Source: Sporohalobacter salinus
GTDB taxonomy: Bacteria; Bacillota; Halanaerobiia; Halobacteroidales; Acetohalobiaceae
NCBI RefSeq assembly: GCF_016908635.1
Contig: NZ_JAFBEG010000001.1
Coordinates: forward strand, 124,001-188,000
Length of the DNA stretch: 64,000 bases
Direction: 5' to 3'
Shown: positions 1 to 64,000 of the stretch, piece by piece
Layout of the letters: each line of letters starts with the position of its first letter
Position numbering within the stretch: position 1 is the stretch's first letter
Translations under genes and position numbers: made by a program
Notes under the pieces: generated by a model
The model's input: only the letters and a program-made list of their open reading frames with translations
What the model was told of the DNA's origin: nothing
Databases searched by the model: none

Positions 1-89
1 TTTCTGGAGTAAAAGATTACATTTTAGCTTAATCAAACATATAATGAATATATCATAATAGTTTAAGGAGTTTATAGGAGGGGAATTAG

Positions 90-575
90 ATGAAGGAATT
101 GGTAATTAATTTATTAAAACAAAGAGGAGTTAAGTTAAGGTCCATAGCAGAGATTGCTTATGATTTACAGTCACCTTATAATCCTGGTTTGACGTTAGAA
201 GACTGTATTATCAGTGTGGAGCAGGTATTTGAAAAACGCGAGGTACAACATACAATTTTAACTGGATTAGCTTTAGATAAGATGGCCGAGGAAGATAACT
301 TAGAAGAACCATTAGCTACTATTATTAAGACTGATGAGCCGCTATATGGAATTGATGAAAGTCTAGCTATGACTATAGCTAATATATATGGTACTATTGG
401 AGTAACTAGCTTTGGATATTTGGATAAAAAGAAGACGGGAATTATTGAAGAGCTGGATAGTAGTGAAGGAAGAGTTGATACCTTTCTTGATGACATTGTG
501 GCTGGAATTGCTTCGGCTGCTTCGGCGAGATTGGCTCATCAATTAAAGAAAGAAGAACAGGCTGAGATTTCATAA
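90..575 (+). CDS. PgpA/YutG-family phosphatidylglycerophosphatase A homolog
   Basis: The 161-residue soluble protein matches the Bacillus YutG branch of the phosphatidylglycerophosphatase A family: it has the EVQH near residue 51, the conserved LYGIDE and NIYGTIG segments in the middle, and the acidic FLDDIV motif near residue 131. Classical PgpA is a membrane enzyme of phospholipid synthesis that dephosphorylates phosphatidylglycerol phosphate; this short form has no membrane segments, so its substrate is unproven. The ATG is preceded by GGAGGGG. The next gene starts 33 bp downstream and may be cotranscribed. Confidence 0.8.
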   Translation: MKELVINLLKQRGVKLRSIAEIAYDLQSPYNPGLTLEDCIISVEQVFEKREVQHTILTGLALDKMAEEDNLEEPLATIIKTDEPLYGIDESLAMTIANIYGTIGVTSFGYLDKKKTGIIEELDSSEGRVDTFLDDIVAGIASAASARLAHQLKKEEQAEIS

Positions 576-607
576 TATTTTAGAAAATTGAATGGGAGGG
601 GAGCGGT

Positions 608-1588
608 GTGGAAGGGAGTCAAATAGATTATTATCAGATAAGAACTACTGTAGGCGGTACTGAAAGTTATAAACTACGAGAGAAAATTTCTGATTATGAT
701 ATTCACTATTCAGTTAAAGTAATTAGAGGACCTGAGGGAAGAAGGGTTGATTTGTCAGTTGTAGTTAAAAGTGAGATGTTAGAAGAAATGATGGCTTTAA
801 TTAAAGATATATGTATGGACCCAATTATTACTATCGTTCCTGTTGCAGATTTCAAAGATCAAAAAGAAGTAAGAGATTGGCGGCAAGTAACATTAATGGA
901 TGGAGCTAGTGTTAGTTCTTTAGCAGAACTTTATGATGGAGTTTATTTAGATCATGGTAGTCGAGTAGTAGGTAATGCTATTTTAAATGAAGAAGTTAGA
1001 ATTGGTCAAAATACATTTGTTGGAACTGGTGTGATTATTAGAAAGAATACAGGTATTGGCGATAATTGTCATATTGGTACTGGAGCTATTATTGGTGATA
1101 ATGTTGAAATTGGAAATAATGTTAAGATTGAAGAGAATGTCACAATTAGAAGTGATGTAAAGATTGGAAATGATGTTTCAATTGGTACTGCTGCTAATTT
1201 AGAAAGTAATGTAACGATTAAAGATAAAATTCGGATTGGACCTTTGGCTAGAATTTTTAATGTTGGTCGTAAACGGGCTGAATTAGAATCTGCTGAAGAT
1301 CGAAAAGTTATTTCTACAGTTATTGAAGGAGGTACTTTTGTGGGCAGTGGTGCTATTGTAGGAGGAAAGATTGGGAAGAATGTAATGGTTGGTTCTAATG
1401 CAATTGTGCATACTGCTAATATAGAAGCTGAAGTTACTGTTGGCTCTGGAGCTGTTGTACCTTATGGAGGGAAAGTAGAGTCTGGTTTGACTGTTATTGG
1501 TTCTCCGGCTAAGCCTATTGAACATTATCAGCAGGAAAAGGAGCTTTTTGACTTTTTATCTGAGAAGTATAAAGATGAGTTAGATTAA
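608..1588 (+). CDS. left-handed beta-helix (hexapeptide repeat) protein, possible acyl- or nucleotidyl-transferase
   Basis: The 326-residue protein has an N-terminal part of about 90 residues that I do not recognise. From about residue 105 to 310 it carries many isoleucine/valine-spaced hexapeptides (patterns such as IGDNVE, IGNNVK, IGTAAN), the signature of a left-handed parallel beta-helix. It ends in a GSPAKP segment common in sugar O-acyltransferases. The start is GTG, preceded by a GGGAGGGG Shine-Dalgarno. Substrate and reaction cannot be read from the sequence. It lies 33 bp after the PgpA-like gene, and mtrB follows with its own promoter. Confidence 0.7.
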   Translation: MEGSQIDYYQIRTTVGGTESYKLREKISDYDIHYSVKVIRGPEGRRVDLSVVVKSEMLEEMMALIKDICMDPIITIVPVADFKDQKEVRDWRQVTLMDGASVSSLAELYDGVYLDHGSRVVGNAILNEEVRIGQNTFVGTGVIIRKNTGIGDNCHIGTGAIIGDNVEIGNNVKIEENVTIRSDVKIGNDVSIGTAANLESNVTIKDKIRIGPLARIFNVGRKRAELESAEDRKVISTVIEGGTFVGSGAIVGGKIGKNVMVGSNAIVHTANIEAEVTVGSGAVVPYGGKVESGLTVIGSPAKPIEHYQQEKELFDFLSEKYKDELD

Positions 1589-1595
1589 TAAGTGC

Positions 1596-1624
1596 TTGAC
1601 AATAAAGGTTAAGTATATTATCAT
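1596..1624 (+). promoter_or_regulatory. sigma-A-type promoter of mtrB-trp
   Basis: TTGACA at 1596-1601 and TATCAT at 1619-1624 are separated by exactly 17 bases, one mismatch from the vegetative consensus. Nothing else of comparable quality lies before mtrB, so it probably drives mtrB and reads on into the trp leader. Confidence 0.75.
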
Positions 1625-1736
1625 GAAGATACGTAATTTGGAAATAAGAGTATGTAAATTCATAATAAGTATCCCCTTAATAAAATATATTTAAGATTTT
1701 AATTTATTATTTGAACATGTAAGGGAGGAAGTATTA

Positions 1737-1973
1737 ATGTCAAATAGATCTGAAGAGGATCATGTAGTAATTAAAGCTTTAGAAGATGGAGTTACAATTA
1801 TAGGTTTAACGAGAGGAGAGCAGACTAAGTTTCATCATACTGAAAAATTAGATGCTGGTGAGGTTATGTTAGCACAATTTACTAAACATACTTCAGCTAT
1901 TAAGATAAGAGGTGAAGCTAAAGTTATAACTGAACATGGGAAAGTAACAGCAGGAGAAATAGATGAGGAATAG
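1737..1973 (+). CDS. mtrB: TRAP, trp RNA-binding attenuation protein
   Basis: The 78-residue protein aligns end to end with Bacillus subtilis MtrB (75 residues): [47 protein letters not shown] are nearly identical. TRAP forms a ring of 11 or 12 subunits; with bound tryptophan it wraps RNA carrying spaced GAG/UAG triplets. The KIRGEA strand and the THTSAI-like segment belong to the tryptophan and RNA binding surface in the known structure. In Bacillus mtrB sits with folE; here it stands immediately before the trp genes, behind a strong promoter and a GGGAGG ribosome binding site. The downstream leader carries the triplets it would bind, so one promoter may express both regulator and target. 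Confidence 0.97.
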
Positions 1974-1986
1974 ATTTTATATTTAA

Positions 1987-2085
1987 TAGATCGATAGTAG
2001 AGTTTAGACTTAGTTGATTAGATGAGAAATATTTATAATTTAGATTAGCTTAGTTGAGTTTAGGTGAGATGAGCAGAGCAAATAG
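1987..2085 (+). promoter_or_regulatory. TRAP binding site 1 in the trp leader RNA
   Basis: Between mtrB and the aroF-like gene the RNA is full of UAG/GAG. Eight triplets start at 2041, 2046, 2051, 2056, 2061, 2066, 2071 and 2076, exactly 5 nt apart, the spacing TRAP requires. Further triplets at 2019, 2024 and 2083 bring the total to 11; looser ones lie at 1987-2011. A rho-independent terminator follows 100 nt later. This is the layout of the Bacillus trp attenuator. Confidence 0.9.
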
Positions 2086-2184
2086 GAACTGGGTATGTAT
2101 TTAGTAGGTCTAGATTGCTTTAAAAAGAAGATTAATTTAGTTCTAGGCTAGCTATATGCATATTTAGTTTTAATTAGCTTATGA

Positions 2185-2215
2185 AAGCCGGGCTCAATTG
2201 AGCCCGGCTTTTTTT
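2185..2215 (+). terminator. trp attenuator terminator
   Basis: An 11-bp perfect stem (AAGCCGGGCTC at 2185-2195, GAGCCCGGCTT at 2200-2210) with an AATT loop is followed by a run of seven T. It lies after TRAP site 1 and before the first trp-operon gene, so it should stop transcription when TRAP is bound upstream. Confidence 0.93.
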
Positions 2216-2247
2216 ATTTATTTTAAGTGAGATGGAAAAGATTATTT

Positions 2248-2275
2248 TAGTGGAGAGGAGTTGAGATGAGATGAG
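2248..2275 (+). promoter_or_regulatory. TRAP binding site 2, covering the aroF-like ribosome binding site and start codon
   Basis: Six triplets (UAG 2248, GAG 2253, 2258, 2263, 2268, 2273) are exactly 5 nt apart and include the Shine-Dalgarno (2252-2260) and the ATG at 2271. Additional triplets inside the gene at 2302, 2312, 2319, 2325 and 2330 bring the count to 11. Bound TRAP would block ribosome entry, as known for Bacillus trpG and trpP. Confidence 0.75.
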
Positions 2276-3095
2276 TCAATCTGCTGAAGATTTATATCCT
2301 TTAGCTGGTAAGAGTGAAGAGTTAGAGAAGAGTATAATTGAAATTGAAGATGTTGAAATTGGGGGTAGAGATCCAACAATAATAGTTAGTTCTTATCATA
2401 TAGAAGATGAAGAACAGCTTCTAACTTTTGCTACAGCTTTGAAATCAACTGGAGCTAAGATATTATTGGGAGGTGTTTATAAACCACAAGTTTCTCCTTA
2501 TTTTAATCAGGAGGTAGATGATTCAAAGTTAAAGATATTGACAAAAGTAAAAGAAAAGATAGGATTATTAAGAATTGTTGAAGTAATGGATGTTCGTCAG
2601 GTCGAATCCATAGCTGAATATGCAGATGTTTTTAAGATCGGTTCACAAGATATGCAGAATTATCCTCTATTGCAGGAAGTAGGTAAGTATAATTTGCCAG
2701 TGATTTTAAGTCGGGGAATGAGTGCAACTATACGTGAATGGTTATTAGCAGCTGAATATATTCTTAATGCAGGAAATCAGAATGTAATTCTTTGTGAGAA
2801 AGGAGTTAAAGGATTTCAGCAGCATACTGAGAATATATTTGATATCAGTGTTGTGCCTATTATTCGACAGTTAAGTCATTTACCGATAATTATTGATCCA
2901 GGTCAAGCAGCAGGGAGGAGTGATTTAGTGGCGCCATTGGCTAAAGCAGGGCTTGCTGCTGGGGCTGATGGAGTAATGATGGAGATTCATTCTGAAGCTA
3001 ATAAACTATTCTATAATAAAGAACAATCACTATTATTATCTCAGTTTGAAGAATTAATAGACGATATTGGAGTTAATAAAAATGTATTATCCTGA
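2271..3095 (+). CDS. DAHP synthase homolog (AroF/KDO8P-type) with degenerate metal site
   Basis: The fold is clearly class I-beta DAHP synthase: GGVYKPQVSPY (residues 67-77), MQNYPLLQEVGK, RGMSATI, ILCEKG and DPGQAAGRSD all align with it. DAHP synthase joins PEP and erythrose 4-phosphate, the first step to chorismate. Against the Thermotoga enzyme, whose metal ligands are Cys102, His272, Glu298 and Asp309, the register is constant with an offset of 60. Here the residues are Tyr42, Gln212, Glu238 and Asn249, so three of four ligands are lost. The GPCS motif reads SSYH, KPRTSPY has Arg replaced by Gln, and the Lys before RGMSAT is Ser147. The gene opens the trp operon, is free of frameshifts, and its start lies in a TRAP site. 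It may be a regulatory pseudoenzyme or have a new activity; canonical catalysis is unlikely. Confidence 0.85.
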   Translation: MSQSAEDLYPLAGKSEELEKSIIEIEDVEIGGRDPTIIVSSYHIEDEEQLLTFATALKSTGAKILLGGVYKPQVSPYFNQEVDDSKLKILTKVKEKIGLLRIVEVMDVRQVESIAEYADVFKIGSQDMQNYPLLQEVGKYNLPVILSRGMSATIREWLLAAEYILNAGNQNVILCEKGVKGFQQHTENIFDISVVPIIRQLSHLPIIIDPGQAAGRSDLVAPLAKAGLAAGADGVMMEIHSEANKLFYNKEQSLLLSQFEELIDDIGVNKNVLS

Positions 3096-4554
3096 TAAAG
3101 AAGAATTTATGTCTAAAGCTAACGAGGGTAATTTAGTTCCTGTTTATTCAGAAGTTATAGCTGATTTAGAAACACCGGTATCAGCTTTTAAAAAGCTTGA
3201 TACTGGGAAGTATTCTTGTTTATTAGAGAGTGTGGAAGGAGGCAAGAAAGTAGGACGGTATTCCTTTATTGGAATAGATCCTTTCTTAATTTTTAGTTAT
3301 CAGCAGGGAAAAATAAGAATTGAAAAAGAAAATGAGGTAGATAAATATAAAGCTGAAGATCCACTAAAGGAACTTGAGAAAGTATTGGATTGTTATCAAC
3401 CAGTAGAAGTAGAAGGACTGCCGAGATTTTCTGGTGGAGCAGTAGGGTATCTTGGTTATGAATTGATAACTTCTTTTGAGGATATTTCGCAACCTGATAA
3501 AGGGGTAGAGGCTCCAGATGCTTTATTTATTCTGACTGATACTATCTTAATCTTTGATCATGTCAAGCATAAGATCAAGATAGTAGTTAATGCTAGAGTC
3601 AATGGTGATTCTAAAAGAGCTTATCAGAAGGCGATTGAAAAAATTGAAGATATAAAGGGAAGATTGAATCAATCTCTAGTTGAACATAAGAAACCTATTT
3701 CTTTATGCCAGGAGATTAATCAAGATGAGTTTGAATTCAAGTCCAATCTAACTAAATCTGAGTTTGCAGCTAAAGTAGAGCAGGCAAAAGAGTATATTAA
3801 GTCAGGAGATATCTTTCAGGTGGTTCTCTCCCAGCGCTTAGAGACTGTTACTGAGGCTAAACCTTTTGCTGTCTATCGAACTCTACGGCGGATTAATCCT
3901 TCGCCTTATATGTATTATCTTAATTTTGATGAATTAAACTTGATTGGTGCTTCGCCGGAAATGTTAGTTAGAGTGGAAGGTAGAAATGTAGAAAATCGAC
4001 CTATTGCCGGTACTAGAAGACGGGGGGAGAATGAAAAAGAAGATAATGCGCTGGCCGAAGAAATGTTAAATGATAAAAAAGAACGGGCTGAACATACTAT
4101 GTTAGTTGATTTAGGCCGCAATGATGTTGGTAGAGTTAGTCAGTACGGTAGTGTAAAAGTAAAAGAGTTTATGGAAATAGAGAAATATTCTCATGTAATG
4201 CATTTAGTTTCTAATATAGAAGGACAATTAAAGGAAAATCACAGCAGTTTTGATGCTCTTAGAGCTTGTTTTCCAGCCGGGACTGTTTCAGGAGCTCCTA
4301 AGATTAGGGCGATGGAGATTATAGCGGAGTTAGAGCCTACAAAGAGGGGGCCTTACGCAGGAGCTATCGGATATTTTGGTTTTGATGATAATCTTGACAG
4401 TTGTATTACAATTCGAACGATGTTTTTTCATAATCAGAAGGTATATCTTCAGGCTGGAGCTGGAATAGTAGCTGACTCCAAACCGGAAGCTGAGTATTAT
4501 GAAACTTTGAGCAAAGCTGAAGCACTGTTAGCAGCGCTTGAATTAGTAAAGTGA
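3082..4554 (+). CDS. trpE: anthranilate synthase component I
   Basis: The enzyme makes anthranilate from chorismate using ammonia or glutamine via TrpG. I start it at ATG 3082 (MYYPDKEEF), the usual TrpE N-terminus, with GGAG at 3069-3072; it overlaps the aroF-like gene by 14 bp, indicating translational coupling. The 490-residue product has the LLES motif (residues 47-50), associated with tryptophan feedback binding, and the chorismate-binding domain in the C-terminal half (PSPYMYYL, IAGTRRRG, DLGRNDVGRVS, FPAGTVSGAPK, QAGAGIVADS). No trpG follows, so the glutamine amidotransferase must be encoded elsewhere. Confidence 0.97.
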   Translation: MYYPDKEEFMSKANEGNLVPVYSEVIADLETPVSAFKKLDTGKYSCLLESVEGGKKVGRYSFIGIDPFLIFSYQQGKIRIEKENEVDKYKAEDPLKELEKVLDCYQPVEVEGLPRFSGGAVGYLGYELITSFEDISQPDKGVEAPDALFILTDTILIFDHVKHKIKIVVNARVNGDSKRAYQKAIEKIEDIKGRLNQSLVEHKKPISLCQEINQDEFEFKSNLTKSEFAAKVEQAKEYIKSGDIFQVVLSQRLETVTEAKPFAVYRTLRRINPSPYMYYLNFDELNLIGASPEMLVRVEGRNVENRPIAGTRRRGENEKEDNALAEEMLNDKKERAEHTMLVDLGRNDVGRVSQYGSVKVKEFMEIEKYSHVMHLVSNIEGQLKENHSSFDALRACFPAGTVSGAPKIRAMEIIAELEPTKRGPYAGAIGYFGFDDNLDSCITIRTMFFHNQKVYLQAGAGIVADSKPEAEYYETLSKAEALLAALELVK

Positions 4555-4592
4555 GCTGAGAGGAGAGAAGATATTAGCAGAGAGGAGCTGAG
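4544..4592 (+). promoter_or_regulatory. TRAP binding site 3, over the trpD ribosome binding site
   Basis: In the trpE-trpD junction GAG triplets start at 4553, 4558, 4563, then UAG 4575 and GAG 4580, 4585, 4590, all on a 5-nt grid within each group, with a near-triplet AAG at 4568 continuing the first group and UAG at 4544. The second group contains the trpD Shine-Dalgarno, and ATG is at 4597. The arrangement suggests TRAP can repress trpD translation separately from attenuation. Confidence 0.7.
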
Positions 4593-4596
4593 GTAA

Positions 4597-5628
4597 ATGA
4601 AAAGATTTATTAAACAGATAACTAGTGGTGAAAATTTAAATGTTGGTCAGGCGGCTGAAGCTATGGAATTGATTATGAATGGTAAAGCAACTGAAGCGCA
4701 AATAGGAGGTTTTATTACTGGATTGAGAATGAAAGGGGAAACAATACCTGAAATCACCGGCTGTGCTGAGGTGATGAGAAAAAAAGCAACTGCTGTTAAG
4801 CCAGAAACACCAGCAGTGATTGATACCTGCGGGACAGGAGGAGATGGTGTAGGAACCTTCAATATTTCCACAACGACTGCATTTGTAGCGGCAGGCGGTG
4901 GGGTTCCAGTTGCTAAACATGGTAATCGTTCGGTTTCCAGTAAAAGTGGTAGTGCTGATGTATTGGAAGAATTAGGAGTTAATCTTGATTTAACAGCTCA
5001 GCAAGTAGCTGATGTAGTAGATAGTATTGGAATTGGTTTTATGTATGCTCCTAATTTTCATAGTGCTATGAAGTATGCTATAAAACCGCGCAAAGAAGTT
5101 GGTATTAGGACAATCTTTAATATTTTAGGACCTTTGACGAATCCGGCTCGAGCTGAATATCAGATACTTGGTGTCTATGATCCAGATTTAACATCGGTAT
5201 TAGCTCATGTATTGGGGAATTTAGGAGTAAAGAAAGCTTTTGTGGTTCATGGAGCCGGTGGGCTAGATGAAATTTCAAACTTAGGAGAAACCAAAATTAG
5301 TTATCTTCACAATGAAGAGGTTGAAGATTTTGTGATTCATCCTCATGATTTTGGGCTATCTACAGCAGAAGTGGTAAATATTAAAGGGGGTAATGCAGCA
5401 GAGAATGCTCAAATTACTCTTGATATATTAAAAGGGAAATCAGGTCCTAAACGAGATATTATTCTGCTTAATAGCGCAGCAGCTTTCTTAGTAGCTGGAA
5501 AAGTTGATAGTTTAGAAGCAGGAATAGAGTTAGCAGCAGAAGTGATAGATATGGGATTGGCTTTAGGTAAGTTAGAGACATTAATTGATTATACTTATTA
5601 TAGAGAGCAGGGTCAGAAATGTTTTTAG
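4597..5628 (+). CDS. trpD: anthranilate phosphoribosyltransferase
   Basis: It transfers the phosphoribosyl group from PRPP to anthranilate. The 343-residue protein has the glycine-rich PRPP loop DTCGTGGDG (residues 76-84), the KHGNRSVSSKSGSADVLE anthranilate/PRPP segment and the NILGPLTNP motif. It stands 42 bp after trpE; this short gap is the longest inside the structural operon and is filled with GAG triplets. Its end overlaps trpC by 10 bp. Confidence 0.97.
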   Translation: MKRFIKQITSGENLNVGQAAEAMELIMNGKATEAQIGGFITGLRMKGETIPEITGCAEVMRKKATAVKPETPAVIDTCGTGGDGVGTFNISTTTAFVAAGGGVPVAKHGNRSVSSKSGSADVLEELGVNLDLTAQQVADVVDSIGIGFMYAPNFHSAMKYAIKPRKEVGIRTIFNILGPLTNPARAEYQILGVYDPDLTSVLAHVLGNLGVKKAFVVHGAGGLDEISNLGETKISYLHNEEVEDFVIHPHDFGLSTAEVVNIKGGNAAENAQITLDILKGKSGPKRDIILLNSAAAFLVAGKVDSLEAGIELAAEVIDMGLALGKLETLIDYTYYREQGQKCF

Positions 5629-6419
5629 ATAAGATAGTAGCTAATACCAAAGAGAAGATAAAACAACGCAGAGAGCAGGTGAGTTTAAAAGAAATAAAGA
5701 ATAGACTACGATTAAGAGATGAAATCAAAGATTTAAAAGCTGTTTTAACGGATTCGACTTTAGGCTTAATTGCTGAAATTAAGCGGGCTTCTCCCTCAAA
5801 GGGATTGATTAGAAAAAAGTTTGCCCCAGTGGAGATAGCAGAGGAATATTCTGCAAATAAAGTAGCTGCTATTTCGGTATTGACGGAGGGAGATTTCTTT
5901 CAAGGTAGCCTTGAGTATTTACGGAAAATAAGAGGAGTAACAGATTTACCGTTATTGCGAAAAGATTTTATTATTGATTCTTATCAGATTTATGAGGCTC
6001 AAGCATATGGAGCTGATGCTGTATTATTAATAGTCAATATTCTAACTGAAGAAGAACTGACAGAATACATTGATTTAACTCGCAGGCTAGGGATGAAGGC
6101 TTTAGTAGAAGTGCATACAGCTAGTGAATTAGAGATAGCCTGCCGAGCAGGGGCTGAAATAATAGGCATCAATAATCGGAACTTAAAGAGCTTTGAAACT
6201 GATATAACCCAAACATTACAGCTGCAAGAATTATTACCTTCGAATAAAGTTATAGTCAGTGAAAGCGGTATTTCTAATAGAGAGGATGTAAAAAGACTCA
6301 CGACTGTTGGAATTGATGCTGTTTTAATAGGAGAAACTTTAATGCGTAGTGATAATCTTAGCCAAAAGATAAATGAACTGTTAGGTAGGAGTGAGGAGAA
6401 TGACAGCTACGAGAATTAA
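5619..6419 (+). CDS. trpC: indole-3-glycerol phosphate synthase
   Basis: The 266-residue TIM-barrel enzyme closes the indole ring of 1-(2-carboxyphenylamino)-1-deoxyribulose 5-phosphate. The substrate motif AEIKRASPSKG lies at residues 52-62, RKDFIIDSYQI in the middle, and GINNRNL and VSESGI near the C-terminus. It starts inside the last codons of trpD (10-bp overlap) and its end overlaps trpF by 20 bp, so translation of the three genes is probably coupled. Confidence 0.97.
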   Translation: MFLDKIVANTKEKIKQRREQVSLKEIKNRLRLRDEIKDLKAVLTDSTLGLIAEIKRASPSKGLIRKKFAPVEIAEEYSANKVAAISVLTEGDFFQGSLEYLRKIRGVTDLPLLRKDFIIDSYQIYEAQAYGADAVLLIVNILTEEELTEYIDLTRRLGMKALVEVHTASELEIACRAGAEIIGINNRNLKSFETDITQTLQLQELLPSNKVIVSESGISNREDVKRLTTVGIDAVLIGETLMRSDNLSQKINELLGRSEENDSYEN

Positions 6420-7029
6420 AGTTTGTGGTATTACTAATCTAGCTGATGCAAGGAAGGCTGTTAAATTAGGAGTAGATAGTTTAGGATTTATCTTTGCTGA
6501 TAGTCCAAGACAAGTAACTATTAAGCAGGTACGAAAGATAACAGAGAAGCTGCCTCCATTTATCAATCAAACAGGGGTTTTTGTCGATGAAGATTTAGGG
6601 CAGGTTCGAGAAATTGCTGATTACTGTGGCTTGGATACACTGCAGTTACATGGTAGGGAAACTCCAGAGTATTGTCAGCAACTGCAGGAATGGAAGGTTA
6701 TAAAAGCTTTTCGGATTCGAGAAGAGTTAGAGATTGAAAGAATGACTGATTATAAAGTAGCGGGATACTTACTTGATACTTATCAGCCCGGGATAGCAGG
6801 TGGAACTGGCAAGACTTTTAATTGGGATGTGGCCCTAGAAGGAAAGAAAATAGGACCAGTTATTTTAGCTGGAGGTTTAGATCCAGCTAATATTGTTACT
6901 GCCATTAAAAAAGTAGATCCTTATGGGGTAGATATTAACAGTGGAGTTGAAATTTCTCCGGGGCAGAAGGATGAGCAGAAATTAAAGAAGTTAGTTAATA
7001 ATATAAGGGGGATGAAGTATGAAAAATAA
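6400..7029 (+). CDS. trpF: phosphoribosylanthranilate isomerase
   Basis: This TIM-barrel isomerase opens the ribose ring of N-phosphoribosylanthranilate. The 209-residue product begins [13 protein letters not shown], with the catalytic Cys in the CGITN motif, and has LQLHGRE and [10 protein letters not shown] further on. An upstream in-frame GTG at 6391 lies in the Shine-Dalgarno (GTGAGGAG), so ATG 6400 is preferred. It overlaps trpC by 20 bp and trpB by 11 bp. Confidence 0.96.
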
Positions 7030-8209
7030 TAAAGGTTATTTTGGAGAGTTCGGTGGTAGATATGTACCGGAAACTTTAATGGCTGCTTTGGATGAATTAG
7101 AAGCAGCTTATGAGAAGTATAAAGAAGATAATGAATTTCAGGCTGAGTTGGAATCTTATTTCAAAGAGTATATAGGACGGCCATCATCGCTATATTATGC
7201 TGAACGATTGACAGAAAAGTTAGGTGGAGCCAAGATTTATTTAAAACGAGAAGATTTGAATCATACCGGAGCACATAAAATCAATAATACTATCGGTCAG
7301 GTATTGTTAGCTAAACGAATGGGTAAAAAGAGAATTATTGCTGAAACTGGAGCTGGTCAACATGGAGTAGCAACGGCTACAGCAGCTGCTCTCTTTAATT
7401 TAGACTGTGAGGTTTATATGGGAGCAAAAGATATTGAACGTCAGAAGATGAATGTTTTTAGAATGGAATTGTTAGGAACTAAGGTTGTTCCTGTTGAATC
7501 TGGTTCAAAAACTCTAAAGGATGCTACTAATGAAGCAATTAGAGACTGGGTAACTAATGTAGAAGATACTCACTATATTATCGGTTCAGTAGTTGGTCCT
7601 CATCCTTATCCGGAATTAGTTAGAGATTTTCAAGCGGTAATTGGTGAGGAGACGAAAGAACAAATTATGAAACTGGAAAATAGACTGCCTGATTATTTAA
7701 TAGCCTGTGTTGGTGGCGGTAGTAATGCTATGGGACTCTTTTATCCTTTTGTTGATGATAAAGAAGTAGAGATGATTGGAGTTGAAGCTGCTGGATTAGG
7801 ACTGGAAAGTGGAAAGCATGCTGCTTCATTAAATGCTGGCAGTAAAGGAGTTTTGCATGGATCAATGTCTTATATATTACAAGACGGAGATGGTCAGATT
7901 ATACCAGCTCATTCTATTTCGGCTGGTTTAGATTATCCAGGTGTGGGTCCAGAGCATAGTCATTATTTTGAAACAGGGCGGGCTGAATATAAATCTATAA
8001 CAGATGAAGAAGCTTTATATGGTTTTCAGTTATTATCTGAGACTGAAGGGATTATTCCGGCTTTAGAGAGTGCTCATGCTGTGGCTTATTTGAGTGAATT
8101 AGCACCTGAATTGGATTCAGACGAGATTATAGTACTTAACCTTTCTGGAAGAGGCGATAAAGATGTAGAAGCAGTGGCCAAAAGATTGGAGGGGGCGGCT
8201 AATGAATAG
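7019..8209 (+). CDS. trpB: tryptophan synthase beta chain
   Basis: This PLP enzyme condenses indole with serine to tryptophan. The 396-residue protein is the common TrpB1 form: the PLP lysine lies in [10 protein letters not shown] (Lys87), GGGSNA binds the cofactor phosphate, and ETGAGQHG is the carboxylate-binding loop. It overlaps trpF by 11 bp and trpA by 8 bp and works as an alpha2-beta2 complex with TrpA. Confidence 0.98.
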
Positions 8210-9005
8210 AATTGAAAAGAAGTTTAAACAATTAAAAAAACAGAAGCAGACAGCTTTAATGCCTTATATTACTGCTGGTGATCCAACATTGGATTTTAGT
8301 AAGAAATTAATTAAAGAATTAGAAGCAGCGGGAGCTGATATGATTGAATTGGGAGTTCCTTATTCTGATCCTTTAGCTGATGGCCCAACGATTCAACAAG
8401 CAGCACAACGAGCTTTATCAGCTGGAACTGATCTTGAGCAAATATTTGATTTAATCGAAGAGGTAAGAGCAGAAATAGAAATTCCAATTATTTTAATGGG
8501 ATATTATAACTCTTTTTATAATTACGGTTTAAAAGAAATAGTTTCTAAAGCAGAAACAGTAGGAGTAGACGGTTTAATTATACCTGATTTACCACCTGAG
8601 GAAGCAGAAAAGATGGATAAATTTAAAAGCGGAGATCAGTTAAGTAGTATATTTTTATTAGCGCCGACGAGTTCTGAAAAGCGAATGGAATTAGTTAATA
8701 GACAGAGTGATGAATTTATCTACTGTGTTTCTACGTTGGGGGTAACTGGAGCTAGAAGTAAATTATCCTCTCAATTACAGAACTTTTTAACTAAAGTGAG
8801 AAAGTATAGTGATTATCCTTTAGCAGTTGGATTTGGCATTTCTACTCCCAAGCAGGCAGTTCAGGTAGCTGAACATGCTGAAGGTGTTATTGTTGGTAGT
8901 GCCGTTATAGATAGAATAGCTGATAATTTAGAACAAGAAGAAAAGGTAATATTAGAAGAAGTAAGTAGTTTAGTTAAGAATATGAAAGAAGCTCTTAATG
9001 GATAA
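8202..9005 (+). CDS. trpA: tryptophan synthase alpha chain
   Basis: TrpA cleaves indole-3-glycerol phosphate and channels indole to TrpB. The 267-residue barrel has the two catalytic acids in the expected places, Glu49 ([10 protein letters not shown]) and Asp60 ([10 protein letters not shown]), plus GFGIS and GSAV phosphate-binding motifs near the C-terminus. It is the last gene of the trp operon and is followed by a hairpin. Confidence 0.98.
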
Positions 9006-9037
9006 AAAAGATTATAATTAAAGATTTAATTTTGTAG

Positions 9038-9070
9038 TTAGCCCCGATAAAAATATCGGGGCTAATTGGA
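9038..9070 (+). terminator. trp operon terminator
   Basis: A 12-bp perfect stem (TTAGCCCCGATA at 9038-9049 with TATCGGGGCTAA at 9054-9065) and AAAA loop lies 32 bp after the trpA stop. The T-tract is weak (TTGGATTT), so termination may be partial. Confidence 0.75.
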
Positions 9071-9164
9071 TTTATAATTTTGTTTTTAAGTAATTGTTAT
9101 TATGTTTATGAGAGGTAAGGGCGTCATGTAGTAAGCGAGACTTAGAGGAGATAAGTTGGTAAAA

Positions 9165-10424
9165 TTAGGAAAGATTATAATTAAATTTTCCTTCTTTAGT
9201 TTGTGAAAAGAAATCAGCATAAGTGAGATCAAAGATATTATTTAAATAGCCGCTGATATCGATTTCATCTCTAATTAGTCGGCCGATAACTCCAGCATTG
9301 GATATATCTCCCATTAGAATTGCTCCCTTGATGATGCCATTTTGATGAATTATTTTTTGATAAGTATTAGCGTTATTTTGAGTTTCTATCTGATAATTAT
9401 CATCGGGAGCTTCTGTCAGGCCGTAGCTAATAGTTGATACTCCAAAGAAACGCATAGAATTCTTAATTGCAAAGTTATTGACTAACTCACATTCAATTCC
9501 TACCATGTTATAGGCGGCTATTTCGCCTTGTTTTACTGCTGCTGGCCAGATTGGTGTTAACATTTTTTCTTTATTGAAAACTTCATAGGACTGGCAGACA
9601 TCACCAGCTGCATAGATATCTTTAATAGAGGTCTGCTGGCATTCATCGACTACAATTCCATCATTTACTTTAATATCTGTTTCTTTAACTAAAGATGTAT
9701 TAGGTTGTACTCCGGTAGCAACTACTACTAAATCTACATCAATTTTTTCTTCATTGTTGATTATAGCAGCTTTAACATTCTCATCATTATCTAGGATTAT
9801 TTCTGAAACTTTGCTATTAGTTTTAATGTTTATACCTTGCTTTATAAATAAGTCTTCATAAATTTTTGCTGCTGTTTTATCCAATTGAAGAGGTAAGATT
9901 GTTTCACCTAACTCTACTAGGGTTACATCAATGTTCTGAGAAACTAGACCAATAGCAGTATCAACTCCAACTAAACCGGCCCCAATAACTAAAACTTTAG
10001 TTTTTTTTCGGCTGGCTTCTTTAATTTTCTGGGCGTCTTTTAAATTTCGTAGGGTATAGATTTGCTTTCCGGTTCGTAGTCCTGGAATTGATGGAATAAC
10101 TGGAGAAGAACCGGTAGCAATCAATAATTTATCGTAAGGTATTTCTAGTCCTTTTTCTGTTATAATTGACTTATTGGATTCGTGAACTTCAATAATTTTT
10201 GTTCCTGGCTCCCAGTTAATATTATGTTCTTTCATAAATTCATCATCTATAAATCTAAGTTGGTCTCTGCTTCGTTCTCCGCTGATAAAATGGTGTAACA
10301 TACAGCGAGAATAGATCTCATCATCTTTAGCTAATATTGTAATTTGGCCATCGTTATCCAGCTGTCTAATATTTTGGGCAGCACTAATACCGGCAGCACT
10401 GCTACCAATGATTACATATTTCAT
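9165..10424 (-). CDS. FAD/NAD(P)-dependent oxidoreductase of the coo operon
   Basis: The 419-residue flavoprotein has an N-terminal FAD dinucleotide-binding fold (VIIGSSAAGISAA), the ATGSSP motif, a second Rossmann segment for NAD(P) (VLVIGAGLVGVDTA, about residue 150) and the YAAGDVCQ flavin motif near 275. It resembles NADH-dependent rubredoxin/ferredoxin reductases and NirB-like flavoproteins. It overlaps the CooF-like gene by 4 bp (ATGA) and is third in a CODH-like/ferredoxin/flavoprotein operon. The likely role is passing electrons between NAD(P)H and the ferredoxin. Confidence 0.85.
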   Translation of the reverse strand: MKYVIIGSSAAGISAAQNIRQLDNDGQITILAKDDEIYSRCMLHHFISGERSRDQLRFIDDEFMKEHNINWEPGTKIIEVHESNKSIITEKGLEIPYDKLLIATGSSPVIPSIPGLRTGKQIYTLRNLKDAQKIKEASRKKTKVLVIGAGLVGVDTAIGLVSQNIDVTLVELGETILPLQLDKTAAKIYEDLFIKQGINIKTNSKVSEIILDNDENVKAAIINNEEKIDVDLVVVATGVQPNTSLVKETDIKVNDGIVVDECQQTSIKDIYAAGDVCQSYEVFNKEKMLTPIWPAAVKQGEIAAYNMVGIECELVNNFAIKNSMRFFGVSTISYGLTEAPDDNYQIETQNNANTYQKIIHQNGIIKGAILMGDISNAGVIGRLIRDEIDISGYLNNIFDLTYADFFSQTKEGKFNYNLS

Positions 10425-10885
10425 TTTATCACCTTCTCTTTCATGTCAAGCTCGATTACTTTGATTGCTCCTGTAGGACAGTTTTCTACACATTGGGGTT
10501 GGTCGTCACCACACATATCACACTTTAATGTCCGCTCCTGTGAAGCTTTTTCGGGCATTACCATTCCATAAGAACAGGACATAACACACATCCAGCAGCC
10601 GACGCATTGCTTTTGATTACAGATGATATGTCCTGTTTTCTTGTCGCGGCTTAAAGCGCCAGACATACAGGCAGTAAGACATTCTGAATCCCGACAGTGA
10701 CGGCAAAAGAGTGGAACTACTTCATCATTATTATTCAAAACAATTTTATTACGGGCTTGATTGTTAATATCTGTTAGATTAAGATTGTGGATTGATTCAG
10801 CTTCACTATGTTGTAACATACAGGCTATAATACAATTTTTACAGGCTTTACAAGCTTCACGGTCAATATGAATTCTTTTCATCAT
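10421..10885 (-). CDS. CooF-like polyferredoxin
   Basis: The 154-residue protein has four four-cysteine groups, typical of the four-cluster [4Fe-4S] CooF/HycB/DmsB family: CKACKNC with IIAC near the N-terminus, CRHCRDSEC, CVGCWMCVMSC, and CDMCGDDQPQCVENCP. CooF accepts electrons from CooS and hands them to a partner, here most likely the overlapping flavoprotein. It lies 10 bp after the CODH-like gene. Confidence 0.92.
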   Translation of the reverse strand: MMKRIHIDREACKACKNCIIACMLQHSEAESIHNLNLTDINNQARNKIVLNNNDEVVPLFCRHCRDSECLTACMSGALSRDKKTGHIICNQKQCVGCWMCVMSCSYGMVMPEKASQERTLKCDMCGDDQPQCVENCPTGAIKVIELDMKEKVIK

Positions 10886-10895
10886 TTAGCCTCCT

Positions 10896-12779
10896 TTACA
10901 GACCGAGATTTTGGCGTCGGTCGATGATGATATCTTCTAATTCGTTGGCTGCTGTTGTCATATTTTCTTCGATAATTAACTTACCGCCAGTTAGATTCTC
11001 GATATCTTCAGTCAGCGTTTTAACTACTACTTCACTACCAGTTACAAAAGGCGGTAGAGCTAAATGTAACGGAAGTCCTAAGGTTAAACCAAAAGCACCG
11101 TCAGCTAAAGCCTGTTCTTCTAACCATTGAGGGGCAGATAGTACAACAGGTAATTGAGGAATATCAACTTCTAAAGCTTCAGCTAATTCTGAAACTACCA
11201 GTTCTAATCTACCTATAGCTAGACAAGGGCCGAAGTTAAGTACCGGAGGAATACCTAATTTTTCACAGACAGCTTGAAGATTATCGCCGGCTAATTCAGC
11301 AGCTTTTGGAGATACTAGACCGCAATTTTCTAAACCGCCTGTTGTACAGCCAGCCGAGAGCACAAGAATATCTCGCTTGATCAATTCTTTTGTTAGTTTT
11401 ACAGTAGAAATGTCATGGCCTTGAGCTGTTAGATTAGAACAGCCGACTACTCCAGCTACTCCTTTGATTTTACCTTCGGAAATTAAATCGATTAAAGGTT
11501 GGTAATTACCACCTAAAAATTCTCGCAGTGAATTTTCACTAATACCAGTTAAGGCATCATCATGGCCATGGTCTGAAGGAATATCAATTTCTACTTTATC
11601 CCTGCGGTTTTTATAGCTGGTAATAGCTTTTTCGATAATTTGGTCAGCAATTTCATCTGCTTCTTCAGGACTAAATTGTAGTTGTTCGGCATTAGCTTTT
11701 TTGGCTACATCATTGATACAGATCTGGGCTACTTCAAAATCCTCGGCTACTTCTTCTAAACCAGGGATAGTACAATTAAATTCAGATACTACCAAATCAA
11801 TACCACCAGTAGCCAAAATTGCTTCACTGGTAAAGTTATTTCCAGCATGCCCAGCAAATAATTTTTGATAATGTTCACTCCGGAGTTGATAATCCTGTCC
11901 CACACAGGTACATCCAATTAATTTAAAGCCCTTAGCTCCTGCATCTTTAGCTTTTTGTTGAACTTTTTCTTTAATTAACTTATCTTGTAATGCTGCAAAT
12001 AGAGAATGTTGATGACCAGTAGGCATAATATTGATGTAATCAGGATTAATTGTTCTTAGTCCAACTTGATCTTGCCTAATTTCTGGTGATCCCAGCAAGA
12101 TATCATTTAATTTATTTGTTAGTGTTAAGCCGTAAACTCCAGTAGCAATACCTAAGCTTAAAGCATGCATTAGCATATCGGATGGATCACTGGATAGATT
12201 AGTACTAGTTTTAACTATAGCATCAAAAACTTCAGATTTGGCTCCGCCAGGCAAAATATCGAGTTCAGACCAAGTTTTATAGCGCGGTTCGATTACTAGT
12301 TCTTTTGTTAATTCCATTTCATCAAATCGAGGCTTATATAAGTCAGATAGAACTTTGTCAGCTACTTCGATGGCTTTTTGGTTTATATCTTCTGTTTTAA
12401 CATCAAAAATTTCTGCTAATTGATTTAAAGTATCGATATCCTTAATCTTGGTTTTATAATTACCTTTTGCTGCTTCTTTAAGATTGCGAGCTGTATTTTC
12501 AATTACGTGTAAGTAACATCCGGCTCCTGCTGCCACTGAACGTAGAAAGTTGCGTGCTACGATTGTATCAGCATTAGCTCCACAGACTCCTTTAGGAGAA
12601 TCAGGAGTGATTCGACAAGGACCATTGGAACATAATCGACAGCAGACGCCCTGTAATCCAAAACCACATTTAACTGACTGTTGTGGTTCGCGATTAAAGG
12701 AAGTTTTTACTTCTGGTTTACTTTTTAAAAAGTCACCTAACTTTTCATCGGCAGTGTTACAGATTTCACATGAGTTCAT
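10896..12779 (-). CDS. CooS-type carbon monoxide dehydrogenase homolog lacking catalytic acid-base residues
   Basis: The start is ATG 12779, which follows GAGGAGG (12789-12795); an in-frame TTG at 12797 overlaps that site. The 627-residue product aligns along its length with Carboxydothermus CODH-II. All Fe-S ligands are present: D-cluster Cys38 and Cys46, B-cluster Cys47, 50, 55, 66, and C-cluster His256, Cys292, 336, 447, 478, 519. The CO-chemistry residues are not. The segment with His93 of CODH-II reads GAGCYLHV, giving Tyr89, and the following histidines of the proton path are Val, Asn and Arg. Catalytic Lys563 is Gln556 (EEQALAD versus HEKAVAI). HGHNP is GHQHS and GSCVDNSR is GPCLAIGR. 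It belongs to the family but probably catalyses something other than normal CO oxidation. It is cotranscribed with cooF-like and flavoprotein genes. Confidence 0.85.
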   Translation of the reverse strand: MNSCEICNTADEKLGDFLKSKPEVKTSFNREPQQSVKCGFGLQGVCCRLCSNGPCRITPDSPKGVCGANADTIVARNFLRSVAAGAGCYLHVIENTARNLKEAAKGNYKTKIKDIDTLNQLAEIFDVKTEDINQKAIEVADKVLSDLYKPRFDEMELTKELVIEPRYKTWSELDILPGGAKSEVFDAIVKTSTNLSSDPSDMLMHALSLGIATGVYGLTLTNKLNDILLGSPEIRQDQVGLRTINPDYINIMPTGHQHSLFAALQDKLIKEKVQQKAKDAGAKGFKLIGCTCVGQDYQLRSEHYQKLFAGHAGNNFTSEAILATGGIDLVVSEFNCTIPGLEEVAEDFEVAQICINDVAKKANAEQLQFSPEEADEIADQIIEKAITSYKNRRDKVEIDIPSDHGHDDALTGISENSLREFLGGNYQPLIDLISEGKIKGVAGVVGCSNLTAQGHDISTVKLTKELIKRDILVLSAGCTTGGLENCGLVSPKAAELAGDNLQAVCEKLGIPPVLNFGPCLAIGRLELVVSELAEALEVDIPQLPVVLSAPQWLEEQALADGAFGLTLGLPLHLALPPFVTGSEVVVKTLTEDIENLTGGKLIIEENMTTAANELEDIIIDRRQNLGL

Positions 12780-12849
12780 GATTAAATTCCTCCTCAAATT
12801 ATTAGTTCACCATTTTAGTATACTTTAACTTAAAAAAAGAAGGGTGAGA

Positions 12850-13266
12850 TTAATCCATTTCAGCCAAAGTTTTAAAGTCATATTTGGAAAATTCTTTAGC
12901 TAATACATCACTGATTGAGTTAAAGATATGGTGGATTACACAATGATCGGTGGCATCGCGATTACAAGCATCGGTATCGAGTTGACATCGATTGACTACT
13001 AAATCTTTTTCTATAGTTTCGATAACATCTTTAAGGGTGATTTTTTCTGGTTTTTTAGCTAGCTTATAGCCGCCGTGTTTACCACGATAAGATTCTATAA
13101 TTCCTGCTTTGATTAATTTTCTGCAAATTTTAAGTAAAAATCTTTTAGGAATTGTTTGGTCATCGGATATAACTTGAGCTTCTACTATTTCCCCTTCTTT
13201 TTTTGCTAGAAAGAGCACCGCTCTAATCGCATAATCTGTTTCTTGGGTTAATTGCAATTTTCTCAC
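12850..13266 (-). CDS. Rrf2-family transcriptional regulator, probable Fe-S sensor
   Basis: The 138-residue protein has the Rrf2 winged helix (LTQETDYAIRAVLFLA, then GKHGGYKLAKKPEKITLKDVIETIE). It also has three cysteines spaced C-x6-C-x7-C (RCQLDTDACNRDATDHC, about residue 94 on), as in the IscR/NsrR cluster-binding group. Such proteins sense iron-sulfur status, NO or redox. GTG 13266 is listed as start; TTG 13257 (MQLTQETDYAIR) resembles family N-termini better and is possible. It lies 70 bp before the CODH-like gene, in the same direction, and probably controls it. Confidence 0.88.
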   Translation of the reverse strand: MRKLQLTQETDYAIRAVLFLAKKEGEIVEAQVISDDQTIPKRFLLKICRKLIKAGIIESYRGKHGGYKLAKKPEKITLKDVIETIEKDLVVNRCQLDTDACNRDATDHCVIHHIFNSISDVLAKEFSKYDFKTLAEMD

Positions 13267-13284
13267 CTAACTTTCTTTATGTTA

Positions 13285-13342
13285 GCTTAAGTATACCATT
13301 TAAGTACAGTTTAATTATAAATAATAGATTTTAGTTTGTCAA
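13285..13342 (-). promoter_or_regulatory. promoter of rrf2-coo operon with candidate operator
   Basis: On the minus strand TTGACA (13342-13337) and TATAAT (13319-13314) are 17 bases apart, a perfect consensus. Just downstream, TACTTAA occurs twice with 7 bases between (about 13290-13310). A related GTATACTAAA lies upstream of the CODH-like gene near 12817. These are candidate Rrf2 binding sites; the match is by eye only. Confidence 0.65.
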
Positions 13343-13423
13343 GGATTTTATAAAAGATGGGCGAAGATTATTAACTAAATTTTTTGGAATAGTAGAGTTG
13401 AAATTTAGTCATTGTATGGTATA

Positions 13424-13472
13424 ATTATGGACAGCATAGGTTGGATTTCTATGCTGTCCATAATTTGTTTTT
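13424..13472. repeat. 16-bp perfect inverted repeat, hairpin 1
   Basis: ATTATGGACAGCATAG (13424-13439) pairs without mismatch with 13449-13464 around a 9-base loop and is followed on the plus strand by TTGTTTTTT. It lies in a 531-bp gene-free stretch between rrf2 and accD. A TTGAAA (13398)-N16-TATAAT (13420) promoter-like pair overlaps its left arm. It could be a terminator without an obvious upstream gene on the plus strand, a small-RNA element or an operator. Confidence 0.6.
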
Positions 13473-13518
13473 TGGTTTTATATAATATAGGGGAATAAAT
13501 GTATATTAAGAATATTTC

Positions 13519-13560
13519 TATGGGCAGTATAATGTACATTATGCTGCCCATAATTTTATA
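13519..13560. repeat. second inverted repeat, related to hairpin 1
   Basis: A 16-bp stem (13519-13534 with 13537-13552, one G-T pair) is followed by TTTTATATTT. Its arms share TATGG(A/G)CAG(C/T)AT with hairpin 1, so the two are diverged copies 95 bp apart. The remaining sequence to accD (13561-13797) is AT-rich and shows no convincing gene. Confidence 0.6.
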
Positions 13561-13797
13561 TTTGATGTTTGCTAGTTAAAAAGTTATAATTATAATAATG
13601 TGGATAACTGTTATATGTTTAGTAGATAAAAGTTGAGTAGGAATTAAAAATTGAATACCTGGATATAATATTATAAGTATTGTCTATGGAGATAACGTAA
13701 ATAACACCTAACTATAAAATTGTATTAAAATTAAGACAATCAACTATTATTTTATTTATAGTTATAATGTTAGAGTTGTAAAAGAGGGGTGAATTAA

Positions 13798-14697
13798 ATG
13801 TTCAAGGATTGGTTTGGCGGTAAAAAATCTAAATATGTAACAGTTAAAAGACAGAAAGAAAAGGATAAAGATAAACAAGATAAGAAGGAAAAGGGAAAGA
13901 TAACAGAAGAATTATGGACAAAATGTAAAGACTGTGGAGAGATTATATTTAATAAGAAGTTAGCTCAAAATTTAAAAGTTTGTTTAGAGTGTGGTTATCA
14001 TTTTCGATTAAATGCTCAGGAACGATTAAATATGTTAGTTGATGAAGGTGAATTTAAAGAGCATAATAAGGATTTAAAAACAACAAATCCATTAGATTTT
14101 CCTAATTATGAAAAAAAGTTGGAAAAGTATCAAGAAAAAACTGGCTTAGATGAAGCTGCTGTAACGGGTGAAGCTAAAATAGGTGGTCATAAGGTATTAT
14201 TAGGTATTATTGATGCTAACTTTTTAATGGGTAGTATGAATTCAGTTGTAGGTGAAAAAATTACTCGAATAATTGAGGAATCGCTAGATAAAGAGCTGCC
14301 TCTTATAATTATTTCTGGGGGCGGAGGCGGTGCCAGAATGTATGAGGGAATGTTATCATTGATGCAGATGCCTAAAACAAGCCTTGCTCTTTCTAGATTA
14401 GAGGAAGCGGGGCAATTATATATATCTGTCTTAACTGATCCAACTTATGGAGGAGTATCGGCTAGTTTTGCTTCCTTAGGTGATATAATCATTGCTGAGG
14501 CCGATGGAAAGATTGGTTTTACTGGACCCAGGGTTATTAAACAGACGATTAATAAGGATTTACCTGATGGTTTTCAGACTTCAGACTTTCAGTTAGAACA
14601 TGGTATGGTAGATAAAGTAGTAAATCGACAGGAAATGAAGGATATATTGGTTAGAATTTTAGATATTCATAGTTTGCGAGGTGAGCTAGATGCCTAG
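13798..14697 (+). CDS. accD: acetyl-CoA carboxylase carboxyltransferase beta subunit
   Basis: AccD with AccA transfers CO2 from carboxybiotin to acetyl-CoA, giving malonyl-CoA for fatty acid synthesis. The 299-residue protein has a lysine-rich N-terminal stretch, the four-cysteine zinc ribbon CKDCGE...CLECGYHF (about residues 41-64) and the crotonase-type carboxyltransferase fold (SGGGGGARMYEG, GGVSASFA, GFTGPRVI). It overlaps accA by 8 bp. The biotin carrier and carboxylase (accBC) are not in the window. Confidence 0.97.
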   Translation: MFKDWFGGKKSKYVTVKRQKEKDKDKQDKKEKGKITEELWTKCKDCGEIIFNKKLAQNLKVCLECGYHFRLNAQERLNMLVDEGEFKEHNKDLKTTNPLDFPNYEKKLEKYQEKTGLDEAAVTGEAKIGGHKVLLGIIDANFLMGSMNSVVGEKITRIIEESLDKELPLIIISGGGGGARMYEGMLSLMQMPKTSLALSRLEEAGQLYISVLTDPTYGGVSASFASLGDIIIAEADGKIGFTGPRVIKQTINKDLPDGFQTSDFQLEHGMVDKVVNRQEMKDILVRILDIHSLRGELDA

Positions 14698-15664
14698 TAA
14701 TAATTTAGAATTTGAAAAACCATTGTTGGAATTAGAAGATAAGATTAAAGAATTAAAGCAGTTTATGCAGGAAAAAGATATAGATTTAACTGATGAGATA
14801 GAAAATCTAAAAAATCGTGCAGCTAAATTAAAGGAAGAAATTTATGATGAATTGGAGCCATGGCAGATACTGAAGTTAGCTCGACATGCTAATCGTCCTA
14901 CTACTATGGACTATATTGATTTGATTTGTGATGATTTTATCGAGTTACATGGCGATAGAAAATTTGGTGATGACCAGGCTTTAATAGGTGGTATAGGCAA
15001 GATAGGATCCTTACCTTTGACTATTATTGGTCATCAGAAAGGGAAAAATACTAAAGATAATCTCAATCGCAATTTTGGTATGGCCCATCCAGAAGGATAT
15101 CGAAAAGCATTGCGGCTGATGAAACAGGCTGAAAAGTTTAATCGTCCTATTCTATCTTTAGTCAATACTCCAGGTGCATTTCCTGGAATTGGAGCTGAAG
15201 AGCGCGGTCAGGCTGAAGCTATAGCCTATAATATGAGAGAAATGGCTAGCCTAGAGGTGCCAATTATTGTAATTATCACGGGAGAAGGTGGTAGTGGTGG
15301 CGCCGTTGGTATTGGAGTTGGAGATAAGGTAATGATGATGGAATATGCATATTATTCCGTCTGTTCTCCTGAAGCTTGTGCTGCTATTCTTTGGAATGAT
15401 GCGGCTGAAGCTAAAACAGCATCTAAAGCATTAAAGCTTACTGCTGAGGATTTATTGGAATTAGGGATTATAGATGAAATAGTTGCTGAACCAGCAGGTG
15501 GTGCTCATAAAGACTTTAATGAGAGTGGCAAATTGCTAAAAGAAGCTGTTTTAGATAGCTTACGGGAGATTCAACAGTTATCAGTTAAGGAAATGTTGGA
15601 TCAAAGGTATAATAAATTTAGACGAATTGGGGAATATATAGAAGAAGGAAGTAATAATGAATAG
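14690..15664 (+). CDS. accA: acetyl-CoA carboxylase carboxyltransferase alpha subunit
   Basis: The 324-residue partner of AccD begins with a charged helical region (residues 1-55) and continues with the carboxyltransferase domain: ARHANRPTTMDYI, ELHGDR, GHQKGKNTKDNL, NTPGAFPGIGAEERGQ and GEGGSGGAVGIGVGD. Gene order accD-accA-pfkA-pyk is the same as in Bacillus. Confidence 0.97.
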   Translation: MPSNNLEFEKPLLELEDKIKELKQFMQEKDIDLTDEIENLKNRAAKLKEEIYDELEPWQILKLARHANRPTTMDYIDLICDDFIELHGDRKFGDDQALIGGIGKIGSLPLTIIGHQKGKNTKDNLNRNFGMAHPEGYRKALRLMKQAEKFNRPILSLVNTPGAFPGIGAEERGQAEAIAYNMREMASLEVPIIVIITGEGGSGGAVGIGVGDKVMMMEYAYYSVCSPEACAAILWNDAAEAKTASKALKLTAEDLLELGIIDEIVAEPAGGAHKDFNESGKLLKEAVLDSLREIQQLSVKEMLDQRYNKFRRIGEYIEEGSNNE

Positions 15665-15697
15665 AAAGTTGAATTGATATTGTCAGGAGGGAACTAT

Positions 15698-16696
15698 ATG
15701 AATAAGATTGGTGTATTGACTAGCGGTGGTGATGCTCCAGGAATGAATGCTGCTATTAGAGCAGTAGTCAGAAAATCTATTTATGAAGGTCTTGAAGTAA
15801 TAGGTATTAAGCGAGGGTATGCAGGTGTTATTGAAAGTGATTTTAGGGTGATGAACCGCGGTTCTGTAGCTGATATTATCCATCGTGGAGGAACTACTTT
15901 ACATTCAGCTCGGTGTGAAGAATTTAGAACTGAAGAAGGACGTAAAAAAGCTATTGAACAATTAAAATATGGTGGTATTGAAGGATTAATAGTTATTGGA
16001 GGAGATGGTTCTTTTAAGGGGGCTCAATTACTTAGTGAAGAATCTGATATTAAGGTGGTTGGAGTACCTGCTACTATAGATAATGATATTGCTTGTACTG
16101 ATTATTCTATTGGATATGATACAGCACTGAATACTGTTTTAGATGCTATTAATAAAATTAGAGATACAGCCACTTCTCATGAAAGAACCTTTGTAGTAGA
16201 GACTATGGGAAGACATTCTGGTTTTTTAACTTTAATGTCTGGGTTAGCTGGTGGAGCAGAATCAATTTTAGTACCAGAGATAGATTTTAGTCTTGAAGAG
16301 GTATGTGAAAAGTTGAATCATGGTTATGACCGTGGTAAATTACATAGTATCATTTTAGTTGCAGAAGGGATTGAGCAAGACTTTGCTTCAAATAATGATG
16401 TTAATGAAAGTCAAGCTTTTGCAATAGCAGAAGAAATTAGTAAAAGAACTGGCTTTGAGACGAGAGTTACTATATTAGGGCATCTACAACGCGGTGGAAT
16501 TCCTACTGCTCGAGATAGAATTTTAGGCAGTCGTTTAGGTGCATCAGCTGTAGATTTGTTATCAGAAGGTGAAACTAATAAAATGGTAGGAGTTATTCAT
16601 GATGAGGTTAAAAGCTTTCCAATTGAAGAATCTTTAATTAAATCTAAAGATCTAGATAAAGACATTTATAAATTAGCTAACATTTTATCATTGTAA
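15698..16696 (+). CDS. pfkA: ATP-dependent 6-phosphofructokinase
   Basis: It phosphorylates fructose 6-phosphate, the committed step of glycolysis. ATG 15698 (MNKIGVLTSGGDAPGMNA) follows AGGAGGG; an in-frame ATG-like start upstream at 15674 would precede that site. The 332-residue protein has GGDGSFKGA (a glycine after the GGD, typical of ATP-using enzymes), PATIDNDIACTDYSIG with the catalytic Asp, and LGHLQRGG. Confidence 0.97.
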   Translation: MNKIGVLTSGGDAPGMNAAIRAVVRKSIYEGLEVIGIKRGYAGVIESDFRVMNRGSVADIIHRGGTTLHSARCEEFRTEEGRKKAIEQLKYGGIEGLIVIGGDGSFKGAQLLSEESDIKVVGVPATIDNDIACTDYSIGYDTALNTVLDAINKIRDTATSHERTFVVETMGRHSGFLTLMSGLAGGAESILVPEIDFSLEEVCEKLNHGYDRGKLHSIILVAEGIEQDFASNNDVNESQAFAIAEEISKRTGFETRVTILGHLQRGGIPTARDRILGSRLGASAVDLLSEGETNKMVGVIHDEVKSFPIEESLIKSKDLDKDIYKLANILSL

Positions 16697-16750
16697 AAAA
16701 ATAGTATTTTAATTAATATGATTTACTGAAAGTAAAGGGGGAAAAAGAAG

Positions 16751-18505
16751 ATGAGAAGAACAAAGATTGTATGTACTATTGGCCCTGGTAGTGATGACAA
16801 AGAAACTTTATCGCAGCTAATTGACGCTGGGATGAACGTAGCGCGAATGAACTTTTCTCATGGTAATCATGAGGAACATAAAGAAAGAATTGAAAGAGTC
16901 AGAGACTTAGCTGCTAAAAAAGAAAAGCCAGTTGCTATTTTACTTGACACTAAAGGTCCAGAAGTGAGAACAGGTGAGTTAAAAAATGATGAAGAAGTCA
17001 TGTTGGAAAAGGGATCAAAATTTACAATAACAACGGAAGAAATTGAAGGAAATAATAAGAGAGTATCTGTTTCTTATAAGAAATTGCCAGAAGATGTTGA
17101 AGTAGGAGGAACTATTCTTATTGATGATGGTTTAATTGAGTTGGAAGTAGATAATATTTCCAATACAGAAGTAGAATGCACAGTACTTAATGGGGGAAAG
17201 CTGGGATCACATAAAGGAGTTAATTTACCTGGAGTTTCTGTTAATTTACCTGCAATTACTGAAAAAGATGTAGCAGATATTAAGTTTGGAATTGAAATAG
17301 ATGTGGATTTCATTGCTGCTTCCTTTATTCGAAAAGCTTCTGATGTATTAGAGATTAAGCGTATTTTAGAAGAAGATGAGGCTGATATTAAGATTATTTC
17401 TAAGATAGAAAATGAAGAAGGCGTTGAAAATATTGATGAAATTATTGAAGTTTCCAGTGGAATTATGGTTGCTAGAGGTGATCTAGGAGTTGAAATTCCT
17501 ACTGAACAGGTACCGGCAGCTCAGAAAATGATGATTGATAAATGTAATGAAGAAGGTAAGCCGGTGATTACTGCTACTCAGATGCTTGACTCTATGATTC
17601 GTAATCCTCGTCCTACTAGAGCAGAAGCTAGTGATGTAGCTAATGCTATTTTGGATGGAACTGATGCTACAATGTTGTCAGGAGAGACAGCAATTGGTGA
17701 GTATCCAGTAAGAGCAGTAGAAACAATGGCTAATATTGCTCAGGAGATTGAAGAATCTGAACAGTATGCTAAGCAGATGACGCAGAAAAATATGGTGCCT
17801 CCTCGAACAGTTACAGATTCAATCAGCTATTCAACATGTGAGACTGCTCAGGATTTAGGAGCATCAGCAATTATTACTTCTACAAGCTCTGGTCATACTG
17901 CTCGTATGGTTTCGAAATATCGACCTTATCCTCCAGTTATTGCAGCTACACCGAATCCTAAGGTTTGCAAACAATTAGCTTTATCTTGGGGGGTTAAGCC
18001 TATATTAGTAGAAGATACTGATTCTACTGATGATATGTTTGAGGTTTCAGTTCGCGGTGCATTAGATGCTGGATATATTGACCTGGGTGATCTAATCGTC
18101 TTAACAGCAGGAACTCCTGTTGGTGTAGCCGGTACTACTAATCTACTTAAAGTACATATTGTTGGGGAAGCAATCGTACGTGGAACCGGAATTGGAAAGA
18201 CTGCTTCTAGTGGTCGAGTCTGTATTGCTGAAAATCCTGATGAAGCTAATGAGAAGATGGAAGATGGAGATGTATTAGTTACTTATAGTACTGATAAAGA
18301 TTTTGTACCAGCAATGGAAAAAGCTAAAGCTGTGGTTACTGAAGAGGCTGGTTTGACTTCTCATGCTGCTATTGTTAGTTTAAATTTAGGAGTTCCAGCA
18401 GTAGTAGGTGCTTATGATGCTATGGAAATGTTAGAAGATGGAGATATGGTAACTGTTGATAGTGCACGTGGTTTAATATACAAAGGGGAAGCAAATGTTT
18501 TATAG
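16751..18505 (+). CDS. pyk: pyruvate kinase with C-terminal PEP-utiliser domain
   Basis: It converts PEP and ADP to pyruvate and ATP. The 584-residue protein has the barrel motifs RRTKIVCTIGP, RMNFSHG, LDTKGPEVRTG, SKIENEEG, VARGDLGVE and TATQMLDSM. After about residue 480 it has the extra swivelling domain with TSHAAIV, as in Bacillus pyruvate kinase. It is the last gene of accDA-pfkA-pyk and a strong terminator follows. Confidence 0.97.
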   Translation: MRRTKIVCTIGPGSDDKETLSQLIDAGMNVARMNFSHGNHEEHKERIERVRDLAAKKEKPVAILLDTKGPEVRTGELKNDEEVMLEKGSKFTITTEEIEGNNKRVSVSYKKLPEDVEVGGTILIDDGLIELEVDNISNTEVECTVLNGGKLGSHKGVNLPGVSVNLPAITEKDVADIKFGIEIDVDFIAASFIRKASDVLEIKRILEEDEADIKIISKIENEEGVENIDEIIEVSSGIMVARGDLGVEIPTEQVPAAQKMMIDKCNEEGKPVITATQMLDSMIRNPRPTRAEASDVANAILDGTDATMLSGETAIGEYPVRAVETMANIAQEIEESEQYAKQMTQKNMVPPRTVTDSISYSTCETAQDLGASAIITSTSSGHTARMVSKYRPYPPVIAATPNPKVCKQLALSWGVKPILVEDTDSTDDMFEVSVRGALDAGYIDLGDLIVLTAGTPVGVAGTTNLLKVHIVGEAIVRGTGIGKTASSGRVCIAENPDEANEKMEDGDVLVTYSTDKDFVPAMEKAKAVVTEEAGLTSHAAIVSLNLGVPAVVGAYDAMEMLEDGDMVTVDSARGLIYKGEANVL

Positions 18506-18514
18506 AACTAGGTT

Positions 18515-18545
18515 AGCACACAGTTAAAAACTGTGTGCTTTTTGT
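18515..18545 (+). terminator. terminator after pyk
   Basis: AGCACACAGTT (18515-18525) pairs with 18529-18539, followed by five T. It lies 10 bp after the pyk stop codon. Confidence 0.93.
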
Positions 18546-18605
18546 CTTTAATGTAAGTTGCATAGTTTTATAGAAAAAGTTTGAAATTATTCAGCAGAAG
18601 TACTT

Positions 18606-18634
18606 TTGACAGTGATAATCAATTATGTTAGAAT
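18606..18634 (+). promoter_or_regulatory. sigma-A-type promoter of dapF-dapL
   Basis: TTGACA (18606-18611) and TAGAAT (18629-18634) with a 17-base spacer lie 34 bp upstream of the dapF ATG. Confidence 0.75.
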
Positions 18635-18667
18635 TTATTTTAAGTTTAAGAGGAGGGATAAGTGAGA

Positions 18668-19507
18668 ATGGAGTTTACTAAAATGCATGGTTTAGGCAAT
18701 GACTTTATAATGGTTAATGGATTTGAAGAAACTATTTCAGATCCTAATCAATTGGCTGAAGCTATTTGTGATCGTAATTTTGGGGTTGGGTCTGATGGAT
18801 TAGTTCTGATTTTACCATCAGAACAGGAAGATGCCGATTTTAGAATGAGAATTTTTAATCCTGATGGTAGTGAACCTGAAATGTGTGGTAATGCTACTCG
18901 ATGTTTTGGTAAGTATCTTTATGATCGTAACTTAACTGAGAAAACTGAACTGAGGATAGAGACTTTAGCTGGAATGATACTTCCTGAACTAATAATTGAA
19001 AAAGATCAGGTTAAAGCTGTTCGAGTAGATATGGGGGAGCCTGGTTTGAGCAGTGATGAGATTCCGATTACTGGAATTAATAAGGAGAAAGTAATAAAAG
19101 AGAAGCTGAAGGTTGTTGATGAAGAATATGAGATTACTGCTGTATCTATGGGGAATCCTCATACTGTTATTTTTGTTGATGATATTGAGGAATTTCCGGT
19201 AGCAGAGGTAGGACCTAAAATTGAAGAACACCAACGTTTTCCTGAGAGGACGAATGTTGAATTTATTGAAGTAATTAATAGATCAGAGATTAAAATGCGT
19301 GTTTGGGAACGAGGAGCTGGAATTACTTTAGCTTGCGGTACAGGTGCCTGTGGTTCAACAGTAGCATCAGTTTTAAATAATTATGTTGATAAAGAAGTTA
19401 AAGTTCATTTATTAGGTGGTGACTTAATTATAAAGTGGGCTGAGAATAATCATGTCTATATGACTGGCCCAGCTGAAGAGGTATTTGTAGGTGAATGGAA
19501 GAAGTAA
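18668..19507 (+). CDS. dapF: diaminopimelate epimerase
   Basis: It interconverts LL- and meso-diaminopimelate for lysine and peptidoglycan synthesis. ATG 18668 is 10 bases after AGGAGGG, while the in-frame GTG at 18662 is too close to it. The 279-residue product has both catalytic cysteines, in MCGNATRC and ACGTGACGS, and the HGLGNDF N-terminus. dapL follows 39 bp later, so LL-DAP made by the aminotransferase is epimerised by its neighbour. Confidence 0.97.
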   Translation: MEFTKMHGLGNDFIMVNGFEETISDPNQLAEAICDRNFGVGSDGLVLILPSEQEDADFRMRIFNPDGSEPEMCGNATRCFGKYLYDRNLTEKTELRIETLAGMILPELIIEKDQVKAVRVDMGEPGLSSDEIPITGINKEKVIKEKLKVVDEEYEITAVSMGNPHTVIFVDDIEEFPVAEVGPKIEEHQRFPERTNVEFIEVINRSEIKMRVWERGAGITLACGTGACGSTVASVLNNYVDKEVKVHLLGGDLIIKWAENNHVYMTGPAEEVFVGEWKK

Positions 19508-19546
19508 ATATATTATTTAAATGATTAATTTAAGGAGGAGATGAGT

Positions 19547-20788
19547 ATGACAGAAGATAGTTTTATTCAACAACAATTTGCAGAGAGAATAGGTGGACAA
19601 GAGTTTGGTAAAGGAGATGTGATTTATAAGTTTGAGAAGATTAAACGGGCTAAAGCAGCTGCGAAAGAAGAAAATCCTAATATTGAATTAATAGATTTAG
19701 GTGTTGGTGAACCTGATTGGATGGCCGATGATAAAGTTATTGAAACGCTTTATGAAGAGGCCCAGAAGTGGGAGAACAGAGGGTATGCAGATAATGGTAT
19801 TTTTGCTTTTAAAGAAGCAGCTGCTGAATATATGGAAGAAGTATTTGGGGTTGAAGGTTTAGATCCAGAGACTGAGATAAATCATTCTATTGGTTCTAAA
19901 CCAGGTTTAGCTATGCTTCCTTCAGCTTTTATTAATCCTGGTGATATTACAATTATGACTACGCCTGGTTATCCAGTAATGGGAACTCATACAGAGTGGC
20001 TAGATGGTGAAGTAGTTAACTTGCCGTTACTTAAAGAGAATAATTTCTTACCTGATTTAAATAGTTTGACTGCAGAACAGAAGGATAGAGCTAAACTGCT
20101 TTATCTCAATTATCCTAATAATCCTACGGGAGCAGTAGCTACCGAAGAATTTTTTGCGGAGGTAGTTGAATTTGCTAAAAAGAATGATATTATTGTCATT
20201 CATGATGCTGCTTATGCTGGTTTAACTTTTGATGATTATGACCCGCTGTCTTTTCTATCGGTGCCAGGAGCTAAGGAAGTAGGAATTGAGATTCAATCAT
20301 TATCTAAGGCATTTAATATGACCGGTTGGCGAATGGCTTTTGTAGCTGGTAACCCACTAGTTGTTAATGCGTTTGCTACTGTTAAAGATAATAATGATTC
20401 AGGGCAGTTTAAAGCAATTCAAAAAGCTTGTATATATGCTTTAAATAATCCTGAAATTACTGAAAAGACCGCTAAAAAGTATTCTAGAAGACATGATATG
20501 TTAGTTGATGTTCTACAGGACTTAGGTTTTGAAGCTGAGAAGCCTAAAGGTTCTTTTTATCTTTATGTTTCAATTCCTAAAAGAACTAAAGATGGTGTTG
20601 AGTTTGAGAATGCTGAGGACTTTTGTCAATATTTAATTAAGGAACATTTAATCTCTGCAGTTCCATGGGATGATGCTGGATCTTTTGTGAGATTTTCAGT
20701 TACTTTTGTAGCTGAGGGAAGAGAAGAAGAAAAAGAAGTGATTGATGAAATTAAGGATAGATTATCTAGGGCTGAATTTGTATTTTAG
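19547..20788 (+). CDS. dapL: LL-diaminopimelate aminotransferase
   Basis: The class I/II PLP aminotransferase converts tetrahydrodipicolinate directly to LL-DAP, bypassing the acyl-blocked route. The protein of 413 residues has GVGEPDWMAD, RGYADNGIFAFKEAAAEYM, SIGSKPGLAMLPSAFINPGD, NYPNNPTGA and the PLP-lysine motif SLSKAFNMTGWR. ATG 19547 is chosen because ATG 19541 touches the Shine-Dalgarno AGGAGGAG. Its last 29 codons and terminator are copied at 28313-28396. Confidence 0.94.
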   Translation: MTEDSFIQQQFAERIGGQEFGKGDVIYKFEKIKRAKAAAKEENPNIELIDLGVGEPDWMADDKVIETLYEEAQKWENRGYADNGIFAFKEAAAEYMEEVFGVEGLDPETEINHSIGSKPGLAMLPSAFINPGDITIMTTPGYPVMGTHTEWLDGEVVNLPLLKENNFLPDLNSLTAEQKDRAKLLYLNYPNNPTGAVATEEFFAEVVEFAKKNDIIVIHDAAYAGLTFDDYDPLSFLSVPGAKEVGIEIQSLSKAFNMTGWRMAFVAGNPLVVNAFATVKDNNDSGQFKAIQKACIYALNNPEITEKTAKKYSRRHDMLVDVLQDLGFEAEKPKGSFYLYVSIPKRTKDGVEFENAEDFCQYLIKEHLISAVPWDDAGSFVRFSVTFVAEGREEEKEVIDEIKDRLSRAEFVF

Positions 20789-20847
20789 ATGGTAGTTTAA
20801 TTTATTAAAAAAAATTGTAAGTAGTGTAGTGATTGATATCTGTAATT

Positions 20848-20887
20848 AAAAAAACTCTCAGGAGTAGCTACTCCTGAGAGTTTTTTT
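20848..20887. terminator. terminator after dapL (bidirectional)
   Basis: A perfect 40-base palindrome: seven A, ACTCTCAGGAGTA-type arms meeting at GC, and seven T. It would work in both directions, as expected between genes that originally converged. A second copy is at 28457. Confidence 0.93.
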
Positions 20888-20903
20888 AATTAGAAAAATA
20901 ATT

Positions 20904-20974
20904 TTAGTTAACATTTGATAGATATAAGGTATTAATTATATGAAATTTGGTTGTAATCTTTACCATGTTACTTT
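20904..20974 (-). pseudogene. 3'-end remnant of a DUF4198 gene
   Basis: About 70 bp match the last 23 codons of the intact minus-strand DUF4198 gene (28508-28577). Here the frame stops early after HGKDYNQIS and similarity ends at 20974. It is a recombination remnant. The next 190 bp to the promoter at 21166 are AT-rich and without recognisable features. Confidence 0.8.
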
Positions 20975-21165
20975 GGTAGGGATATTTTAATACCTAGTAT
21001 ACATGTTTTAGTGACAGAAGGAGCATTAGATTAAGCAAAGTTAGATTATAGAAAGTAATACATAAAAAGACATGAAAGAATGATATTGTAAATATAAATA
21101 TTATAAATATGGATTTATAGTAGATTTGTTTTTAAATTTACAATTTAAAAAATAGCAAAAAAAGT

Positions 21166-21194
21166 TTGACAATTATACAAATAACATGTATAAT
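21166..21194 (+). promoter_or_regulatory. promoter of the sorbitol cassette
   Basis: TTGACA (21166-21171) and TATAAT (21189-21194), both perfect, have a 17-base spacer. It lies 206 bp before the binding-protein gene. Confidence 0.88.
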
Positions 21195-21196
21195 TC

Positions 21197-21224
21197 ATTT
21201 AAACGATTACGCAAACGTTTAAAT
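21197..21224 (+). promoter_or_regulatory. LacI-type operator
   Basis: ATTTAAACG at 21197-21205 and its exact complement CGTTTAAAT at 21216-21224 flank 10 bases and begin 2 bases after the -10 box. AAACG/CGTTT half-sites are typical of LacI-family operators, and a LacI-type gene is in the cassette. Confidence 0.8.
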
Positions 21225-21399
21225 GGAACAAAACACTTTTATTTTTATTTAGTAAAAATAATTAAAATTATCAATTTTATTAATTTTTTGAGGAGGTGAT
21301 ACATAAATAAGCAGGGAATAAGTTTTTATTATTGGTTTATCTTTTTGACGTTGGGATCAATAAATACTTAATTTAACTTAAATGGAGGTAATTAATTAG

Positions 21400-22362
21400 A
21401 TGAAAAAATTAAGTCATTTATTAAAATCTGCAGTTGTTGTTTTGGTTGCATTATTAATAATGGTATCAGGATCAGGTATGGTATCTGCTGAAGAATTTAC
21501 TGTAGGTATGACTGTACAGGATTTAAGTAATCAGATTTGGGCCGATGCAGCATCTGAAATCGAAAAATTAGTTGAAGCAGATGGTGGAGAGTTTACTGCT
21601 GTTGATTGTTCAAGTAATGCAGCTAAACAGGTTACCCAGATTGAGAATTTTATAGCTAGTGACGTAGATGCCCTTATTGTACACCCTGCTGAAAAGAATT
21701 CTGTTGAAGCTCCTTTGAAGAGAGCAATGGACAAAGGTATAAAGGTATTTAGTTGGGATGAAAAACTTGAGAACTCACATTTAAATTGGGTTATCGATAA
21801 TTATGAATTAGGTAAAGTTATCGGTAAACATGCTGCAAAGTGGATCAATGAAAAGCATGACGGAGAAGCTAAAGTGGGGGTATTGAACTATCCACAGATC
21901 GAAATCCTACTGCAGAGGGGAAAAGGTATCGCTGATGCTATAAATGAACATGCTCCAGATGCAAAGATTGTTGCAAAGTCTAGTGCAATTAACCCTGTAG
22001 AAGGAGTAGCTAAAACTGAAACATTCTTACAGGCTCATCCAGATATGAAAGTTATAGCAGCTATCGGTGGTGGCGGAGCTATCGGAGCCAATGAAGCTGT
22101 TAAAGCTTCTGGAAAATTAACAGAAGATTTTGGAATCTTTGCTGCTGATGCTACAGATCAGGAGCTTGAAGCAATGGCAAATAATGAAGCTAATAGAATG
22201 TCAGTTCTTATTACTGGTGATGCAGAAAAGATGGCTGAGATAATATATGGTTACCTACAGAAGATGATGGCCGGTGAAGAGGTACCAAAAGTTGTTTACA
22301 GAGAGCTAATTCCTGTTACAAGAGATAACTTAGATGAGCACTACAATACAGGAAGTAAGTAA
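21400..22362 (+). CDS. sugar ABC transporter substrate-binding protein
   Basis: The 320-residue exported protein belongs to the ribose/galactose (RbsB-like) periplasmic binding family. It has a signal peptide (KK, a hydrophobic core and a cleavage site after VSA near residue 30) and no lipobox cysteine, fitting a diderm periplasm. TAVDCSSNAAKQVTQIENFIA and ALIVHPAEKNSVEAPLKRAMDKGIKVFSWD are family hallmarks. With the ATPase, permease, polyol dehydrogenase and fructokinase downstream, the ligand is probably sorbitol or a related polyol. SD GGAGGT is 10 bases upstream. Confidence 0.9.
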   Translation: MKKLSHLLKSAVVVLVALLIMVSGSGMVSAEEFTVGMTVQDLSNQIWADAASEIEKLVEADGGEFTAVDCSSNAAKQVTQIENFIASDVDALIVHPAEKNSVEAPLKRAMDKGIKVFSWDEKLENSHLNWVIDNYELGKVIGKHAAKWINEKHDGEAKVGVLNYPQIEILLQRGKGIADAINEHAPDAKIVAKSSAINPVEGVAKTETFLQAHPDMKVIAAIGGGGAIGANEAVKASGKLTEDFGIFAADATDQELEAMANNEANRMSVLITGDAEKMAEIIYGYLQKMMAGEEVPKVVYRELIPVTRDNLDEHYNTGSK

Positions 22363-22394
22363 ATTTATTGATCATCCAATGAGATAAAGTAAAT

Positions 22395-22433
22395 AGATGG
22401 TCCTGGATGATCTCATCCAGAACCGTCTTTTTT
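22395..22433 (+). terminator. imperfect hairpin between binding protein and ATPase genes
   Basis: AGATGGTCCTGGATGA (22395-22410) pairs imperfectly with TCATCCAGAACCGTCT (22412-22427), followed by TTTTTT. An internal partial terminator would keep binding-protein mRNA above that of the membrane components, as in other ABC operons. Confidence 0.75.
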
Positions 22434-22460
22434 CTAAACTATAAATAAGGAGAGTTTGAT

Positions 22461-23978
22461 ATGATGGGTAACAATATTCTCCAATTGAAAAACATAACAA
22501 AAAAATATCCCGGGGTTGTAGCCCTGGATGATGTTTCCTTGAATGTAAAAGAGGGAGAGGTTCATGCATTAGTTGGAGAAAATGGGGCAGGCAAATCAAC
22601 ATTAATCAAAACCTGTACAGGGGCTGTTGAACCTAATGAGGGTAGAATAATTGTAGGTGATAAGGAATTTTCATCTATGACTCCCAAAACCTCTGAAGAA
22701 AATGGTATTTCAGTCATATATCAGGAATTTAATCTGATTGGTGAATTAAGTGTTGCGGAAAATATCTTTTTAGGAAATGCAATAAGAAATGGAGTAGTTA
22801 TTGATAAACAGGCAATGATAGATAAGTCAAATGAAATATTTGATCAATTAAATATTGAGATTGATCCTACAACTTTAGTCAAAGATCTCACAGTTGGATA
22901 TCAACAGATTGTAGAGATTGCCAAGGCCTTATCTAAAAATGCTCGTATACTGATTATGGATGAACCCTCAGCACCATTAACCAAATCTGAGTTGAAACAT
23001 TTATTCGCAATGGTAGATAGATTAAAAGAACAGGGGGTTACCATTATATACATTTCTCATCGACTGGATGAGGTATTTAGATTAACTGACCGTGTAACAG
23101 TTATCCGTGATGGAAAGAAGATAAAAACCTTAAACACAGATGAAACAGATGTTGATGAGCTAATAACTTTAATGGTAGGTAGAGAACTGAAAGAAACATT
23201 CCCTTCTCGAGAAGATAACATCAGTGAAGAGGTTTTACTTGAGGTAAATAATCTTTCCGGGAATGGGGTGAAAGATTGTTCGTTTAAATTAAAAAGAGGC
23301 GAGGTTTTAGGCTTTGGTGGACTAATAGGGGCGGGCAGGACCGAGTTAGCTGAGCTGATTTTTGGAGTTGAGAAAAAAACAGATGGAGAGATAATTTATA
23401 AAGGAGAAAAAATATTTCCCAAAAGTCCTCAAGAGGCTATAAACCATGGTATTGCCCTGGTTCCAGAAGATAGAAAACAACAGGGGGCACTTTTAGATAT
23501 TGATACTAAAGGAAATATTGCTATGGCAATTTTAAAACAGATATCATCCTATTTTGTGGTCGATAAACAAAAAGAGAAAGAGATTGCAAATAAATATAGA
23601 GAGAGATTGAGTATAAAAACTCCAAATCTTGAACAAAAGGTTAAAAAACTGAGTGGAGGTAATCAGCAAAAGGTTATTTTAGCTAAATGGCTGGCTTCAC
23701 AACCCGATTTAATTATCTTTGATGAACCTACCCGGGGAATAGATGTTGGAGCAAAATTTGAAATCTATAAGTTGATCAATAAATTAGTTTCAGAAGGTAA
23801 AACAATTATACTTATATCATCTGAAATGGAGGAACTAATCGGAATGTCTGACAGAATAATGGTATTAGCTGAAGGAGAAATAACAGGTATGCTAGAAAAA
23901 GAAGAATTCAGTCAGGAACAAATATTAAATTACGCATCAAAAATTGAGAGAGAGTGTGATTTAAATGAACCTCAATAA
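22461..23978 (+). CDS. sugar ABC transporter ATP-binding protein (RbsA/MglA type)
   Basis: The 505-residue protein contains two ABC domains. Domain 1 has Walker A GENGAGKST (about residue 38) and Walker B ILIMDEP; its signature is weak (VGYQQI). Domain 2 has a degenerate Walker A (GLIGAGRTE) and a normal signature LSGGNQQK with LIIFDEP. That asymmetry is normal for this family. It energises sugar import with the overlapping permease gene (14 bp). ATG ATG at 22461 follows AAGGAGAG. Confidence 0.95.
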   Translation: MMGNNILQLKNITKKYPGVVALDDVSLNVKEGEVHALVGENGAGKSTLIKTCTGAVEPNEGRIIVGDKEFSSMTPKTSEENGISVIYQEFNLIGELSVAENIFLGNAIRNGVVIDKQAMIDKSNEIFDQLNIEIDPTTLVKDLTVGYQQIVEIAKALSKNARILIMDEPSAPLTKSELKHLFAMVDRLKEQGVTIIYISHRLDEVFRLTDRVTVIRDGKKIKTLNTDETDVDELITLMVGRELKETFPSREDNISEEVLLEVNNLSGNGVKDCSFKLKRGEVLGFGGLIGAGRTELAELIFGVEKKTDGEIIYKGEKIFPKSPQEAINHGIALVPEDRKQQGALLDIDTKGNIAMAILKQISSYFVVDKQKEKEIANKYRERLSIKTPNLEQKVKKLSGGNQQKVILAKWLASQPDLIIFDEPTRGIDVGAKFEIYKLINKLVSEGKTIILISSEMEELIGMSDRIMVLAEGEITGMLEKEEFSQEQILNYASKIERECDLNEPQ

Positions 23979-24906
23979 AGTAAGAAAGTACGGGATATTT
24001 GTTGCACTTTTAGCATTGATAATTTTCTTTACAATATCTTCAGATGCATTTTTTACTTTTGGAAATTTAATTAATATTACAAGGCAGATATCCATGTTAG
24101 GGATTGCTGCAGTTGGTATGGCATTTGTATTATTATTAGGTGGTATCGATCTGTCTATTGGGTCACAGGTTAGTTTGGTAAATATTATTGCTGCTTGGTT
24201 AATGGCCAAGGCAGGAATGAATCCTGTTTTTGCAATTGTTATATCTTTGTCTGTAAGTACTTTTTATGGCTTTATGAATGGCTGGATTATTGCTAATATA
24301 AAGATGCCTCCCCTAATTGTAACTCTTGCCGGTATGACTATCTTACAGGGGGCAGCTTATATAATCTCTGATGGTGTGCCTATCTTTGGATTCCCTGAAT
24401 CATTTTCAGTCATCGGCCAGGGATATGTAGGTTTTATTCCGGTTCCAGTTATAATAATGGTGGTCATAATGTTAATTGGTTCCTTTATCTTAAATAAGAC
24501 CTATTTTGGTAGATATTTTTATGCTGTTGGAGATAATGAAGAGGCATCAGAATTATCTGGTATAAATGTCAAAAAGGTTAAATATCTGGTCTATACGTTA
24601 TCTGGTTTATTTGCAGGTATTGCCGGTATAGTAATGCTTTCAAGGACAAATTCTGGTCAGGCTATTGCAGGTAAGGGATTTGAACTTGATGTGCTGACTG
24701 CTGTCGTCCTTGGTGGAGTAAGTATTACTGGAGGTTATGGTAAGATCTTTCATGTAGTTGCTGGAGTACTAATTATGGGTGTGCTCAGTAATGGTATGGT
24801 TTTAATAAATGTAAGTGAATATTATCAGCTGGTTATAAAAGGATTAGTACTGTTATTGGCTGTTGGTTTTGATAGCTACCAAAAGCATGTGGCAAATGCT
24901 TCTTAA
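23965..24906 (+). CDS. sugar ABC transporter permease (RbsC type)
   Basis: The 313-residue integral membrane protein has eight or more hydrophobic segments and the family motifs GGIDLSIGSQVSLVNI and LTAVVLGGVSITGGYG, the latter being the cytoplasmic loop that meets the ATPase. It overlaps the ATPase gene by 14 bp. A single permease gene implies a homodimeric channel. Confidence 0.95.
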   Translation: MNLNKVRKYGIFVALLALIIFFTISSDAFFTFGNLINITRQISMLGIAAVGMAFVLLLGGIDLSIGSQVSLVNIIAAWLMAKAGMNPVFAIVISLSVSTFYGFMNGWIIANIKMPPLIVTLAGMTILQGAAYIISDGVPIFGFPESFSVIGQGYVGFIPVPVIIMVVIMLIGSFILNKTYFGRYFYAVGDNEEASELSGINVKKVKYLVYTLSGLFAGIAGIVMLSRTNSGQAIAGKGFELDVLTAVVLGGVSITGGYGKIFHVVAGVLIMGVLSNGMVLINVSEYYQLVIKGLVLLLAVGFDSYQKHVANAS

Positions 24907-24971
24907 ATATTATATAATTTAAATTAAATGCAATTTAAAATTTTAGTTTCTCCAAATAGGAAGTGATTTAA

Positions 24972-25961
24972 GTGAATGCAAAAATGAAAGATGTAGCCCA
25001 AAAAGCTGAAGTTTCCATAGCTACTGTTTCTCATGTGATCAATGAAACACGTTATGTTTCAGAGAATACAAAAAACAAAGTGATTAAAGCTATGAAAGAA
25101 TTAGATTATCATCCTAATTCTGCAGCCAGGCTCTTGAAAGGAAAAGAGTCAAAAATCATTGGTTTTTTGGTTCCTGATATAAGCAACTCTTTCTTTACAA
25201 AGATCGCCAAAGAAATTGAGTTAATTTTAAGAGACAGGGGATATAATTTAATTGTCAGTAATTCTGATGAAGAGGTCAAAAAAGAAAAAGAGCAATTGAA
25301 GGTTTTTAACTCTCAATTAATAGATGGACTCATAATGGCCCCTTCAGCAGATGATCACAGTTTTTTGGAAGAAAAATTAAAAGATTACCCTGTAGTCTTT
25401 ATTGATAGAAAACCTGCTGGTTATAACAAAGGAGATAGAGTCTTAGTTAAAAATGAGGATGGCTCTTATAATGCTGTAGAGCATTTGATTAACTCAGGAC
25501 ATACAAATATTGGAATAATAACCGGCCTCCCAGGTTTGACAACGACTAATGAAAGATTAGAGGGCTATAAGAAAGCTTTAAAAGATAATAATATAAGGAT
25601 TAGGAATGAGTTCATAAAGGGAGGCAATTCTATGTTCGATAGTGGTTATAAATTAACCAGGGAATTAGTTGATTCAACAGATATAACCGCTATTTTTGCA
25701 ACTAACAACTTAATGACTGTTGGTTCCATGAATTATTTAAAGGAAAACAGTGTCCAGATCCCTGAAGAAATAGCCATTATAGGATATGATAATTACAACT
25801 GGGCCACCATTACAGATCCATCATTATCTGTTGTTAAACAACCAATCCAAGAGATAGGTAAAAAATCGGCTGAATTAGTTTTAAGTAGGATTGATGAAGA
25901 AAAACAGGCTTTCAGTGAATACAGACTTGATAATAAATTAATCATTCGTTCATCTTGTTAA
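24972..25961 (+). CDS. LacI-family transcriptional regulator
   Basis: The 329-residue protein has a LacI N-terminal helix-turn-helix (KMKDVAQKAEVSIATVSHVIN), the hinge helix region PNSAARLLKGK and a periplasmic-binding-like sugar domain. The listed start is GTG 24972 with AGGAAG upstream; ATG 24984 is an alternative. It sits inside the cassette it probably controls, through the operator at 21197-21224 and with the imported polyol or its product as inducer. Confidence 0.93.
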   Translation: MNAKMKDVAQKAEVSIATVSHVINETRYVSENTKNKVIKAMKELDYHPNSAARLLKGKESKIIGFLVPDISNSFFTKIAKEIELILRDRGYNLIVSNSDEEVKKEKEQLKVFNSQLIDGLIMAPSADDHSFLEEKLKDYPVVFIDRKPAGYNKGDRVLVKNEDGSYNAVEHLINSGHTNIGIITGLPGLTTTNERLEGYKKALKDNNIRIRNEFIKGGNSMFDSGYKLTRELVDSTDITAIFATNNLMTVGSMNYLKENSVQIPEEIAIIGYDNYNWATITDPSLSVVKQPIQEIGKKSAELVLSRIDEEKQAFSEYRLDNKLIIRSSC

Positions 25962-26099
25962 TTTTGAGAAATTATTTTCAGCCTAATATCATAATCAGGG
26001 ATTTTAGAGGTGGGTAAAACACTCCTTTTATATTTAAGGTGGAAATTAAGTAACATTTACTTAGATATAAGTAATCTTTTCAAAGGGAAGTGAAATGAA

Positions 26100-27149
26100 A
26101 TGAAAAAAGAAATGGAAGTTGCTGTTATGAACGGAATAGGTGAAATGGATATTGTTAAAAGAGATGTACCAGACCCCAAAAATGATGAAGTTCTTGTTAA
26201 AATTGATTATGTAGGCATTTGCGGTTCTGATCTTCATTATTATGAAACAGGTGCAATAGGTGATTATGTTGTTGATCCTCCATTTGTATTGGGGCATGAG
26301 CCAGGTGGAGTAGTTGTAGAAGTCGGTGAAGATGTAGAACATCTCGAAGCTGGAGATAAAGTAGCATTAGAACCGGGTAAGACCTGTGGTCAATGTGAGT
26401 TTTGTAAAAAAGGTGAATATAATCTATGTCCTGATGTAGAATTCTTTGCAACTCCTCCTATAGATGGTGTTTTCCAAGAATATGTAGCTCATGAAGCAGA
26501 TCTTTGTTTCAAGCTCCCTGAAAATGTAAGTACTTTAGAGGGGGCATTAATGGAACCACTGGCAGTTGGATTTCATACTGCCATTCAGGGTGAAGCTCGG
26601 ATTGGTCAGACAGCTATTGTAATGGGAGCGGGCTGTATCGGCCTGGTAACTATGATGGCCCTGAAAGCTATGGGAATTGCTAAAGTATATGTCGTTGATA
26701 TTATTCAGAAGCGCTTAGAGAAGGCATTGAATTTAGGAGCAACAGAAGTAATTAATGCTAAAGAAGAGGATGTAATTGAAAAGATTAATGAGTTAACAGA
26801 TAACAAAGGATGTGACCTAGCAATAGAAACTGCCGGAACAGAGATTACAGCACGACAATGCATCAAAGTAACTAAGAAAGGGTCCAATATTGTGCTGGTT
26901 GGATATAATGATTCTGGTGAGATGACACTCCCAATGGGGCTGGCTTTAGATAAAGAATTAACCTTCAAAACTGTCTTTAGATATCGTCATATCTATCCTC
27001 TGGCAATAGAGGCTGTTGCAGATGGTAAGGTTAACTTAAAAGATATTGTTACTGATAAATTTGATTTAGATGATGTTCAAGAAGCGATGGATTATAATGT
27101 GAATAATAAGAAAGATATAGTTAAATCAGTTATCAAGATTAGTGATTAA
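26100..27149 (+). CDS. zinc-dependent polyol (sorbitol-type) dehydrogenase
   Basis: The 349-residue MDR-family enzyme oxidises a polyol to a ketose with NAD. Catalytic zinc ligands are the Cys in GICGSDLHYY and the HE of LGHEPGG. A structural zinc site is present (CGQCEFCKKGEYNLC), and the Rossmann motif GAGCIG lies near residue 178. GSDLHYY and the EPLAVG segment are characteristic of sorbitol/xylitol dehydrogenases. A fructokinase gene follows 130 bp later, so sorbitol to fructose is the simplest reading. Upstream 25962-26099 holds no other feature. Confidence 0.88.
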   Translation: MKKEMEVAVMNGIGEMDIVKRDVPDPKNDEVLVKIDYVGICGSDLHYYETGAIGDYVVDPPFVLGHEPGGVVVEVGEDVEHLEAGDKVALEPGKTCGQCEFCKKGEYNLCPDVEFFATPPIDGVFQEYVAHEADLCFKLPENVSTLEGALMEPLAVGFHTAIQGEARIGQTAIVMGAGCIGLVTMMALKAMGIAKVYVVDIIQKRLEKALNLGATEVINAKEEDVIEKINELTDNKGCDLAIETAGTEITARQCIKVTKKGSNIVLVGYNDSGEMTLPMGLALDKELTFKTVFRYRHIYPLAIEAVADGKVNLKDIVTDKFDLDDVQEAMDYNVNNKKDIVKSVIKISD

Positions 27150-27279
27150 AGTAATTTTATTCTAGACTATTAATTACAGATAATAATTTTAATAACAGAT
27201 TTAACTTTTGAAGCGGTATGGAAAATATTAAATCAAATGTAATTTAAGATAGTTATAGTGGATTATAGGAGGGGGTTAA

Positions 27280-28221
27280 ATGCAGGGTGTAATTAGTTTG
27301 GGTGAAGCATTGATTGATTTTACACCACTTGATAAGATAAATAAAGATTTTCGTAAAAATCCCGGTGGTGCACCGGCTAATGTTGCTGTTGCTCTGAGTA
27401 GACTGGGAGTTAAAATTAGTTTTATTGGAAAGGTCGGAGATGATGTTTTAGGTAGATTTTTAGTAGAAAAGTTAGAGTCAGAAGCTGTTAATATAGACAA
27501 TATGTTTACAACTGATGAGGCTAAAACAGGTATAACATTTGTTACACTTGATGAAAAAGGAGATAGAAGTTTCGATTTTTACATAGATCCTAGTGCTGAT
27601 AGGTTTTTAAGCCCAGATGAGATTGATGAAAAATTATTTAAAGAGAATAAGATATTTCATTTTGGATCAATCTCTTTAATTAATGAACCAGCTAAATCTG
27701 CAACAAAAAGAGCGATAACTCTGGCTCGAGAAAATGATATGTTGGTTTCTTATGACCCCAATTTAAGGATGAATCTTTGGAATTCAGCTGAGGAAGCTAG
27801 AAAAAAGATTGTTTCTATGTTGGATAAAGTTGATATTTTAAAAGTATCGGAAGAAGAACTGGAATTTATAACTAGCAAAAAAGATATAGAAAAAGGGGCA
27901 GAAAAAATCAAGGAAAAATATCAGATTCCAGTTATTTTTATAACTTGTGGAAGTAATGGTTCTTATTATTATCACAATTCTCTAGGATTTGTCCCTGCAT
28001 TCAAAGTTGATACAGTAGATACTACAGGTGCTGGAGATGCTTTTATGTCCGGAGTCTTATATTATTTTAATCAAAATGATACTTCCCTAAAAGAAATGGA
28101 TGATGATTTTTTGAAAAAAGTACTTAAATTTGCTAATTATTCTGGTTCACTGGCAGCTTCTGAGAGTGGAGCTATGGCAGCTCTACCTACCTTAAAAAAG
28201 TTAGATGAGTTTACAATCTAA
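27280..28221 (+). CDS. PfkB-family carbohydrate kinase, probable fructokinase
   Basis: The 313-residue kinase has the N-terminal LGEALIDFTP and GGAPANVAVALSRLG motifs of fructokinases and the C-terminal DTTGAGDAF signature with the catalytic Asp. It would phosphorylate the fructose formed by the neighbouring dehydrogenase, feeding glycolysis. Start ATG follows AGGAGGG. Confidence 0.9.
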   Translation: MQGVISLGEALIDFTPLDKINKDFRKNPGGAPANVAVALSRLGVKISFIGKVGDDVLGRFLVEKLESEAVNIDNMFTTDEAKTGITFVTLDEKGDRSFDFYIDPSADRFLSPDEIDEKLFKENKIFHFGSISLINEPAKSATKRAITLARENDMLVSYDPNLRMNLWNSAEEARKKIVSMLDKVDILKVSEEELEFITSKKDIEKGAEKIKEKYQIPVIFITCGSNGSYYYHNSLGFVPAFKVDTVDTTGAGDAFMSGVLYYFNQNDTSLKEMDDDFLKKVLKFANYSGSLAASESGAMAALPTLKKLDEFTI

Positions 28222-28247
28222 TCTAAAAATGAAAATTAATCTATTTT

Positions 28248-28283
28248 AATGGTTCCCCAAATATTTATGGGGGGCCATTTTTT
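28248..28283 (+). terminator. terminator after the fructokinase gene
   Basis: AATGGTTCCCC (28248-28258) pairs, with G-T pairs, to GGGGGGCCATT (28269-28279), followed by TTTTT. It ends the sorbitol cassette. Confidence 0.88.
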
Positions 28284-28312
28284 GATTAATTTTATTAGGA
28301 AGTAAGGGAGTA

Positions 28313-28396
28313 TTACTTTTGTAGCTGAGAGAAGAAGCAAAAGAAGTAATTGATGAAACTAAAGATAGTTTACTTAGAGCTGAATTTGTATTTTAG
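28313..28396 (+). pseudogene. 3'-end fragment of dapL
   Basis: The stretch matches the last 29 codons of dapL (TFVAEG... to RAEFVF), but a 5-base deletion near 28333 shifts the frame and nothing upstream is dapL-like. No start or ribosome binding site is present. The duplicate terminator palindrome follows at 28457. Confidence 0.85.
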
Positions 28397-28456
28397 AAAT
28401 AGTTTAGCTTATTAAAAATTATAGGCGGTGTAATAATTAATATCTATAGTTTTATG

Positions 28457-28490
28457 ATACTCTCAGGAGTAGCTACTCCTGAGAGTATTT
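28457..28490. terminator. bidirectional terminator, duplicate of the dapL terminator
   Basis: ATACTCTCAGGAGTAG and its complement form a perfect 32-base palindrome (28457-28488), nearly identical to that at 20848 but with a shorter T-run. On the minus strand it would end the DUF4198 transcript. Confidence 0.85.
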
Positions 28491-28507
28491 AAATTAGAAA
28501 ATTAATT

Positions 28508-29227
28508 TTAGTTAATATTTGATAGATATAAGGTATTAATATGTGAAATTTGGTTGTAATCTTTACCATGCCACTTTCCATGAGTGTTAACAGTATGCTT
28601 AGCTACTATTAAATAATCATCATTCTTTTCTAAAGTGAAAGTAGCTTTGCCAGATTGATTAGTTTTTAACTGAACTGGTTCTGTAGGATTACTTTTAGTG
28701 ATTACAGAAATTTTAGTATTTGGCATTACCCTTCCTTTATAACGAACTTCTATAGTAAAGTCATCCCCAGCGTTAAGTTCATGAATTTTAGTTTGAGGAA
28801 TAATCTCTAAGGGTAAGCCTACTGCTTTGTTTTTAGTAGAAACTTTTTCTTTAGATGTTGTATGGATAATACTTTTGGCTGTAAATTGGTATAACGATTT
28901 TTTATAGATGCTAACAGGTCTGATAACATATATTTGATGATTGCCTCCAGGATGTAATTTAGTTTTACCGCTTAAATAAGTTTTTTTGTCTGTTAAGTTT
29001 AATTCCTTTCTAATTCCGTCGGAACGTTGTAAATAAGCTTTTAATTTAGTAGTATTTAGATTAGTAATGTCATTTTTAAAATGTCCCCAATAAGCTTTGA
29101 AGATAGTTTTATTACTATTATGGTAATTATCAATAGTTTCAAGCCATAGATAGTGAGCTGAGGCAAGACCTGAAATCATAGTTAATGAAAGAATTAAAAT
29201 TAAAGTAACTAATGAATATTTCTTCAT
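28508..29227 (-). CDS. secreted DUF4198-type protein
   Basis: The chosen ATG 29227 (MKKYSLVTLIL) follows AGGAGGAG; the open frame extends upstream without a good start. The 239-residue product has a signal peptide ending in SGLASA, so the mature protein would begin with His (HYLWLE). DUF4198 proteins are periplasmic or surface beta-rich domains often linked to nickel or cobalt uptake, and a mature N-terminal His can bind metal. The C-terminal half (PNTKISVITKS, SGKATFTLEKNDDYLIVAKH) looks like an immunoglobulin-like domain. No transporter gene adjoins it. Its last codons are duplicated at 20904-20974. Confidence 0.75.
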   Translation of the reverse strand: MKKYSLVTLILILSLTMISGLASAHYLWLETIDNYHNSNKTIFKAYWGHFKNDITNLNTTKLKAYLQRSDGIRKELNLTDKKTYLSGKTKLHPGGNHQIYVIRPVSIYKKSLYQFTAKSIIHTTSKEKVSTKNKAVGLPLEIIPQTKIHELNAGDDFTIEVRYKGRVMPNTKISVITKSNPTEPVQLKTNQSGKATFTLEKNDDYLIVAKHTVNTHGKWHGKDYNQISHINTLYLSNIN

Positions 29228-29621
29228 ATTAATTTTCTCCTCCTTATCATATATTTTTTGGGTTTCTAAATAGTTAAGAATAAATATCATTAGATGCTAC
29301 TAATTAACTCACCTCCTTAAATAAATTATATTTTCTTAACATTTTTTAGTTAAAAGTAACACTAAATATGAGTTTAAATATATTTTTATTAATTCCTTTC
29401 TTTTATTGAAATATCTTCAAAAAATTTATTTAATGGATTTTGAAACATGCTTATAGGGATTTAATATTCCTAAATATAGAATATAGTGAGTATTAAAGGA
29501 ACTTCATAAAATAATAGCAAATATTTATTTGAAGAGTGTAATTTAAAATAAAGGTTTATATGAGAAAATTCAAGTTGTAGTTTGATGATAAATTGCGGAA
29601 ATTAGATTTTAAATTTCTTTC

Positions 29622-29673
29622 TTGACAGTAAAAGTTATGTAATATATACTATAAAATGTCCAGTCAGTCATTT
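29622..29673 (+). promoter_or_regulatory. promoter and operator of the TetR-RND operon
   Basis: TTGACA (29622-29627), 17 bases, TATACT (29645-29650). Right after the -10, AAATG (29654-29658) and CATTT (29669-29673) enclose TCCAGTCAGT, a TetR/AcrR-like partial palindrome. The rest of the 29228-29621 gap is AT-rich with no gene seen. Confidence 0.7.
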
Positions 29674-29704
29674 ATGGTTATTTTTTCTAAAAGGGGTGTG
29701 ATGA

Positions 29705-30292
29705 GTGGAATTAGATGACAAAGAAGAAATAATTTTAAAGGCAGCAGCAGAGGTTTTTGCAGATAAAGGATTCTATAAAGCAACAGTGATTGAAATTGCT
29801 AAACAAGCTGGTATAGCAAAAGGGACAATCTATCTTTATTTTGATAGTAAGCGTGATTTATTTAAATCATTAATTATCTCTAAGTTTGAATTTCTTTATT
29901 ATGGAGCTCAGGAGGATAAAGATAATAAAAATAATTTTGAAGATATGATAAAAAGTATTATTACTCGAGAGCTTAAATTTTTTGCCGAGGAAGCTGATTT
30001 ATCTAAGTCAATTATTTTCGGGTTTTCCGGTATGGATGAAGAGGTTAAGGTAGCTCTTTGTGAAATACGAGAAAAATATCGAGAAGTGATTAAAGAAATT
30101 ATTCAACTAGGAATTGAAGACGAAGTAATAAGGAATATAAGATTGGATAATGCTGTGATTACTTTACAAGGTATTATCCATAGTTTCGGATTTAATCATT
30201 ATCTTACACCAACTGGTAGGAAGGATGAAGTGGAAGAACTGACTGATAGAATTTACAATTTATTCATTAATGGAATTGGTAAGAGAAATTAG
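29705..30292 (+). CDS. TetR/AcrR-family regulator
   Basis: The 195-residue protein has a TetR helix-turn-helix at residues 10-55 (ILKAAAEVFADKGFYKATVIEIAKQAGIAKGTIYLYFDSKRDLF) and an all-helical ligand domain. The start is GTG 29705 after AAGGGGTG. It heads the TolC-adaptor-RND operon and probably represses it through the palindrome in its promoter. Confidence 0.93.
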   Translation: MELDDKEEIILKAAAEVFADKGFYKATVIEIAKQAGIAKGTIYLYFDSKRDLFKSLIISKFEFLYYGAQEDKDNKNNFEDMIKSIITRELKFFAEEADLSKSIIFGFSGMDEEVKVALCEIREKYREVIKEIIQLGIEDEVIRNIRLDNAVITLQGIIHSFGFNHYLTPTGRKDEVEELTDRIYNLFINGIGKRN

Positions 30293-30304
30293 GGGAGGTA
30301 TAAC

Positions 30305-31651
30305 ATGCATCGAAAGATTAGGTTTTCAAGTTTGATTTTATTATTAGCTTTGGGACTAATATTAAATAGTACAGTTGTTATTCAGTCCCAAGATAAAGAA
30401 GTAGTTGAATTAAATTTAAAAAAAGGAATTAAGATGGGATTAGAACATAATTCCTCACTTCAGCAGCTAAAATCAAAAGTAAAAGCAGCTAAGGCAGCTG
30501 TAGATCAAGTAGAGGCTCAATTAAAACCTGGAGTTTCTATTAATTCTAGTTATACTCGGTTAGATGAAGAACCAACTGATTTATTGGGAAATTCTACTGG
30601 TTCTAAAAATCAGTACCAACATCAATTGAAATTAAATTATTTATTGTATAGAACGCCGGCTAAATTGAAAGTAAAACAGAAGAAGTATCAATGGGAGAAG
30701 ATAAAAGAAAAATATGAACATCAAAAGAAACAGCTAGCTTATAAGATTACGAGTAATTATTATGAAATTCTTAAGGCCAAAAAGCTAGTTAAAGTTAATC
30801 AAGAATCATTAAAACAAGTAGAAAAACATTTAAAGCAAACACAGGCTCATTTTGAAGCCGGTAATGCAATTAAGACTGATGTACTTCAAACAAAAGTCCG
30901 CAAAAGTGAAGTCCAGCAGCAGCTTTTACAGGTAAAGAATAAGTTACAGTTAGCTCGTGAACGCTTTAAAAATCTTTTAGAAATTAATGGAGCTAAGAAG
31001 ATAAGAATAAAAGAAAAGGTTAGTTTTCCAGATATAGATTTGTCATTACAGTCTGCAGTTAACTTTGCTTTTAAGAATCGATCTGATTTAAATTCATTAC
31101 AATCTCAACTTACATCTCTTCGCCAAGGATTAAAATGGGCTCAGAAGAGTGATAATCCTAGTTTAGCTTTATCAGGAAATGTAGCTAAAGAAGGTTCTGA
31201 GTTTAATCCTGATAGTGATGAATCTTGGTCAGCAATGGTTAATTTAGAATGGGATCTCTATGATGGTGGTGAGAATGAGGCTTTAGTTAAACAGTCTAGG
31301 TCAAACTTAGAAGCTCAACAAGCTGCTTTAGATAAGAAAAAGCAGACTATTGATCTTGAGGTTAGAGAGAGCTTTTTAAATCTGGATTTGAGCCAGAAAC
31401 AGAAAGCAACTGCTAAACAGAGAGTAAAGAAAGCCCAAGAGAACTTGAGATTAGCTAAGTTGCGTTATAAAGAAGGGGCTGCTATTAATACAGAAGTAAT
31501 TGATGCTCAAGTAGAGCTTTCTAAAGCTAAAACTGATTATCAGAAACAGGTTTATGATTACTATATCAATCAAGCAGCGTTATTAAAATCAATCGGAATG
31601 TCTTATCTCTCATTACATAATTCAGAACTGGATTTAAAGGAAGGTAATTAA
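30305..31651 (+). CDS. TolC-family outer membrane efflux protein
   Basis: The 448-residue protein starts with a signal peptide (hydrophobic core residues 9-26). It then has long glutamine- and lysine-rich coiled-coil helices in two repeats, each with the TolC-type N-terminal LNLKKGIKMGLEHN and later LRLAKLRYKEGAAINTEVIDAQVEL. It forms the outer membrane exit duct for the downstream RND pump. Its presence is direct evidence for an outer membrane in this Firmicute-like genome. Confidence 0.92.
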   Translation: MHRKIRFSSLILLLALGLILNSTVVIQSQDKEVVELNLKKGIKMGLEHNSSLQQLKSKVKAAKAAVDQVEAQLKPGVSINSSYTRLDEEPTDLLGNSTGSKNQYQHQLKLNYLLYRTPAKLKVKQKKYQWEKIKEKYEHQKKQLAYKITSNYYEILKAKKLVKVNQESLKQVEKHLKQTQAHFEAGNAIKTDVLQTKVRKSEVQQQLLQVKNKLQLARERFKNLLEINGAKKIRIKEKVSFPDIDLSLQSAVNFAFKNRSDLNSLQSQLTSLRQGLKWAQKSDNPSLALSGNVAKEGSEFNPDSDESWSAMVNLEWDLYDGGENEALVKQSRSNLEAQQAALDKKKQTIDLEVRESFLNLDLSQKQKATAKQRVKKAQENLRLAKLRYKEGAAINTEVIDAQVELSKAKTDYQKQVYDYYINQAALLKSIGMSYLSLHNSELDLKEGN

Positions 31652-31679
31652 GTTTTCTGTTCAAGGAGGGAAGAATTAA

Positions 31680-32822
31680 ATGAAGAAAATAAATTTGATT
31701 ATATTATTAGCTAGTTTGCTCATTTTTAGTTTAGTTATTTCTGGTTGTAGTTCAAATAGCAAACAAGCAATAGCTAACTCTGAACCAAAGAAAAAGAAAA
31801 AAGTTAAACAAGAAACTACTAAAGATAATAAGATAATAGTTCAAGTAGCTAAAGCTATAAAAGATGATTTTAAGGTAGATCTTAATTTCACTGGTGAATT
31901 ATCAGCTTATAGAAAAGTAAGCTTAGTACCGGAAATTTCAGGAGTTGTTAGAGAGATAAAGTTTGAAGAGAATGATCAAGTAAAAGAGGGGCAATTATTA
32001 TTAAAATTGGATCAGGCTATTGAAAAAGCAGAATTAGAAAAAGCAGAGGGAAATTTAGAAGTAGCTAGGGCTCGTTTAGATAATGCTCGGAAAAACTTTA
32101 AAAGGATTAAAAGTCTGTATGAAAAGAATGTAACTTCTAAAAGTGAATATGATTCTACTAAAAGTAAGTATGAAGTAGCTCGAGCTCAGGTGAAGCAAGC
32201 TAAGGCAGCATTAAATTCCGCTGAGACTAAGTTAAATAAAACGACAATTGAAAGTCCAATTAAAGGAGTCATTGCTCAAAAGAAGATAGAGTTAGGAGAG
32301 ATGGCTACTACAGGTAAACCTGTAGCTGAGATAGTCCAATTAAGACCGTTAGAATTTGAAGGAAGTATATCTACTACTGATTTAACTAAAGTTGATGTCG
32401 GTCAAAAGGTAACTGTTGCAGTAGATAGCTACCCTAAACAGACTTTTATAGGTGAAATTAGTAAAGTAGCATCGACAGTAGATCCATCTAATCGCGGTCT
32501 TAAAGTGACAGTTGAGGTTGCTAATAAGGAATTACTACTTAAACCAGGTATGTTTGCGGAAGGAAAGATATTGATTAACGAATTGAAGGATGTTTTGGTG
32601 ATGCCTAAAGCAGCAATAAAGGAACGAAATAACAAGAAAGAAATTTTAGTTGTAAAAAATGGAGTCATAAAGACTAGACATGTGGAGGTAGGCTCAAGCA
32701 ATAATAATCGAATTGCAGTTTATAAAGGGCTAAAACCAGGGGAGAAGGTTGTTGTTCGCGGCCCTGCTAATCTACAGCCTGGTACTGAGGTTGAGACTAC
32801 AGAATGGGGTGAAACTGAATGA
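31680..32822 (+). CDS. RND efflux periplasmic adaptor (membrane fusion protein)
   Basis: The 380-residue protein is a lipoprotein: hydrophobic segment then VISGCSS, with Cys at about residue 23. It has a barrel-sandwich (lipoyl-like) domain around residue 75 (VPEISGVVREIKFEENDQVKEGQLLLKLD), a helical hairpin (about 105-165) and beta-barrel domains, as in AcrA/MexA. It bridges the TolC-like and RND proteins encoded beside it and overlaps the RND gene by 4 bp. Confidence 0.94.
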   Translation: MKKINLIILLASLLIFSLVISGCSSNSKQAIANSEPKKKKKVKQETTKDNKIIVQVAKAIKDDFKVDLNFTGELSAYRKVSLVPEISGVVREIKFEENDQVKEGQLLLKLDQAIEKAELEKAEGNLEVARARLDNARKNFKRIKSLYEKNVTSKSEYDSTKSKYEVARAQVKQAKAALNSAETKLNKTTIESPIKGVIAQKKIELGEMATTGKPVAEIVQLRPLEFEGSISTTDLTKVDVGQKVTVAVDSYPKQTFIGEISKVASTVDPSNRGLKVTVEVANKELLLKPGMFAEGKILINELKDVLVMPKAAIKERNNKKEILVVKNGVIKTRHVEVGSSNNNRIAVYKGLKPGEKVVVRGPANLQPGTEVETTEWGETE

Positions 32823-35800
32823 AGTTATCGGAGTTTTCAGTCGATCGCCCTGTAACTACAGTAATGTTAATTTTGATTATTTTAGTATTAGGTGGTATTG
32901 CTTTTACACGTTTAAGTGTAGATTTATATCCTGATATGACAATACCGGTTATTTCAGTATCTACTGATTATTCTGGTGCTGCTCCTGAGGAGATAGAACA
33001 ATCAATTACCCGACCGTTAGAAGAAGGTTTGGCTACAGTAGATGATATAGATTCAGTTAGTTCTACTTCTCGGGAAGGCTTATCTCAGATAAATTTAGAG
33101 TTTGACTGGGGAACTGATATGGACATGGCAGCTGTTGATGTTAGAGAACAAGTTAGTTTGATCAAAGATAAACTTCCTGATGAGGCTGAAGAACCAATAG
33201 TGAAGAAAGTTGATTTGGATCAGATACCGATCTTGATCTTTGGTGTTTCATCTGATCAAAGAAGCGGCTTAGAATTAAAAGATTTTGCTGAAGAGAATAT
33301 CAAAGATGAGTTGGAAAAGATTCCTGGTTTAGCTTCTGCTTCAATTGTAAGTGGAGAAAATCGTCAGATTAATATCAATGTTAATCGGGAAAAGTTAGAA
33401 GGATACAATCTTTCGATTAGTCAGGTAACAGATGCTTTACGTCAAGAGAATATCAATTTACCTGGTGGTGAGATTACAGAAAGACCTACTGAGTATCTAT
33501 TGCGAACTGAAGGACAGTTTGAAAATATTGACCAAATAAAGAATGTAATCATTGCTATGCGTCAGCAGAAACCTATCACAATTAGTGATATTGCAGAAGT
33601 TGAAGATGGGTATGAAGATCGAGAGGTTTATGTTCGTGTTAATGAAAGAAAAACTGTGGGAGCAATGGTTACTAAACAGTCTGGAGCTAATACTGTAGAA
33701 GTAATCAATCGAGCTAAAAAGAAACTAGAAAAAATAAAAAAGAATCTTCCTTCAGATATTCATATAGATATTTCACGAGATCAGTCTAAATTTATTAAAA
33801 AGTCCATTGCTACTGTCCAACAGAATGTACTTACTGGTGGGCTATTTGCAGTTATTATACTCTTCTTATTTTTAAGGAGTTTTCGCAGTACATTTATTAT
33901 TGGTGCTGCTATTCCAATAACTGTAATTGCAGCTTTTGGTTTGCTTTACTACAGTGGATATACACTTAACTTAATGACACTTGGTGGTTTAGCTTTAGGG
34001 GTAGGAATGTTGGTAGATAATTCAGTTGTAGTATTAGAGAATATTTTCCGACATTTGCAGCATGAAGGGGCCGACCCTATTCGAGCAGCTAAGCAAGGAA
34101 GTAGTGAAGTAGGAACAGCAGTTTTTGCTTCTACAATGACTACTTTAGCTGTCTTTATTCCAATTTCTTTTGTTGAGGGAATAGCACAAGAATTATTTGG
34201 TCCGTTTTCAATGACAGTTGCTTTTGCGTTGTTTGCATCATTTATTATTGCTATTACTTTTGTGCCTATGTCTTCAGCTAGACTATTAAGCTTTAATAAT
34301 GTTGAGGAAAACAAAGATGATGATGAAGAGAAAGTGACTGTTAGGATTGCAAATAAGGTAATGGATGTTTATCGTCAGATGTTAGATTGGTGCCTTGATC
34401 ATCGTAAAACAGTACTTACTATGGCAGTAATCTTGTTTGTTGCTTCATTGGCTTTGTTTCCTTTTATTGGGAAAGAATTTATGCCTGATTCAGAACGAGA
34501 TGCTTTTCGAATAATGGTAGAACTACCAGTAGGTACTGATTTGGAAACTACTAATCAGGAGTCAAAAAAGATAGAAGATATAATTACACAAATTCCTGAA
34601 GTACGGGTAGCTTTTAATTTATTAGGAGATACCGGAGGAAAGGGAAGTACTAGTGGTTCTAATGAAGCAATGTTTATGATTCGCTTAATAGATGAAGAGA
34701 AGCGGGAAAGAAGCACTAGTGAAATTCAAGAAGAAATTCGATCGAAGTTGCCGCCTATTCCTGGAGCTGAGATAAGATTTGCTGAAGCTAGTATGCTTGG
34801 CGGTAGCGGAAATGATTCTGCTTTAAACATTAAGGTCTTTGGCGAAGATCTGGATAGATTAGAATCTTTAGCTAAGCAAGTGAAGAAGGAAGCCCAAAAA
34901 GTTAGCGGTACTAGAGATATTTATAGTTCTGTTGATGAAGGAAAGCCTGAAATTAGAGTTGATGTAGACCGCAAGCGGGCAGCAGATCTCGGTTTAGGAG
35001 TAAATAAAATAGGAAAGACAGTTGAAACTTATGTTAATGGAAGGACTGCAACACAGTATCATGGAACAGATGACGGAGATACAGTTGATATTGAAGTAAG
35101 ATTGGCTAAAAAAGATCGGACGATGATACAGCAGCTTGATTCAATGAAGATTATGACGTCTAAAGGTCGGTTTATTCCTTTAAATTCTGTAGCTAAAATA
35201 GTTCAAACCAAAGGACCAACAAAGATTGACCGTGAGGACCAACAGCGTCATGTCAGTGTTTATAGTGATATTGAAGGACGTGATTTGGGTAGTGTTGTAG
35301 CTGATATAGAATCTAGAGTAAAATCTAATGTTGAGTTACCAGCTAATTATAGGATTGAATACGGCGGAGAGAATGAAGATATGCAGGAAACCTTTAAAAA
35401 TCTAAGTATGGCTTTAGTAGTAGCTATTATATTAGTCTATATGGTTCTTGCTTCTCAGTTTGAATCGCTTCTCCATCCGTTCACGGTAATGTTAACTTTA
35501 CCGCTAACATTAATTGGAGTTTTAGCTGCCTTATTCTTAACTGGAGAAACGATTAGTGCTACTTCTATGATTGGAGTTATTATGTTGGCTGGGATAGTAG
35601 TTAATAATGCTATTGTTTTAGTTGACTATATTAATATTCTTCGGAGTAGAGGTTTAAGAAGAAGAGAAGCTGTTCTAGAAGCTGGTCCTATACGACTGCG
35701 TCCAGTGTTAATGACAGCTTTAACGACAATTTTAGGTTTGATTCCAATAGCGGCTGGTTGGGGTAGTGGATCTGAAGGAATGGCCCCGATGGGAATTGCA

Positions 35801-35932
35801 GTAATTGGAGGATTAACAACTGCAACTTTCCTAACATTATTAGTAATTCCTACATTATATCTAAGTTTAGAAAAGGTTAAAGACTTTATTGTTGCTTTAC
35901 CTGGAAAATTAAAAAATAAAGTAGTAGGTTAG
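32819..35932 (+). CDS. RND efflux transporter (AcrB/HAE1 type)
   Basis: The 1,037-residue inner membrane pump has two repeats of six membrane segments and two large periplasmic loops. Characteristic motifs are SVDRPVTTVMLILIILVLG at the N-terminus, SGAAPEEIEQSITRPLEE, and GVGMLVDNSVVVLENIFRH in segment 4 with the proton-relay Asp. In the second half are AIILVYMVLASQFESL, MLAGIVVNNAIVLVDYI and RLRPVLMTALTTILGLIP. It exports drugs, bile-like compounds or solvents using the proton gradient; substrates cannot be told from sequence. Confidence 0.96.
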   Translation: MKLSEFSVDRPVTTVMLILIILVLGGIAFTRLSVDLYPDMTIPVISVSTDYSGAAPEEIEQSITRPLEEGLATVDDIDSVSSTSREGLSQINLEFDWGTDMDMAAVDVREQVSLIKDKLPDEAEEPIVKKVDLDQIPILIFGVSSDQRSGLELKDFAEENIKDELEKIPGLASASIVSGENRQININVNREKLEGYNLSISQVTDALRQENINLPGGEITERPTEYLLRTEGQFENIDQIKNVIIAMRQQKPITISDIAEVEDGYEDREVYVRVNERKTVGAMVTKQSGANTVEVINRAKKKLEKIKKNLPSDIHIDISRDQSKFIKKSIATVQQNVLTGGLFAVIILFLFLRSFRSTFIIGAAIPITVIAAFGLLYYSGYTLNLMTLGGLALGVGMLVDNSVVVLENIFRHLQHEGADPIRAAKQGSSEVGTAVFASTMTTLAVFIPISFVEGIAQELFGPFSMTVAFALFASFIIAITFVPMSSARLLSFNNVEENKDDDEEKVTVRIANKVMDVYRQMLDWCLDHRKTVLTMAVILFVASLALFPFIGKEFMPDSERDAFRIMVELPVGTDLETTNQESKKIEDIITQIPEVRVAFNLLGDTGGKGSTSGSNEAMFMIRLIDEEKRERSTSEIQEEIRSKLPPIPGAEIRFAEASMLGGSGNDSALNIKVFGEDLDRLESLAKQVKKEAQKVSGTRDIYSSVDEGKPEIRVDVDRKRAADLGLGVNKIGKTVETYVNGRTATQYHGTDDGDTVDIEVRLAKKDRTMIQQLDSMKIMTSKGRFIPLNSVAKIVQTKGPTKIDREDQQRHVSVYSDIEGRDLGSVVADIESRVKSNVELPANYRIEYGGENEDMQETFKNLSMALVVAIILVYMVLASQFESLLHPFTVMLTLPLTLIGVLAALFLTGETISATSMIGVIMLAGIVVNNAIVLVDYINILRSRGLRRREAVLEAGPIRLRPVLMTALTTILGLIPIAAGWGSGSEGMAPMGIAVIGGLTTATFLTLLVIPTLYLSLEKVKDFIVALPGKLKNKVVG

Positions 35933-35973
35933 ATTTATAGTTAGCTGGTAGGAAGAATAGAATTATATAAATT

Positions 35974-36015
35974 AAAGTCTGAGGACTATAATTTTATAGG
36001 ACTCAGACTTTCTTT
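35974..36015. terminator. shared terminator between RND and MATE genes
   Basis: AAAGTCTGAG (35974-35983) pairs with CTCAGACTTT (36002-36011) around an AT-rich loop; T-rich tracts lie on both sides. The two neighbouring genes converge here. Confidence 0.85.
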
Positions 36016-37420
36016 ATTTATATGGTTTTACTGTTTTTTCTTCTTTATTAATTATATTTTTCTTCCAATGACCACGTTTAAACCAGAGAATAGCTGTTAG
36101 ACTTCCAGCAACATTAGAAACAACAAAAGACCACCAGATTCCAGTAGCGCCCCATCCAAAGACCTTACTTAGGATATTAGCTAAAGGAATTCTTATAATC
36201 CAGAGAGAAAAAATAGAAAAGAACATTGCTGAGAGAGTATTTCCAGCTCCGCGAAATCCACCGTTAATTACTATTAAGACTCCCATAAATCCAAAGAAGA
36301 GTCCATTAATTTGCATAAATGAACTACCTATCTTTACTACTTCAGGGTTATTATTGAATATTTTAATAATAAGTTGTGGTACTGTAAAAAAAGCAACTCC
36401 TAAAGTAGATAAAAGAATAAAATTCAGTCCTGTACTTAGATAAGCGCTTTTTTCAGCGCGATTGATTTTATTGGCTCCTAGGTTTTGTCCTACCATAGTA
36501 GTTGTAGCTGTAGAAAATCCTCGAGAGGGCATGATTACTAATGATAAAACTCTAGTACAGATACCGAAAGCAGCTACTGTCATAGTTCCAAAATGGGCCA
36601 CAATGCTCATCATAGCTGTCATTCCTAATCCTCTTGTTGATTGTTCAATAGCAGCTGGAGCTCCTAAATTAATTATTTCTTTAATTAATTTAAAGTCAAA
36701 TTTTAGATGTTTCCATTTTAAGTTTAGGCCATAAGTTCCTTTCCATAAAAAATAGATACTTAAAAGAGCTACTATAGCTCTAGAAAAGACAGTAGCTACT
36801 GCTGCTCCACTGACTCCTAGTTCGGGGAAAAAGCTGATTCCAAAAATCAAGAATGGATCGAGAACAAGATTTATTAAGGTGGACACAAACATTAGCTTCA
36901 TTGGGGTAATGCTATTACCATTACCACGCAGTAATGCTGAAAAGATAAAGAAAACGAACATAAAAGACATACCAAAAAATAGAATTCGCATATAGTTTAC
37001 TGCTAATGGAAGTACTTGTTTTGAAGCTCCCATCCACTTAAGAAAGTTGGGAGTAAAGATTATACCGATTATCGAACAGAAAAGAGCAATACTGAGTACG
37101 AAGCTGAATATTTGACCAACTACATGATTTACTTTCTCTTTTTCATTAGCACCAGTATATTGAGCAACTAAGGTAGTACCAGCAATTGTAAACCCGATAC
37201 CTAAGGATAATAAAACAAAGACGATAGGAAAACTTAATGAGATAGCGGCTACAGATTTAGCTCCTACTCTTCCTACCCAGATAGTGTCAACTATATTATA
37301 TGTCATTTGCATTAAGTTGCTTAAGATAATTGGCCAGGATAGTTGAAATAATGATTTAATAAGTGATCCTTCAGTTGAATCAATCTGTTTCCCTAACCGT
37401 TTTTGTAATTTTTCTCCCAT
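36014..37420 (-). CDS. MATE-family efflux transporter
   Basis: The 468-residue protein has twelve predicted membrane segments and MATE motifs: SLFQLSWPIILSNLMQMTYNIVDTIWVGRVG at the first segment, LRGNGNSITPMKLMFVSTLINLVLDPFLIFG in the middle, and a related second half. It would expel cationic drugs in exchange for Na+ or H+. ATG follows AAAGGAGG. Confidence 0.94.
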   Translation of the reverse strand: MGEKLQKRLGKQIDSTEGSLIKSLFQLSWPIILSNLMQMTYNIVDTIWVGRVGAKSVAAISLSFPIVFVLLSLGIGFTIAGTTLVAQYTGANEKEKVNHVVGQIFSFVLSIALFCSIIGIIFTPNFLKWMGASKQVLPLAVNYMRILFFGMSFMFVFFIFSALLRGNGNSITPMKLMFVSTLINLVLDPFLIFGISFFPELGVSGAAVATVFSRAIVALLSIYFLWKGTYGLNLKWKHLKFDFKLIKEIINLGAPAAIEQSTRGLGMTAMMSIVAHFGTMTVAAFGICTRVLSLVIMPSRGFSTATTTMVGQNLGANKINRAEKSAYLSTGLNFILLSTLGVAFFTVPQLIIKIFNNNPEVVKIGSSFMQINGLFFGFMGVLIVINGGFRGAGNTLSAMFFSIFSLWIIRIPLANILSKVFGWGATGIWWSFVVSNVAGSLTAILWFKRGHWKKNIINKEEKTVKPYK

Positions 37421-37478
37421 TATTTAACTAACCTCCTTTATTGATTATTTTAATATTAGAGAAGATAGTACCCATTGC

Positions 37479-37507
37479 ATGATAACATTGTCAAGTTATT
37501 CTGTCAA
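37479..37507 (-). promoter_or_regulatory. promoter of the minus-strand MATE gene
   Basis: On the minus strand TTGACA (37507-37502), a 17-base spacer and TATCAT (37484-37479), the same combination as the mtrB promoter, lie about 60 bp before the MATE start. Confidence 0.7.
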
Positions 37508-37583
37508 TTCTTATAATTAACTTTATATTTAGAAATTTTAGTGTTAAACTTGTTGTATAAATAAAAGTAAGGAGTTGATGGTA

Positions 37584-37862
37584 ATGATCGGCTGTTGTAC
37601 AGTAGAAATTAGAATTCCAATGAGTAATACATTAAAATATAAACGAGGAATTATTAAAAGTATGTCTGAAAGACTTAAAAATCAATTTAATATAGCAGTG
37701 GCAGAGGTGGATAAGAATGATAATTTGAAGTTAGCAACTATCGGAATAGTAACTATTAGTAATGATAATAAGTATATAGATCAGCTTTTAAGTAAAGTAG
37801 TAAAGTTTATAGAAAAAGAAAGAGAGATACAGTTAGTAGATTATTCAATTGAATTTATTTAG
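37584..37862 (+). CDS. DUF503 (YlxP-like) protein
   Basis: The 92-residue product matches the DUF503 family: it begins MIGCCTVEIRIP, followed by TLKYKRGIIKSMSERLKNQFNIAVAEVD and the C-terminal VDYSIEF. YlxP of Bacillus lies in the infB-rbfA operon and is linked to ribosome function; here the gene stands alone. ATG 37584 is 9 bases after AAGGAG; ATG 37578 is too close. Confidence 0.88.
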   Translation: MIGCCTVEIRIPMSNTLKYKRGIIKSMSERLKNQFNIAVAEVDKNDNLKLATIGIVTISNDNKYIDQLLSKVVKFIEKEREIQLVDYSIEFI

Positions 37863-37925
37863 TAGAGAAATAGAGTAAAATGATTATTGATTTGACTCAA
37901 TCATTTGAATTTAATATTGATAATT

Positions 37926-37966
37926 AATAGCTTCTTTGGGATTCCCAGAGAAGCTATTTTTTCTTT
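37926..37966 (+). terminator. terminator after DUF503 gene
   Basis: AATAGCTTCTTTGGG (37926-37940) pairs with 37944-37958 (one G-T), loop ATT, followed by TTTTCTTTT. Confidence 0.92.
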
Positions 37967-38041
37967 TGTCTAAATTTAAATGCACGTAACAAAATTTGAC
38001 ACATAAATATACCATAAAAAGGTAAGAGGGGAGGGATATAT

Positions 38042-38572
38042 ATGGATGGGTTATCAGTAGCCCGTAATATTTTAGTTCAAGAAAGATTATTATCTTTTCT
38101 TTATCGTCGACTGGATAGACATGTTACTGATGAAAATTTAAAAGAAATAGTTGATCGATTACGGAGGTTCCAGAGCCGACAGCTTCAATTGCTTAATGAA
38201 TTGATTGAAGAATTAGAAATACCGATGCCGCCATCGGGAGTAAGATATGCAGAATATATAGTTCAACGTGGAGATACACTCTTTTTAATTGCTCAAAGGT
38301 ATAATACTACTGTAGCTAATCTTTTACGGATAAATCCTGAGATTGAAGATCCAGATAATATTCAGGTAGGGATGAAGATAAATCTTCCAATTGTTTTACC
38401 TCAGCCGCCGGAGTGTTGTTTTGAGTATACTGTTAGAATGGGAGATACATTATTCAAATTAGCACAAAGATTTAATACTACAGTCAATGAACTTGTCTTC
38501 TTTAATAGTATTAGTGACCCAGATCTTATTTACCCTGGGCGCATTTTAATTATACCATGTGATGAGAAATAG
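38042..38572 (+). CDS. protein with two LysM domains
   Basis: The 176-residue protein has a helical N-terminal region of about 70 residues without a signal peptide and two LysM peptidoglycan/chitin-binding domains: YIVQRGDTLFLIAQRYNTT (from about residue 78) and YTVRMGDTLFKLAQRFNTT (from about 130). Cytosolic LysM proteins of this shape occur in spore coats and cortex of Firmicutes (SafA, YhbB types), which is a possible role but not shown here. It has its own AGGGGAGGG ribosome binding site. Confidence 0.88.
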   Translation: MDGLSVARNILVQERLLSFLYRRLDRHVTDENLKEIVDRLRRFQSRQLQLLNELIEELEIPMPPSGVRYAEYIVQRGDTLFLIAQRYNTTVANLLRINPEIEDPDNIQVGMKINLPIVLPQPPECCFEYTVRMGDTLFKLAQRFNTTVNELVFFNSISDPDLIYPGRILIIPCDEK

Positions 38573-38595
38573 TAGAATAGTTATTTTGGAATAGT

Positions 38596-38623
38596 TTAAG
38601 TGTGGGGATATCCCCACACTTAA
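38596..38623. terminator. perfect palindrome, probable terminator
   Basis: TTAAGTGTGGGGAT followed immediately by its exact complement (28 bases in all) lies 24 bp after the LysM gene. There is no long T-run, so weak termination or an operator remain possible. Confidence 0.6.
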
Positions 38624-38771
38624 TTCAATAAGACCGATAGAAAGCAGGTTGATGTGATATCCATTTTCATATATCATAATAACTGAATAATGTTTTTATT
38701 AAAAGCTTAATAGTTTATATTATGCAAGGAGGATAGAGGCATAGATTGATTAATTTGTTGGAGGTTTTATT

Positions 38772-40148
38772 ATGCCTGAAGTTGAGTTAACTAAAGATTC
38801 AGATCGGTTAGGAACAGAAAATATTCTACCGTTACTTATTAAACTTTCGGTGCCAGGGATTATAGGAATGGGGACTCAGTCATTATATAATGTGATTGAT
38901 AGTATTTATATAGGACGTTTAAGTAAAGAAGCGCTTTCGGCTGTTTCTTTAGCCTTTCCAGTGCAGATGATATTAATTGCAATTGGAGCTGGAACAGGTG
39001 TAGGAATTAGTTCATTAATTTCTCGTTTATTAGGGAAAGACAAAGATAATAAAGCTAGTAATGCAGCTGAACATGTTATTTTGATTACTTTAGTTTACGG
39101 TTTAATAGTTGGGGTAGGTGGACTTCTTTGGGCTGATGAATTAATTAACATTTTCACTGATAATTCTAATCTAGTTACTATGGCAGTTGAGTATATTAGA
39201 GTTATTATGATGGGGTCAATGGCATTATTCTTTCCAATGATTGCTAATAACGTTTTGCGTGGAGCAGGTAATACCTTTGCTCCAATGGTAATGTTAGTTA
39301 TTGGAGCAGTTTTAAATATTATTATTGATCCTTTTTTAATTTTTGGTATTGGTATTTTTCCTAAGCTAGGCATTCAAGGTGCTGCTGTAGCTACTATTCT
39401 TTCTAGATTAATCGGTGGGATTTTTATTGCTTATATATTATTTAAGAGACAGAAGCAGATTGAATTTAGTTTAAATAAATTTGAATTTGATTTTCAGCTT
39501 ATTAAAGAAATTTATCGTGTAGGGCTGCCGGCTATGGCTATGCCGCTTTCTGCTAGTGTGATGATTGCGGGAGTCAATAAAATTATAGTTAGTTATAGTA
39601 CTTTAGCTATTGCTGTTTTTGGTATTTACTTTAGGCTACAGTCTTTTGTGTTTTTACCAATTATTGGTTTGAATCAGGGTTATATGCCGATTGTAGGTTA
39701 TAATTATGGACATGAGAATCCAGAACGAATGAAAAAAACAATTAAACTGGGGTTGACAGTTAGTGCTGTCTTTACTACCATTGGCTTTATTATTTTTCAG
39801 GTTTTTTCTAGAGAGTTAATTCAATTATTTAATCGTAGTCCTGAATTATTAGAAATGGGAATGACAGCTTTGAAGCGTTTAACACTTGCTTTTCCGATTA
39901 TGGGGCCAGCTTTGGTTGCTTCTAGTACATTCCAGGCTGTTGGAAAGGGGCTGCCTAGTTTGGTTCATTCAGCTGCTAGACAGGTTTTTTTACTTTTTCC
40001 GATTATGTATTTATTAGGGAAAATATATGGTTTGAACACACTTTGGTTTGCTTTGCCGATTGCTGAATTTGTTGCAGCAGTAGGAATAATTACTTGGATG
40101 GTTATTACTCTTCGTACTCTTTTTACTGAATTACGGAATGCTAAATAA
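38772..40148 (+). CDS. MATE-family efflux transporter
   Basis: The 458-residue protein has twelve predicted membrane segments and MATE signatures: LIKLSVPGIIGMGTQSLYNVIDSIYIGRL, LRGAGNTFAPMVMLVIGAVLNIIIDPFLIFG and GLNQGYMPIVGYNYG. It is only distantly related to the MATE gene at 36-37.4 kb and is on the other strand. ATG follows TTGGAGG. Confidence 0.94.
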   Translation: MPEVELTKDSDRLGTENILPLLIKLSVPGIIGMGTQSLYNVIDSIYIGRLSKEALSAVSLAFPVQMILIAIGAGTGVGISSLISRLLGKDKDNKASNAAEHVILITLVYGLIVGVGGLLWADELINIFTDNSNLVTMAVEYIRVIMMGSMALFFPMIANNVLRGAGNTFAPMVMLVIGAVLNIIIDPFLIFGIGIFPKLGIQGAAVATILSRLIGGIFIAYILFKRQKQIEFSLNKFEFDFQLIKEIYRVGLPAMAMPLSASVMIAGVNKIIVSYSTLAIAVFGIYFRLQSFVFLPIIGLNQGYMPIVGYNYGHENPERMKKTIKLGLTVSAVFTTIGFIIFQVFSRELIQLFNRSPELLEMGMTALKRLTLAFPIMGPALVASSTFQAVGKGLPSLVHSAARQVFLLFPIMYLLGKIYGLNTLWFALPIAEFVAAVGIITWMVITLRTLFTELRNAK

Positions 40149-40256
40149 TATAGATAAGGTTTATTTTTACTACTTAGTAAAAAGTTTAGTTTGATGTAAT
40201 TAATCCTTCGGTTATTGGTAATAATAGAAGTAGACTGAAGTAAGGGGGGGGAAGTT

Positions 40257-40904
40257 ATGAGAGTACCAGACCATATAGGAGTTATTCCTGATGGCAATCG
40301 TCGCTGGGCTGAGAGCAATGGGCTTTCTAAGGAGCAGGGATATGCGCATGGACTTAGTCCAGGAGTAGAATTGCTGCGGCTTTGTAAAGAAGTTGGTATT
40401 AATGAAATTACTTACTATGGATTTACTACTGATAATACTAAGCGTCCGCCTAAACAGATTTCTGCTTTTAGACAGGCCTGTATAGATGCGGTGGAGAGGT
40501 TAGCTACTGAAGATGCTTCCTTATTGGTAATTGGTGATAGTCAGGCAGATGTATTTCCAGATAAGTTAAAGCCATATACTGAAAAGAGACAAACTTTTGG
40601 TAATGATGAAATTAAAGTTAATTTCTTAGTTAATTATGGTTGGGAGTGGGATTTAAATAATATAAGTAAGGTAGAGGATATATCACGACAGAAACTTAAA
40701 AATCAGTTAAATTCCAATCAGGTTTCGCAGGTTGATTTAGTAATTCGTTGGGGAAATCGCAGAAGGCTAAGTGGATTTTTGCCGGTACAGTCAGTTTATG
40801 CTGACTTCTATGTTGTGGATGAGTATTGGCCTGATTTTGAGCCTGCGCAATTTTATGAGGCGTTAGAATGGTATGATAAGCAAGATATTACATATGGAGG
40901 ATAA
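40257..40904 (+). CDS. divergent cis-prenyltransferase (UppS-like)
   Basis: The 215-residue protein aligns with undecaprenyl diphosphate synthase: HIGVIPDGNRRWA at the N-terminus, GINEITYYGFTTDNTKRPP, NFLVNYGWEWD, VDLVIRWGNRRRLSGFL and VDEYWPDF ending in GG. UppS joins isopentenyl units to make the cell-wall lipid carrier. Key positions differ: DGNGRW reads DGNRRW, SSEN reads TTDN, the Glu of RTGGEHR is Arg, and the Glu of AELYF is Asp. It is also shorter than usual (about 240-250). It is not beside cdsA or frr, where the housekeeping uppS normally lies, so this is probably a paralog with another chain length or role. Confidence 0.75.
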   Translation: MRVPDHIGVIPDGNRRWAESNGLSKEQGYAHGLSPGVELLRLCKEVGINEITYYGFTTDNTKRPPKQISAFRQACIDAVERLATEDASLLVIGDSQADVFPDKLKPYTEKRQTFGNDEIKVNFLVNYGWEWDLNNISKVEDISRQKLKNQLNSNQVSQVDLVIRWGNRRRLSGFLPVQSVYADFYVVDEYWPDFEPAQFYEALEWYDKQDITYGG

Positions 40905-40922
40905 AAATTAATTATGTTAATT

Positions 40923-40953
40923 AGCATACCTTATTCAGGTATGCTTTTTATAT
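40923..40953 (+). terminator. terminator after the UppS-like gene
   Basis: AGCATACCT (40923-40931) pairs with AGGTATGCT (40937-40945), followed by TTTTATATTTTT. Confidence 0.88.
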
Positions 40954-40988
40954 TTTTAATTAATGATATTGAGATAACTTATTATAGC

Positions 40989-41025
40989 GATACGTAAATG
41001 TATTATAGTGATTCATTTATGTATC
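40989..41025 (+). promoter_or_regulatory. enhancer (UAS) pair upstream of the sigma-54 activator gene
   Basis: Two 16-bp boxes, GATACGTAAATGTATT (40989-41004) and GATTCATTTATGTATC (41010-41025), resemble the GATACA-N4-TGTATC sites before the two lysine operons and are 21 bp apart, two helical turns. Together they also form a 20-bp hairpin (40981-41000 with 41014-41033) followed by seven T, so the stretch may double as a terminator. The rest of 41040-41530 is AT-rich and without genes. Confidence 0.65.
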
Positions 41026-41312
41026 GCTATAATATTTTTTTAATTTAGATAAAAAGTTGATATATGACAATATAATTATGGTTTATGATATTAATTGCAA
41101 AAGTAAATTGGCGTTAGAGTATGTTTTATACTCTAAAGTACTTGAGTTTTCTATAAATATTTTAAAATCTAAAAATTCGAAGATGAATTTGGTGATACAG
41201 TTATGAATCAAAAATAAATATTTTTTTATCAGTTTTTTTATTTTTATTATTTGCAAGGCGTTTTAATTACTAAGTTGACGGAATTATAAGTTTTTTTAAA
41301 ATTTTAATATAA

Positions 41313-41329
41313 TTGGAACAAGCATTGCA
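41313..41329 (+). promoter_or_regulatory. sigma-54 promoter of the activator gene
   Basis: TTGGAACAAGCATTGCA has GG and GC exactly 12 bases apart, the -24/-12 pattern of RpoN promoters. It is 206 bp before the activator ATG, with AGTGAA 15 bases after the GC, as in the other two promoters. Confidence 0.72.
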
Positions 41330-41534
41330 ATTACTAATATAAGTGAAGTAGGTAAGCAGAATGAAAATAATTTTAATAGTTTATAAGAAAAATGGTTGTT
41401 TAAAAGAATTTCATTAGGTTGCTCAAAATTATTTTGAACATTTAAAAAAAGGGGGGGAGCTTAAGTTTGTTAGCTCTATCTTGAAAGAATGGAACAAATT
41501 TTCATTATATTTTTACATTGATAGGAGGGATTAA

Positions 41535-43619
41535 ATGAAAGTAGTAGATATAATGACTAAAAATCCGATTACCTTTAATAAAGATGAATCTATTAAAAAA
41601 GCTGCTAAAGTATTTTATACACAACAAATAGATGGAGCACCAGTAGTAGATTCAAAAGGTAAGCTAGAAGGTATTTTTACTAAATCTCATTTGATGAAAG
41701 CAGTAATAAAAGATTGGGATAATGAAAAGTTGATAGAAGATTTAATGACTAAGGAAATAGTTAAGATTACTAAGGATAAGAGCTTAGAAGAAGCATGGGA
41801 AATAAAGGTAGGTAGGTTACCAGTTGTTAATGAAAAAAATATAGTAATAGGAATTGTAACTAAAACGGATTTAGTTGAGATATTTTGGAACCAGGCCCAA
41901 AATATAAAAAAAGAGTTAGAGACTATACTTGATTCTTCTCATAATGGAATCCTTGCTATAAATGCGGAGGGGATAATTGTAACTTATAATGCTGCTGCAG
42001 AAGAGATGCTAGGTTATGATGCAGAGGAAGTAATTGGTAAGCCAATTAGATCTGTATTACCTAATTCTGGATTGTTGGATGTATTAAAAACAGGTGAAGC
42101 AGAATTTGGAGAAAAAATAAATATTGGTGAATTAACTGCTTTAACAAATAGAAGTCCTATTTTTCAAGATGGAGAAATAAACGGGTCAATGGCTATTTTT
42201 CAGGATATTTCTGATTTAGAACAAATCTCGGAAGAATTAAAAACAGTAAAAAATTTGAATAAAGAGTTAGATGCAATAATCGAGTCGGTATCTGATGGAC
42301 TTTATATTACAGATGGATATGGGGATACAATTAGAATTAATAGTGCTTATGAGAAGATCACAGGAATCAAAAGTGAAGAAGTATTAGGTAGAAATATGAA
42401 AGACTTAGTGGAAGAGGGGGTATTTTCTGAAGCAGTTACCTTCCAAGTATTAGACAAAAGAGAGCCAGTAAGTGTTATGCATGAGATTAAAACAGGACAG
42501 AAAGTTTTGAGTACTGGGAATCCTGTTTTTAACGAAGACGGTGAAATAGTTCGAATAGTAACTACTGCAAGAGATGTGAAAAAATTAAATCATTTAAAAA
42601 AAGAATTAGAAAAGACAAAGGAATTAAGTGAAAGATATTATTCTGAATTGGAACAGCTTCGTTCTCAGCAATTAGAGCTTGATGATGAAATAGTAGTAAA
42701 GAGTAGTAAGATGGAGAAGGTGTTTGATTCAGCATTGCAAGTTGGAAAAGTTGATTCGACAGTTTTGATTACTGGTGAATCAGGAGTAGGTAAAGAAATA
42801 GTAGCCCAAGCTATACATAAGGCTAGTGAAAGAAAAAATAATTCATTAATAAAAGTTAATTGTGGAGCAATACCGGATAATTTATTGGAAGCAGAATTAT
42901 TTGGTTATGAAAAAGGAGCATTTACAGGTGCTAAGTCAGATGGTAAGTTAGGAATGTTTGAGTTAGCTGATAAGGGGACATTATTTTTAGATGAAGTCGG
43001 TGAATTACCATTAAATTTACAGGTTAAACTGTTACGGGCATTACAAGAAGAAAAAATAAAGAGAGTAGGTGGAACTGAACGTATTAAGATTGATACTAGA
43101 ATAATAGCAGCTACTAATCAAGATTTAAAGAGAATGATGGAAGAAAGAAAATTTAGAGAGGATCTTTATTATAGACTTAATGTAGTACCAATTTATATTC
43201 CTCCTTTACGTGAAAGAAAAGAAGATATTGCTCCTTTAATCTTTAATTTTCTTCAGAAATTCAATGAGGAATATGATGCTAATAGAAAAATATCATTAGA
43301 TGTAATAGAAACTTTAGAGGAGTATAGCTGGCCAGGAAATGTAAGAGAATTAAAAAATTTAGTTGAAAGATTTGTAGTAATGTCAATGCAGGAAAAAATT
43401 GAATTAAGTAGTTTGCCTAAAAAAATAGAAAAATCTAAATATGAAGGGAAAAGTATTAAAGTTTCTGAGATAATACCACTTAAAAAAGCTGTTTCTAGAG
43501 TAGAAAAAAATATAATTGAAATGGCCTTGAAAAAATATAATACCACTTATAAGGTAGCAAAAGCTTTAGGTGTAAGTCAACCTACTGTAGTTAGAAAAAA
43601 GAATAAATATAAACTTTGA
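41535..43619 (+). CDS. sigma-54-dependent transcriptional activator (CBS-PAS-PAS-AAA+-HTH)
   Basis: The 694-residue protein has two CBS motifs (residues 1-120), a PAS domain (about 130-230), a second PAS domain (about 245-350) and a short coiled coil. The AAA+ domain (about 390-625) carries Walker A GESGVGKE, the sigma-54 contact loop GAFTGA in YEKGAFTGAKSDG, and arginine-finger region FREDLYYRLNVVPIYIPPLRERK. A TyrR-like helix-turn-helix lies at the end (TYKVAKALGVSQPTVVRK). It would remodel RNA polymerase-RpoN at -24/-12 promoters. The CBS and PAS domains may sense nucleotides, redox state or a small ligand such as lysine. It stands just before the lysine operons, whose promoters carry matching enhancer repeats. 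Confidence 0.95.
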   Translation: MKVVDIMTKNPITFNKDESIKKAAKVFYTQQIDGAPVVDSKGKLEGIFTKSHLMKAVIKDWDNEKLIEDLMTKEIVKITKDKSLEEAWEIKVGRLPVVNEKNIVIGIVTKTDLVEIFWNQAQNIKKELETILDSSHNGILAINAEGIIVTYNAAAEEMLGYDAEEVIGKPIRSVLPNSGLLDVLKTGEAEFGEKINIGELTALTNRSPIFQDGEINGSMAIFQDISDLEQISEELKTVKNLNKELDAIIESVSDGLYITDGYGDTIRINSAYEKITGIKSEEVLGRNMKDLVEEGVFSEAVTFQVLDKREPVSVMHEIKTGQKVLSTGNPVFNEDGEIVRIVTTARDVKKLNHLKKELEKTKELSERYYSELEQLRSQQLELDDEIVVKSSKMEKVFDSALQVGKVDSTVLITGESGVGKEIVAQAIHKASERKNNSLIKVNCGAIPDNLLEAELFGYEKGAFTGAKSDGKLGMFELADKGTLFLDEVGELPLNLQVKLLRALQEEKIKRVGGTERIKIDTRIIAATNQDLKRMMEERKFREDLYYRLNVVPIYIPPLRERKEDIAPLIFNFLQKFNEEYDANRKISLDVIETLEEYSWPGNVRELKNLVERFVVMSMQEKIELSSLPKKIEKSKYEGKSIKVSEIIPLKKAVSRVEKNIIEMALKKYNTTYKVAKALGVSQPTVVRKKNKYKL

Positions 43620-43631
43620 TTCTAAGATATT

Positions 43632-43667
43632 GATACAGCATTGTATTTTCTAATACAACATTGTATC
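43632..43667 (+). promoter_or_regulatory. enhancer boxes 1 and 2 for nhaC-kamA
   Basis: GATACAGCATTGTATT (43632-43647) and AATACAACATTGTATC (43652-43667) are inverted repeats whose starts are 20 bp apart. They begin 13 bp after the activator gene stop. Confidence 0.8.
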
Positions 43668-43729
43668 AAAATTACTTTCCTTTGATTGTAAAGAAAGTCA
43701 ATAAAGATTTAAAGAGTTAAAATGACATC

Positions 43730-43745
43730 GATACAACTTTGTATC
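43730..43745 (+). promoter_or_regulatory. enhancer box 3 for nhaC-kamA
   Basis: GATACAACTTTGTATC, a perfect GATACA-N4-TGTATC dyad, starts 78 bp after box 2 and 164 bp before the -24 GG. Confidence 0.8.
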
Positions 43746-43891
43746 GATGTAGTACATATGAGAGTTACTAGGGGTTTAATAGATTAAATATAAGTGAAAT
43801 TTATTTTAAAAAATAATTTTAAAAAGGGAAAATGATAGCTATATAAGTTGAAATTTGATAAAAAACTGTTTTTTTATTCTTTTTAGAAAAT

Positions 43892-43908
43892 TTGGAATAT
43901 ATCTTGCA
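43892..43908 (+). promoter_or_regulatory. sigma-54 promoter of nhaC-kamA
   Basis: TTGGAATATATCTTGCA has the GG/GC pair 12 bases apart. AGTGAAAGTTAGCACAAA at 43920-43937, at the expected start of the RNA, is shared almost exactly with the kdd promoter. Confidence 0.85.
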
Positions 43909-44125
43909 AAGTATAATATAGTGAAAGTTAGCACAAAGTTTAACAAACTAGAATAGAGGAGGGGATTATAAAGATTTTAGTTTATGAGTTATAGAATGGT
44001 TGAATTTGAATGGGAATGAAAATAAAAAGAATAACAAGGTATTGAAGAATAGCAACTATTATTAAGTCGGAGTCATGCGGTGTTTAGTTTATAGTAAATA
44101 ATTTAAAACGGGAGGAATTAAAAAC

Positions 44126-45592
44126 ATGGAAAATGAAAAACGAATGCCCTATATTTGGGAGTCATTAATATCATTGTTGGCTTTAGTTGTTTCAATAAGT
44201 GTAGCTATTGTTAAATATGATGCTGCACCTCATGTTCCGATGTTGATGGGAACAATTGTTGCCTGTTTAATGGCGTATAGAATTGGATATAAGTGGGATG
44301 ATATTGAACAGGGAATGATTGATGGGATTACTCAATCTTTGCAAGCGGTTATAATTCTTTGCATTATTGGTGTTTTAGTTGGTGTTTGGATTTTAAGTGG
44401 TGTAGTACCTACAATGATTTATTATGGGCTGAAAATTTTAAGTCCAGAAATCTTCTTAGTAGCTAGTGTGATAATTTGTGCTATAACTTCTATAGGAACA
44501 GGTAGCTCGTGGGGGACTGTAGGAACTGTTGGAATTGCTTTGATGGGGATTGGTGAAGGATTAGGTATGCCAATGCCAATAGTTGCTGGAGCAATCTTAT
44601 CTGGCTCTTACTTTGGTGATAAGATGTCTCCATTATCAGATACTACTAATTTAGCACCTGCAATGGCAGGAGCTGATCTTTATGATCATATCAAACATAT
44701 GGTTTATACCACTGGAGTTAGTTTTGCTCTAGTATTAGTAATTGAAACTTTCTTAGGGTTTATGTATGGTGGAGGCAGTATAGAGAGTATGGGAGCAGTA
44801 AATGAATTGATGCAAGGATTATCTAGTCAATTCAATATTAATTTGTTACTACTACTACCTCCAATAGTAGTTATTATTTTAGCTTCTCAAAAGGTTCCAT
44901 CAATTCCTGCTATTACAACTGGAGCTATTATAGGAGCAATTATGGGGATTTTTATGCAGGGAGTAGATTTTGGACAGATTCTATCTGCTGCATATGGCGG
45001 TTATGTTGGTGATACTGGGGTGTCGACTTTAGATAATTTACTAACTAATGGTGGTATTACTAATATGTTATATGCAGTCTCACTTATAATTATGGCAATG
45101 ATGTATGGTGGGGTTATGGAAAGTACTAATCAGTTAAAAGTAATAGTTGATAAATTATTAGAAAAAGCTCAAAATGATGGGTCTTTAATTGCTTTAACTA
45201 TTTTATCGGCTATTGGGATGAATGTAATTCTTTCTGACCAATATATGTCAATTGTTGTTACAGGTAGAACTTATGACCAGGCTTATAAAGAGAGAGGTCT
45301 TAAACCTAAAAATTTATCCCGGGCTTTAGAGGATAGTGGAACTTTAACTGGGGCTTTGGTACCTTGGAATACTTGTGGCGCCTATATGGCTAGTACTTTA
45401 GGAATGGCAACTATTGTTTATGCTCCTTTTGCCTTTTTTAATTGGATAACCCCAATCGTTTCTGTAATTTATGGTTACTTTGGGATTACAATTGAACATT
45501 TTGATGAAGAGTCTGAAGGAAATGAAGAGATTGAAGAAAATATATTGGTGGACCAAGAAGGAAAAGTTGAGACTGCTGTAGATGTAGACTAA
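44126..45592 (+). CDS. NhaC-family antiporter, possible lysine carrier
   Basis: The 488-residue membrane protein has about twelve hydrophobic segments and NhaC motifs: TSIGTGSSWGTVGTVGIALMGIGEGLG, GAILSGSYFGDKMSPLSDTTNLAPAMAG and the C-terminal GTLTGALVPWNTCGAYMASTLG. NhaC proteins exchange Na+ for H+ or organic ions. It is cotranscribed with kamA from a sigma-54 promoter, so import of lysine (or export of a product coupled to Na+) is a reasonable inference but is not shown by sequence. The C-terminal 30 residues are acidic. Confidence 0.85.
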   Translation: MENEKRMPYIWESLISLLALVVSISVAIVKYDAAPHVPMLMGTIVACLMAYRIGYKWDDIEQGMIDGITQSLQAVIILCIIGVLVGVWILSGVVPTMIYYGLKILSPEIFLVASVIICAITSIGTGSSWGTVGTVGIALMGIGEGLGMPMPIVAGAILSGSYFGDKMSPLSDTTNLAPAMAGADLYDHIKHMVYTTGVSFALVLVIETFLGFMYGGGSIESMGAVNELMQGLSSQFNINLLLLLPPIVVIILASQKVPSIPAITTGAIIGAIMGIFMQGVDFGQILSAAYGGYVGDTGVSTLDNLLTNGGITNMLYAVSLIIMAMMYGGVMESTNQLKVIVDKLLEKAQNDGSLIALTILSAIGMNVILSDQYMSIVVTGRTYDQAYKERGLKPKNLSRALEDSGTLTGALVPWNTCGAYMASTLGMATIVYAPFAFFNWITPIVSVIYGYFGITIEHFDEESEGNEEIEENILVDQEGKVETAVDVD

Positions 45593-45627
45593 ATCCAAAA
45601 TAAGCTTTAAAGGGGGATAATTAAAAG

Positions 45628-46875
45628 ATGAATTTTAAAGAAATCAAAGAAGTTTGGGATTGTACTAAAGAAGAGTGGCAAGATTGGGAGTGGCAACTAG
45701 AAAATAGCATTACTAAGGTTAAAGAGTTAAAAGATAAGTTTGATATTACGGATGAACAATTAAATACATTTAAAGAAGCGGCGGAAATTTTTCCAATGGC
45801 AATTACTCCATATTATGCATCATTGATTGATTTTGATGATAAGTATTGTCCAATAAAATTACAGGCAGTTCCCAGTAAAGAAGAATTAAAAGAATCAAAA
45901 GTGGATATGGATGACCCATTACATGAAGATGCTGATTCGCCTGTAGATGGCTTAACGCATAGGTATCCAGATAGAGTATTATTATTAGTTACTAATAAAT
46001 GTTCAATGTTTTGTAGACACTGTACTCGTAAAAGAAAAGTAGGAGATGATAATAGTTTAGTAGATTTTGATCAAATTGAAAAAGGGATTGAATATATTAA
46101 AGAAACTCCCGAAGTAAGAGATGTATTAATTTCTGGAGGAGATCCATTATTATTAGATACTGATTTATTAGAAAAGATTATTGTAAAGTTAAAAGAAATT
46201 TCTCATGTGGAAATTGTTAGAATTGGGAGTAGAACTCCAGTAGTATTACCGCAGAGAATAGATGATGAATTAATTAATATGTTGAAGAAGCATAAACCAA
46301 TTTTTATGAATACTCATTTTAATCATAAAAAAGAGTTAACAGACGCAGCTAAAAGGGCAGTAAATAAATTAGTTGATGCTGGTGTTCCATTAGGTAATCA
46401 AACTGTATTATTAAGGAATTTAAATGATACTCCTAAGGTAATAAAAGAATTAAATCATGAATTAGTTAAGAATCGAATTAAACCATATTACTTATACCAG
46501 TGTGACTTATCTCGGGGAATTGAACACTTCCGAACTTCAGTTTCTACTGGAATTAATATTATGGAATCTTTAATTGGACATACTTCTGGTTTTGCTAGGC
46601 CTGAATATGTAGTTGATGCTCCAGGAGGTGGTGGTAAGATACCTGTGGGGCCGGATTATATAGTTTCTTCTTCTAAAAGTAAGACAGTACTAAGGAACTA
46701 TGAAGGTGTTATTACTACTTATACAGAGCCCAAAGATAGTGGAGATGAAAGCAAAGCAAGAACTTATGAAGAAATGAATGAGGTGCCTAAGGAAGAGCGA
46801 AAAGTATTTCCTGAAAAGTTAGGAGTACATAAGCTGTTGTCTGATGAAAATGATAAGATTAGCTTAAAATTCTAA
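45628..46875 (+). CDS. kamA: L-lysine 2,3-aminomutase
   Basis: This radical-SAM, PLP enzyme converts L-lysine to L-beta-lysine, the first step of lysine fermentation. The 415-residue protein has the radical cluster motif CSMFCRHC (Cys125, 129, 132), ISGGDPLLLD, and the VDAPGGGGKIPVGPDY segment carrying the PLP lysine. The C-terminal tail corresponds to the tetramer-forming region of the clostridial enzyme. It lies 35 bp after the NhaC gene with AAAGGGGG upstream. Confidence 0.97.
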   Translation: MNFKEIKEVWDCTKEEWQDWEWQLENSITKVKELKDKFDITDEQLNTFKEAAEIFPMAITPYYASLIDFDDKYCPIKLQAVPSKEELKESKVDMDDPLHEDADSPVDGLTHRYPDRVLLLVTNKCSMFCRHCTRKRKVGDDNSLVDFDQIEKGIEYIKETPEVRDVLISGGDPLLLDTDLLEKIIVKLKEISHVEIVRIGSRTPVVLPQRIDDELINMLKKHKPIFMNTHFNHKKELTDAAKRAVNKLVDAGVPLGNQTVLLRNLNDTPKVIKELNHELVKNRIKPYYLYQCDLSRGIEHFRTSVSTGINIMESLIGHTSGFARPEYVVDAPGGGGKIPVGPDYIVSSSKSKTVLRNYEGVITTYTEPKDSGDESKARTYEEMNEVPKEERKVFPEKLGVHKLLSDENDKISLKF

Positions 46876-46887
46876 TCCCACAGCCCT

Positions 46888-46923
46888 GATACAGTACTGT
46901 ATCTTTGGATGCAATATTGTATC
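46888..46923 (+). promoter_or_regulatory. enhancer boxes 1 and 2 for the kdd operon
   Basis: GATACAGTACTGTATC (46888-46903, perfect) and GATGCAATATTGTATC (46908-46923) start 20 bp apart, as in the nhaC region. The pair is framed by CCCTGATAC/GTATCAGGG, so it also reads as a hairpin after kamA. Confidence 0.82.
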
Positions 46924-46984
46924 AGGGTTAATTCCCTTTGCTTCAAGAAAGGATAGGAAAGACAAAAAAAGTTAGATTAACATT

Positions 46985-47000
46985 GATACAGTATTGTATC
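46985..47000 (+). promoter_or_regulatory. enhancer box 3 for the kdd operon
   Basis: GATACAGTATTGTATC, a perfect dyad, starts 77 bp after box 2 and 164 bp before the -24 GG, the same distance as in the nhaC promoter. Confidence 0.82.
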
Positions 47001-47146
47001 AATATAGTATATGTGAAAGGCAATATATTCTTAATAAAATATAGCTGAATAGAAAGTGCTTTTTAAAAAGACTAAAAATGCTTTCAAAAGATAAAATGAT
47101 GGTAATATAGGTTAAAAATCTAATAAAAAAATGTTTTTTAGAAGTT

Positions 47147-47163
47147 TTGGAATGCATATTGCA
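47147..47163 (+). promoter_or_regulatory. sigma-54 promoter of the kdd-to-etfA operon
   Basis: TTGGAATGCATATTGCA matches the -24/-12 pattern with GG and GC 12 bases apart. AGTGAAAGTTAACACAAA at 47174-47191 repeats the nhaC start-region sequence with one change. Confidence 0.87.
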
Positions 47164-47216
47164 TTTAAAACTTAGTGAAAGTTAACACAAATCAAAATAA
47201 AGGAGAGATGGCAATT

Positions 47217-48251
47217 ATGAAAGGATGTAAATATGGAACGCATAGAGTATTAGAACCCAAAGGTGTTTTACCTCAACCAGCGGATAAAATTGATAATAGT
47301 ATGGATTTATATAATAATGAAATTTTAATTGATGTTGAAACACTTAATATTGATTCGGCTAGTTTTACTCAGATAAAAGAAGAAGCAAAAGATGATAAAG
47401 AAAAAATAGCAGAAATAATGAAAAGAATTGTTAATAATAGAGGTAAGCATCATAATCCAGTAACAGGTTCAGGAGGAATGTTAGTAGGAAAAGTTGAAAA
47501 AATCGGACCGGCTTTAAAGGGAAAAATTGATTTAGAAGAGGGAGATAAGATTGCAACTTTAGTATCTTTATCTTTAACTCCTTTAGTAATTGATGAAATT
47601 CTAGAAATTAGAAAAGATACTGATCAAGTAGATATTAAAGGAAAAGCTATTTTGTTTGAAAGTGGGATTTATGCTAAATTGCCAAAAGATTTACCTCAAA
47701 ACTTAGCTTTAGCAGTTCTTGATGTAGCTGGAGCTCCTGCTCAAACTGCTAAGTTAGTAGAACCAGGAGATAATGTTTTAATTATTGGTGCTGGTGGTAA
47801 ATCTGGAACTCTTTGTTTACATGAGGCTAGGAAAAGAGTTGGGGTTGCTGGAAAGGTTATTGCCTTAGAGTATAGTGAAGAAGGATGTAAGCGAGTTGAT
47901 AAATTAGGCTTAGCTGATGAAATAATTCAAGCAGATGCTACAAAACCTCCCGAAGTATTGGAAAGAATTAAGGAAGTTACTGAGGGAGAATTAGTTGATT
48001 TAACTATTAATTGCGTTAACATTCCAAAGACAGAAATGAGTTGTATTTTAGCAACTAAAGATGATGGGAAAGTTTATTTCTTTAGTATGGCTACTAGCTT
48101 TACAGCTGCGGCTTTAGGAGCTGAAGGTGTAGGCAAAGATACTACTATGATCATCGGTAATGGATATACTAAAGATCATGCTGAAATTTCTTTACAGGTA
48201 TTAAGGGAAAATAAGGATATTAAAGAATTATTTGAAGAAATTTACATATAA
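47217..48251 (+). CDS. kdd: L-erythro-3,5-diaminohexanoate dehydrogenase
   Basis: It deaminates 3,5-diaminohexanoate oxidatively to 5-amino-3-oxohexanoate with NAD. The 344-residue protein begins MKGCKYGTHRVLEPKGVLPQPA, the standard Kdd N-terminus, which selects ATG 47217 over the earlier ATG 47208 and GTG 47175. The Rossmann-like motif IIGAGGKSGTLC lies near residue 195. It is the first gene of the large lysine operon. Confidence 0.94.
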   Translation: MKGCKYGTHRVLEPKGVLPQPADKIDNSMDLYNNEILIDVETLNIDSASFTQIKEEAKDDKEKIAEIMKRIVNNRGKHHNPVTGSGGMLVGKVEKIGPALKGKIDLEEGDKIATLVSLSLTPLVIDEILEIRKDTDQVDIKGKAILFESGIYAKLPKDLPQNLALAVLDVAGAPAQTAKLVEPGDNVLIIGAGGKSGTLCLHEARKRVGVAGKVIALEYSEEGCKRVDKLGLADEIIQADATKPPEVLERIKEVTEGELVDLTINCVNIPKTEMSCILATKDDGKVYFFSMATSFTAAALGAEGVGKDTTMIIGNGYTKDHAEISLQVLRENKDIKELFEEIYI

Positions 48252-48270
48252 ATTTGGTTGAGGTAATAAA

Positions 48271-49362
48271 ATGAATTTATTGAAGGAAATCATCAGTAGA
48301 AGCTTGGATTCGGTTTCTATTGTCGGAATGGCTAAAAATGCTGGTAAAACTGCTACTTTAAATCATTTGATTCAATTAGAAGAATATAAACAATCAACTT
48401 TAAGTCTTACTTCTATTGGGAGGGATGGAGAAGAAGAGGATATTGTTACTAATACTGAAAAGCCTAGAATCTATATTCCTGCTAATACTTTAGTAGGGAT
48501 AGCTAAAGGGTTATTAGAAAAGAATAAAATCAATTTTGAAATCATGACTAGGACTGGTTTTTCTACTCCTTTAGGAGAAGTAATAATTGCTAAAAGTCAC
48601 GAAGCGGGATTTATTCAATTAAGTGGGCCGAGTACTAAACCACAATTACAGGAGTTAAAGGATATAGTATTGGATTTAGGATCAGATTTATTATTAATAG
48701 ATGGTGCATTAAACAGGAAGTCATTAGCAGCACCTACTTTAACTGAGGGAGTGATTTTAGCTACAGGAGCAGTAATAGGAGAGCAAATACAAACCGTAGT
48801 TGATAAGACATCTTTTCAAGTTGAATTGTTTAATTTATCTTCTAGTCAAGATGAAAGATTAAATCAATTAGTAAAAGAAGTTATAGCCAAAAATAAAGTA
48901 GCAATTATAAATAAGGATTATGAAGTAGTTGTACCGGATAATATAAAAACTGCTATAAATAATGTAGCTAAAATTAATGATCTGATTAACGAAGAGACTC
49001 GGGCTATTGTTTTTCAGGGGGCTTTGGTTACTAATGATTTAAAAAAATTAATGACTAAGGTAGATAATTTAGATCAAATAAAGTTAATTGTTAAAGATGC
49101 TACTCATATTTTCATTACTAGAAGGCTTTACAAAAGATTCAAGAATATGGGTGGAACAATTGAAGTTGCGAATGAAATTAACCTAATTGGGGTTACAATT
49201 AACCCAGTTTCTCCAGTGGGATCTTCTTTAGATCCAATTAAGTTGTTAGAACAATTAGGGAAAATAATTAATCCAATTCCAGTTTATGAAATAAAATTAG
49301 GTAAAAGATATACTCAGAAAGGAGTTAAAAATATTGAATTTTTTACAACCAGGAGTGGGTAA
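48271..49362 (+). CDS. kamB: KamB-like P-loop protein of lysine fermentation
   Basis: The 363-residue protein has an N-terminal Walker A motif, GMAKNAGKTA (residues 19-28), in an otherwise uncharacterised fold; the C-terminal part is rich in valine and isoleucine strands. Its position between kdd and a MutS-like gene directly before kamDE matches kamB in Clostridium and Fusobacterium lysine clusters. KamB and KamC are thought to reactivate the B12-dependent 5,6-aminomutase; I treat that as a proposal. Its end overlaps the next gene by 29 bp. Confidence 0.8.
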   Translation: MNLLKEIISRSLDSVSIVGMAKNAGKTATLNHLIQLEEYKQSTLSLTSIGRDGEEEDIVTNTEKPRIYIPANTLVGIAKGLLEKNKINFEIMTRTGFSTPLGEVIIAKSHEAGFIQLSGPSTKPQLQELKDIVLDLGSDLLLIDGALNRKSLAAPTLTEGVILATGAVIGEQIQTVVDKTSFQVELFNLSSSQDERLNQLVKEVIAKNKVAIINKDYEVVVPDNIKTAINNVAKINDLINEETRAIVFQGALVTNDLKKLMTKVDNLDQIKLIVKDATHIFITRRLYKRFKNMGGTIEVANEINLIGVTINPVSPVGSSLDPIKLLEQLGKIINPIPVYEIKLGKRYTQKGVKNIEFFTTRSG

Positions 49363-51010
49363 CAGCTTGGGTTTTACTACAATCTGGAGTGAGATTAATC
49401 CTTGTTCCCAATTAGGGGTTATAGCTAAAAAAAGAGTTACTCCTTTTCTTAGAGAGGAGGAAGAGGAATTAAAACAAGAATTAGATAATCTTGGATTAAT
49501 TCTTAGTAGGTTAGACTATACTAATAAAATTAATGAATTAAAGGGAATCTTAGCAAAAATCAAAGATATCAGAGGAACGATAAAAAGAACTACTAATAGA
49601 GATAATGTATTAGATGACGTAGAGTTATTTGAGATTAAAAACTTACTTCTTCAAACTAAGAAATTAAAAAATATATTGGATGATTTACAAATTAATAAAA
49701 TATTTGATACAGAATTAAAAAATCATACTCAATTAATTGAATTATTAAGCATTGGGCAAAATAAGAAAAATAGTTTTTATTTGGCTGATGAATATTCTGA
49801 AAAGTTAATGGATATCAGATCTAAAAAGAAAAAAATAGATAACAAGTTGCTTCAATTAAAGAAAGAAATAACTGCAGAAATAGAACAGTTAATTAATCGT
49901 CCTGTTATAGTGGACGAAGAAATTAATATTAGCAAAAACGATGAAGGATTAATAGAAAAATTAAAAAAAGATTCTAGAGTTAATTTGATTAGAGAAAATT
50001 TTGCAACTATCACTTTTAAGTTGAGTCCTAATCAAGAAATACTAGATTTGCAGAAAAAAAGAGAAGAATTAAAGACCAAAGAAGAAATTTGTAAAGAAAA
50101 AATAAGAGATAGATTAACAAGAAAAATTAGTAAATATAAATCTGATTTATTATCTAATTTAGGAAAGATAGGTTACTTAGATTTGTTATTAGCTAAAGCA
50201 GAATTCACCGATAAGATTAAAGGTACAAAACCTGAAATAATTAATGAAAATAAAATTGAGATCGTTGCAGGTCGGCATTTATTAGTAGAAAGAGATTTAA
50301 ATAAAGAAAACTTAGAATTTACTCCTATTGATGCTACTATTAGCGTTGGTTCTACTTTGATTACTGGTCCTAATATGGGAGGTAAAACTGTAAGTTTAAA
50401 ATTGGTAGGATTATTGATAGCAATGGCCCAATATGGTTTATTTGTGCCAGCAGAGAGTTTACGATTTAATCTAAGGGATTTTATTTACTTTTCTATAACG
50501 AGTGATACCTTAGAGAGTGGGCTAAGTACTTTTGGAACAGAAATCAGTAATTTAAAAGAAACAGTGAACGTAGCAAATAACCATGGATTAATTTTAATAG
50601 ATGAAGTTGCCCACGGAACAAATCCTAGGGAAGGTTATGCTATAGCAGCGGCAATTATAGAAAAATTGGATAGTATGAATTCCATTTCTTTATTTACTAC
50701 TCATTTTGAAAGATTAGCTACAAATTTGAATGTAGTTCATCTGCAGGTTAAGGGTTTGGATGAAACTAAATTAAATAAGTTTAAAGAATTAATAAATAAA
50801 CAAGGGATAGAATTGTTAAATAAATGTATGGATTATAGATTAGAACCAGCTAAACCAGGGCAGGAAATTCCTTATGATGCTCTTCGAATTGCTCAAATTT
50901 TAGGTTTTGATGAAGAGATCTTAACTTCTGCTCAAAAGATATTGAAAGAGAATTTGAGACAAAGGGAGAGGAGTGAAATAAATGGTACAAGAGATGTTAA
51001 ATTTAGATAA
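49334..51010 (+). CDS. kamC: KamC-like MutS-related ATPase
   Basis: The 558-residue protein has helical, lysine/glutamate-rich regions (residues 40-300) corresponding to the MutS lever and core, and a C-terminal MutS ATPase domain: TGPNMGGKTVSLK (Walker A), ISNLKET, and LIDEVAHGTNPREG (Walker B). It lacks the N-terminal mismatch-recognition domain and any Smr nuclease domain, so DNA repair is unlikely. The start is TTG 49334 with GGAG 9 bases upstream, overlapping kamB; a later TTG at 49367 is possible. It overlaps kamD by 29 bp, tying it to the aminomutase. Confidence 0.82.
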   Translation: MNFLQPGVGNSLGFTTIWSEINPCSQLGVIAKKRVTPFLREEEEELKQELDNLGLILSRLDYTNKINELKGILAKIKDIRGTIKRTTNRDNVLDDVELFEIKNLLLQTKKLKNILDDLQINKIFDTELKNHTQLIELLSIGQNKKNSFYLADEYSEKLMDIRSKKKKIDNKLLQLKKEITAEIEQLINRPVIVDEEINISKNDEGLIEKLKKDSRVNLIRENFATITFKLSPNQEILDLQKKREELKTKEEICKEKIRDRLTRKISKYKSDLLSNLGKIGYLDLLLAKAEFTDKIKGTKPEIINENKIEIVAGRHLLVERDLNKENLEFTPIDATISVGSTLITGPNMGGKTVSLKLVGLLIAMAQYGLFVPAESLRFNLRDFIYFSITSDTLESGLSTFGTEISNLKETVNVANNHGLILIDEVAHGTNPREGYAIAAAIIEKLDSMNSISLFTTHFERLATNLNVVHLQVKGLDETKLNKFKELINKQGIELLNKCMDYRLEPAKPGQEIPYDALRIAQILGFDEEILTSAQKILKENLRQRERSEINGTRDVKFR

Positions 51011-52541
51011 AAATAAAGTTAAGCGGGCCAGAACTGCTGCTTATAAGATTGCAACTAATATTCAAAAAGAAATTGACTTACATACGACTACCACTGTAGA
51101 AAGAACAGTAGCTAGATTATTTGGGATTGATGATGTTGATAGCCAAGAAGTTCCTTTGCCTAATGTAGTTGTTGACCAAGTTGAGGAAGCTGAAGAGTTA
51201 GATAAAGGAATTGCTTTTTGGCTTGGTAATGCCATGGTTTATCATGACTTAACTGCTCAGGAGGTAGCTGAGGAAGTAGGAAAAGGGAACATCAATTTAA
51301 CTAATCTTCCTTTGCAGGATGGAGCTGAAGTAAAAAAGGTAGTTGATAAAGCAGCGCGAGAGATGACTGACTTAATAAAAAATAATCGAAAGGAAAGGAC
51401 AGAGTTAAAAGAAAGATTAGGAGAAGGTCCTAAGCCTCAATTATATGTAATCGTGGCTACTGGTAATATCTATGAAGATGCAGAACAGGCTAAATCTGCT
51501 GCTCGACAAGGAGCTGATATTGTAGCAGTAATTAGAACAACAGGACAGAGTTTGTTAGATTATGTTCCATATGGAGCTACTACTGAAGGATTTGGTGGTA
51601 CTTATGCTACTCAGGAAAACTTTAGAATTATGAGAGAAGCATTAGATGAAGTAGGAGAAGAAGTAGGGAGGTATATTCAATTAGTTAATTATTGTTCAGG
51701 TTTATGCATGCCAGAAATTGCAGCCATGGGAGCTTTTGAAAGATTAGATATGATGTTAAATGATGCCATGTATGGAATCTTATTTAGAGATATTAATATG
51801 AAAAGGACATTCATTGATCAGTACTTTTCTCGGCTAATCAATGCTTATGCAGGGGTAATAATTAATACTGGTGAAGATAATTATTTAACTACAGCTGATG
51901 CTTATGAAGAAGCCCATACAGTTCTAGCTTCTGATTTTATTAATGAACAGATGGCTTTAAAGGCTGGGTTGAAAGAAGAACAATTGGGGTTAGGTCATGC
52001 TTTTGAGATGGATCCAGATATGAAAAATGGATTTTTATATGAAATAGCTCAAGCTCAAATGTTAAGGCAGATTTTCCCTAATTCTCCATTGAAGTATATG
52101 CCACCTACTAAATATATGACTGGGGATGTTTTCAAAGGACATTTGCAGGATGCAATGTTTAATTTAGCTTCTGTTATTACTGGGCAGGGTATTCAGTTAT
52201 TAGGGATGTTAACTGAAGCAATTCATACTCCATTTTTGCATGATAGAGCTTTGAGTATTGAAAATGCCCAATATATTATGAATAATGCTTGTGATTTAGG
52301 AAATGAAATTGAATTCAAAGAAGATGGGATAATTCAAAATAGAGCTAATGAAGTATTAATTAATGTAGTAAACTTGCTAGAAGATATTGAAAATAAAGGT
52401 TTAAAAGAAACTATTTCTGAAGGAACATTTGCTGGTGTTAAAAGAACAGAAGAGGGAGGAAAAGGTGTAGAAGGTGTAATCAAAAAAGGTCCTGATTATT
52501 ATAATCCATTCTTAGAAATAATGAGTAATGAATTAAAATAA
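50982..52541 (+). CDS. kamD: lysine 5,6-aminomutase alpha subunit
   Basis: KamD with KamE moves the 6-amino group of beta-lysine (or D-lysine) to C5 using adenosylcobalamin and PLP. The 519-residue barrel subunit is co-linear with clostridial KamD: ARTAAYKIATNIQKEIDLHTTTTVERTVARLFGIDG-like N-terminus, FGGTYATQENFRIMREALD and CSGLCMPEIAAMGAFERLDMMLNDAMYG. ATG 50982 lies inside the end of kamC after GGGAGAGGAG. kamE follows 10-20 bp later. Confidence 0.96.
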   Translation: MVQEMLNLDKNKVKRARTAAYKIATNIQKEIDLHTTTTVERTVARLFGIDDVDSQEVPLPNVVVDQVEEAEELDKGIAFWLGNAMVYHDLTAQEVAEEVGKGNINLTNLPLQDGAEVKKVVDKAAREMTDLIKNNRKERTELKERLGEGPKPQLYVIVATGNIYEDAEQAKSAARQGADIVAVIRTTGQSLLDYVPYGATTEGFGGTYATQENFRIMREALDEVGEEVGRYIQLVNYCSGLCMPEIAAMGAFERLDMMLNDAMYGILFRDINMKRTFIDQYFSRLINAYAGVIINTGEDNYLTTADAYEEAHTVLASDFINEQMALKAGLKEEQLGLGHAFEMDPDMKNGFLYEIAQAQMLRQIFPNSPLKYMPPTKYMTGDVFKGHLQDAMFNLASVITGQGIQLLGMLTEAIHTPFLHDRALSIENAQYIMNNACDLGNEIEFKEDGIIQNRANEVLINVVNLLEDIENKGLKETISEGTFAGVKRTEEGGKGVEGVIKKGPDYYNPFLEIMSNELK

Positions 52542-52560
52542 AGCAAATGAGGTGTTAAAA

Positions 52561-53304
52561 GTGGATGTTGATTTAACTAAAGTTAAACCATATGGTGATA
52601 CATTTAATGATGGTAAAGTGCAATTAAGTTTTACTCTACCCATTCCAGCTAATGATGAAGCCAAGGAAGCAGCTAAGAGGTTAGCTGCTAAAATGGGACT
52701 AGAAGATCCCGAAGTAGTACATATGAAAGATCTTACTAACTTTAGTTTTTTTGTAGTATATGGTAGTTGTCAGCATGCAGTTAATGTAGAAGAAATAGAA
52801 GTACCAAAAGTTAATATAGATGTAATGGGTTATTATGAAATAAATGATTATATTAAAGAAAATGCTGGACGGGATTTAGTAGTAGTTGGGGCTTGTACTG
52901 GAACTGATGCCCATACTGTAGGTCTTGATGCAATTATGAACATGAAAGGTTATGCAGGAGAATATGGATTAGAAAGATATCCTGAGATAGCTGCTTATAA
53001 TTTAGGTAGCCAAGTGCCTAATGAAGAGTTAATTGCTAAAGCTGTAGAGTTAGATGCAGATGCTATATTAGTTTCTCAGGTAGTAACACAGAAGGATATT
53101 CATATTGAAAATTTAACAGAGTTTATCGAATTAGCAGAAGCTGAAGGGTTAAGAGATAAAATGTTAGTTATAGCTGGAGGACCAAGAATTACTCATGAAT
53201 TAGCTACGGAATTAGGGTTTGATGCTGGTTTTGGTGATGGTACATTACCGCCAGAAGTAGCTACTTACATAGCTGAAGAAGTAGTTGAAAGAGGACTAGT
53301 TTAA
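52561..53304 (+). CDS. kamE: lysine 5,6-aminomutase beta subunit (B12- and PLP-binding)
   Basis: The 247-residue subunit binds cobalamin base-off through the D-x-H-x-x-G motif (GTDAHTVG, His118), and the lysine 11 residues later (Lys129 in NMKGYAG) corresponds to the PLP lysine of the clostridial enzyme. The dimerisation domain is at the N-terminus (VKPYGDTFNDGKVQLSFTLP). GTG 52561 is preferred because GAGG (52549-52552) then has an 8-base spacing; GTG 52552 lies in the Shine-Dalgarno. Confidence 0.95.
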   Translation: MDVDLTKVKPYGDTFNDGKVQLSFTLPIPANDEAKEAAKRLAAKMGLEDPEVVHMKDLTNFSFFVVYGSCQHAVNVEEIEVPKVNIDVMGYYEINDYIKENAGRDLVVVGACTGTDAHTVGLDAIMNMKGYAGEYGLERYPEIAAYNLGSQVPNEELIAKAVELDADAILVSQVVTQKDIHIENLTEFIELAEAEGLRDKMLVIAGGPRITHELATELGFDAGFGDGTLPPEVATYIAEEVVERGLV

Positions 53305-53333
53305 TTGAGTACATAGTTTAATGGAGGGATAAA

Positions 53334-53723
53334 ATGGAAGAAGTTATGATTAGAATGCGAATGAGTTCTCATGATGCACATTATGGTGGAGGATTAGTTG
53401 ATGGAGCAAAGATGTTAGAACTGTTTGGAGATGTAGCAACTGAATTATTAATTAGGCATGATGGTGATGAGGGGTTATTCGTATCCTATGATAATGTGGA
53501 ATTTACTGCTCCAGTTTATGAAGGAGATTATATAGAAGCCGTCGGCAAAATTACTGATGTTGGTAATTCATCTAGAAAAATGGAGTTTGAAGCCAGAAAA
53601 GTAATTACTTCTCCTGAAGATAATAACCTACCATCTTCAGCAAGAAATGTGCTAGAAGATCCAATTATAGTAGCTAAAGCTAGTGGAACTTGTGTAGTAC
53701 CGAAGAATAAACAAAGAGATTAA
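53334..53723 (+). CDS. kal: 3-aminobutyryl-CoA ammonia-lyase
   Basis: The 129-residue hot-dog-fold enzyme releases ammonia from 3-aminobutyryl-CoA to give crotonyl-CoA. [42 protein letters not shown] is closely similar to characterised Kal proteins. It stands between kamE and kce, its usual place in lysine operons. Confidence 0.94.
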
Positions 53724-53736
53724 AGGAGGAATAGGA

Positions 53737-54549
53737 ATGGAGAAATTAATAATTACAGCTGCTTTGACTGGGGCAGAAGTAACTAAGGAACATCAGCCTA
53801 ATTTACCTGTGACTCCAGATGAAATTGTAAAAGAAGCAGAAAAGGCATATAAGGCAGGGGCTTCAATAGTGCATGTCCATGCTAGAAAGGACAATGGAGA
53901 TCCTACTCAGGACTATGAAAAGTATAAAGAAATAAAAGAAAAGGTTGAAGCAAAATGTCCAGTTATTTTTCAACCATCTACAGGAGGAGCAACTTGGCAT
54001 ACTCCTGAGCAAAGATTACAGCCTGTGGAATTAAAGCCAGAAATGGCAACATTAAGTACTGGAACTTGTAATTTTGGTGATGACATATTTATGAATTCTC
54101 AAGAATATATTGAAAAGTTTGCTACTAAGATGAAAGAATATGGAGTAAAACCAGAAATCGAAGTTTTTGAACCAGGTATGATTAATAATGCTAAACGATT
54201 AGTAAAAAAAGAATTGATTGAAGCTCCATTACATTTTGATTTTGTATTGGGAGTTCCAGGAGCTATGCCTGGTGAGCCTAGGAATTTAATGTTTATGGCA
54301 GAAAGTATTCCAGAAGGTTCTACTTGGACAGTTGCTGGAATTGGAAAATATGAGACTTCTTTAGCTGCCATTGCTATAGCTATGGGAGGTCATGTAAGAG
54401 TAGGCTTTGAAGATAATATTTATTATCGAAAAGGAGAATTAGCAAAAAGTAATGCGCAATTAGTAGAAAGAATTGCTAGAATTGCAAAAGAGTTGGATAG
54501 AGAGGTTGCAACCTCAGATGAAGCACGAGAAATTTTAAATCTTAAATAA
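53737..54549 (+). CDS. kce: 3-keto-5-aminohexanoate cleavage enzyme
   Basis: A zinc-dependent BKACE-family TIM barrel that condenses 5-amino-3-oxohexanoate with acetyl-CoA to form acetoacetate and 3-aminobutyryl-CoA. The 270-residue protein has the N-terminal ITAALTGAEVTKEHQPNLPVTPDEI, the metal-binding HVHAR, EVFEPGMI, FVLGVPGAMPG and the C-terminal GGHVRVGFEDNIYY. It follows kal by 13 bp. Confidence 0.96.
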   Translation: MEKLIITAALTGAEVTKEHQPNLPVTPDEIVKEAEKAYKAGASIVHVHARKDNGDPTQDYEKYKEIKEKVEAKCPVIFQPSTGGATWHTPEQRLQPVELKPEMATLSTGTCNFGDDIFMNSQEYIEKFATKMKEYGVKPEIEVFEPGMINNAKRLVKKELIEAPLHFDFVLGVPGAMPGEPRNLMFMAESIPEGSTWTVAGIGKYETSLAAIAIAMGGHVRVGFEDNIYYRKGELAKSNAQLVERIARIAKELDREVATSDEAREILNLK

Positions 54550-54566
54550 TATGAGGAGGGTTACAG

Positions 54567-55220
54567 ATGGCTAAAATAGTTTCGTTAGATAAAGCTTTAG
54601 ATCAACTTGAAGATAAAATGGAAATAATGATTGGGGGATTTATGTCTTGTGGAACTCCCATAAAAATAGTAAAAGGAATAGTAGAAAGAGGAATTAAGGA
54701 TTTAACGATTATTGCTAATGATACTGGGAGACCAAATGAGGGAATAGGACGATTAATTCATAATAAGCGGGCTAAAAAATTAATTGCTAGTCATATTGGA
54801 TTAAATTCAGAAACTGGTGATCAAATGAATGATGGAACTTTAGATGTTGAATTAGTTCCTCAGGGAACCTTAGCAGAAAGAATTAGGACTGCTGGAGCTG
54901 GTTTAGGAGGTTTCTTAACTCCAACTGGTGTTGGGACAGTAGTAGAAGAGGGAAAAGAAAAACTAGAAATAGATGGAGAAAAGTATTTATTAGAGCTTCC
55001 GTTACAAGCAGATGTTGCCTTGGTTAAAGCCTGGAAGGCAGATAAAAAAGGGAATCTTATTTATCGAAAAAGTGCAAGAAATTTCAATCCATTAATTGCT
55101 ATGGCAGCTGATACAGTAATTGTAGAAGCAGAAGAGGTATTAGAAATTGGTGAGATTGATCCTAATGACGTGATGACTCCGGCTGCATTTGTGGATTTTA
55201 TTGTTGGAGGTGAAAAATAA
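54567..55220 (+). CDS. atoD: butyryl-CoA:acetoacetate CoA-transferase alpha subunit
   Basis: The class I CoA-transferase A chain (217 residues) has IMIGGFMSCGTPIKIVKGIVERG and GLGGFLTPTGVGTVVEEGK. With its partner it transfers CoA from butyryl-CoA to the acetoacetate made by Kce, freeing butyrate. In this context that assignment is stronger than a general acetate transferase. The stop codon overlaps the start of the next gene by one base. Confidence 0.92.
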   Translation: MAKIVSLDKALDQLEDKMEIMIGGFMSCGTPIKIVKGIVERGIKDLTIIANDTGRPNEGIGRLIHNKRAKKLIASHIGLNSETGDQMNDGTLDVELVPQGTLAERIRTAGAGLGGFLTPTGVGTVVEEGKEKLEIDGEKYLLELPLQADVALVKAWKADKKGNLIYRKSARNFNPLIAMAADTVIVEAEEVLEIGEIDPNDVMTPAAFVDFIVGGEK

Positions 55221-55882
55221 TGGATAAACAAACTAGAAGAGAAATTATAACTAAGAGAATAGCCAAAGAGTTAAGTGATGGGGATGTAGTTAATTTAGGT
55301 ATTGGAATGCCTACAATGGTAGGGAATTATGTACCTGATGATGTTGATATAACTTTACAATCGGAAAATGGTTTTCTAGGATTAGGTTCAGCTCCTGAAG
55401 ATGGTGAAGAAGATAAAGATTTAGTTAATGCCGGAGGGCAGCCAGTTACAATTAAACCTGGAGGAGCTTTTTTTAATAGTGCTGAATCCTTTGCTATTAT
55501 TCGTGGAGGGCATGTTGATATAACAGTTTTAGGTGCTCTTCAAGTAGATGAGAAAGGAAATTTAGCTAATTGGATGATTCCTGGGAAATTAGTTCCGGGT
55601 ATGGGTGGAGCAATGGATTTAGTAGTAGGAGCAAAGCAAGTAATTGTAGCTACTGATCATACAATTAAAGGTGATAAACCGAAAATTTTAAAAGAATGTA
55701 ATTTACCTTTAACTGCTAAAAATCAAGTGGATTTAATTGTTACAGAAAGAGCAGTAATTGAAGTTGCAAAAGAAGGACTTATATTAAAAGAAATAAACCC
55801 CGAATTTAAGATTGAAGAAGTAGTAGAATCTACTGAAGCGGAACTGATTATTCCTGATGATGTTAAGGAAATGAAATTTTAA
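55220..55882 (+). CDS. atoA: butyryl-CoA:acetoacetate CoA-transferase beta subunit
   Basis: The 220-residue B chain carries the class I catalytic glutamate in SENGFLG (about residue 54), which forms the glutamyl-CoA thioester, and the [12 protein letters not shown] and [23 protein letters not shown] motifs. It is translationally coupled to the alpha subunit gene (ATAATG). Confidence 0.93.
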
Positions 55883-55901
55883 AAAGAGGGGGGGGTTAAT
55901 T

Positions 55902-57080
55902 ATGAAAGATATTGTAGTTGCTAGTGCTTTACGAACACCAATTGGAAGTTTTGGTGGTAGTTTAAAGAAAGTTTCAGTGATTGACTTAGGAGCTACAGCT
56001 ATTGAAGCTGTATTAGAAGAAACAGGAGTAAAAGGTGAGGAAGTAGACGAAGTAATTATGGGGAATGTATTACAGGCTGGTTTAGGTCAAAATCCTGCTC
56101 GACAAGCAGCAATTAAAGCTGGATTGCCAGAAACTGTCCCAGCAATGGCAGTTAACAAAGTATGTGGCTCAGGACTAAAGGCAGTTAATTTAGCTGCTCA
56201 AGCTATAGAAGCTGGAAATGGAGAGGTCTATGTTGTAGGTGGAATGGAAAGTATGAGTCAGGCTCCTTATCTGCATAAAAAAGCACGTTGGGGAGAAAGA
56301 ATGGGGCATGGAGAATTAGTTGATGCAATGATTCAGGATGGGTTATGGTGCGCATTTAATGATTATCATATGGGAGTTACAGCTGAAAATGTAGCTGAAG
56401 AATGGGGGATTAGTCGTAAAGAACAGGATGAATTTGCAGCAGCTAGCCAACAAAAAGCGGAAAAAGCTATGAAAAAAGATAAATTTCAAGATGAGATAGT
56501 GCCAGTAAAAGTTCCACAGCGAAAAGGAGAAGCAATAGAATTTAATAAGGACGAACATCCTCGTAAAGGAGTAACAGTTGAAGGGTTGGCTAACTTGCGT
56601 CCGGCATTTAAAAAAGATGGTACAGTGACTGCTGGAAATGCCTCTGGGATTAATGATGGGGCAGCTGCTTTAATAGTAATGACTAAAGAGAAAGCAGATG
56701 AATTGGGAATTGATCCTTTAGCGACTATAAAATCTTATGCTTCTGCTGGAGTAGATCCAAAAATTATGGGAACTGGTCCAATTCCAGCTTCAAGAAAGGC
56801 ATTGGCTCAAGCAGATTTAACAGTAGAGGACTTAGATTTAATTGAGGCTAATGAGGCTTTTGCTTCTCAATCTATAGCAGTAGTAAGAGAATTAGGATTG
56901 GATACTGAAAAGGTAAATGTAAATGGGGGAGCAATTGCTTTAGGACATCCAATTGGAGCAAGTGGAGCTAGGATTTTCATTACTTTATTACATGAAATGA
57001 AGAAACGTAATTCTAAGTATGGATTAGCTACTTTATGTATTGGTGGTGGGCAAGGAGCAGCTACAGTAGTAGAAAACTAA
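55902..57080 (+). CDS. acetyl-CoA acetyltransferase (thiolase)
   Basis: The 392-residue thiolase has the nucleophile Cys88 in NKVCGSG, the His in [14 protein letters not shown] and the second Cys in [10 protein letters not shown]. It cleaves acetoacetyl-CoA to two acetyl-CoA (one returns to Kce), or runs in reverse for butyrate formation. The N-terminus [17 protein letters not shown] is that of biosynthetic-type thiolases. Confidence 0.95.
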
Positions 57081-57154
57081 ATGATTATAAAAATAGTAAG
57101 GGGGTGATTATTACTCTTTACTTTTGAATATAGGTGATTTTAGGAGGTAGTGAA

Positions 57155-58474
57155 ATGATAAAAAAATTATCTAGGTTTTTTGTTTCCCTAATTGAAGAGT
57201 ATTTACCTGATCCGTTTCTGTTTGCAATTGTTTTAACTGCAATTGTTTGGCTTCTAGGTATTGTAATTGCTGGAAAATCTCCAATAGAGATGATTGGATA
57301 TTGGGGGGATGGTTTATGGAATTTATTAGCTTTTGCTATGCAGATGTGTTTAATTTTGATTACAGGTCATGCTTTAGCTAATACTCAATTAGTTAATAAA
57401 ATTTTGAAGCGGATTGCTTCTATTCCTAGTTCAGCTAAAGGATCAATAGCATTAACAACTTTTATAGCTGGGTTAAGTTGTTGGATTAATTGGGGATTTG
57501 GACTGGTTATTGGAGCATTATTAGCAAAAGAGATGGCAAAACAAGTTGAGGAAGTTGATTATCGTCTTTTAGTAGCCAGTGCATATTCAGGTTTTGTTGT
57601 TTGGCATGCTGGATTAGCCGGTTCAGTACCTTTAACAATTGCTACTAAGGGACATTTTATGTCAGACTTGATGGGAGTTATTCCAGTATCAGAAACTATA
57701 TTTAGCCTTTATAATATTGCAATAACTAGTGCTATTTTACTTACAATTCCCTTTTTGAATCAAATGATGTTACCAGAAAAAGATAATCGAGTAATTATTG
57801 ACTCAGGAATATTAAATGAAGAGAGTGCTGCAACTTCTGAGTCTGAATTAAATACTGTAGCAGATCAATTAGAAAATAGCAGATTAATTTCTTTTATCTT
57901 AGGTGGTATGGGAGCAGTTTATTTGATCAATTATTTTATTACTAATGGTTTTGCTCTTAACTTAAATATTGTCATCTTAATGTTTATGACTTTAGGTATT
58001 CTTCTATATAGGACACCTAAAAATTATCTTAATGCTTTTGAAAAAGCTGTAAAAGGTTGTAGTGGAATCATCTTACAATTTCCTCTTTATTCCGGTATTA
58101 TGGGAATGATGACAGGGGCTGGCTTAGCAACTATTATGTCAGAATTCTTTGTTTCTATTGCAACTCAGACAACGCTGCCTTTCTTTAGCTTCTTGAGTGC
58201 TGGAATTGTAAACTTCTTTGTTCCTTCTGGAGGCGGACAGTGGGCAGTGCAAGCGCCGATTATGGTACCAGCTGCAGTGGATTTAGGAGTTAATATTCCT
58301 AAAATTTCTATGGCTGTTGCTTGGGGAGATGCCTGGACTAATATGATTCAACCTTTTTGGGCATTACCGGCTCTAGGGATTGCCGGTTTAGGTGCTCGTG
58401 ATATCATGGGTTATTGTATAATGATACTTATTTGGAGTGGAGTTATAATTAGTCTAGGTTTGATGTTCATTTAA
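57155..58474 (+). CDS. short-chain fatty acid transporter (AtoE family)
   Basis: The 439-residue membrane protein begins MIKKLSRFFVSLIEEYLPDPFLFAIVLT and has about twelve hydrophobic segments with FIAGLSCWINWGFGLVIGALLAKEMAK and NFFVPSGGGQWAVQAPIMVPAA, typical of AtoE-type carriers. In a lysine-to-butyrate operon it most likely exports butyrate or acetate, or takes up short acids. ATG 57155 follows AGGAGG; the upstream in-frame start at 57134 precedes that site. Confidence 0.88.
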   Translation: MIKKLSRFFVSLIEEYLPDPFLFAIVLTAIVWLLGIVIAGKSPIEMIGYWGDGLWNLLAFAMQMCLILITGHALANTQLVNKILKRIASIPSSAKGSIALTTFIAGLSCWINWGFGLVIGALLAKEMAKQVEEVDYRLLVASAYSGFVVWHAGLAGSVPLTIATKGHFMSDLMGVIPVSETIFSLYNIAITSAILLTIPFLNQMMLPEKDNRVIIDSGILNEESAATSESELNTVADQLENSRLISFILGGMGAVYLINYFITNGFALNLNIVILMFMTLGILLYRTPKNYLNAFEKAVKGCSGIILQFPLYSGIMGMMTGAGLATIMSEFFVSIATQTTLPFFSFLSAGIVNFFVPSGGGQWAVQAPIMVPAAVDLGVNIPKISMAVAWGDAWTNMIQPFWALPALGIAGLGARDIMGYCIMILIWSGVIISLGLMFI

Positions 58475-58519
58475 GATTCAATATTACAAATTAAATGATT
58501 AATAAGGAGGAAAGTTATT

Positions 58520-59365
58520 ATGAAAAAGATAGCTGTTTTAGGTGCAGGGACTATGGGAAGTGGAATAGCTCAAGTTATTGCTAGTAATGGTTATGAAGTT
58601 ATTTTACAAGATATTAAAGATGAATGTTTGGATAAAGGACTAGAAATTATTAATAAGAATTTGGCTCGTAATGTAGAAAAAGAAAGATTAACTAACGAAG
58701 AAAAAGAAGAAATATTAGATCGGATTGAAGTTACTACTGAATTAGAAGATATGGCAGAAGTTGATATGGTTATTGAAGCTATAGTAGAAGATATGGAGAT
58801 AAAAAAAGAGGTGTTTTCAGAATTAGATGAAGTGTGTAAAGATAGTACTATCTTAGCTACAAATACTTCTGCATTAAGTGTTACAGAGCTAGCTACAGTA
58901 ACTAAAAGACCTGACCAAGTTATAGGAACTCATTTCTTTAATCCAGTTCCAATAATGAAATTAGTTGAGCTAATCAAAAGTATTACTACTTCTGATAAAG
59001 TCTTTAATCAAGTTGAAGAATTTATCAGTAATATTGGTAAAGAACCAGTTGAGGTTGAAGAGGCTCCGGGGTTCGTAGTTAATAGAATTTTAATACCTAT
59101 GATTAATGAAGCAATCTATTTATTACAAGAAGGAGTAGCTAATAAAGAAGATATAGATAAAGCAATGAAATTGGGAGCTAATCATCCATTAGGTCCATTA
59201 GCATTAGCTGATCTGATTGGATTAGATGTTTGCTTGGCAATCATGGAAACTTTAAAAGAAGAATTAGGAGAACCCAAATATAGACCATGTCCATTATTGA
59301 GAAAGAAAGTAAGGGCTGGACAATTAGGTCGAAAAGTTGATATAGGTTTCTATGATTATAATTAA
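58520..59365 (+). CDS. hbd: 3-hydroxybutyryl-CoA dehydrogenase
   Basis: The NAD(P)-linked enzyme interconverts acetoacetyl-CoA and 3-hydroxybutyryl-CoA. The 281-residue protein has the Rossmann motif LGAGTMGSGIAQ (residues 6-17), GTHFFNPVPIMKLVE with the catalytic His, and APGFVVNRILIPMINEA. It is not needed for the basic lysine route but lets acetyl-CoA or acetoacetyl-CoA be reduced to crotonyl-CoA together with Crt. Confidence 0.96.
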   Translation: MKKIAVLGAGTMGSGIAQVIASNGYEVILQDIKDECLDKGLEIINKNLARNVEKERLTNEEKEEILDRIEVTTELEDMAEVDMVIEAIVEDMEIKKEVFSELDEVCKDSTILATNTSALSVTELATVTKRPDQVIGTHFFNPVPIMKLVELIKSITTSDKVFNQVEEFISNIGKEPVEVEEAPGFVVNRILIPMINEAIYLLQEGVANKEDIDKAMKLGANHPLGPLALADLIGLDVCLAIMETLKEELGEPKYRPCPLLRKKVRAGQLGRKVDIGFYDYN

Positions 59366-59428
59366 ATTTATTTAAGATTTGTTTAGAGTCAAGTTATCTT
59401 TTAGGTAAAATTGTTAGATAGGATATCT

Positions 59429-59518
59429 GGCTGTTGAATAGTTAAAATTAATTGATTTTTTCTATATCTTTTATTATTTAATATAGATTGAGATTAGTGA
59501 GATTCTTATTCAACAGCC
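59429..59518. repeat. 12-bp inverted repeat between hbd and crt, possible small mobile remnant
   Basis: GGCTGTTGAATA (59429-59440) and TATTCAACAGCC (59507-59518) are exact complements 66 bases apart. The enclosed DNA is AT-rich without an ORF. The size fits a miniature inverted-repeat element, but no target-site duplication is evident. It interrupts an otherwise tight operon. Confidence 0.45.
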
Positions 59519-59569
59519 TATTGATTTTCGTGTTAATAAATATAAATTGGATTTGAGGAGGGATAATAA

Positions 59570-60349
59570 TTGAGTTTTGAAAAAATAGAAATTGAAGATA
59601 AAGGAAATTGGGCTTTAGTTAAAATTAACAGACCTAAAGTAATGAATTCTTTAAATAATGAGGTTTTAACAGAATTGAAAATGGCAATTAAAGAGTTAAA
59701 TCAAAATGATGAGATTAAAGTAATTGCAATTACAGGTAAAGGTAAAGCATTTGTTGCTGGAGCAGATATTTCTGCTATGAAAGAAATGGATAATTTTGAA
59801 GCTAAAGAGTTTGCTAAATTGGGACATGAAACATTTAGAACTATAGAAGAAAGTTCTAAGCCGATTATTGCTGGTATAAATGGTTTTGCTCTAGGAGGTG
59901 GATGTGAATTAGCATTAGCCTGTGATATAAGAATTGCATCTAATAAAGCTCAGTTTGGGCAACCAGAAATTAATTTAGGAATTATTCCAGGGTTTGGAGG
60001 TACTCAAAGATTATCTAAAATTGTTGGGGAAGCTAAAGCAAAAGAATTAATTCTTACTGGTAAAAAAATCAAGGCAGAAGAAGCTTTGAAAATAGGATTG
60101 GTAAATGAGGTTACTACAAAAGATGAATTATTAATTAGATTAGAAGAAATGGCTACAAAAATAGCAAGTAATTCTTCTTTAATTCTTAAAATAGCTAAAA
60201 AAGCAGTTAACAGAGGATTAGAAAAAGATATATTGGAGGGAACTAAATTAGAGGCTGATTTATTTAGTCTTTGTTTTACTACAGAAGATCAGAAAGAAGG
60301 CATGAATGCTTTTTTAAATAAGAGAGAACCTAATTTTTCAGGAAAATAA
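59570..60349 (+). CDS. crt: enoyl-CoA hydratase (crotonase type)
   Basis: The 259-residue crotonase-fold enzyme hydrates crotonyl-CoA or dehydrates 3-hydroxybutyryl-CoA. It has GKAFVAGADISAM (oxyanion hole), NGFALGGGCELALACDIRIAS and FGQPEINLGIIPGFGGTQRL with the catalytic glutamates. TTG start with GAGGAGGG 8 bases upstream. It is separated from hbd by 204 bp containing an inverted repeat. Confidence 0.93.
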   Translation: MSFEKIEIEDKGNWALVKINRPKVMNSLNNEVLTELKMAIKELNQNDEIKVIAITGKGKAFVAGADISAMKEMDNFEAKEFAKLGHETFRTIEESSKPIIAGINGFALGGGCELALACDIRIASNKAQFGQPEINLGIIPGFGGTQRLSKIVGEAKAKELILTGKKIKAEEALKIGLVNEVTTKDELLIRLEEMATKIASNSSLILKIAKKAVNRGLEKDILEGTKLEADLFSLCFTTEDQKEGMNAFLNKREPNFSGK

Positions 60350-60425
60350 TGAACAAAATTGATGAGAGTTTAGATTAGATTTATAGATTATTTCTTTAAT
60401 AACAATGATCAAAGGAGGATTAGTA

Positions 60426-61565
60426 ATGGAATTTAAATTGACAGAAGAACAAGAAATGATTAAAAAAGTAGTATGTGATTTTGCAGAACAAGAAGTAGAC
60501 CCAGTAGCAGCTGAGATTGATGAGACACATGAATTTCCTAAAGAAAATGTAGAAAAAATGGGAGAGGCACATATGTTAGGAATACCATTTCCGCAAGAAT
60601 ATGGTGGAGCAGGATCTGATACTTTAAGTTATGCTATAGTTATAGAAGAATTATCACGGGCCTGTGCAACACATGGTGTGATTTGTTCTGCTCATACTTC
60701 TTTAGGAGCTCATCCAATTTATAAGTATGGTACGGAAGAACAAAAAGAAAAGTACTTAAAACCATTAGCTAAAGGAGAAAAATTAGGAGCCTTTGGTTTA
60801 ACAGAACCAAATGCAGGAACAGATGCAGCAAGTCAAAAAACAACGGCAGTATTGGATGGGGATGAATATGTACTAAATGGTAGTAAAATCTTCATTACCA
60901 ATGCTGGAGAAGCAGATATATTTATTATTATGGCTATGACTGATAAAAGTAAAGGGACTAGAGGGATTAGTTCTTTTATTGTGGAAGCTGATACTCCTGG
61001 ATTTACGCTAGGGAAAAAGGAAGATAAAATGGGGATTAATGCTTCAGACACAAGAGAGTTAATTTTTAAAGATTGTCGGATTCCTAAGGATAATTTATTA
61101 GGTAAAGAAGGTATGGGATTTAAAATAGCGATGGAGACTTTAGATGGAGGCAGAATTGGAATTTCAGCTCAAGCTTTAGGAATTGCTCAAAGAGCATTGG
61201 ATGAAGCAGTTCAGTATGCTAAGGAAAGAGAGCAATTTGGCAGAGCAATTGGGAAATTCCAGACAATTCAATTTAAGATAGCAGAAATGGCAACTAAGGT
61301 CGAAGCAGCTCGTAATTTAGTATATAAGGCAGCTAAAACTAAAGATAATGGTGAGAAGTTTTCTAAAGAAGCAGCAATGGCTAAATATTATGCTTCTGAT
61401 GTAGCAATGGAAGTAGCACGAGAATCAATTCAAATTCATGGTGGATATGGATATATGAAAGAGTACCCAGTAGAAAGATTATTAAGAGATGCAAAAATAA
61501 CAGAAATTTATGAAGGAACAACAGAAGTAATGAAAATGGTAGTTGGGGGAGAATTATTAAGTTAA
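60426..61565 (+). CDS. bcd: butyryl-CoA dehydrogenase
   Basis: The 379-residue acyl-CoA dehydrogenase reduces crotonyl-CoA to butyryl-CoA. It has the FAD-binding AFGLTEPNAGTDAA and IFITNAG motifs, and near the C-terminus the catalytic Glu in IYEGTTEV. Its pairing with etfB and etfA directly downstream is that of the electron-bifurcating Bcd-Etf complex of clostridia, which reduces ferredoxin as well. ATG 60426 follows AAAGGAGG. Confidence 0.93.
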   Translation: MEFKLTEEQEMIKKVVCDFAEQEVDPVAAEIDETHEFPKENVEKMGEAHMLGIPFPQEYGGAGSDTLSYAIVIEELSRACATHGVICSAHTSLGAHPIYKYGTEEQKEKYLKPLAKGEKLGAFGLTEPNAGTDAASQKTTAVLDGDEYVLNGSKIFITNAGEADIFIIMAMTDKSKGTRGISSFIVEADTPGFTLGKKEDKMGINASDTRELIFKDCRIPKDNLLGKEGMGFKIAMETLDGGRIGISAQALGIAQRALDEAVQYAKEREQFGRAIGKFQTIQFKIAEMATKVEAARNLVYKAAKTKDNGEKFSKEAAMAKYYASDVAMEVARESIQIHGGYGYMKEYPVERLLRDAKITEIYEGTTEVMKMVVGGELLS

Positions 61566-61593
61566 AGTCAAAAAAATAAAGGGGGTAACTAAG

Positions 61594-62379
61594 ATGGATA
61601 TAGTAGTATGTGTAAAACAAGTACCAGATACAAATGAGGTTAAAATAGATCCTGAAGAAGGAACATTAATTAGAGAAGGAGTACCAAGTATTATTAATCC
61701 TGAGGATAGACATGGCATAGAAGAAGCAATAAAATTAAAAGAAGAGTATGGAGGAAAAGTTACAGTAATTAGTATGGGACCACCTCAAGCAGAGGAGGTT
61801 TTAAAAGAAGCATTGGCTATGGGGGTAGATGAAGCAATTTTAGTAAGTGATAGAGCATTTGCAGGTTCAGATACTTGGGTTACAGCGTATACTATTACTG
61901 AAGCAATTAAGAATTTAGATGGATTTGATTTGATTTTCTGTGGAAGACAGGCAATTGATGGTGACACAGCTCAAGTAGGGCCACAGATTGCAGAAAATTT
62001 AGGAATTCCTCAAGTTACTTATGCAACAGATCTTAATATAGAAGGTAAAGAGGTAGAAGTAAAAAGACAATTAGAAGATGGCTATAGTATAATTGAAACA
62101 GAATTACCTCTATTAGTAACAGTATTAGATGATATTAATGACCCTAGATATCCTTCAATTAAAGGAATAGTAGACGCCTATAGAAAGCAAGAAATAGAAG
62201 TTTGGGGAGCAGATGACTTAAAGTTAGATGAGAGTAGATTAGGTTTAGATGCTTCTCCAACAAAAGTTCATAAAACTTTTGTTCCTACTCATGAGAAAAA
62301 AGGAGAAATTTTAGAAGGGGATCCAAAAGAGCAAGCCAAAGAACTAATAAATAAACTAAAAGAAGAAAAAGTTGTTTAA
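61594..62379 (+). CDS. etfB: electron transfer flavoprotein beta subunit
   Basis: The 261-residue EtfB starts MDIVVCVKQVPDTNEVKIDPEEGTLIREGVPSIINPEDRHGIEEA and has GRQAIDGDTAQVGPQIAENLG. The NPEDRHGIEEA segment and the long N-terminal loop are found in EtfB proteins of bifurcating complexes. It lies between bcd and etfA with short gaps. Confidence 0.94.
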   Translation: MDIVVCVKQVPDTNEVKIDPEEGTLIREGVPSIINPEDRHGIEEAIKLKEEYGGKVTVISMGPPQAEEVLKEALAMGVDEAILVSDRAFAGSDTWVTAYTITEAIKNLDGFDLIFCGRQAIDGDTAQVGPQIAENLGIPQVTYATDLNIEGKEVEVKRQLEDGYSIIETELPLLVTVLDDINDPRYPSIKGIVDAYRKQEIEVWGADDLKLDESRLGLDASPTKVHKTFVPTHEKKGEILEGDPKEQAKELINKLKEEKVV

Positions 62380-62403
62380 TAAGCTTAAAGGAGGTAATAA
62401 AAA

Positions 62404-63687
62404 ATGTTAGAAATTATAGAGGAAAGTTGTACCGGCTGTGGTATATGTGTAGATAAGTGTCCATTTAACGCTTTAGAGATGAAAGATGAAGTGGCAGTAG
62501 TTAATGAAAATAAATGTACTTTATGTGGAGTATGTGTAGAAGCTTGTCCAGTAGATGCGATGGAAATAGAAGATAAACAAGAAAATACATCTCAAGTAGA
62601 TCTTTCAGCTTATGATGGAGTTTGGGTATTAGCAGAACAAAGATCAAATAAATTATTGGATGTATCTTTAGAGCTAGTTAGTGAAGCTAGAAAATTAGCA
62701 GATGAATTGGATGAAGAAGTATCAGCAGTTTTATTAGGTGACGATATAGAACATGGAGCCCAAGAATTAATTGCTTATGGAGCTGATCATGTTTATTTAA
62801 TAGAAGATGAAGCATTAAAGGATTATAGAACTAATGCTTATACTCATGTAACAGCTGAATTAATTGAAGAATATAAACCAGAAATAGTTTTATTAGGGGC
62901 TACTCATAACGGGCGAGATTTAGGACCAAGATTAGCTTCTAGATTGGAGACAGGTTTAACAGCAGATTGTACTGAATTAGCAATAGATCAAGAAAAGGAA
63001 ATTTTATTACAGACTCGTCCAGCTTTTGGCGGGAACTTAATGGCTACCATTATTTGCCCAGATCATAGACCGCAGATGTCAACAGTAAGACCAGGGGTAA
63101 TGGTTAAGTCTGAACCTGATTATAGTCGAACTGGGAATATAACAAAAGCAGAGGTGGATTTAGGAGATGAGATTGAATCAGAAGTTAAGAATCGAATTTT
63201 CAATATTAATTCTCATTTACATGATGCAGAAATTTTCACTAGAATTAAAGAGATAGTAAAAGAAGCTAGTGAAAGTGTTAATTTAGAAGAAGCCGAGATA
63301 ATAGTAGCAGGAGGAAGAGGAGTAGGAGAACCAGAAAGATTTACAGTAATTGAAGAATTGGCATCTGAGTTAGGAGGAGAAGTAGGAGCTTCAAGAGCAG
63401 TAGTAGATGAAGGATGGATAGCTCAAGAACATCAAGTTGGTCAAACTGGTAAGACAGTACAGCCGAAATTATATATAGCTTGTGGTATATCAGGAGCAAT
63501 TCAACATAGAGCAGGGATGGAGAATTCAGATTATATTATAGCAATTAATACAGATAAAGATGCAGAGATATTTAATGTTTGTGATTATGGGATTGTAGGA
63601 GACTTGCATGAAATAGTACCATTGTTATGTAAGGCATTTAAAGGAGAAGGAGATAATCAAACTAAAGAAGAAGTTGTCGCTAGCTAA
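62404..63687 (+). CDS. etfA: electron transfer flavoprotein alpha subunit with N-terminal 2[4Fe-4S] ferredoxin domain
   Basis: The 427-residue protein begins with a ferredoxin domain holding two clusters (CTGCGICVDKCP and CTLCGVCVEACP, residues 9-52). Then comes the EtfA flavoprotein region (LLGATHNGRDLGPRLASRLETGLTADCTEL) and the C-terminal FAD domain (VAGGRGVG, GASRAVVDEGW, QVGQTGKTVQPKLYIACGISGAIQH). Ferredoxin-extended EtfA is known from CarE of caffeyl-CoA reductase, whereas many clostridial Bcd-EtfA proteins lack it. The extra clusters probably wire the bifurcating flavin to a partner. Confidence 0.94.
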   Translation: MLEIIEESCTGCGICVDKCPFNALEMKDEVAVVNENKCTLCGVCVEACPVDAMEIEDKQENTSQVDLSAYDGVWVLAEQRSNKLLDVSLELVSEARKLADELDEEVSAVLLGDDIEHGAQELIAYGADHVYLIEDEALKDYRTNAYTHVTAELIEEYKPEIVLLGATHNGRDLGPRLASRLETGLTADCTELAIDQEKEILLQTRPAFGGNLMATIICPDHRPQMSTVRPGVMVKSEPDYSRTGNITKAEVDLGDEIESEVKNRIFNINSHLHDAEIFTRIKEIVKEASESVNLEEAEIIVAGGRGVGEPERFTVIEELASELGGEVGASRAVVDEGWIAQEHQVGQTGKTVQPKLYIACGISGAIQHRAGMENSDYIIAINTDKDAEIFNVCDYGIVGDLHEIVPLLCKAFKGEGDNQTKEEVVAS

Positions 63688-63698
63688 GAATAAAGGCA

Positions 63699-63741
63699 GA
63701 TTATCCCCTTTTTGAACTAGGAATTCAAGGAGGGGATAATC
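63699..63741 (+). terminator. hairpin after etfA, end of the lysine operon
   Basis: GATTATCCCC (63699-63708) pairs with GGGGATAATC (63732-63741), and TTGAA/TTCAA extend the stem inside. There is no T-run after it, so it may act with Rho or stabilise the mRNA end. The remaining 63742-64000 is very AT-rich and shows no feature. Confidence 0.6.
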
Positions 63742-64000
63742 ACAATTGATTGAAATTAATAAATTTAATAGGTTGGTAGTTATAAGATTATAATTTTAAT
63801 TGTGTGTGTGAACATATTTAAGTATATTATTTATTATTTTTATTAAATAAATTATTTTAATTTGTATAATTTATGGTTTATTTGTGATTTATATAGTTTT
63901 TATATATAATTTAAATAATTGGTGAATTATAAATAGATATAATCAAAAATAATTAGGAAGTTAAAATGACAAATTTTATTATTTAAATATTGTTATTTTA

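Follow-up and report, generated by a model that had tools for sequence, protein, structure and literature searches.

Does a protein that carries every metal ligand of a Ni,Fe CO dehydrogenase (CODH), but none of the residues known to handle CO, still work on CO? The question is raised by a cooS gene of Sporohalobacter salinus, found in the stretch of 64,000 nucleotides that is called here the window. It extends well beyond one genome: in hundreds of anaerobes, genes of the clade to which this one belongs (clade C) bear the annotation CO dehydrogenase and are counted accordingly in surveys of CO metabolism and in acetogen models. Among GTDB species genomes there are 406 related loci, the best 80 of which were read. 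The gene lies on the minus strand in the order rrf2, cooS, cooF, fnor, all in one direction, with the following features:

9165-10424, minus strand: FNOR, an FAD/NAD(P) oxidoreductase with Pyr_redox_2 and Rubredoxin_C domains, resembling the COG1251 type; its gene overlaps that of CooF
10421-10885, minus strand: CooF-like ferredoxin with Fer4_11 and related domains, 17 Cys
10896-12779, minus strand: clade C (group C-1) CooS homologue, about 627 amino acids from ATG 12779, with an N-terminal CxxC, a type II D-cluster and intact B- and C-cluster ligands
12806-12822, minus strand: putative operator 2, TATACTAAAATGGTGAA, one mismatch, in the rrf2-cooS gap
12850-13266, minus strand: Rrf2-family regulator (Pfam Rrf2, 1.1e-34) with C-x6-C-x7-C-x2-H
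13292-13308, minus strand: putative operator 1, TGTACTTAAATGGTATA, where transcription from the rrf2 promoter should begin
13314-13342, minus strand: sigma-A type promoter, TTGACA-17-TATAAT (12/12), in front of rrf2

The cooS reading frame is uninterrupted across 10896-12797. The longer ORF starts with a TTG adjoining a GAGGAGG ribosome-binding site (12789-12795), and ATG 12779 behind that site is the better start, so the coordinates and numbering of the sequence-only reading (Tyr89, Gln556) stand. Residues are counted here from ATG 12779; counting from the TTG adds six. The product scores 810 bits against TIGR01702, the anaerobic CO dehydrogenase catalytic subunit (cut-off 478), and matches the Pfam Prismane family. 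Its N-terminal Cys motif, MNSCEIC, is a CxxC (Cys4/Cys7).

Mapping onto CODH-II of Carboxydothermus hydrogenoformans bears out the initial claim that the D-, B- and C-cluster ligands are all present. The D-cluster is of type II (Cys38/Cys46, C-x7-CC), the B-cluster Cys set is complete, and so is the C-cluster motif of one His and five Cys (His256, Cys292, Cys336, Cys447, Cys478, Cys519). The His93/Lys563 acid-base pair of functional Ni,Fe CO dehydrogenases is absent; Tyr89 and Gln556 take its place, the latter as had been read. The other reported replacements in the proton path, His96 by Val92, His99 by Asn and His102 by Arg, are also real, but the last two deserve little weight: they vary even among 46 canonical CODHs, so that only positions 93, 96 and 563 are informative. 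The altered C-cluster surroundings, GHQHS and GPCLAIGR, are likewise as described, and there are further changes that had been missed: Asp219 to Thr213, His259 to Thr254, Ile567 to Asp560, Ser525 to Pro518 and Asp528 to Ala521. In addition, Gln332 of CODH-II corresponds to Asn335, and the position of Glu554 is occupied in canonical CODHs by Ser, His, Ala or Asn. The counterpart of Asn335 is Asn337 in CooS-V, and that of Glu554 is Glu556 in CooS-V and Glu494 in the hybrid cluster protein, HCP (PMC9311411). Compared with HCP, the window protein thus has the Glu and the Asn, with Cys292 and Gln556 at the Glu268 and Lys496 positions.

Tyr89, Thr213, Gln556, Pro518, Glu554 and Asn335 are found in all 98 distinct clade C sequences, and Asp560 in 97 of them; as Tyr plus Gln served to call the class, these two are invariant by definition, and the other columns are independent. 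Tyr, Thr213, Gln556, Pro518, Glu554 and Asp560 do not occur at the matching positions of any of the 46 canonical CODHs. The tree described below recovers the same group as the Tyr-plus-Gln call; within clade C, a single further sequence, from a MAG (L129), was seen to depart from Gln at that position. The invariance of Tyr, Gln and Pro518 in clade C, together with their absence from canonical CODHs, indicates that the substitutions are not due to chance. The second sphere of clade C is thus rebuilt beyond the published signature, which is new here. As to the active-site cluster, the sequence points two ways, the first-sphere ligands to a Ni,Fe cluster and the second sphere to one of the HCP/CooS-V kind.

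In an IQ-TREE phylogeny of 66 proteins, run with the CODH clades, the window protein lies inside clade C (SH-aLRT 100, on a long stem), in a branch that contains CooS of C. ljungdahlii. Clade C is monophyletic, apart from D, E and F, and is the sister of clade D (SH-aLRT 85), where CooS-V falls within D-1. Clade C has been defined by fully conserved C-cluster residues with His changed to Tyr and Lys to Gln, and by a type II D-cluster; FNOR, CooF and an NsrR/IscR-like regulator accompany its groups C-1 and C-2, and C-1 adds an N-terminal motif of two to four Cys (Inoue et al., 2019; PMC6344411). The window protein has all of these, namely Tyr/Gln, the C-cluster motif, the type II D-cluster, the N-terminal Cys and the operon context, and belongs, as a CODH homologue, to group C-1 of clade C. 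Its residue pattern was therefore already published in 2019, and the initial observation restates a known clade signature (PMC6344411).

The sequence-only reading had guessed at the clade of CooS-V, which the tree and the residues show to be wrong by one node. The kinship is visible in the structure model (pLDDT 89.3), whose best Foldseek match in the PDB is CooS-V (TM 0.94, with canonical CODHs at about 0.90-0.93), and in Tyr, Glu554, Asn335 and Asp560, which are common to clade D. The top match is expected, however, with clade D being the sister of clade C. CooS-V (clade D-1) has Cys295 changed to Glu, keeps the Lys and has a type III D-cluster (PMC6344411, Table 2). The window protein keeps the equivalent Cys292, has lost the Lys, has a type II D-cluster and belongs to a separate supported clade, and a separate D-1 gene is present in the same genome. 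Phylogenetic membership of CooS-V's hybrid-cluster group is thus refuted, and any such assignment is most improbable.

The electron-transfer partners of cooS recur across the clade. Among 90 clade C loci, a CooF-like gene lies downstream on the same strand in 63 and an FNOR gene downstream in 62. The other 28 have no nearby FNOR, and the majority of them consist of a bare pair of rrf2 and cooS, with no cooF (FNOR-less loci include L042-L045, L051-L054, L056, L057, L059 and L060). At the bare pairs the electron partner must be encoded elsewhere; no conserved partner was seen downstream of them. One clade C gene, 73% identical to that of the window, has an internal TAA (L008, G010:C14:14681-16558) and is either a pseudogene or a sequencing error.

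These loci bear on the suggestion, made for clades C and D together, that the proteins are redox sensors or regulatory subunits without physiological turnover (Bohm and Land, 2026; PMC13056359). The suggestion draws on co-occurrence and on regulator-rich operons (PMC13056359), and the 28 loci lacking an adjacent FNOR would fit it. However, roughly two in three loci carry CooF and FNOR, which implies electron flux, the invariant buried polar residues look catalytic, and a sensing role is already ascribed to the adjacent Rrf2. We consider a purely sensory protein improbable.

The rrf2 gene is listed from GTG 13266, although TTG 13257, behind AGGTGA, is the likelier start. The Cys/His signature of the regulator and the position of its gene are conserved across relatives, and Rrf2 is probably an Fe-S-binding member of the NsrR/IscR type. 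The motif TRYACYNANNNRGTRYA is found upstream of rrf2 in 33 of 56 relatives (mean 0.025 in shuffles). When up to one mismatch is allowed, 35 of 46 also have it in the rrf2-cooS gap (0 in shuffled gaps). Its spread covers Halanaerobiia, Clostridia, Desulfotomaculum-type bacteria and Propionigenium (Fusobacteriota). The positions of the operators suggest that Rrf2 acts as a repressor. In the whole S. salinus genome the motif of operator 1 occurs in two places, here and once among replication genes. A wider Rrf2 regulon, covering HCP, flavodiiron or similar genes, was rejected, since motif searches of 16 genomes led to hardly anything beyond the operon, with a few further sites adjoining unrelated genes. 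The picture that emerges, and that is new here, is of an apparently dedicated local regulator with two predicted operators and no other evident targets. Separately, the divergent rrf2/accD intergenic region holds two near-identical long inverted repeats with TTATGGRCAGYATA arms, at 13423-13465 and 13519-13552. The arm has no other exact copy in the genome, and the repeats are possibly paired operators or accD leader hairpins.

The gene content of the host is also informative. The source genome (2.68 Mb) has two CooS genes, that of the window and a D-1 gene of CooS-V type, on contig C20 near two HCP genes. No ACS and no canonical His/Lys CODH was found in it, and no convincing match to the maturase CooC, the best being a weak ParA-like protein (E 9e-5). 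Four other genomes (G007, G011, which is Orenia metallireducens, G012 and G030) are likewise without ACS, CooC and canonical CODH. In O. metallireducens a CODH remnant (with a TAG) and a CooC remnant lie side by side (C10:31152-31836), relics that are consistent with a recent joint loss of CODH and maturase. Among 45 named genomes with clade C, CooC is present in 27, each of which has a residue-checked canonical CODH; the other 18 have neither, and in 11 of these the clade C gene is the only CODH (Fisher p 6e-13, with kinship ignored). Clostridium puniceum and C. acidisoli have no CODH besides the clade C enzyme. According to Bohm and Land (2026; PMC13056359), clades C and D often accompany active CODHs. 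That clade C merely assists a canonical CODH is nevertheless not general, as the 18 genomes and the source genome have none. The persistence of clade C as the only CODH, in genomes with neither CooC nor a canonical CODH, is new here. It is no proof of a nickel-free cluster, because CooC is not strictly required: CODH-II can be made active without maturases (PMC13056359).

In locus L036 (G000:C20:18001-37800, 7567-18295) the D-1 gene of contig C20 lies beside an oleate-hydratase-like gene, followed by genes like those of the anaerobic sulfite reductase AsrABC and of a formate/nitrite transporter, by a pair of HCP genes, one of them short at 444 amino acids, and by an NADH-rubredoxin-reductase-like gene; the names other than CODH and HCP were assigned by eye. 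The locus is possibly an N/S-oxide stress island.

The view to which we incline, at just short of even chances, is that clade C-1 CooS is an NAD(P)H-fed stress reductase of a small N- or O-containing oxidant rather than a CO oxidiser. Rrf2 would repress the operon as long as its own Fe-S cluster is intact, and the loss of that cluster to O2, NO or Fe-S damage would lift the repression. FNOR would then take hydride from NAD(P)H, and electrons would pass through CooF and the D- and B-clusters to a cluster held by the six CODH-type ligands. There a small oxidant of the NO, hydroxylamine or peroxide type would be reduced in stress defence. The shift in chemistry may stem from the replacement of the CO-handling residues by Tyr89, Gln556, Asp560, Thr213 and Thr254, with the HCP/CooS-V-type Glu554 and Asn335 in place. 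Within the proposal, we are least sure of the substrate and of the chemical step. In a more specific version, put forward as a tentative and rather doubtful idea, the six unaltered ligands hold a nickel-free or otherwise remodelled Fe-S(-O) cluster, at which NAD(P)H would drive the reduction of a substrate of the NO, hydroxylamine or peroxide type.

Behind the stress-reductase view stand the clade placement, the second-sphere residues, the operon partners, the Fe-S-ligand-like Rrf2, the conserved operators and the persistence of clade C without CooC or canonical CODH. Published work on relatives adds to these. In C. difficile, CD0174-0176 rise by a log2FC of about 8 on sigma-B overproduction, cooS is listed among the oxidative/nitrosative stress genes, and CD0175/0176 are in the aerobic-stress set (PMC7494833). 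The C. ljungdahlii group C-1 operon is induced by O2, according to Whitham 2015 as cited in PMC6344411. C. autoethanogenum without acsA, whose remaining CooS enzymes belong to clades C and D (cooS1, in clade C by PMC13056359, and cooS2), does not oxidise CO in mixotrophic growth and releases it (PMC4895105). On the other hand, stress induction is no proof of stress chemistry, and in C. difficile the control is by sigma-B, unlike the Rrf2 control of the window operon. With hydroxylamine CooS-V itself is a very slow reductase, and its NO reduction did not exceed background (PMC9311411); the window protein has Gln556 in place of Lys496 of HCP; and the six Ni,Fe C-cluster ligands are kept, unlike in CooS-V. 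The earlier idea of a scaffold kept for another, HCP-like reaction thus survives in part: the acid/base residues are lost clade-wide, and Glu554 and Asn335 are common to hybrid-cluster enzymes, but the CooS-V clade is not the right one.

Further evidence against the stress reductase comes from T. kivui, whose CooS oxidises CO. For the purified CooSF1 the rate is 13.9 U/mg when methyl viologen is used and 0.5 U/mg when ferredoxin is, 15- to over 200-fold below AcsAB, and CO-grown cells lose 92% of their CO:MV activity when CooSF1 is deleted (PMC8683389); the protein was made in strain DSM 2030. This CooS has been assigned to clade C, as an early-branching member with an atypical operon (PMC13056359), and is 53% identical to CooS of C. 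carboxidivorans. The assignment agrees with the published T. kivui primers, the sole basis of our own comparison, which encode RDPKCGF and SAPQWL: 111 of 115 clade C proteins contain APQWL, against one of 53 others, and that one is most likely a partial clade C protein (L164). That the window protein is without CO chemistry, as was first suggested, is therefore not established, with CooSF1 oxidising CO and C. autoethanogenum with cooS1 in the absence of acsA failing to do so.

A slow but genuine Ni,Fe CO dehydrogenase is accordingly a serious, though not a favoured, possibility. A normal C-cluster served by another proton path would oxidise CO, or reduce CO2, and be linked to NAD(P) through CooF/FNOR, the role being to draw reductant from CO under O2 stress or to remove stray CO. 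Apart from T. kivui, it is in keeping with the full set of C-cluster ligands and with the rise of CO in the headspace of C. autoethanogenum lacking acsA, which its authors read as CO2 reduction (PMC4895105). The poorer growth on CO of C. autoethanogenum lacking cooS1 also leaves room for CO chemistry. However, the CO-handling residues are gone throughout clade C, net CO oxidation is missing in the acsA-less strain, some genomes have no ACS, CooC or other CODH, and T. kivui CooS is the early-branching, atypical case already mentioned.

Whichever reading holds, the CO dehydrogenase annotation of clade C is not to be trusted for function. Organisms with clade C only and no CooC offer a clean test of whether the C-cluster ligands are sufficient for a Ni,Fe CO enzyme or the surrounding protein decides the chemistry. 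If the version with a nickel-free or remodelled cluster is right, the CODH fold would have lost its CO chemistry once more, by second-sphere change alone where CooS-V needed a ligand change, and clade C would be a widespread CooC-free, Rrf2-controlled stress enzyme in anaerobes.

Comparison with known systems places the window protein as follows. From clade C of Inoue et al. (2019) there is no defining difference, the Tyr/Gln pair, C-cluster motif, type II D-cluster, N-terminal Cys and FNOR/CooF/regulator context being the same; what is added here are more second-sphere changes, the operators and the CooC-free occurrence. The operons of C. difficile (CD0174-CD0176) and of C. autoethanogenum and C. 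ljungdahlii cooS1 (L082, L098) share the order cooS-cooF-fnor, 64-66% identity and identical active-site residues, but have no adjacent Rrf2, and that of C. difficile is under sigma-B. T. kivui CooS (TKV_c08080) with CooF1 is alike in its clade, the SAPQWL of its primers and its downstream cooF, and differs in branching early, in oxidising CO and in having no adjoining FNOR or Rrf2 reported. CooS-V of C. hydrogenoformans, 36% identical, shares the CODH fold, the Tyr at His93, the Glu556/Asn337 counterparts and the Asp at Ile567, whereas its Cys295 is Glu, its Lys is kept and its hybrid cluster is demonstrated. CODH-II (clade F), 32% identical, shares the metal ligands and the fold but differs at His93, His96, Asp219, His259, Lys563 and Ile567. 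HCP, finally, has in common the Prismane superfamily, the Glu494-type Glu and the Asn beside the first cluster Cys, but has Glu268 and Lys496 where the window protein has Cys and Gln, and comes without the Rrf2-cooS-cooF-fnor operon.
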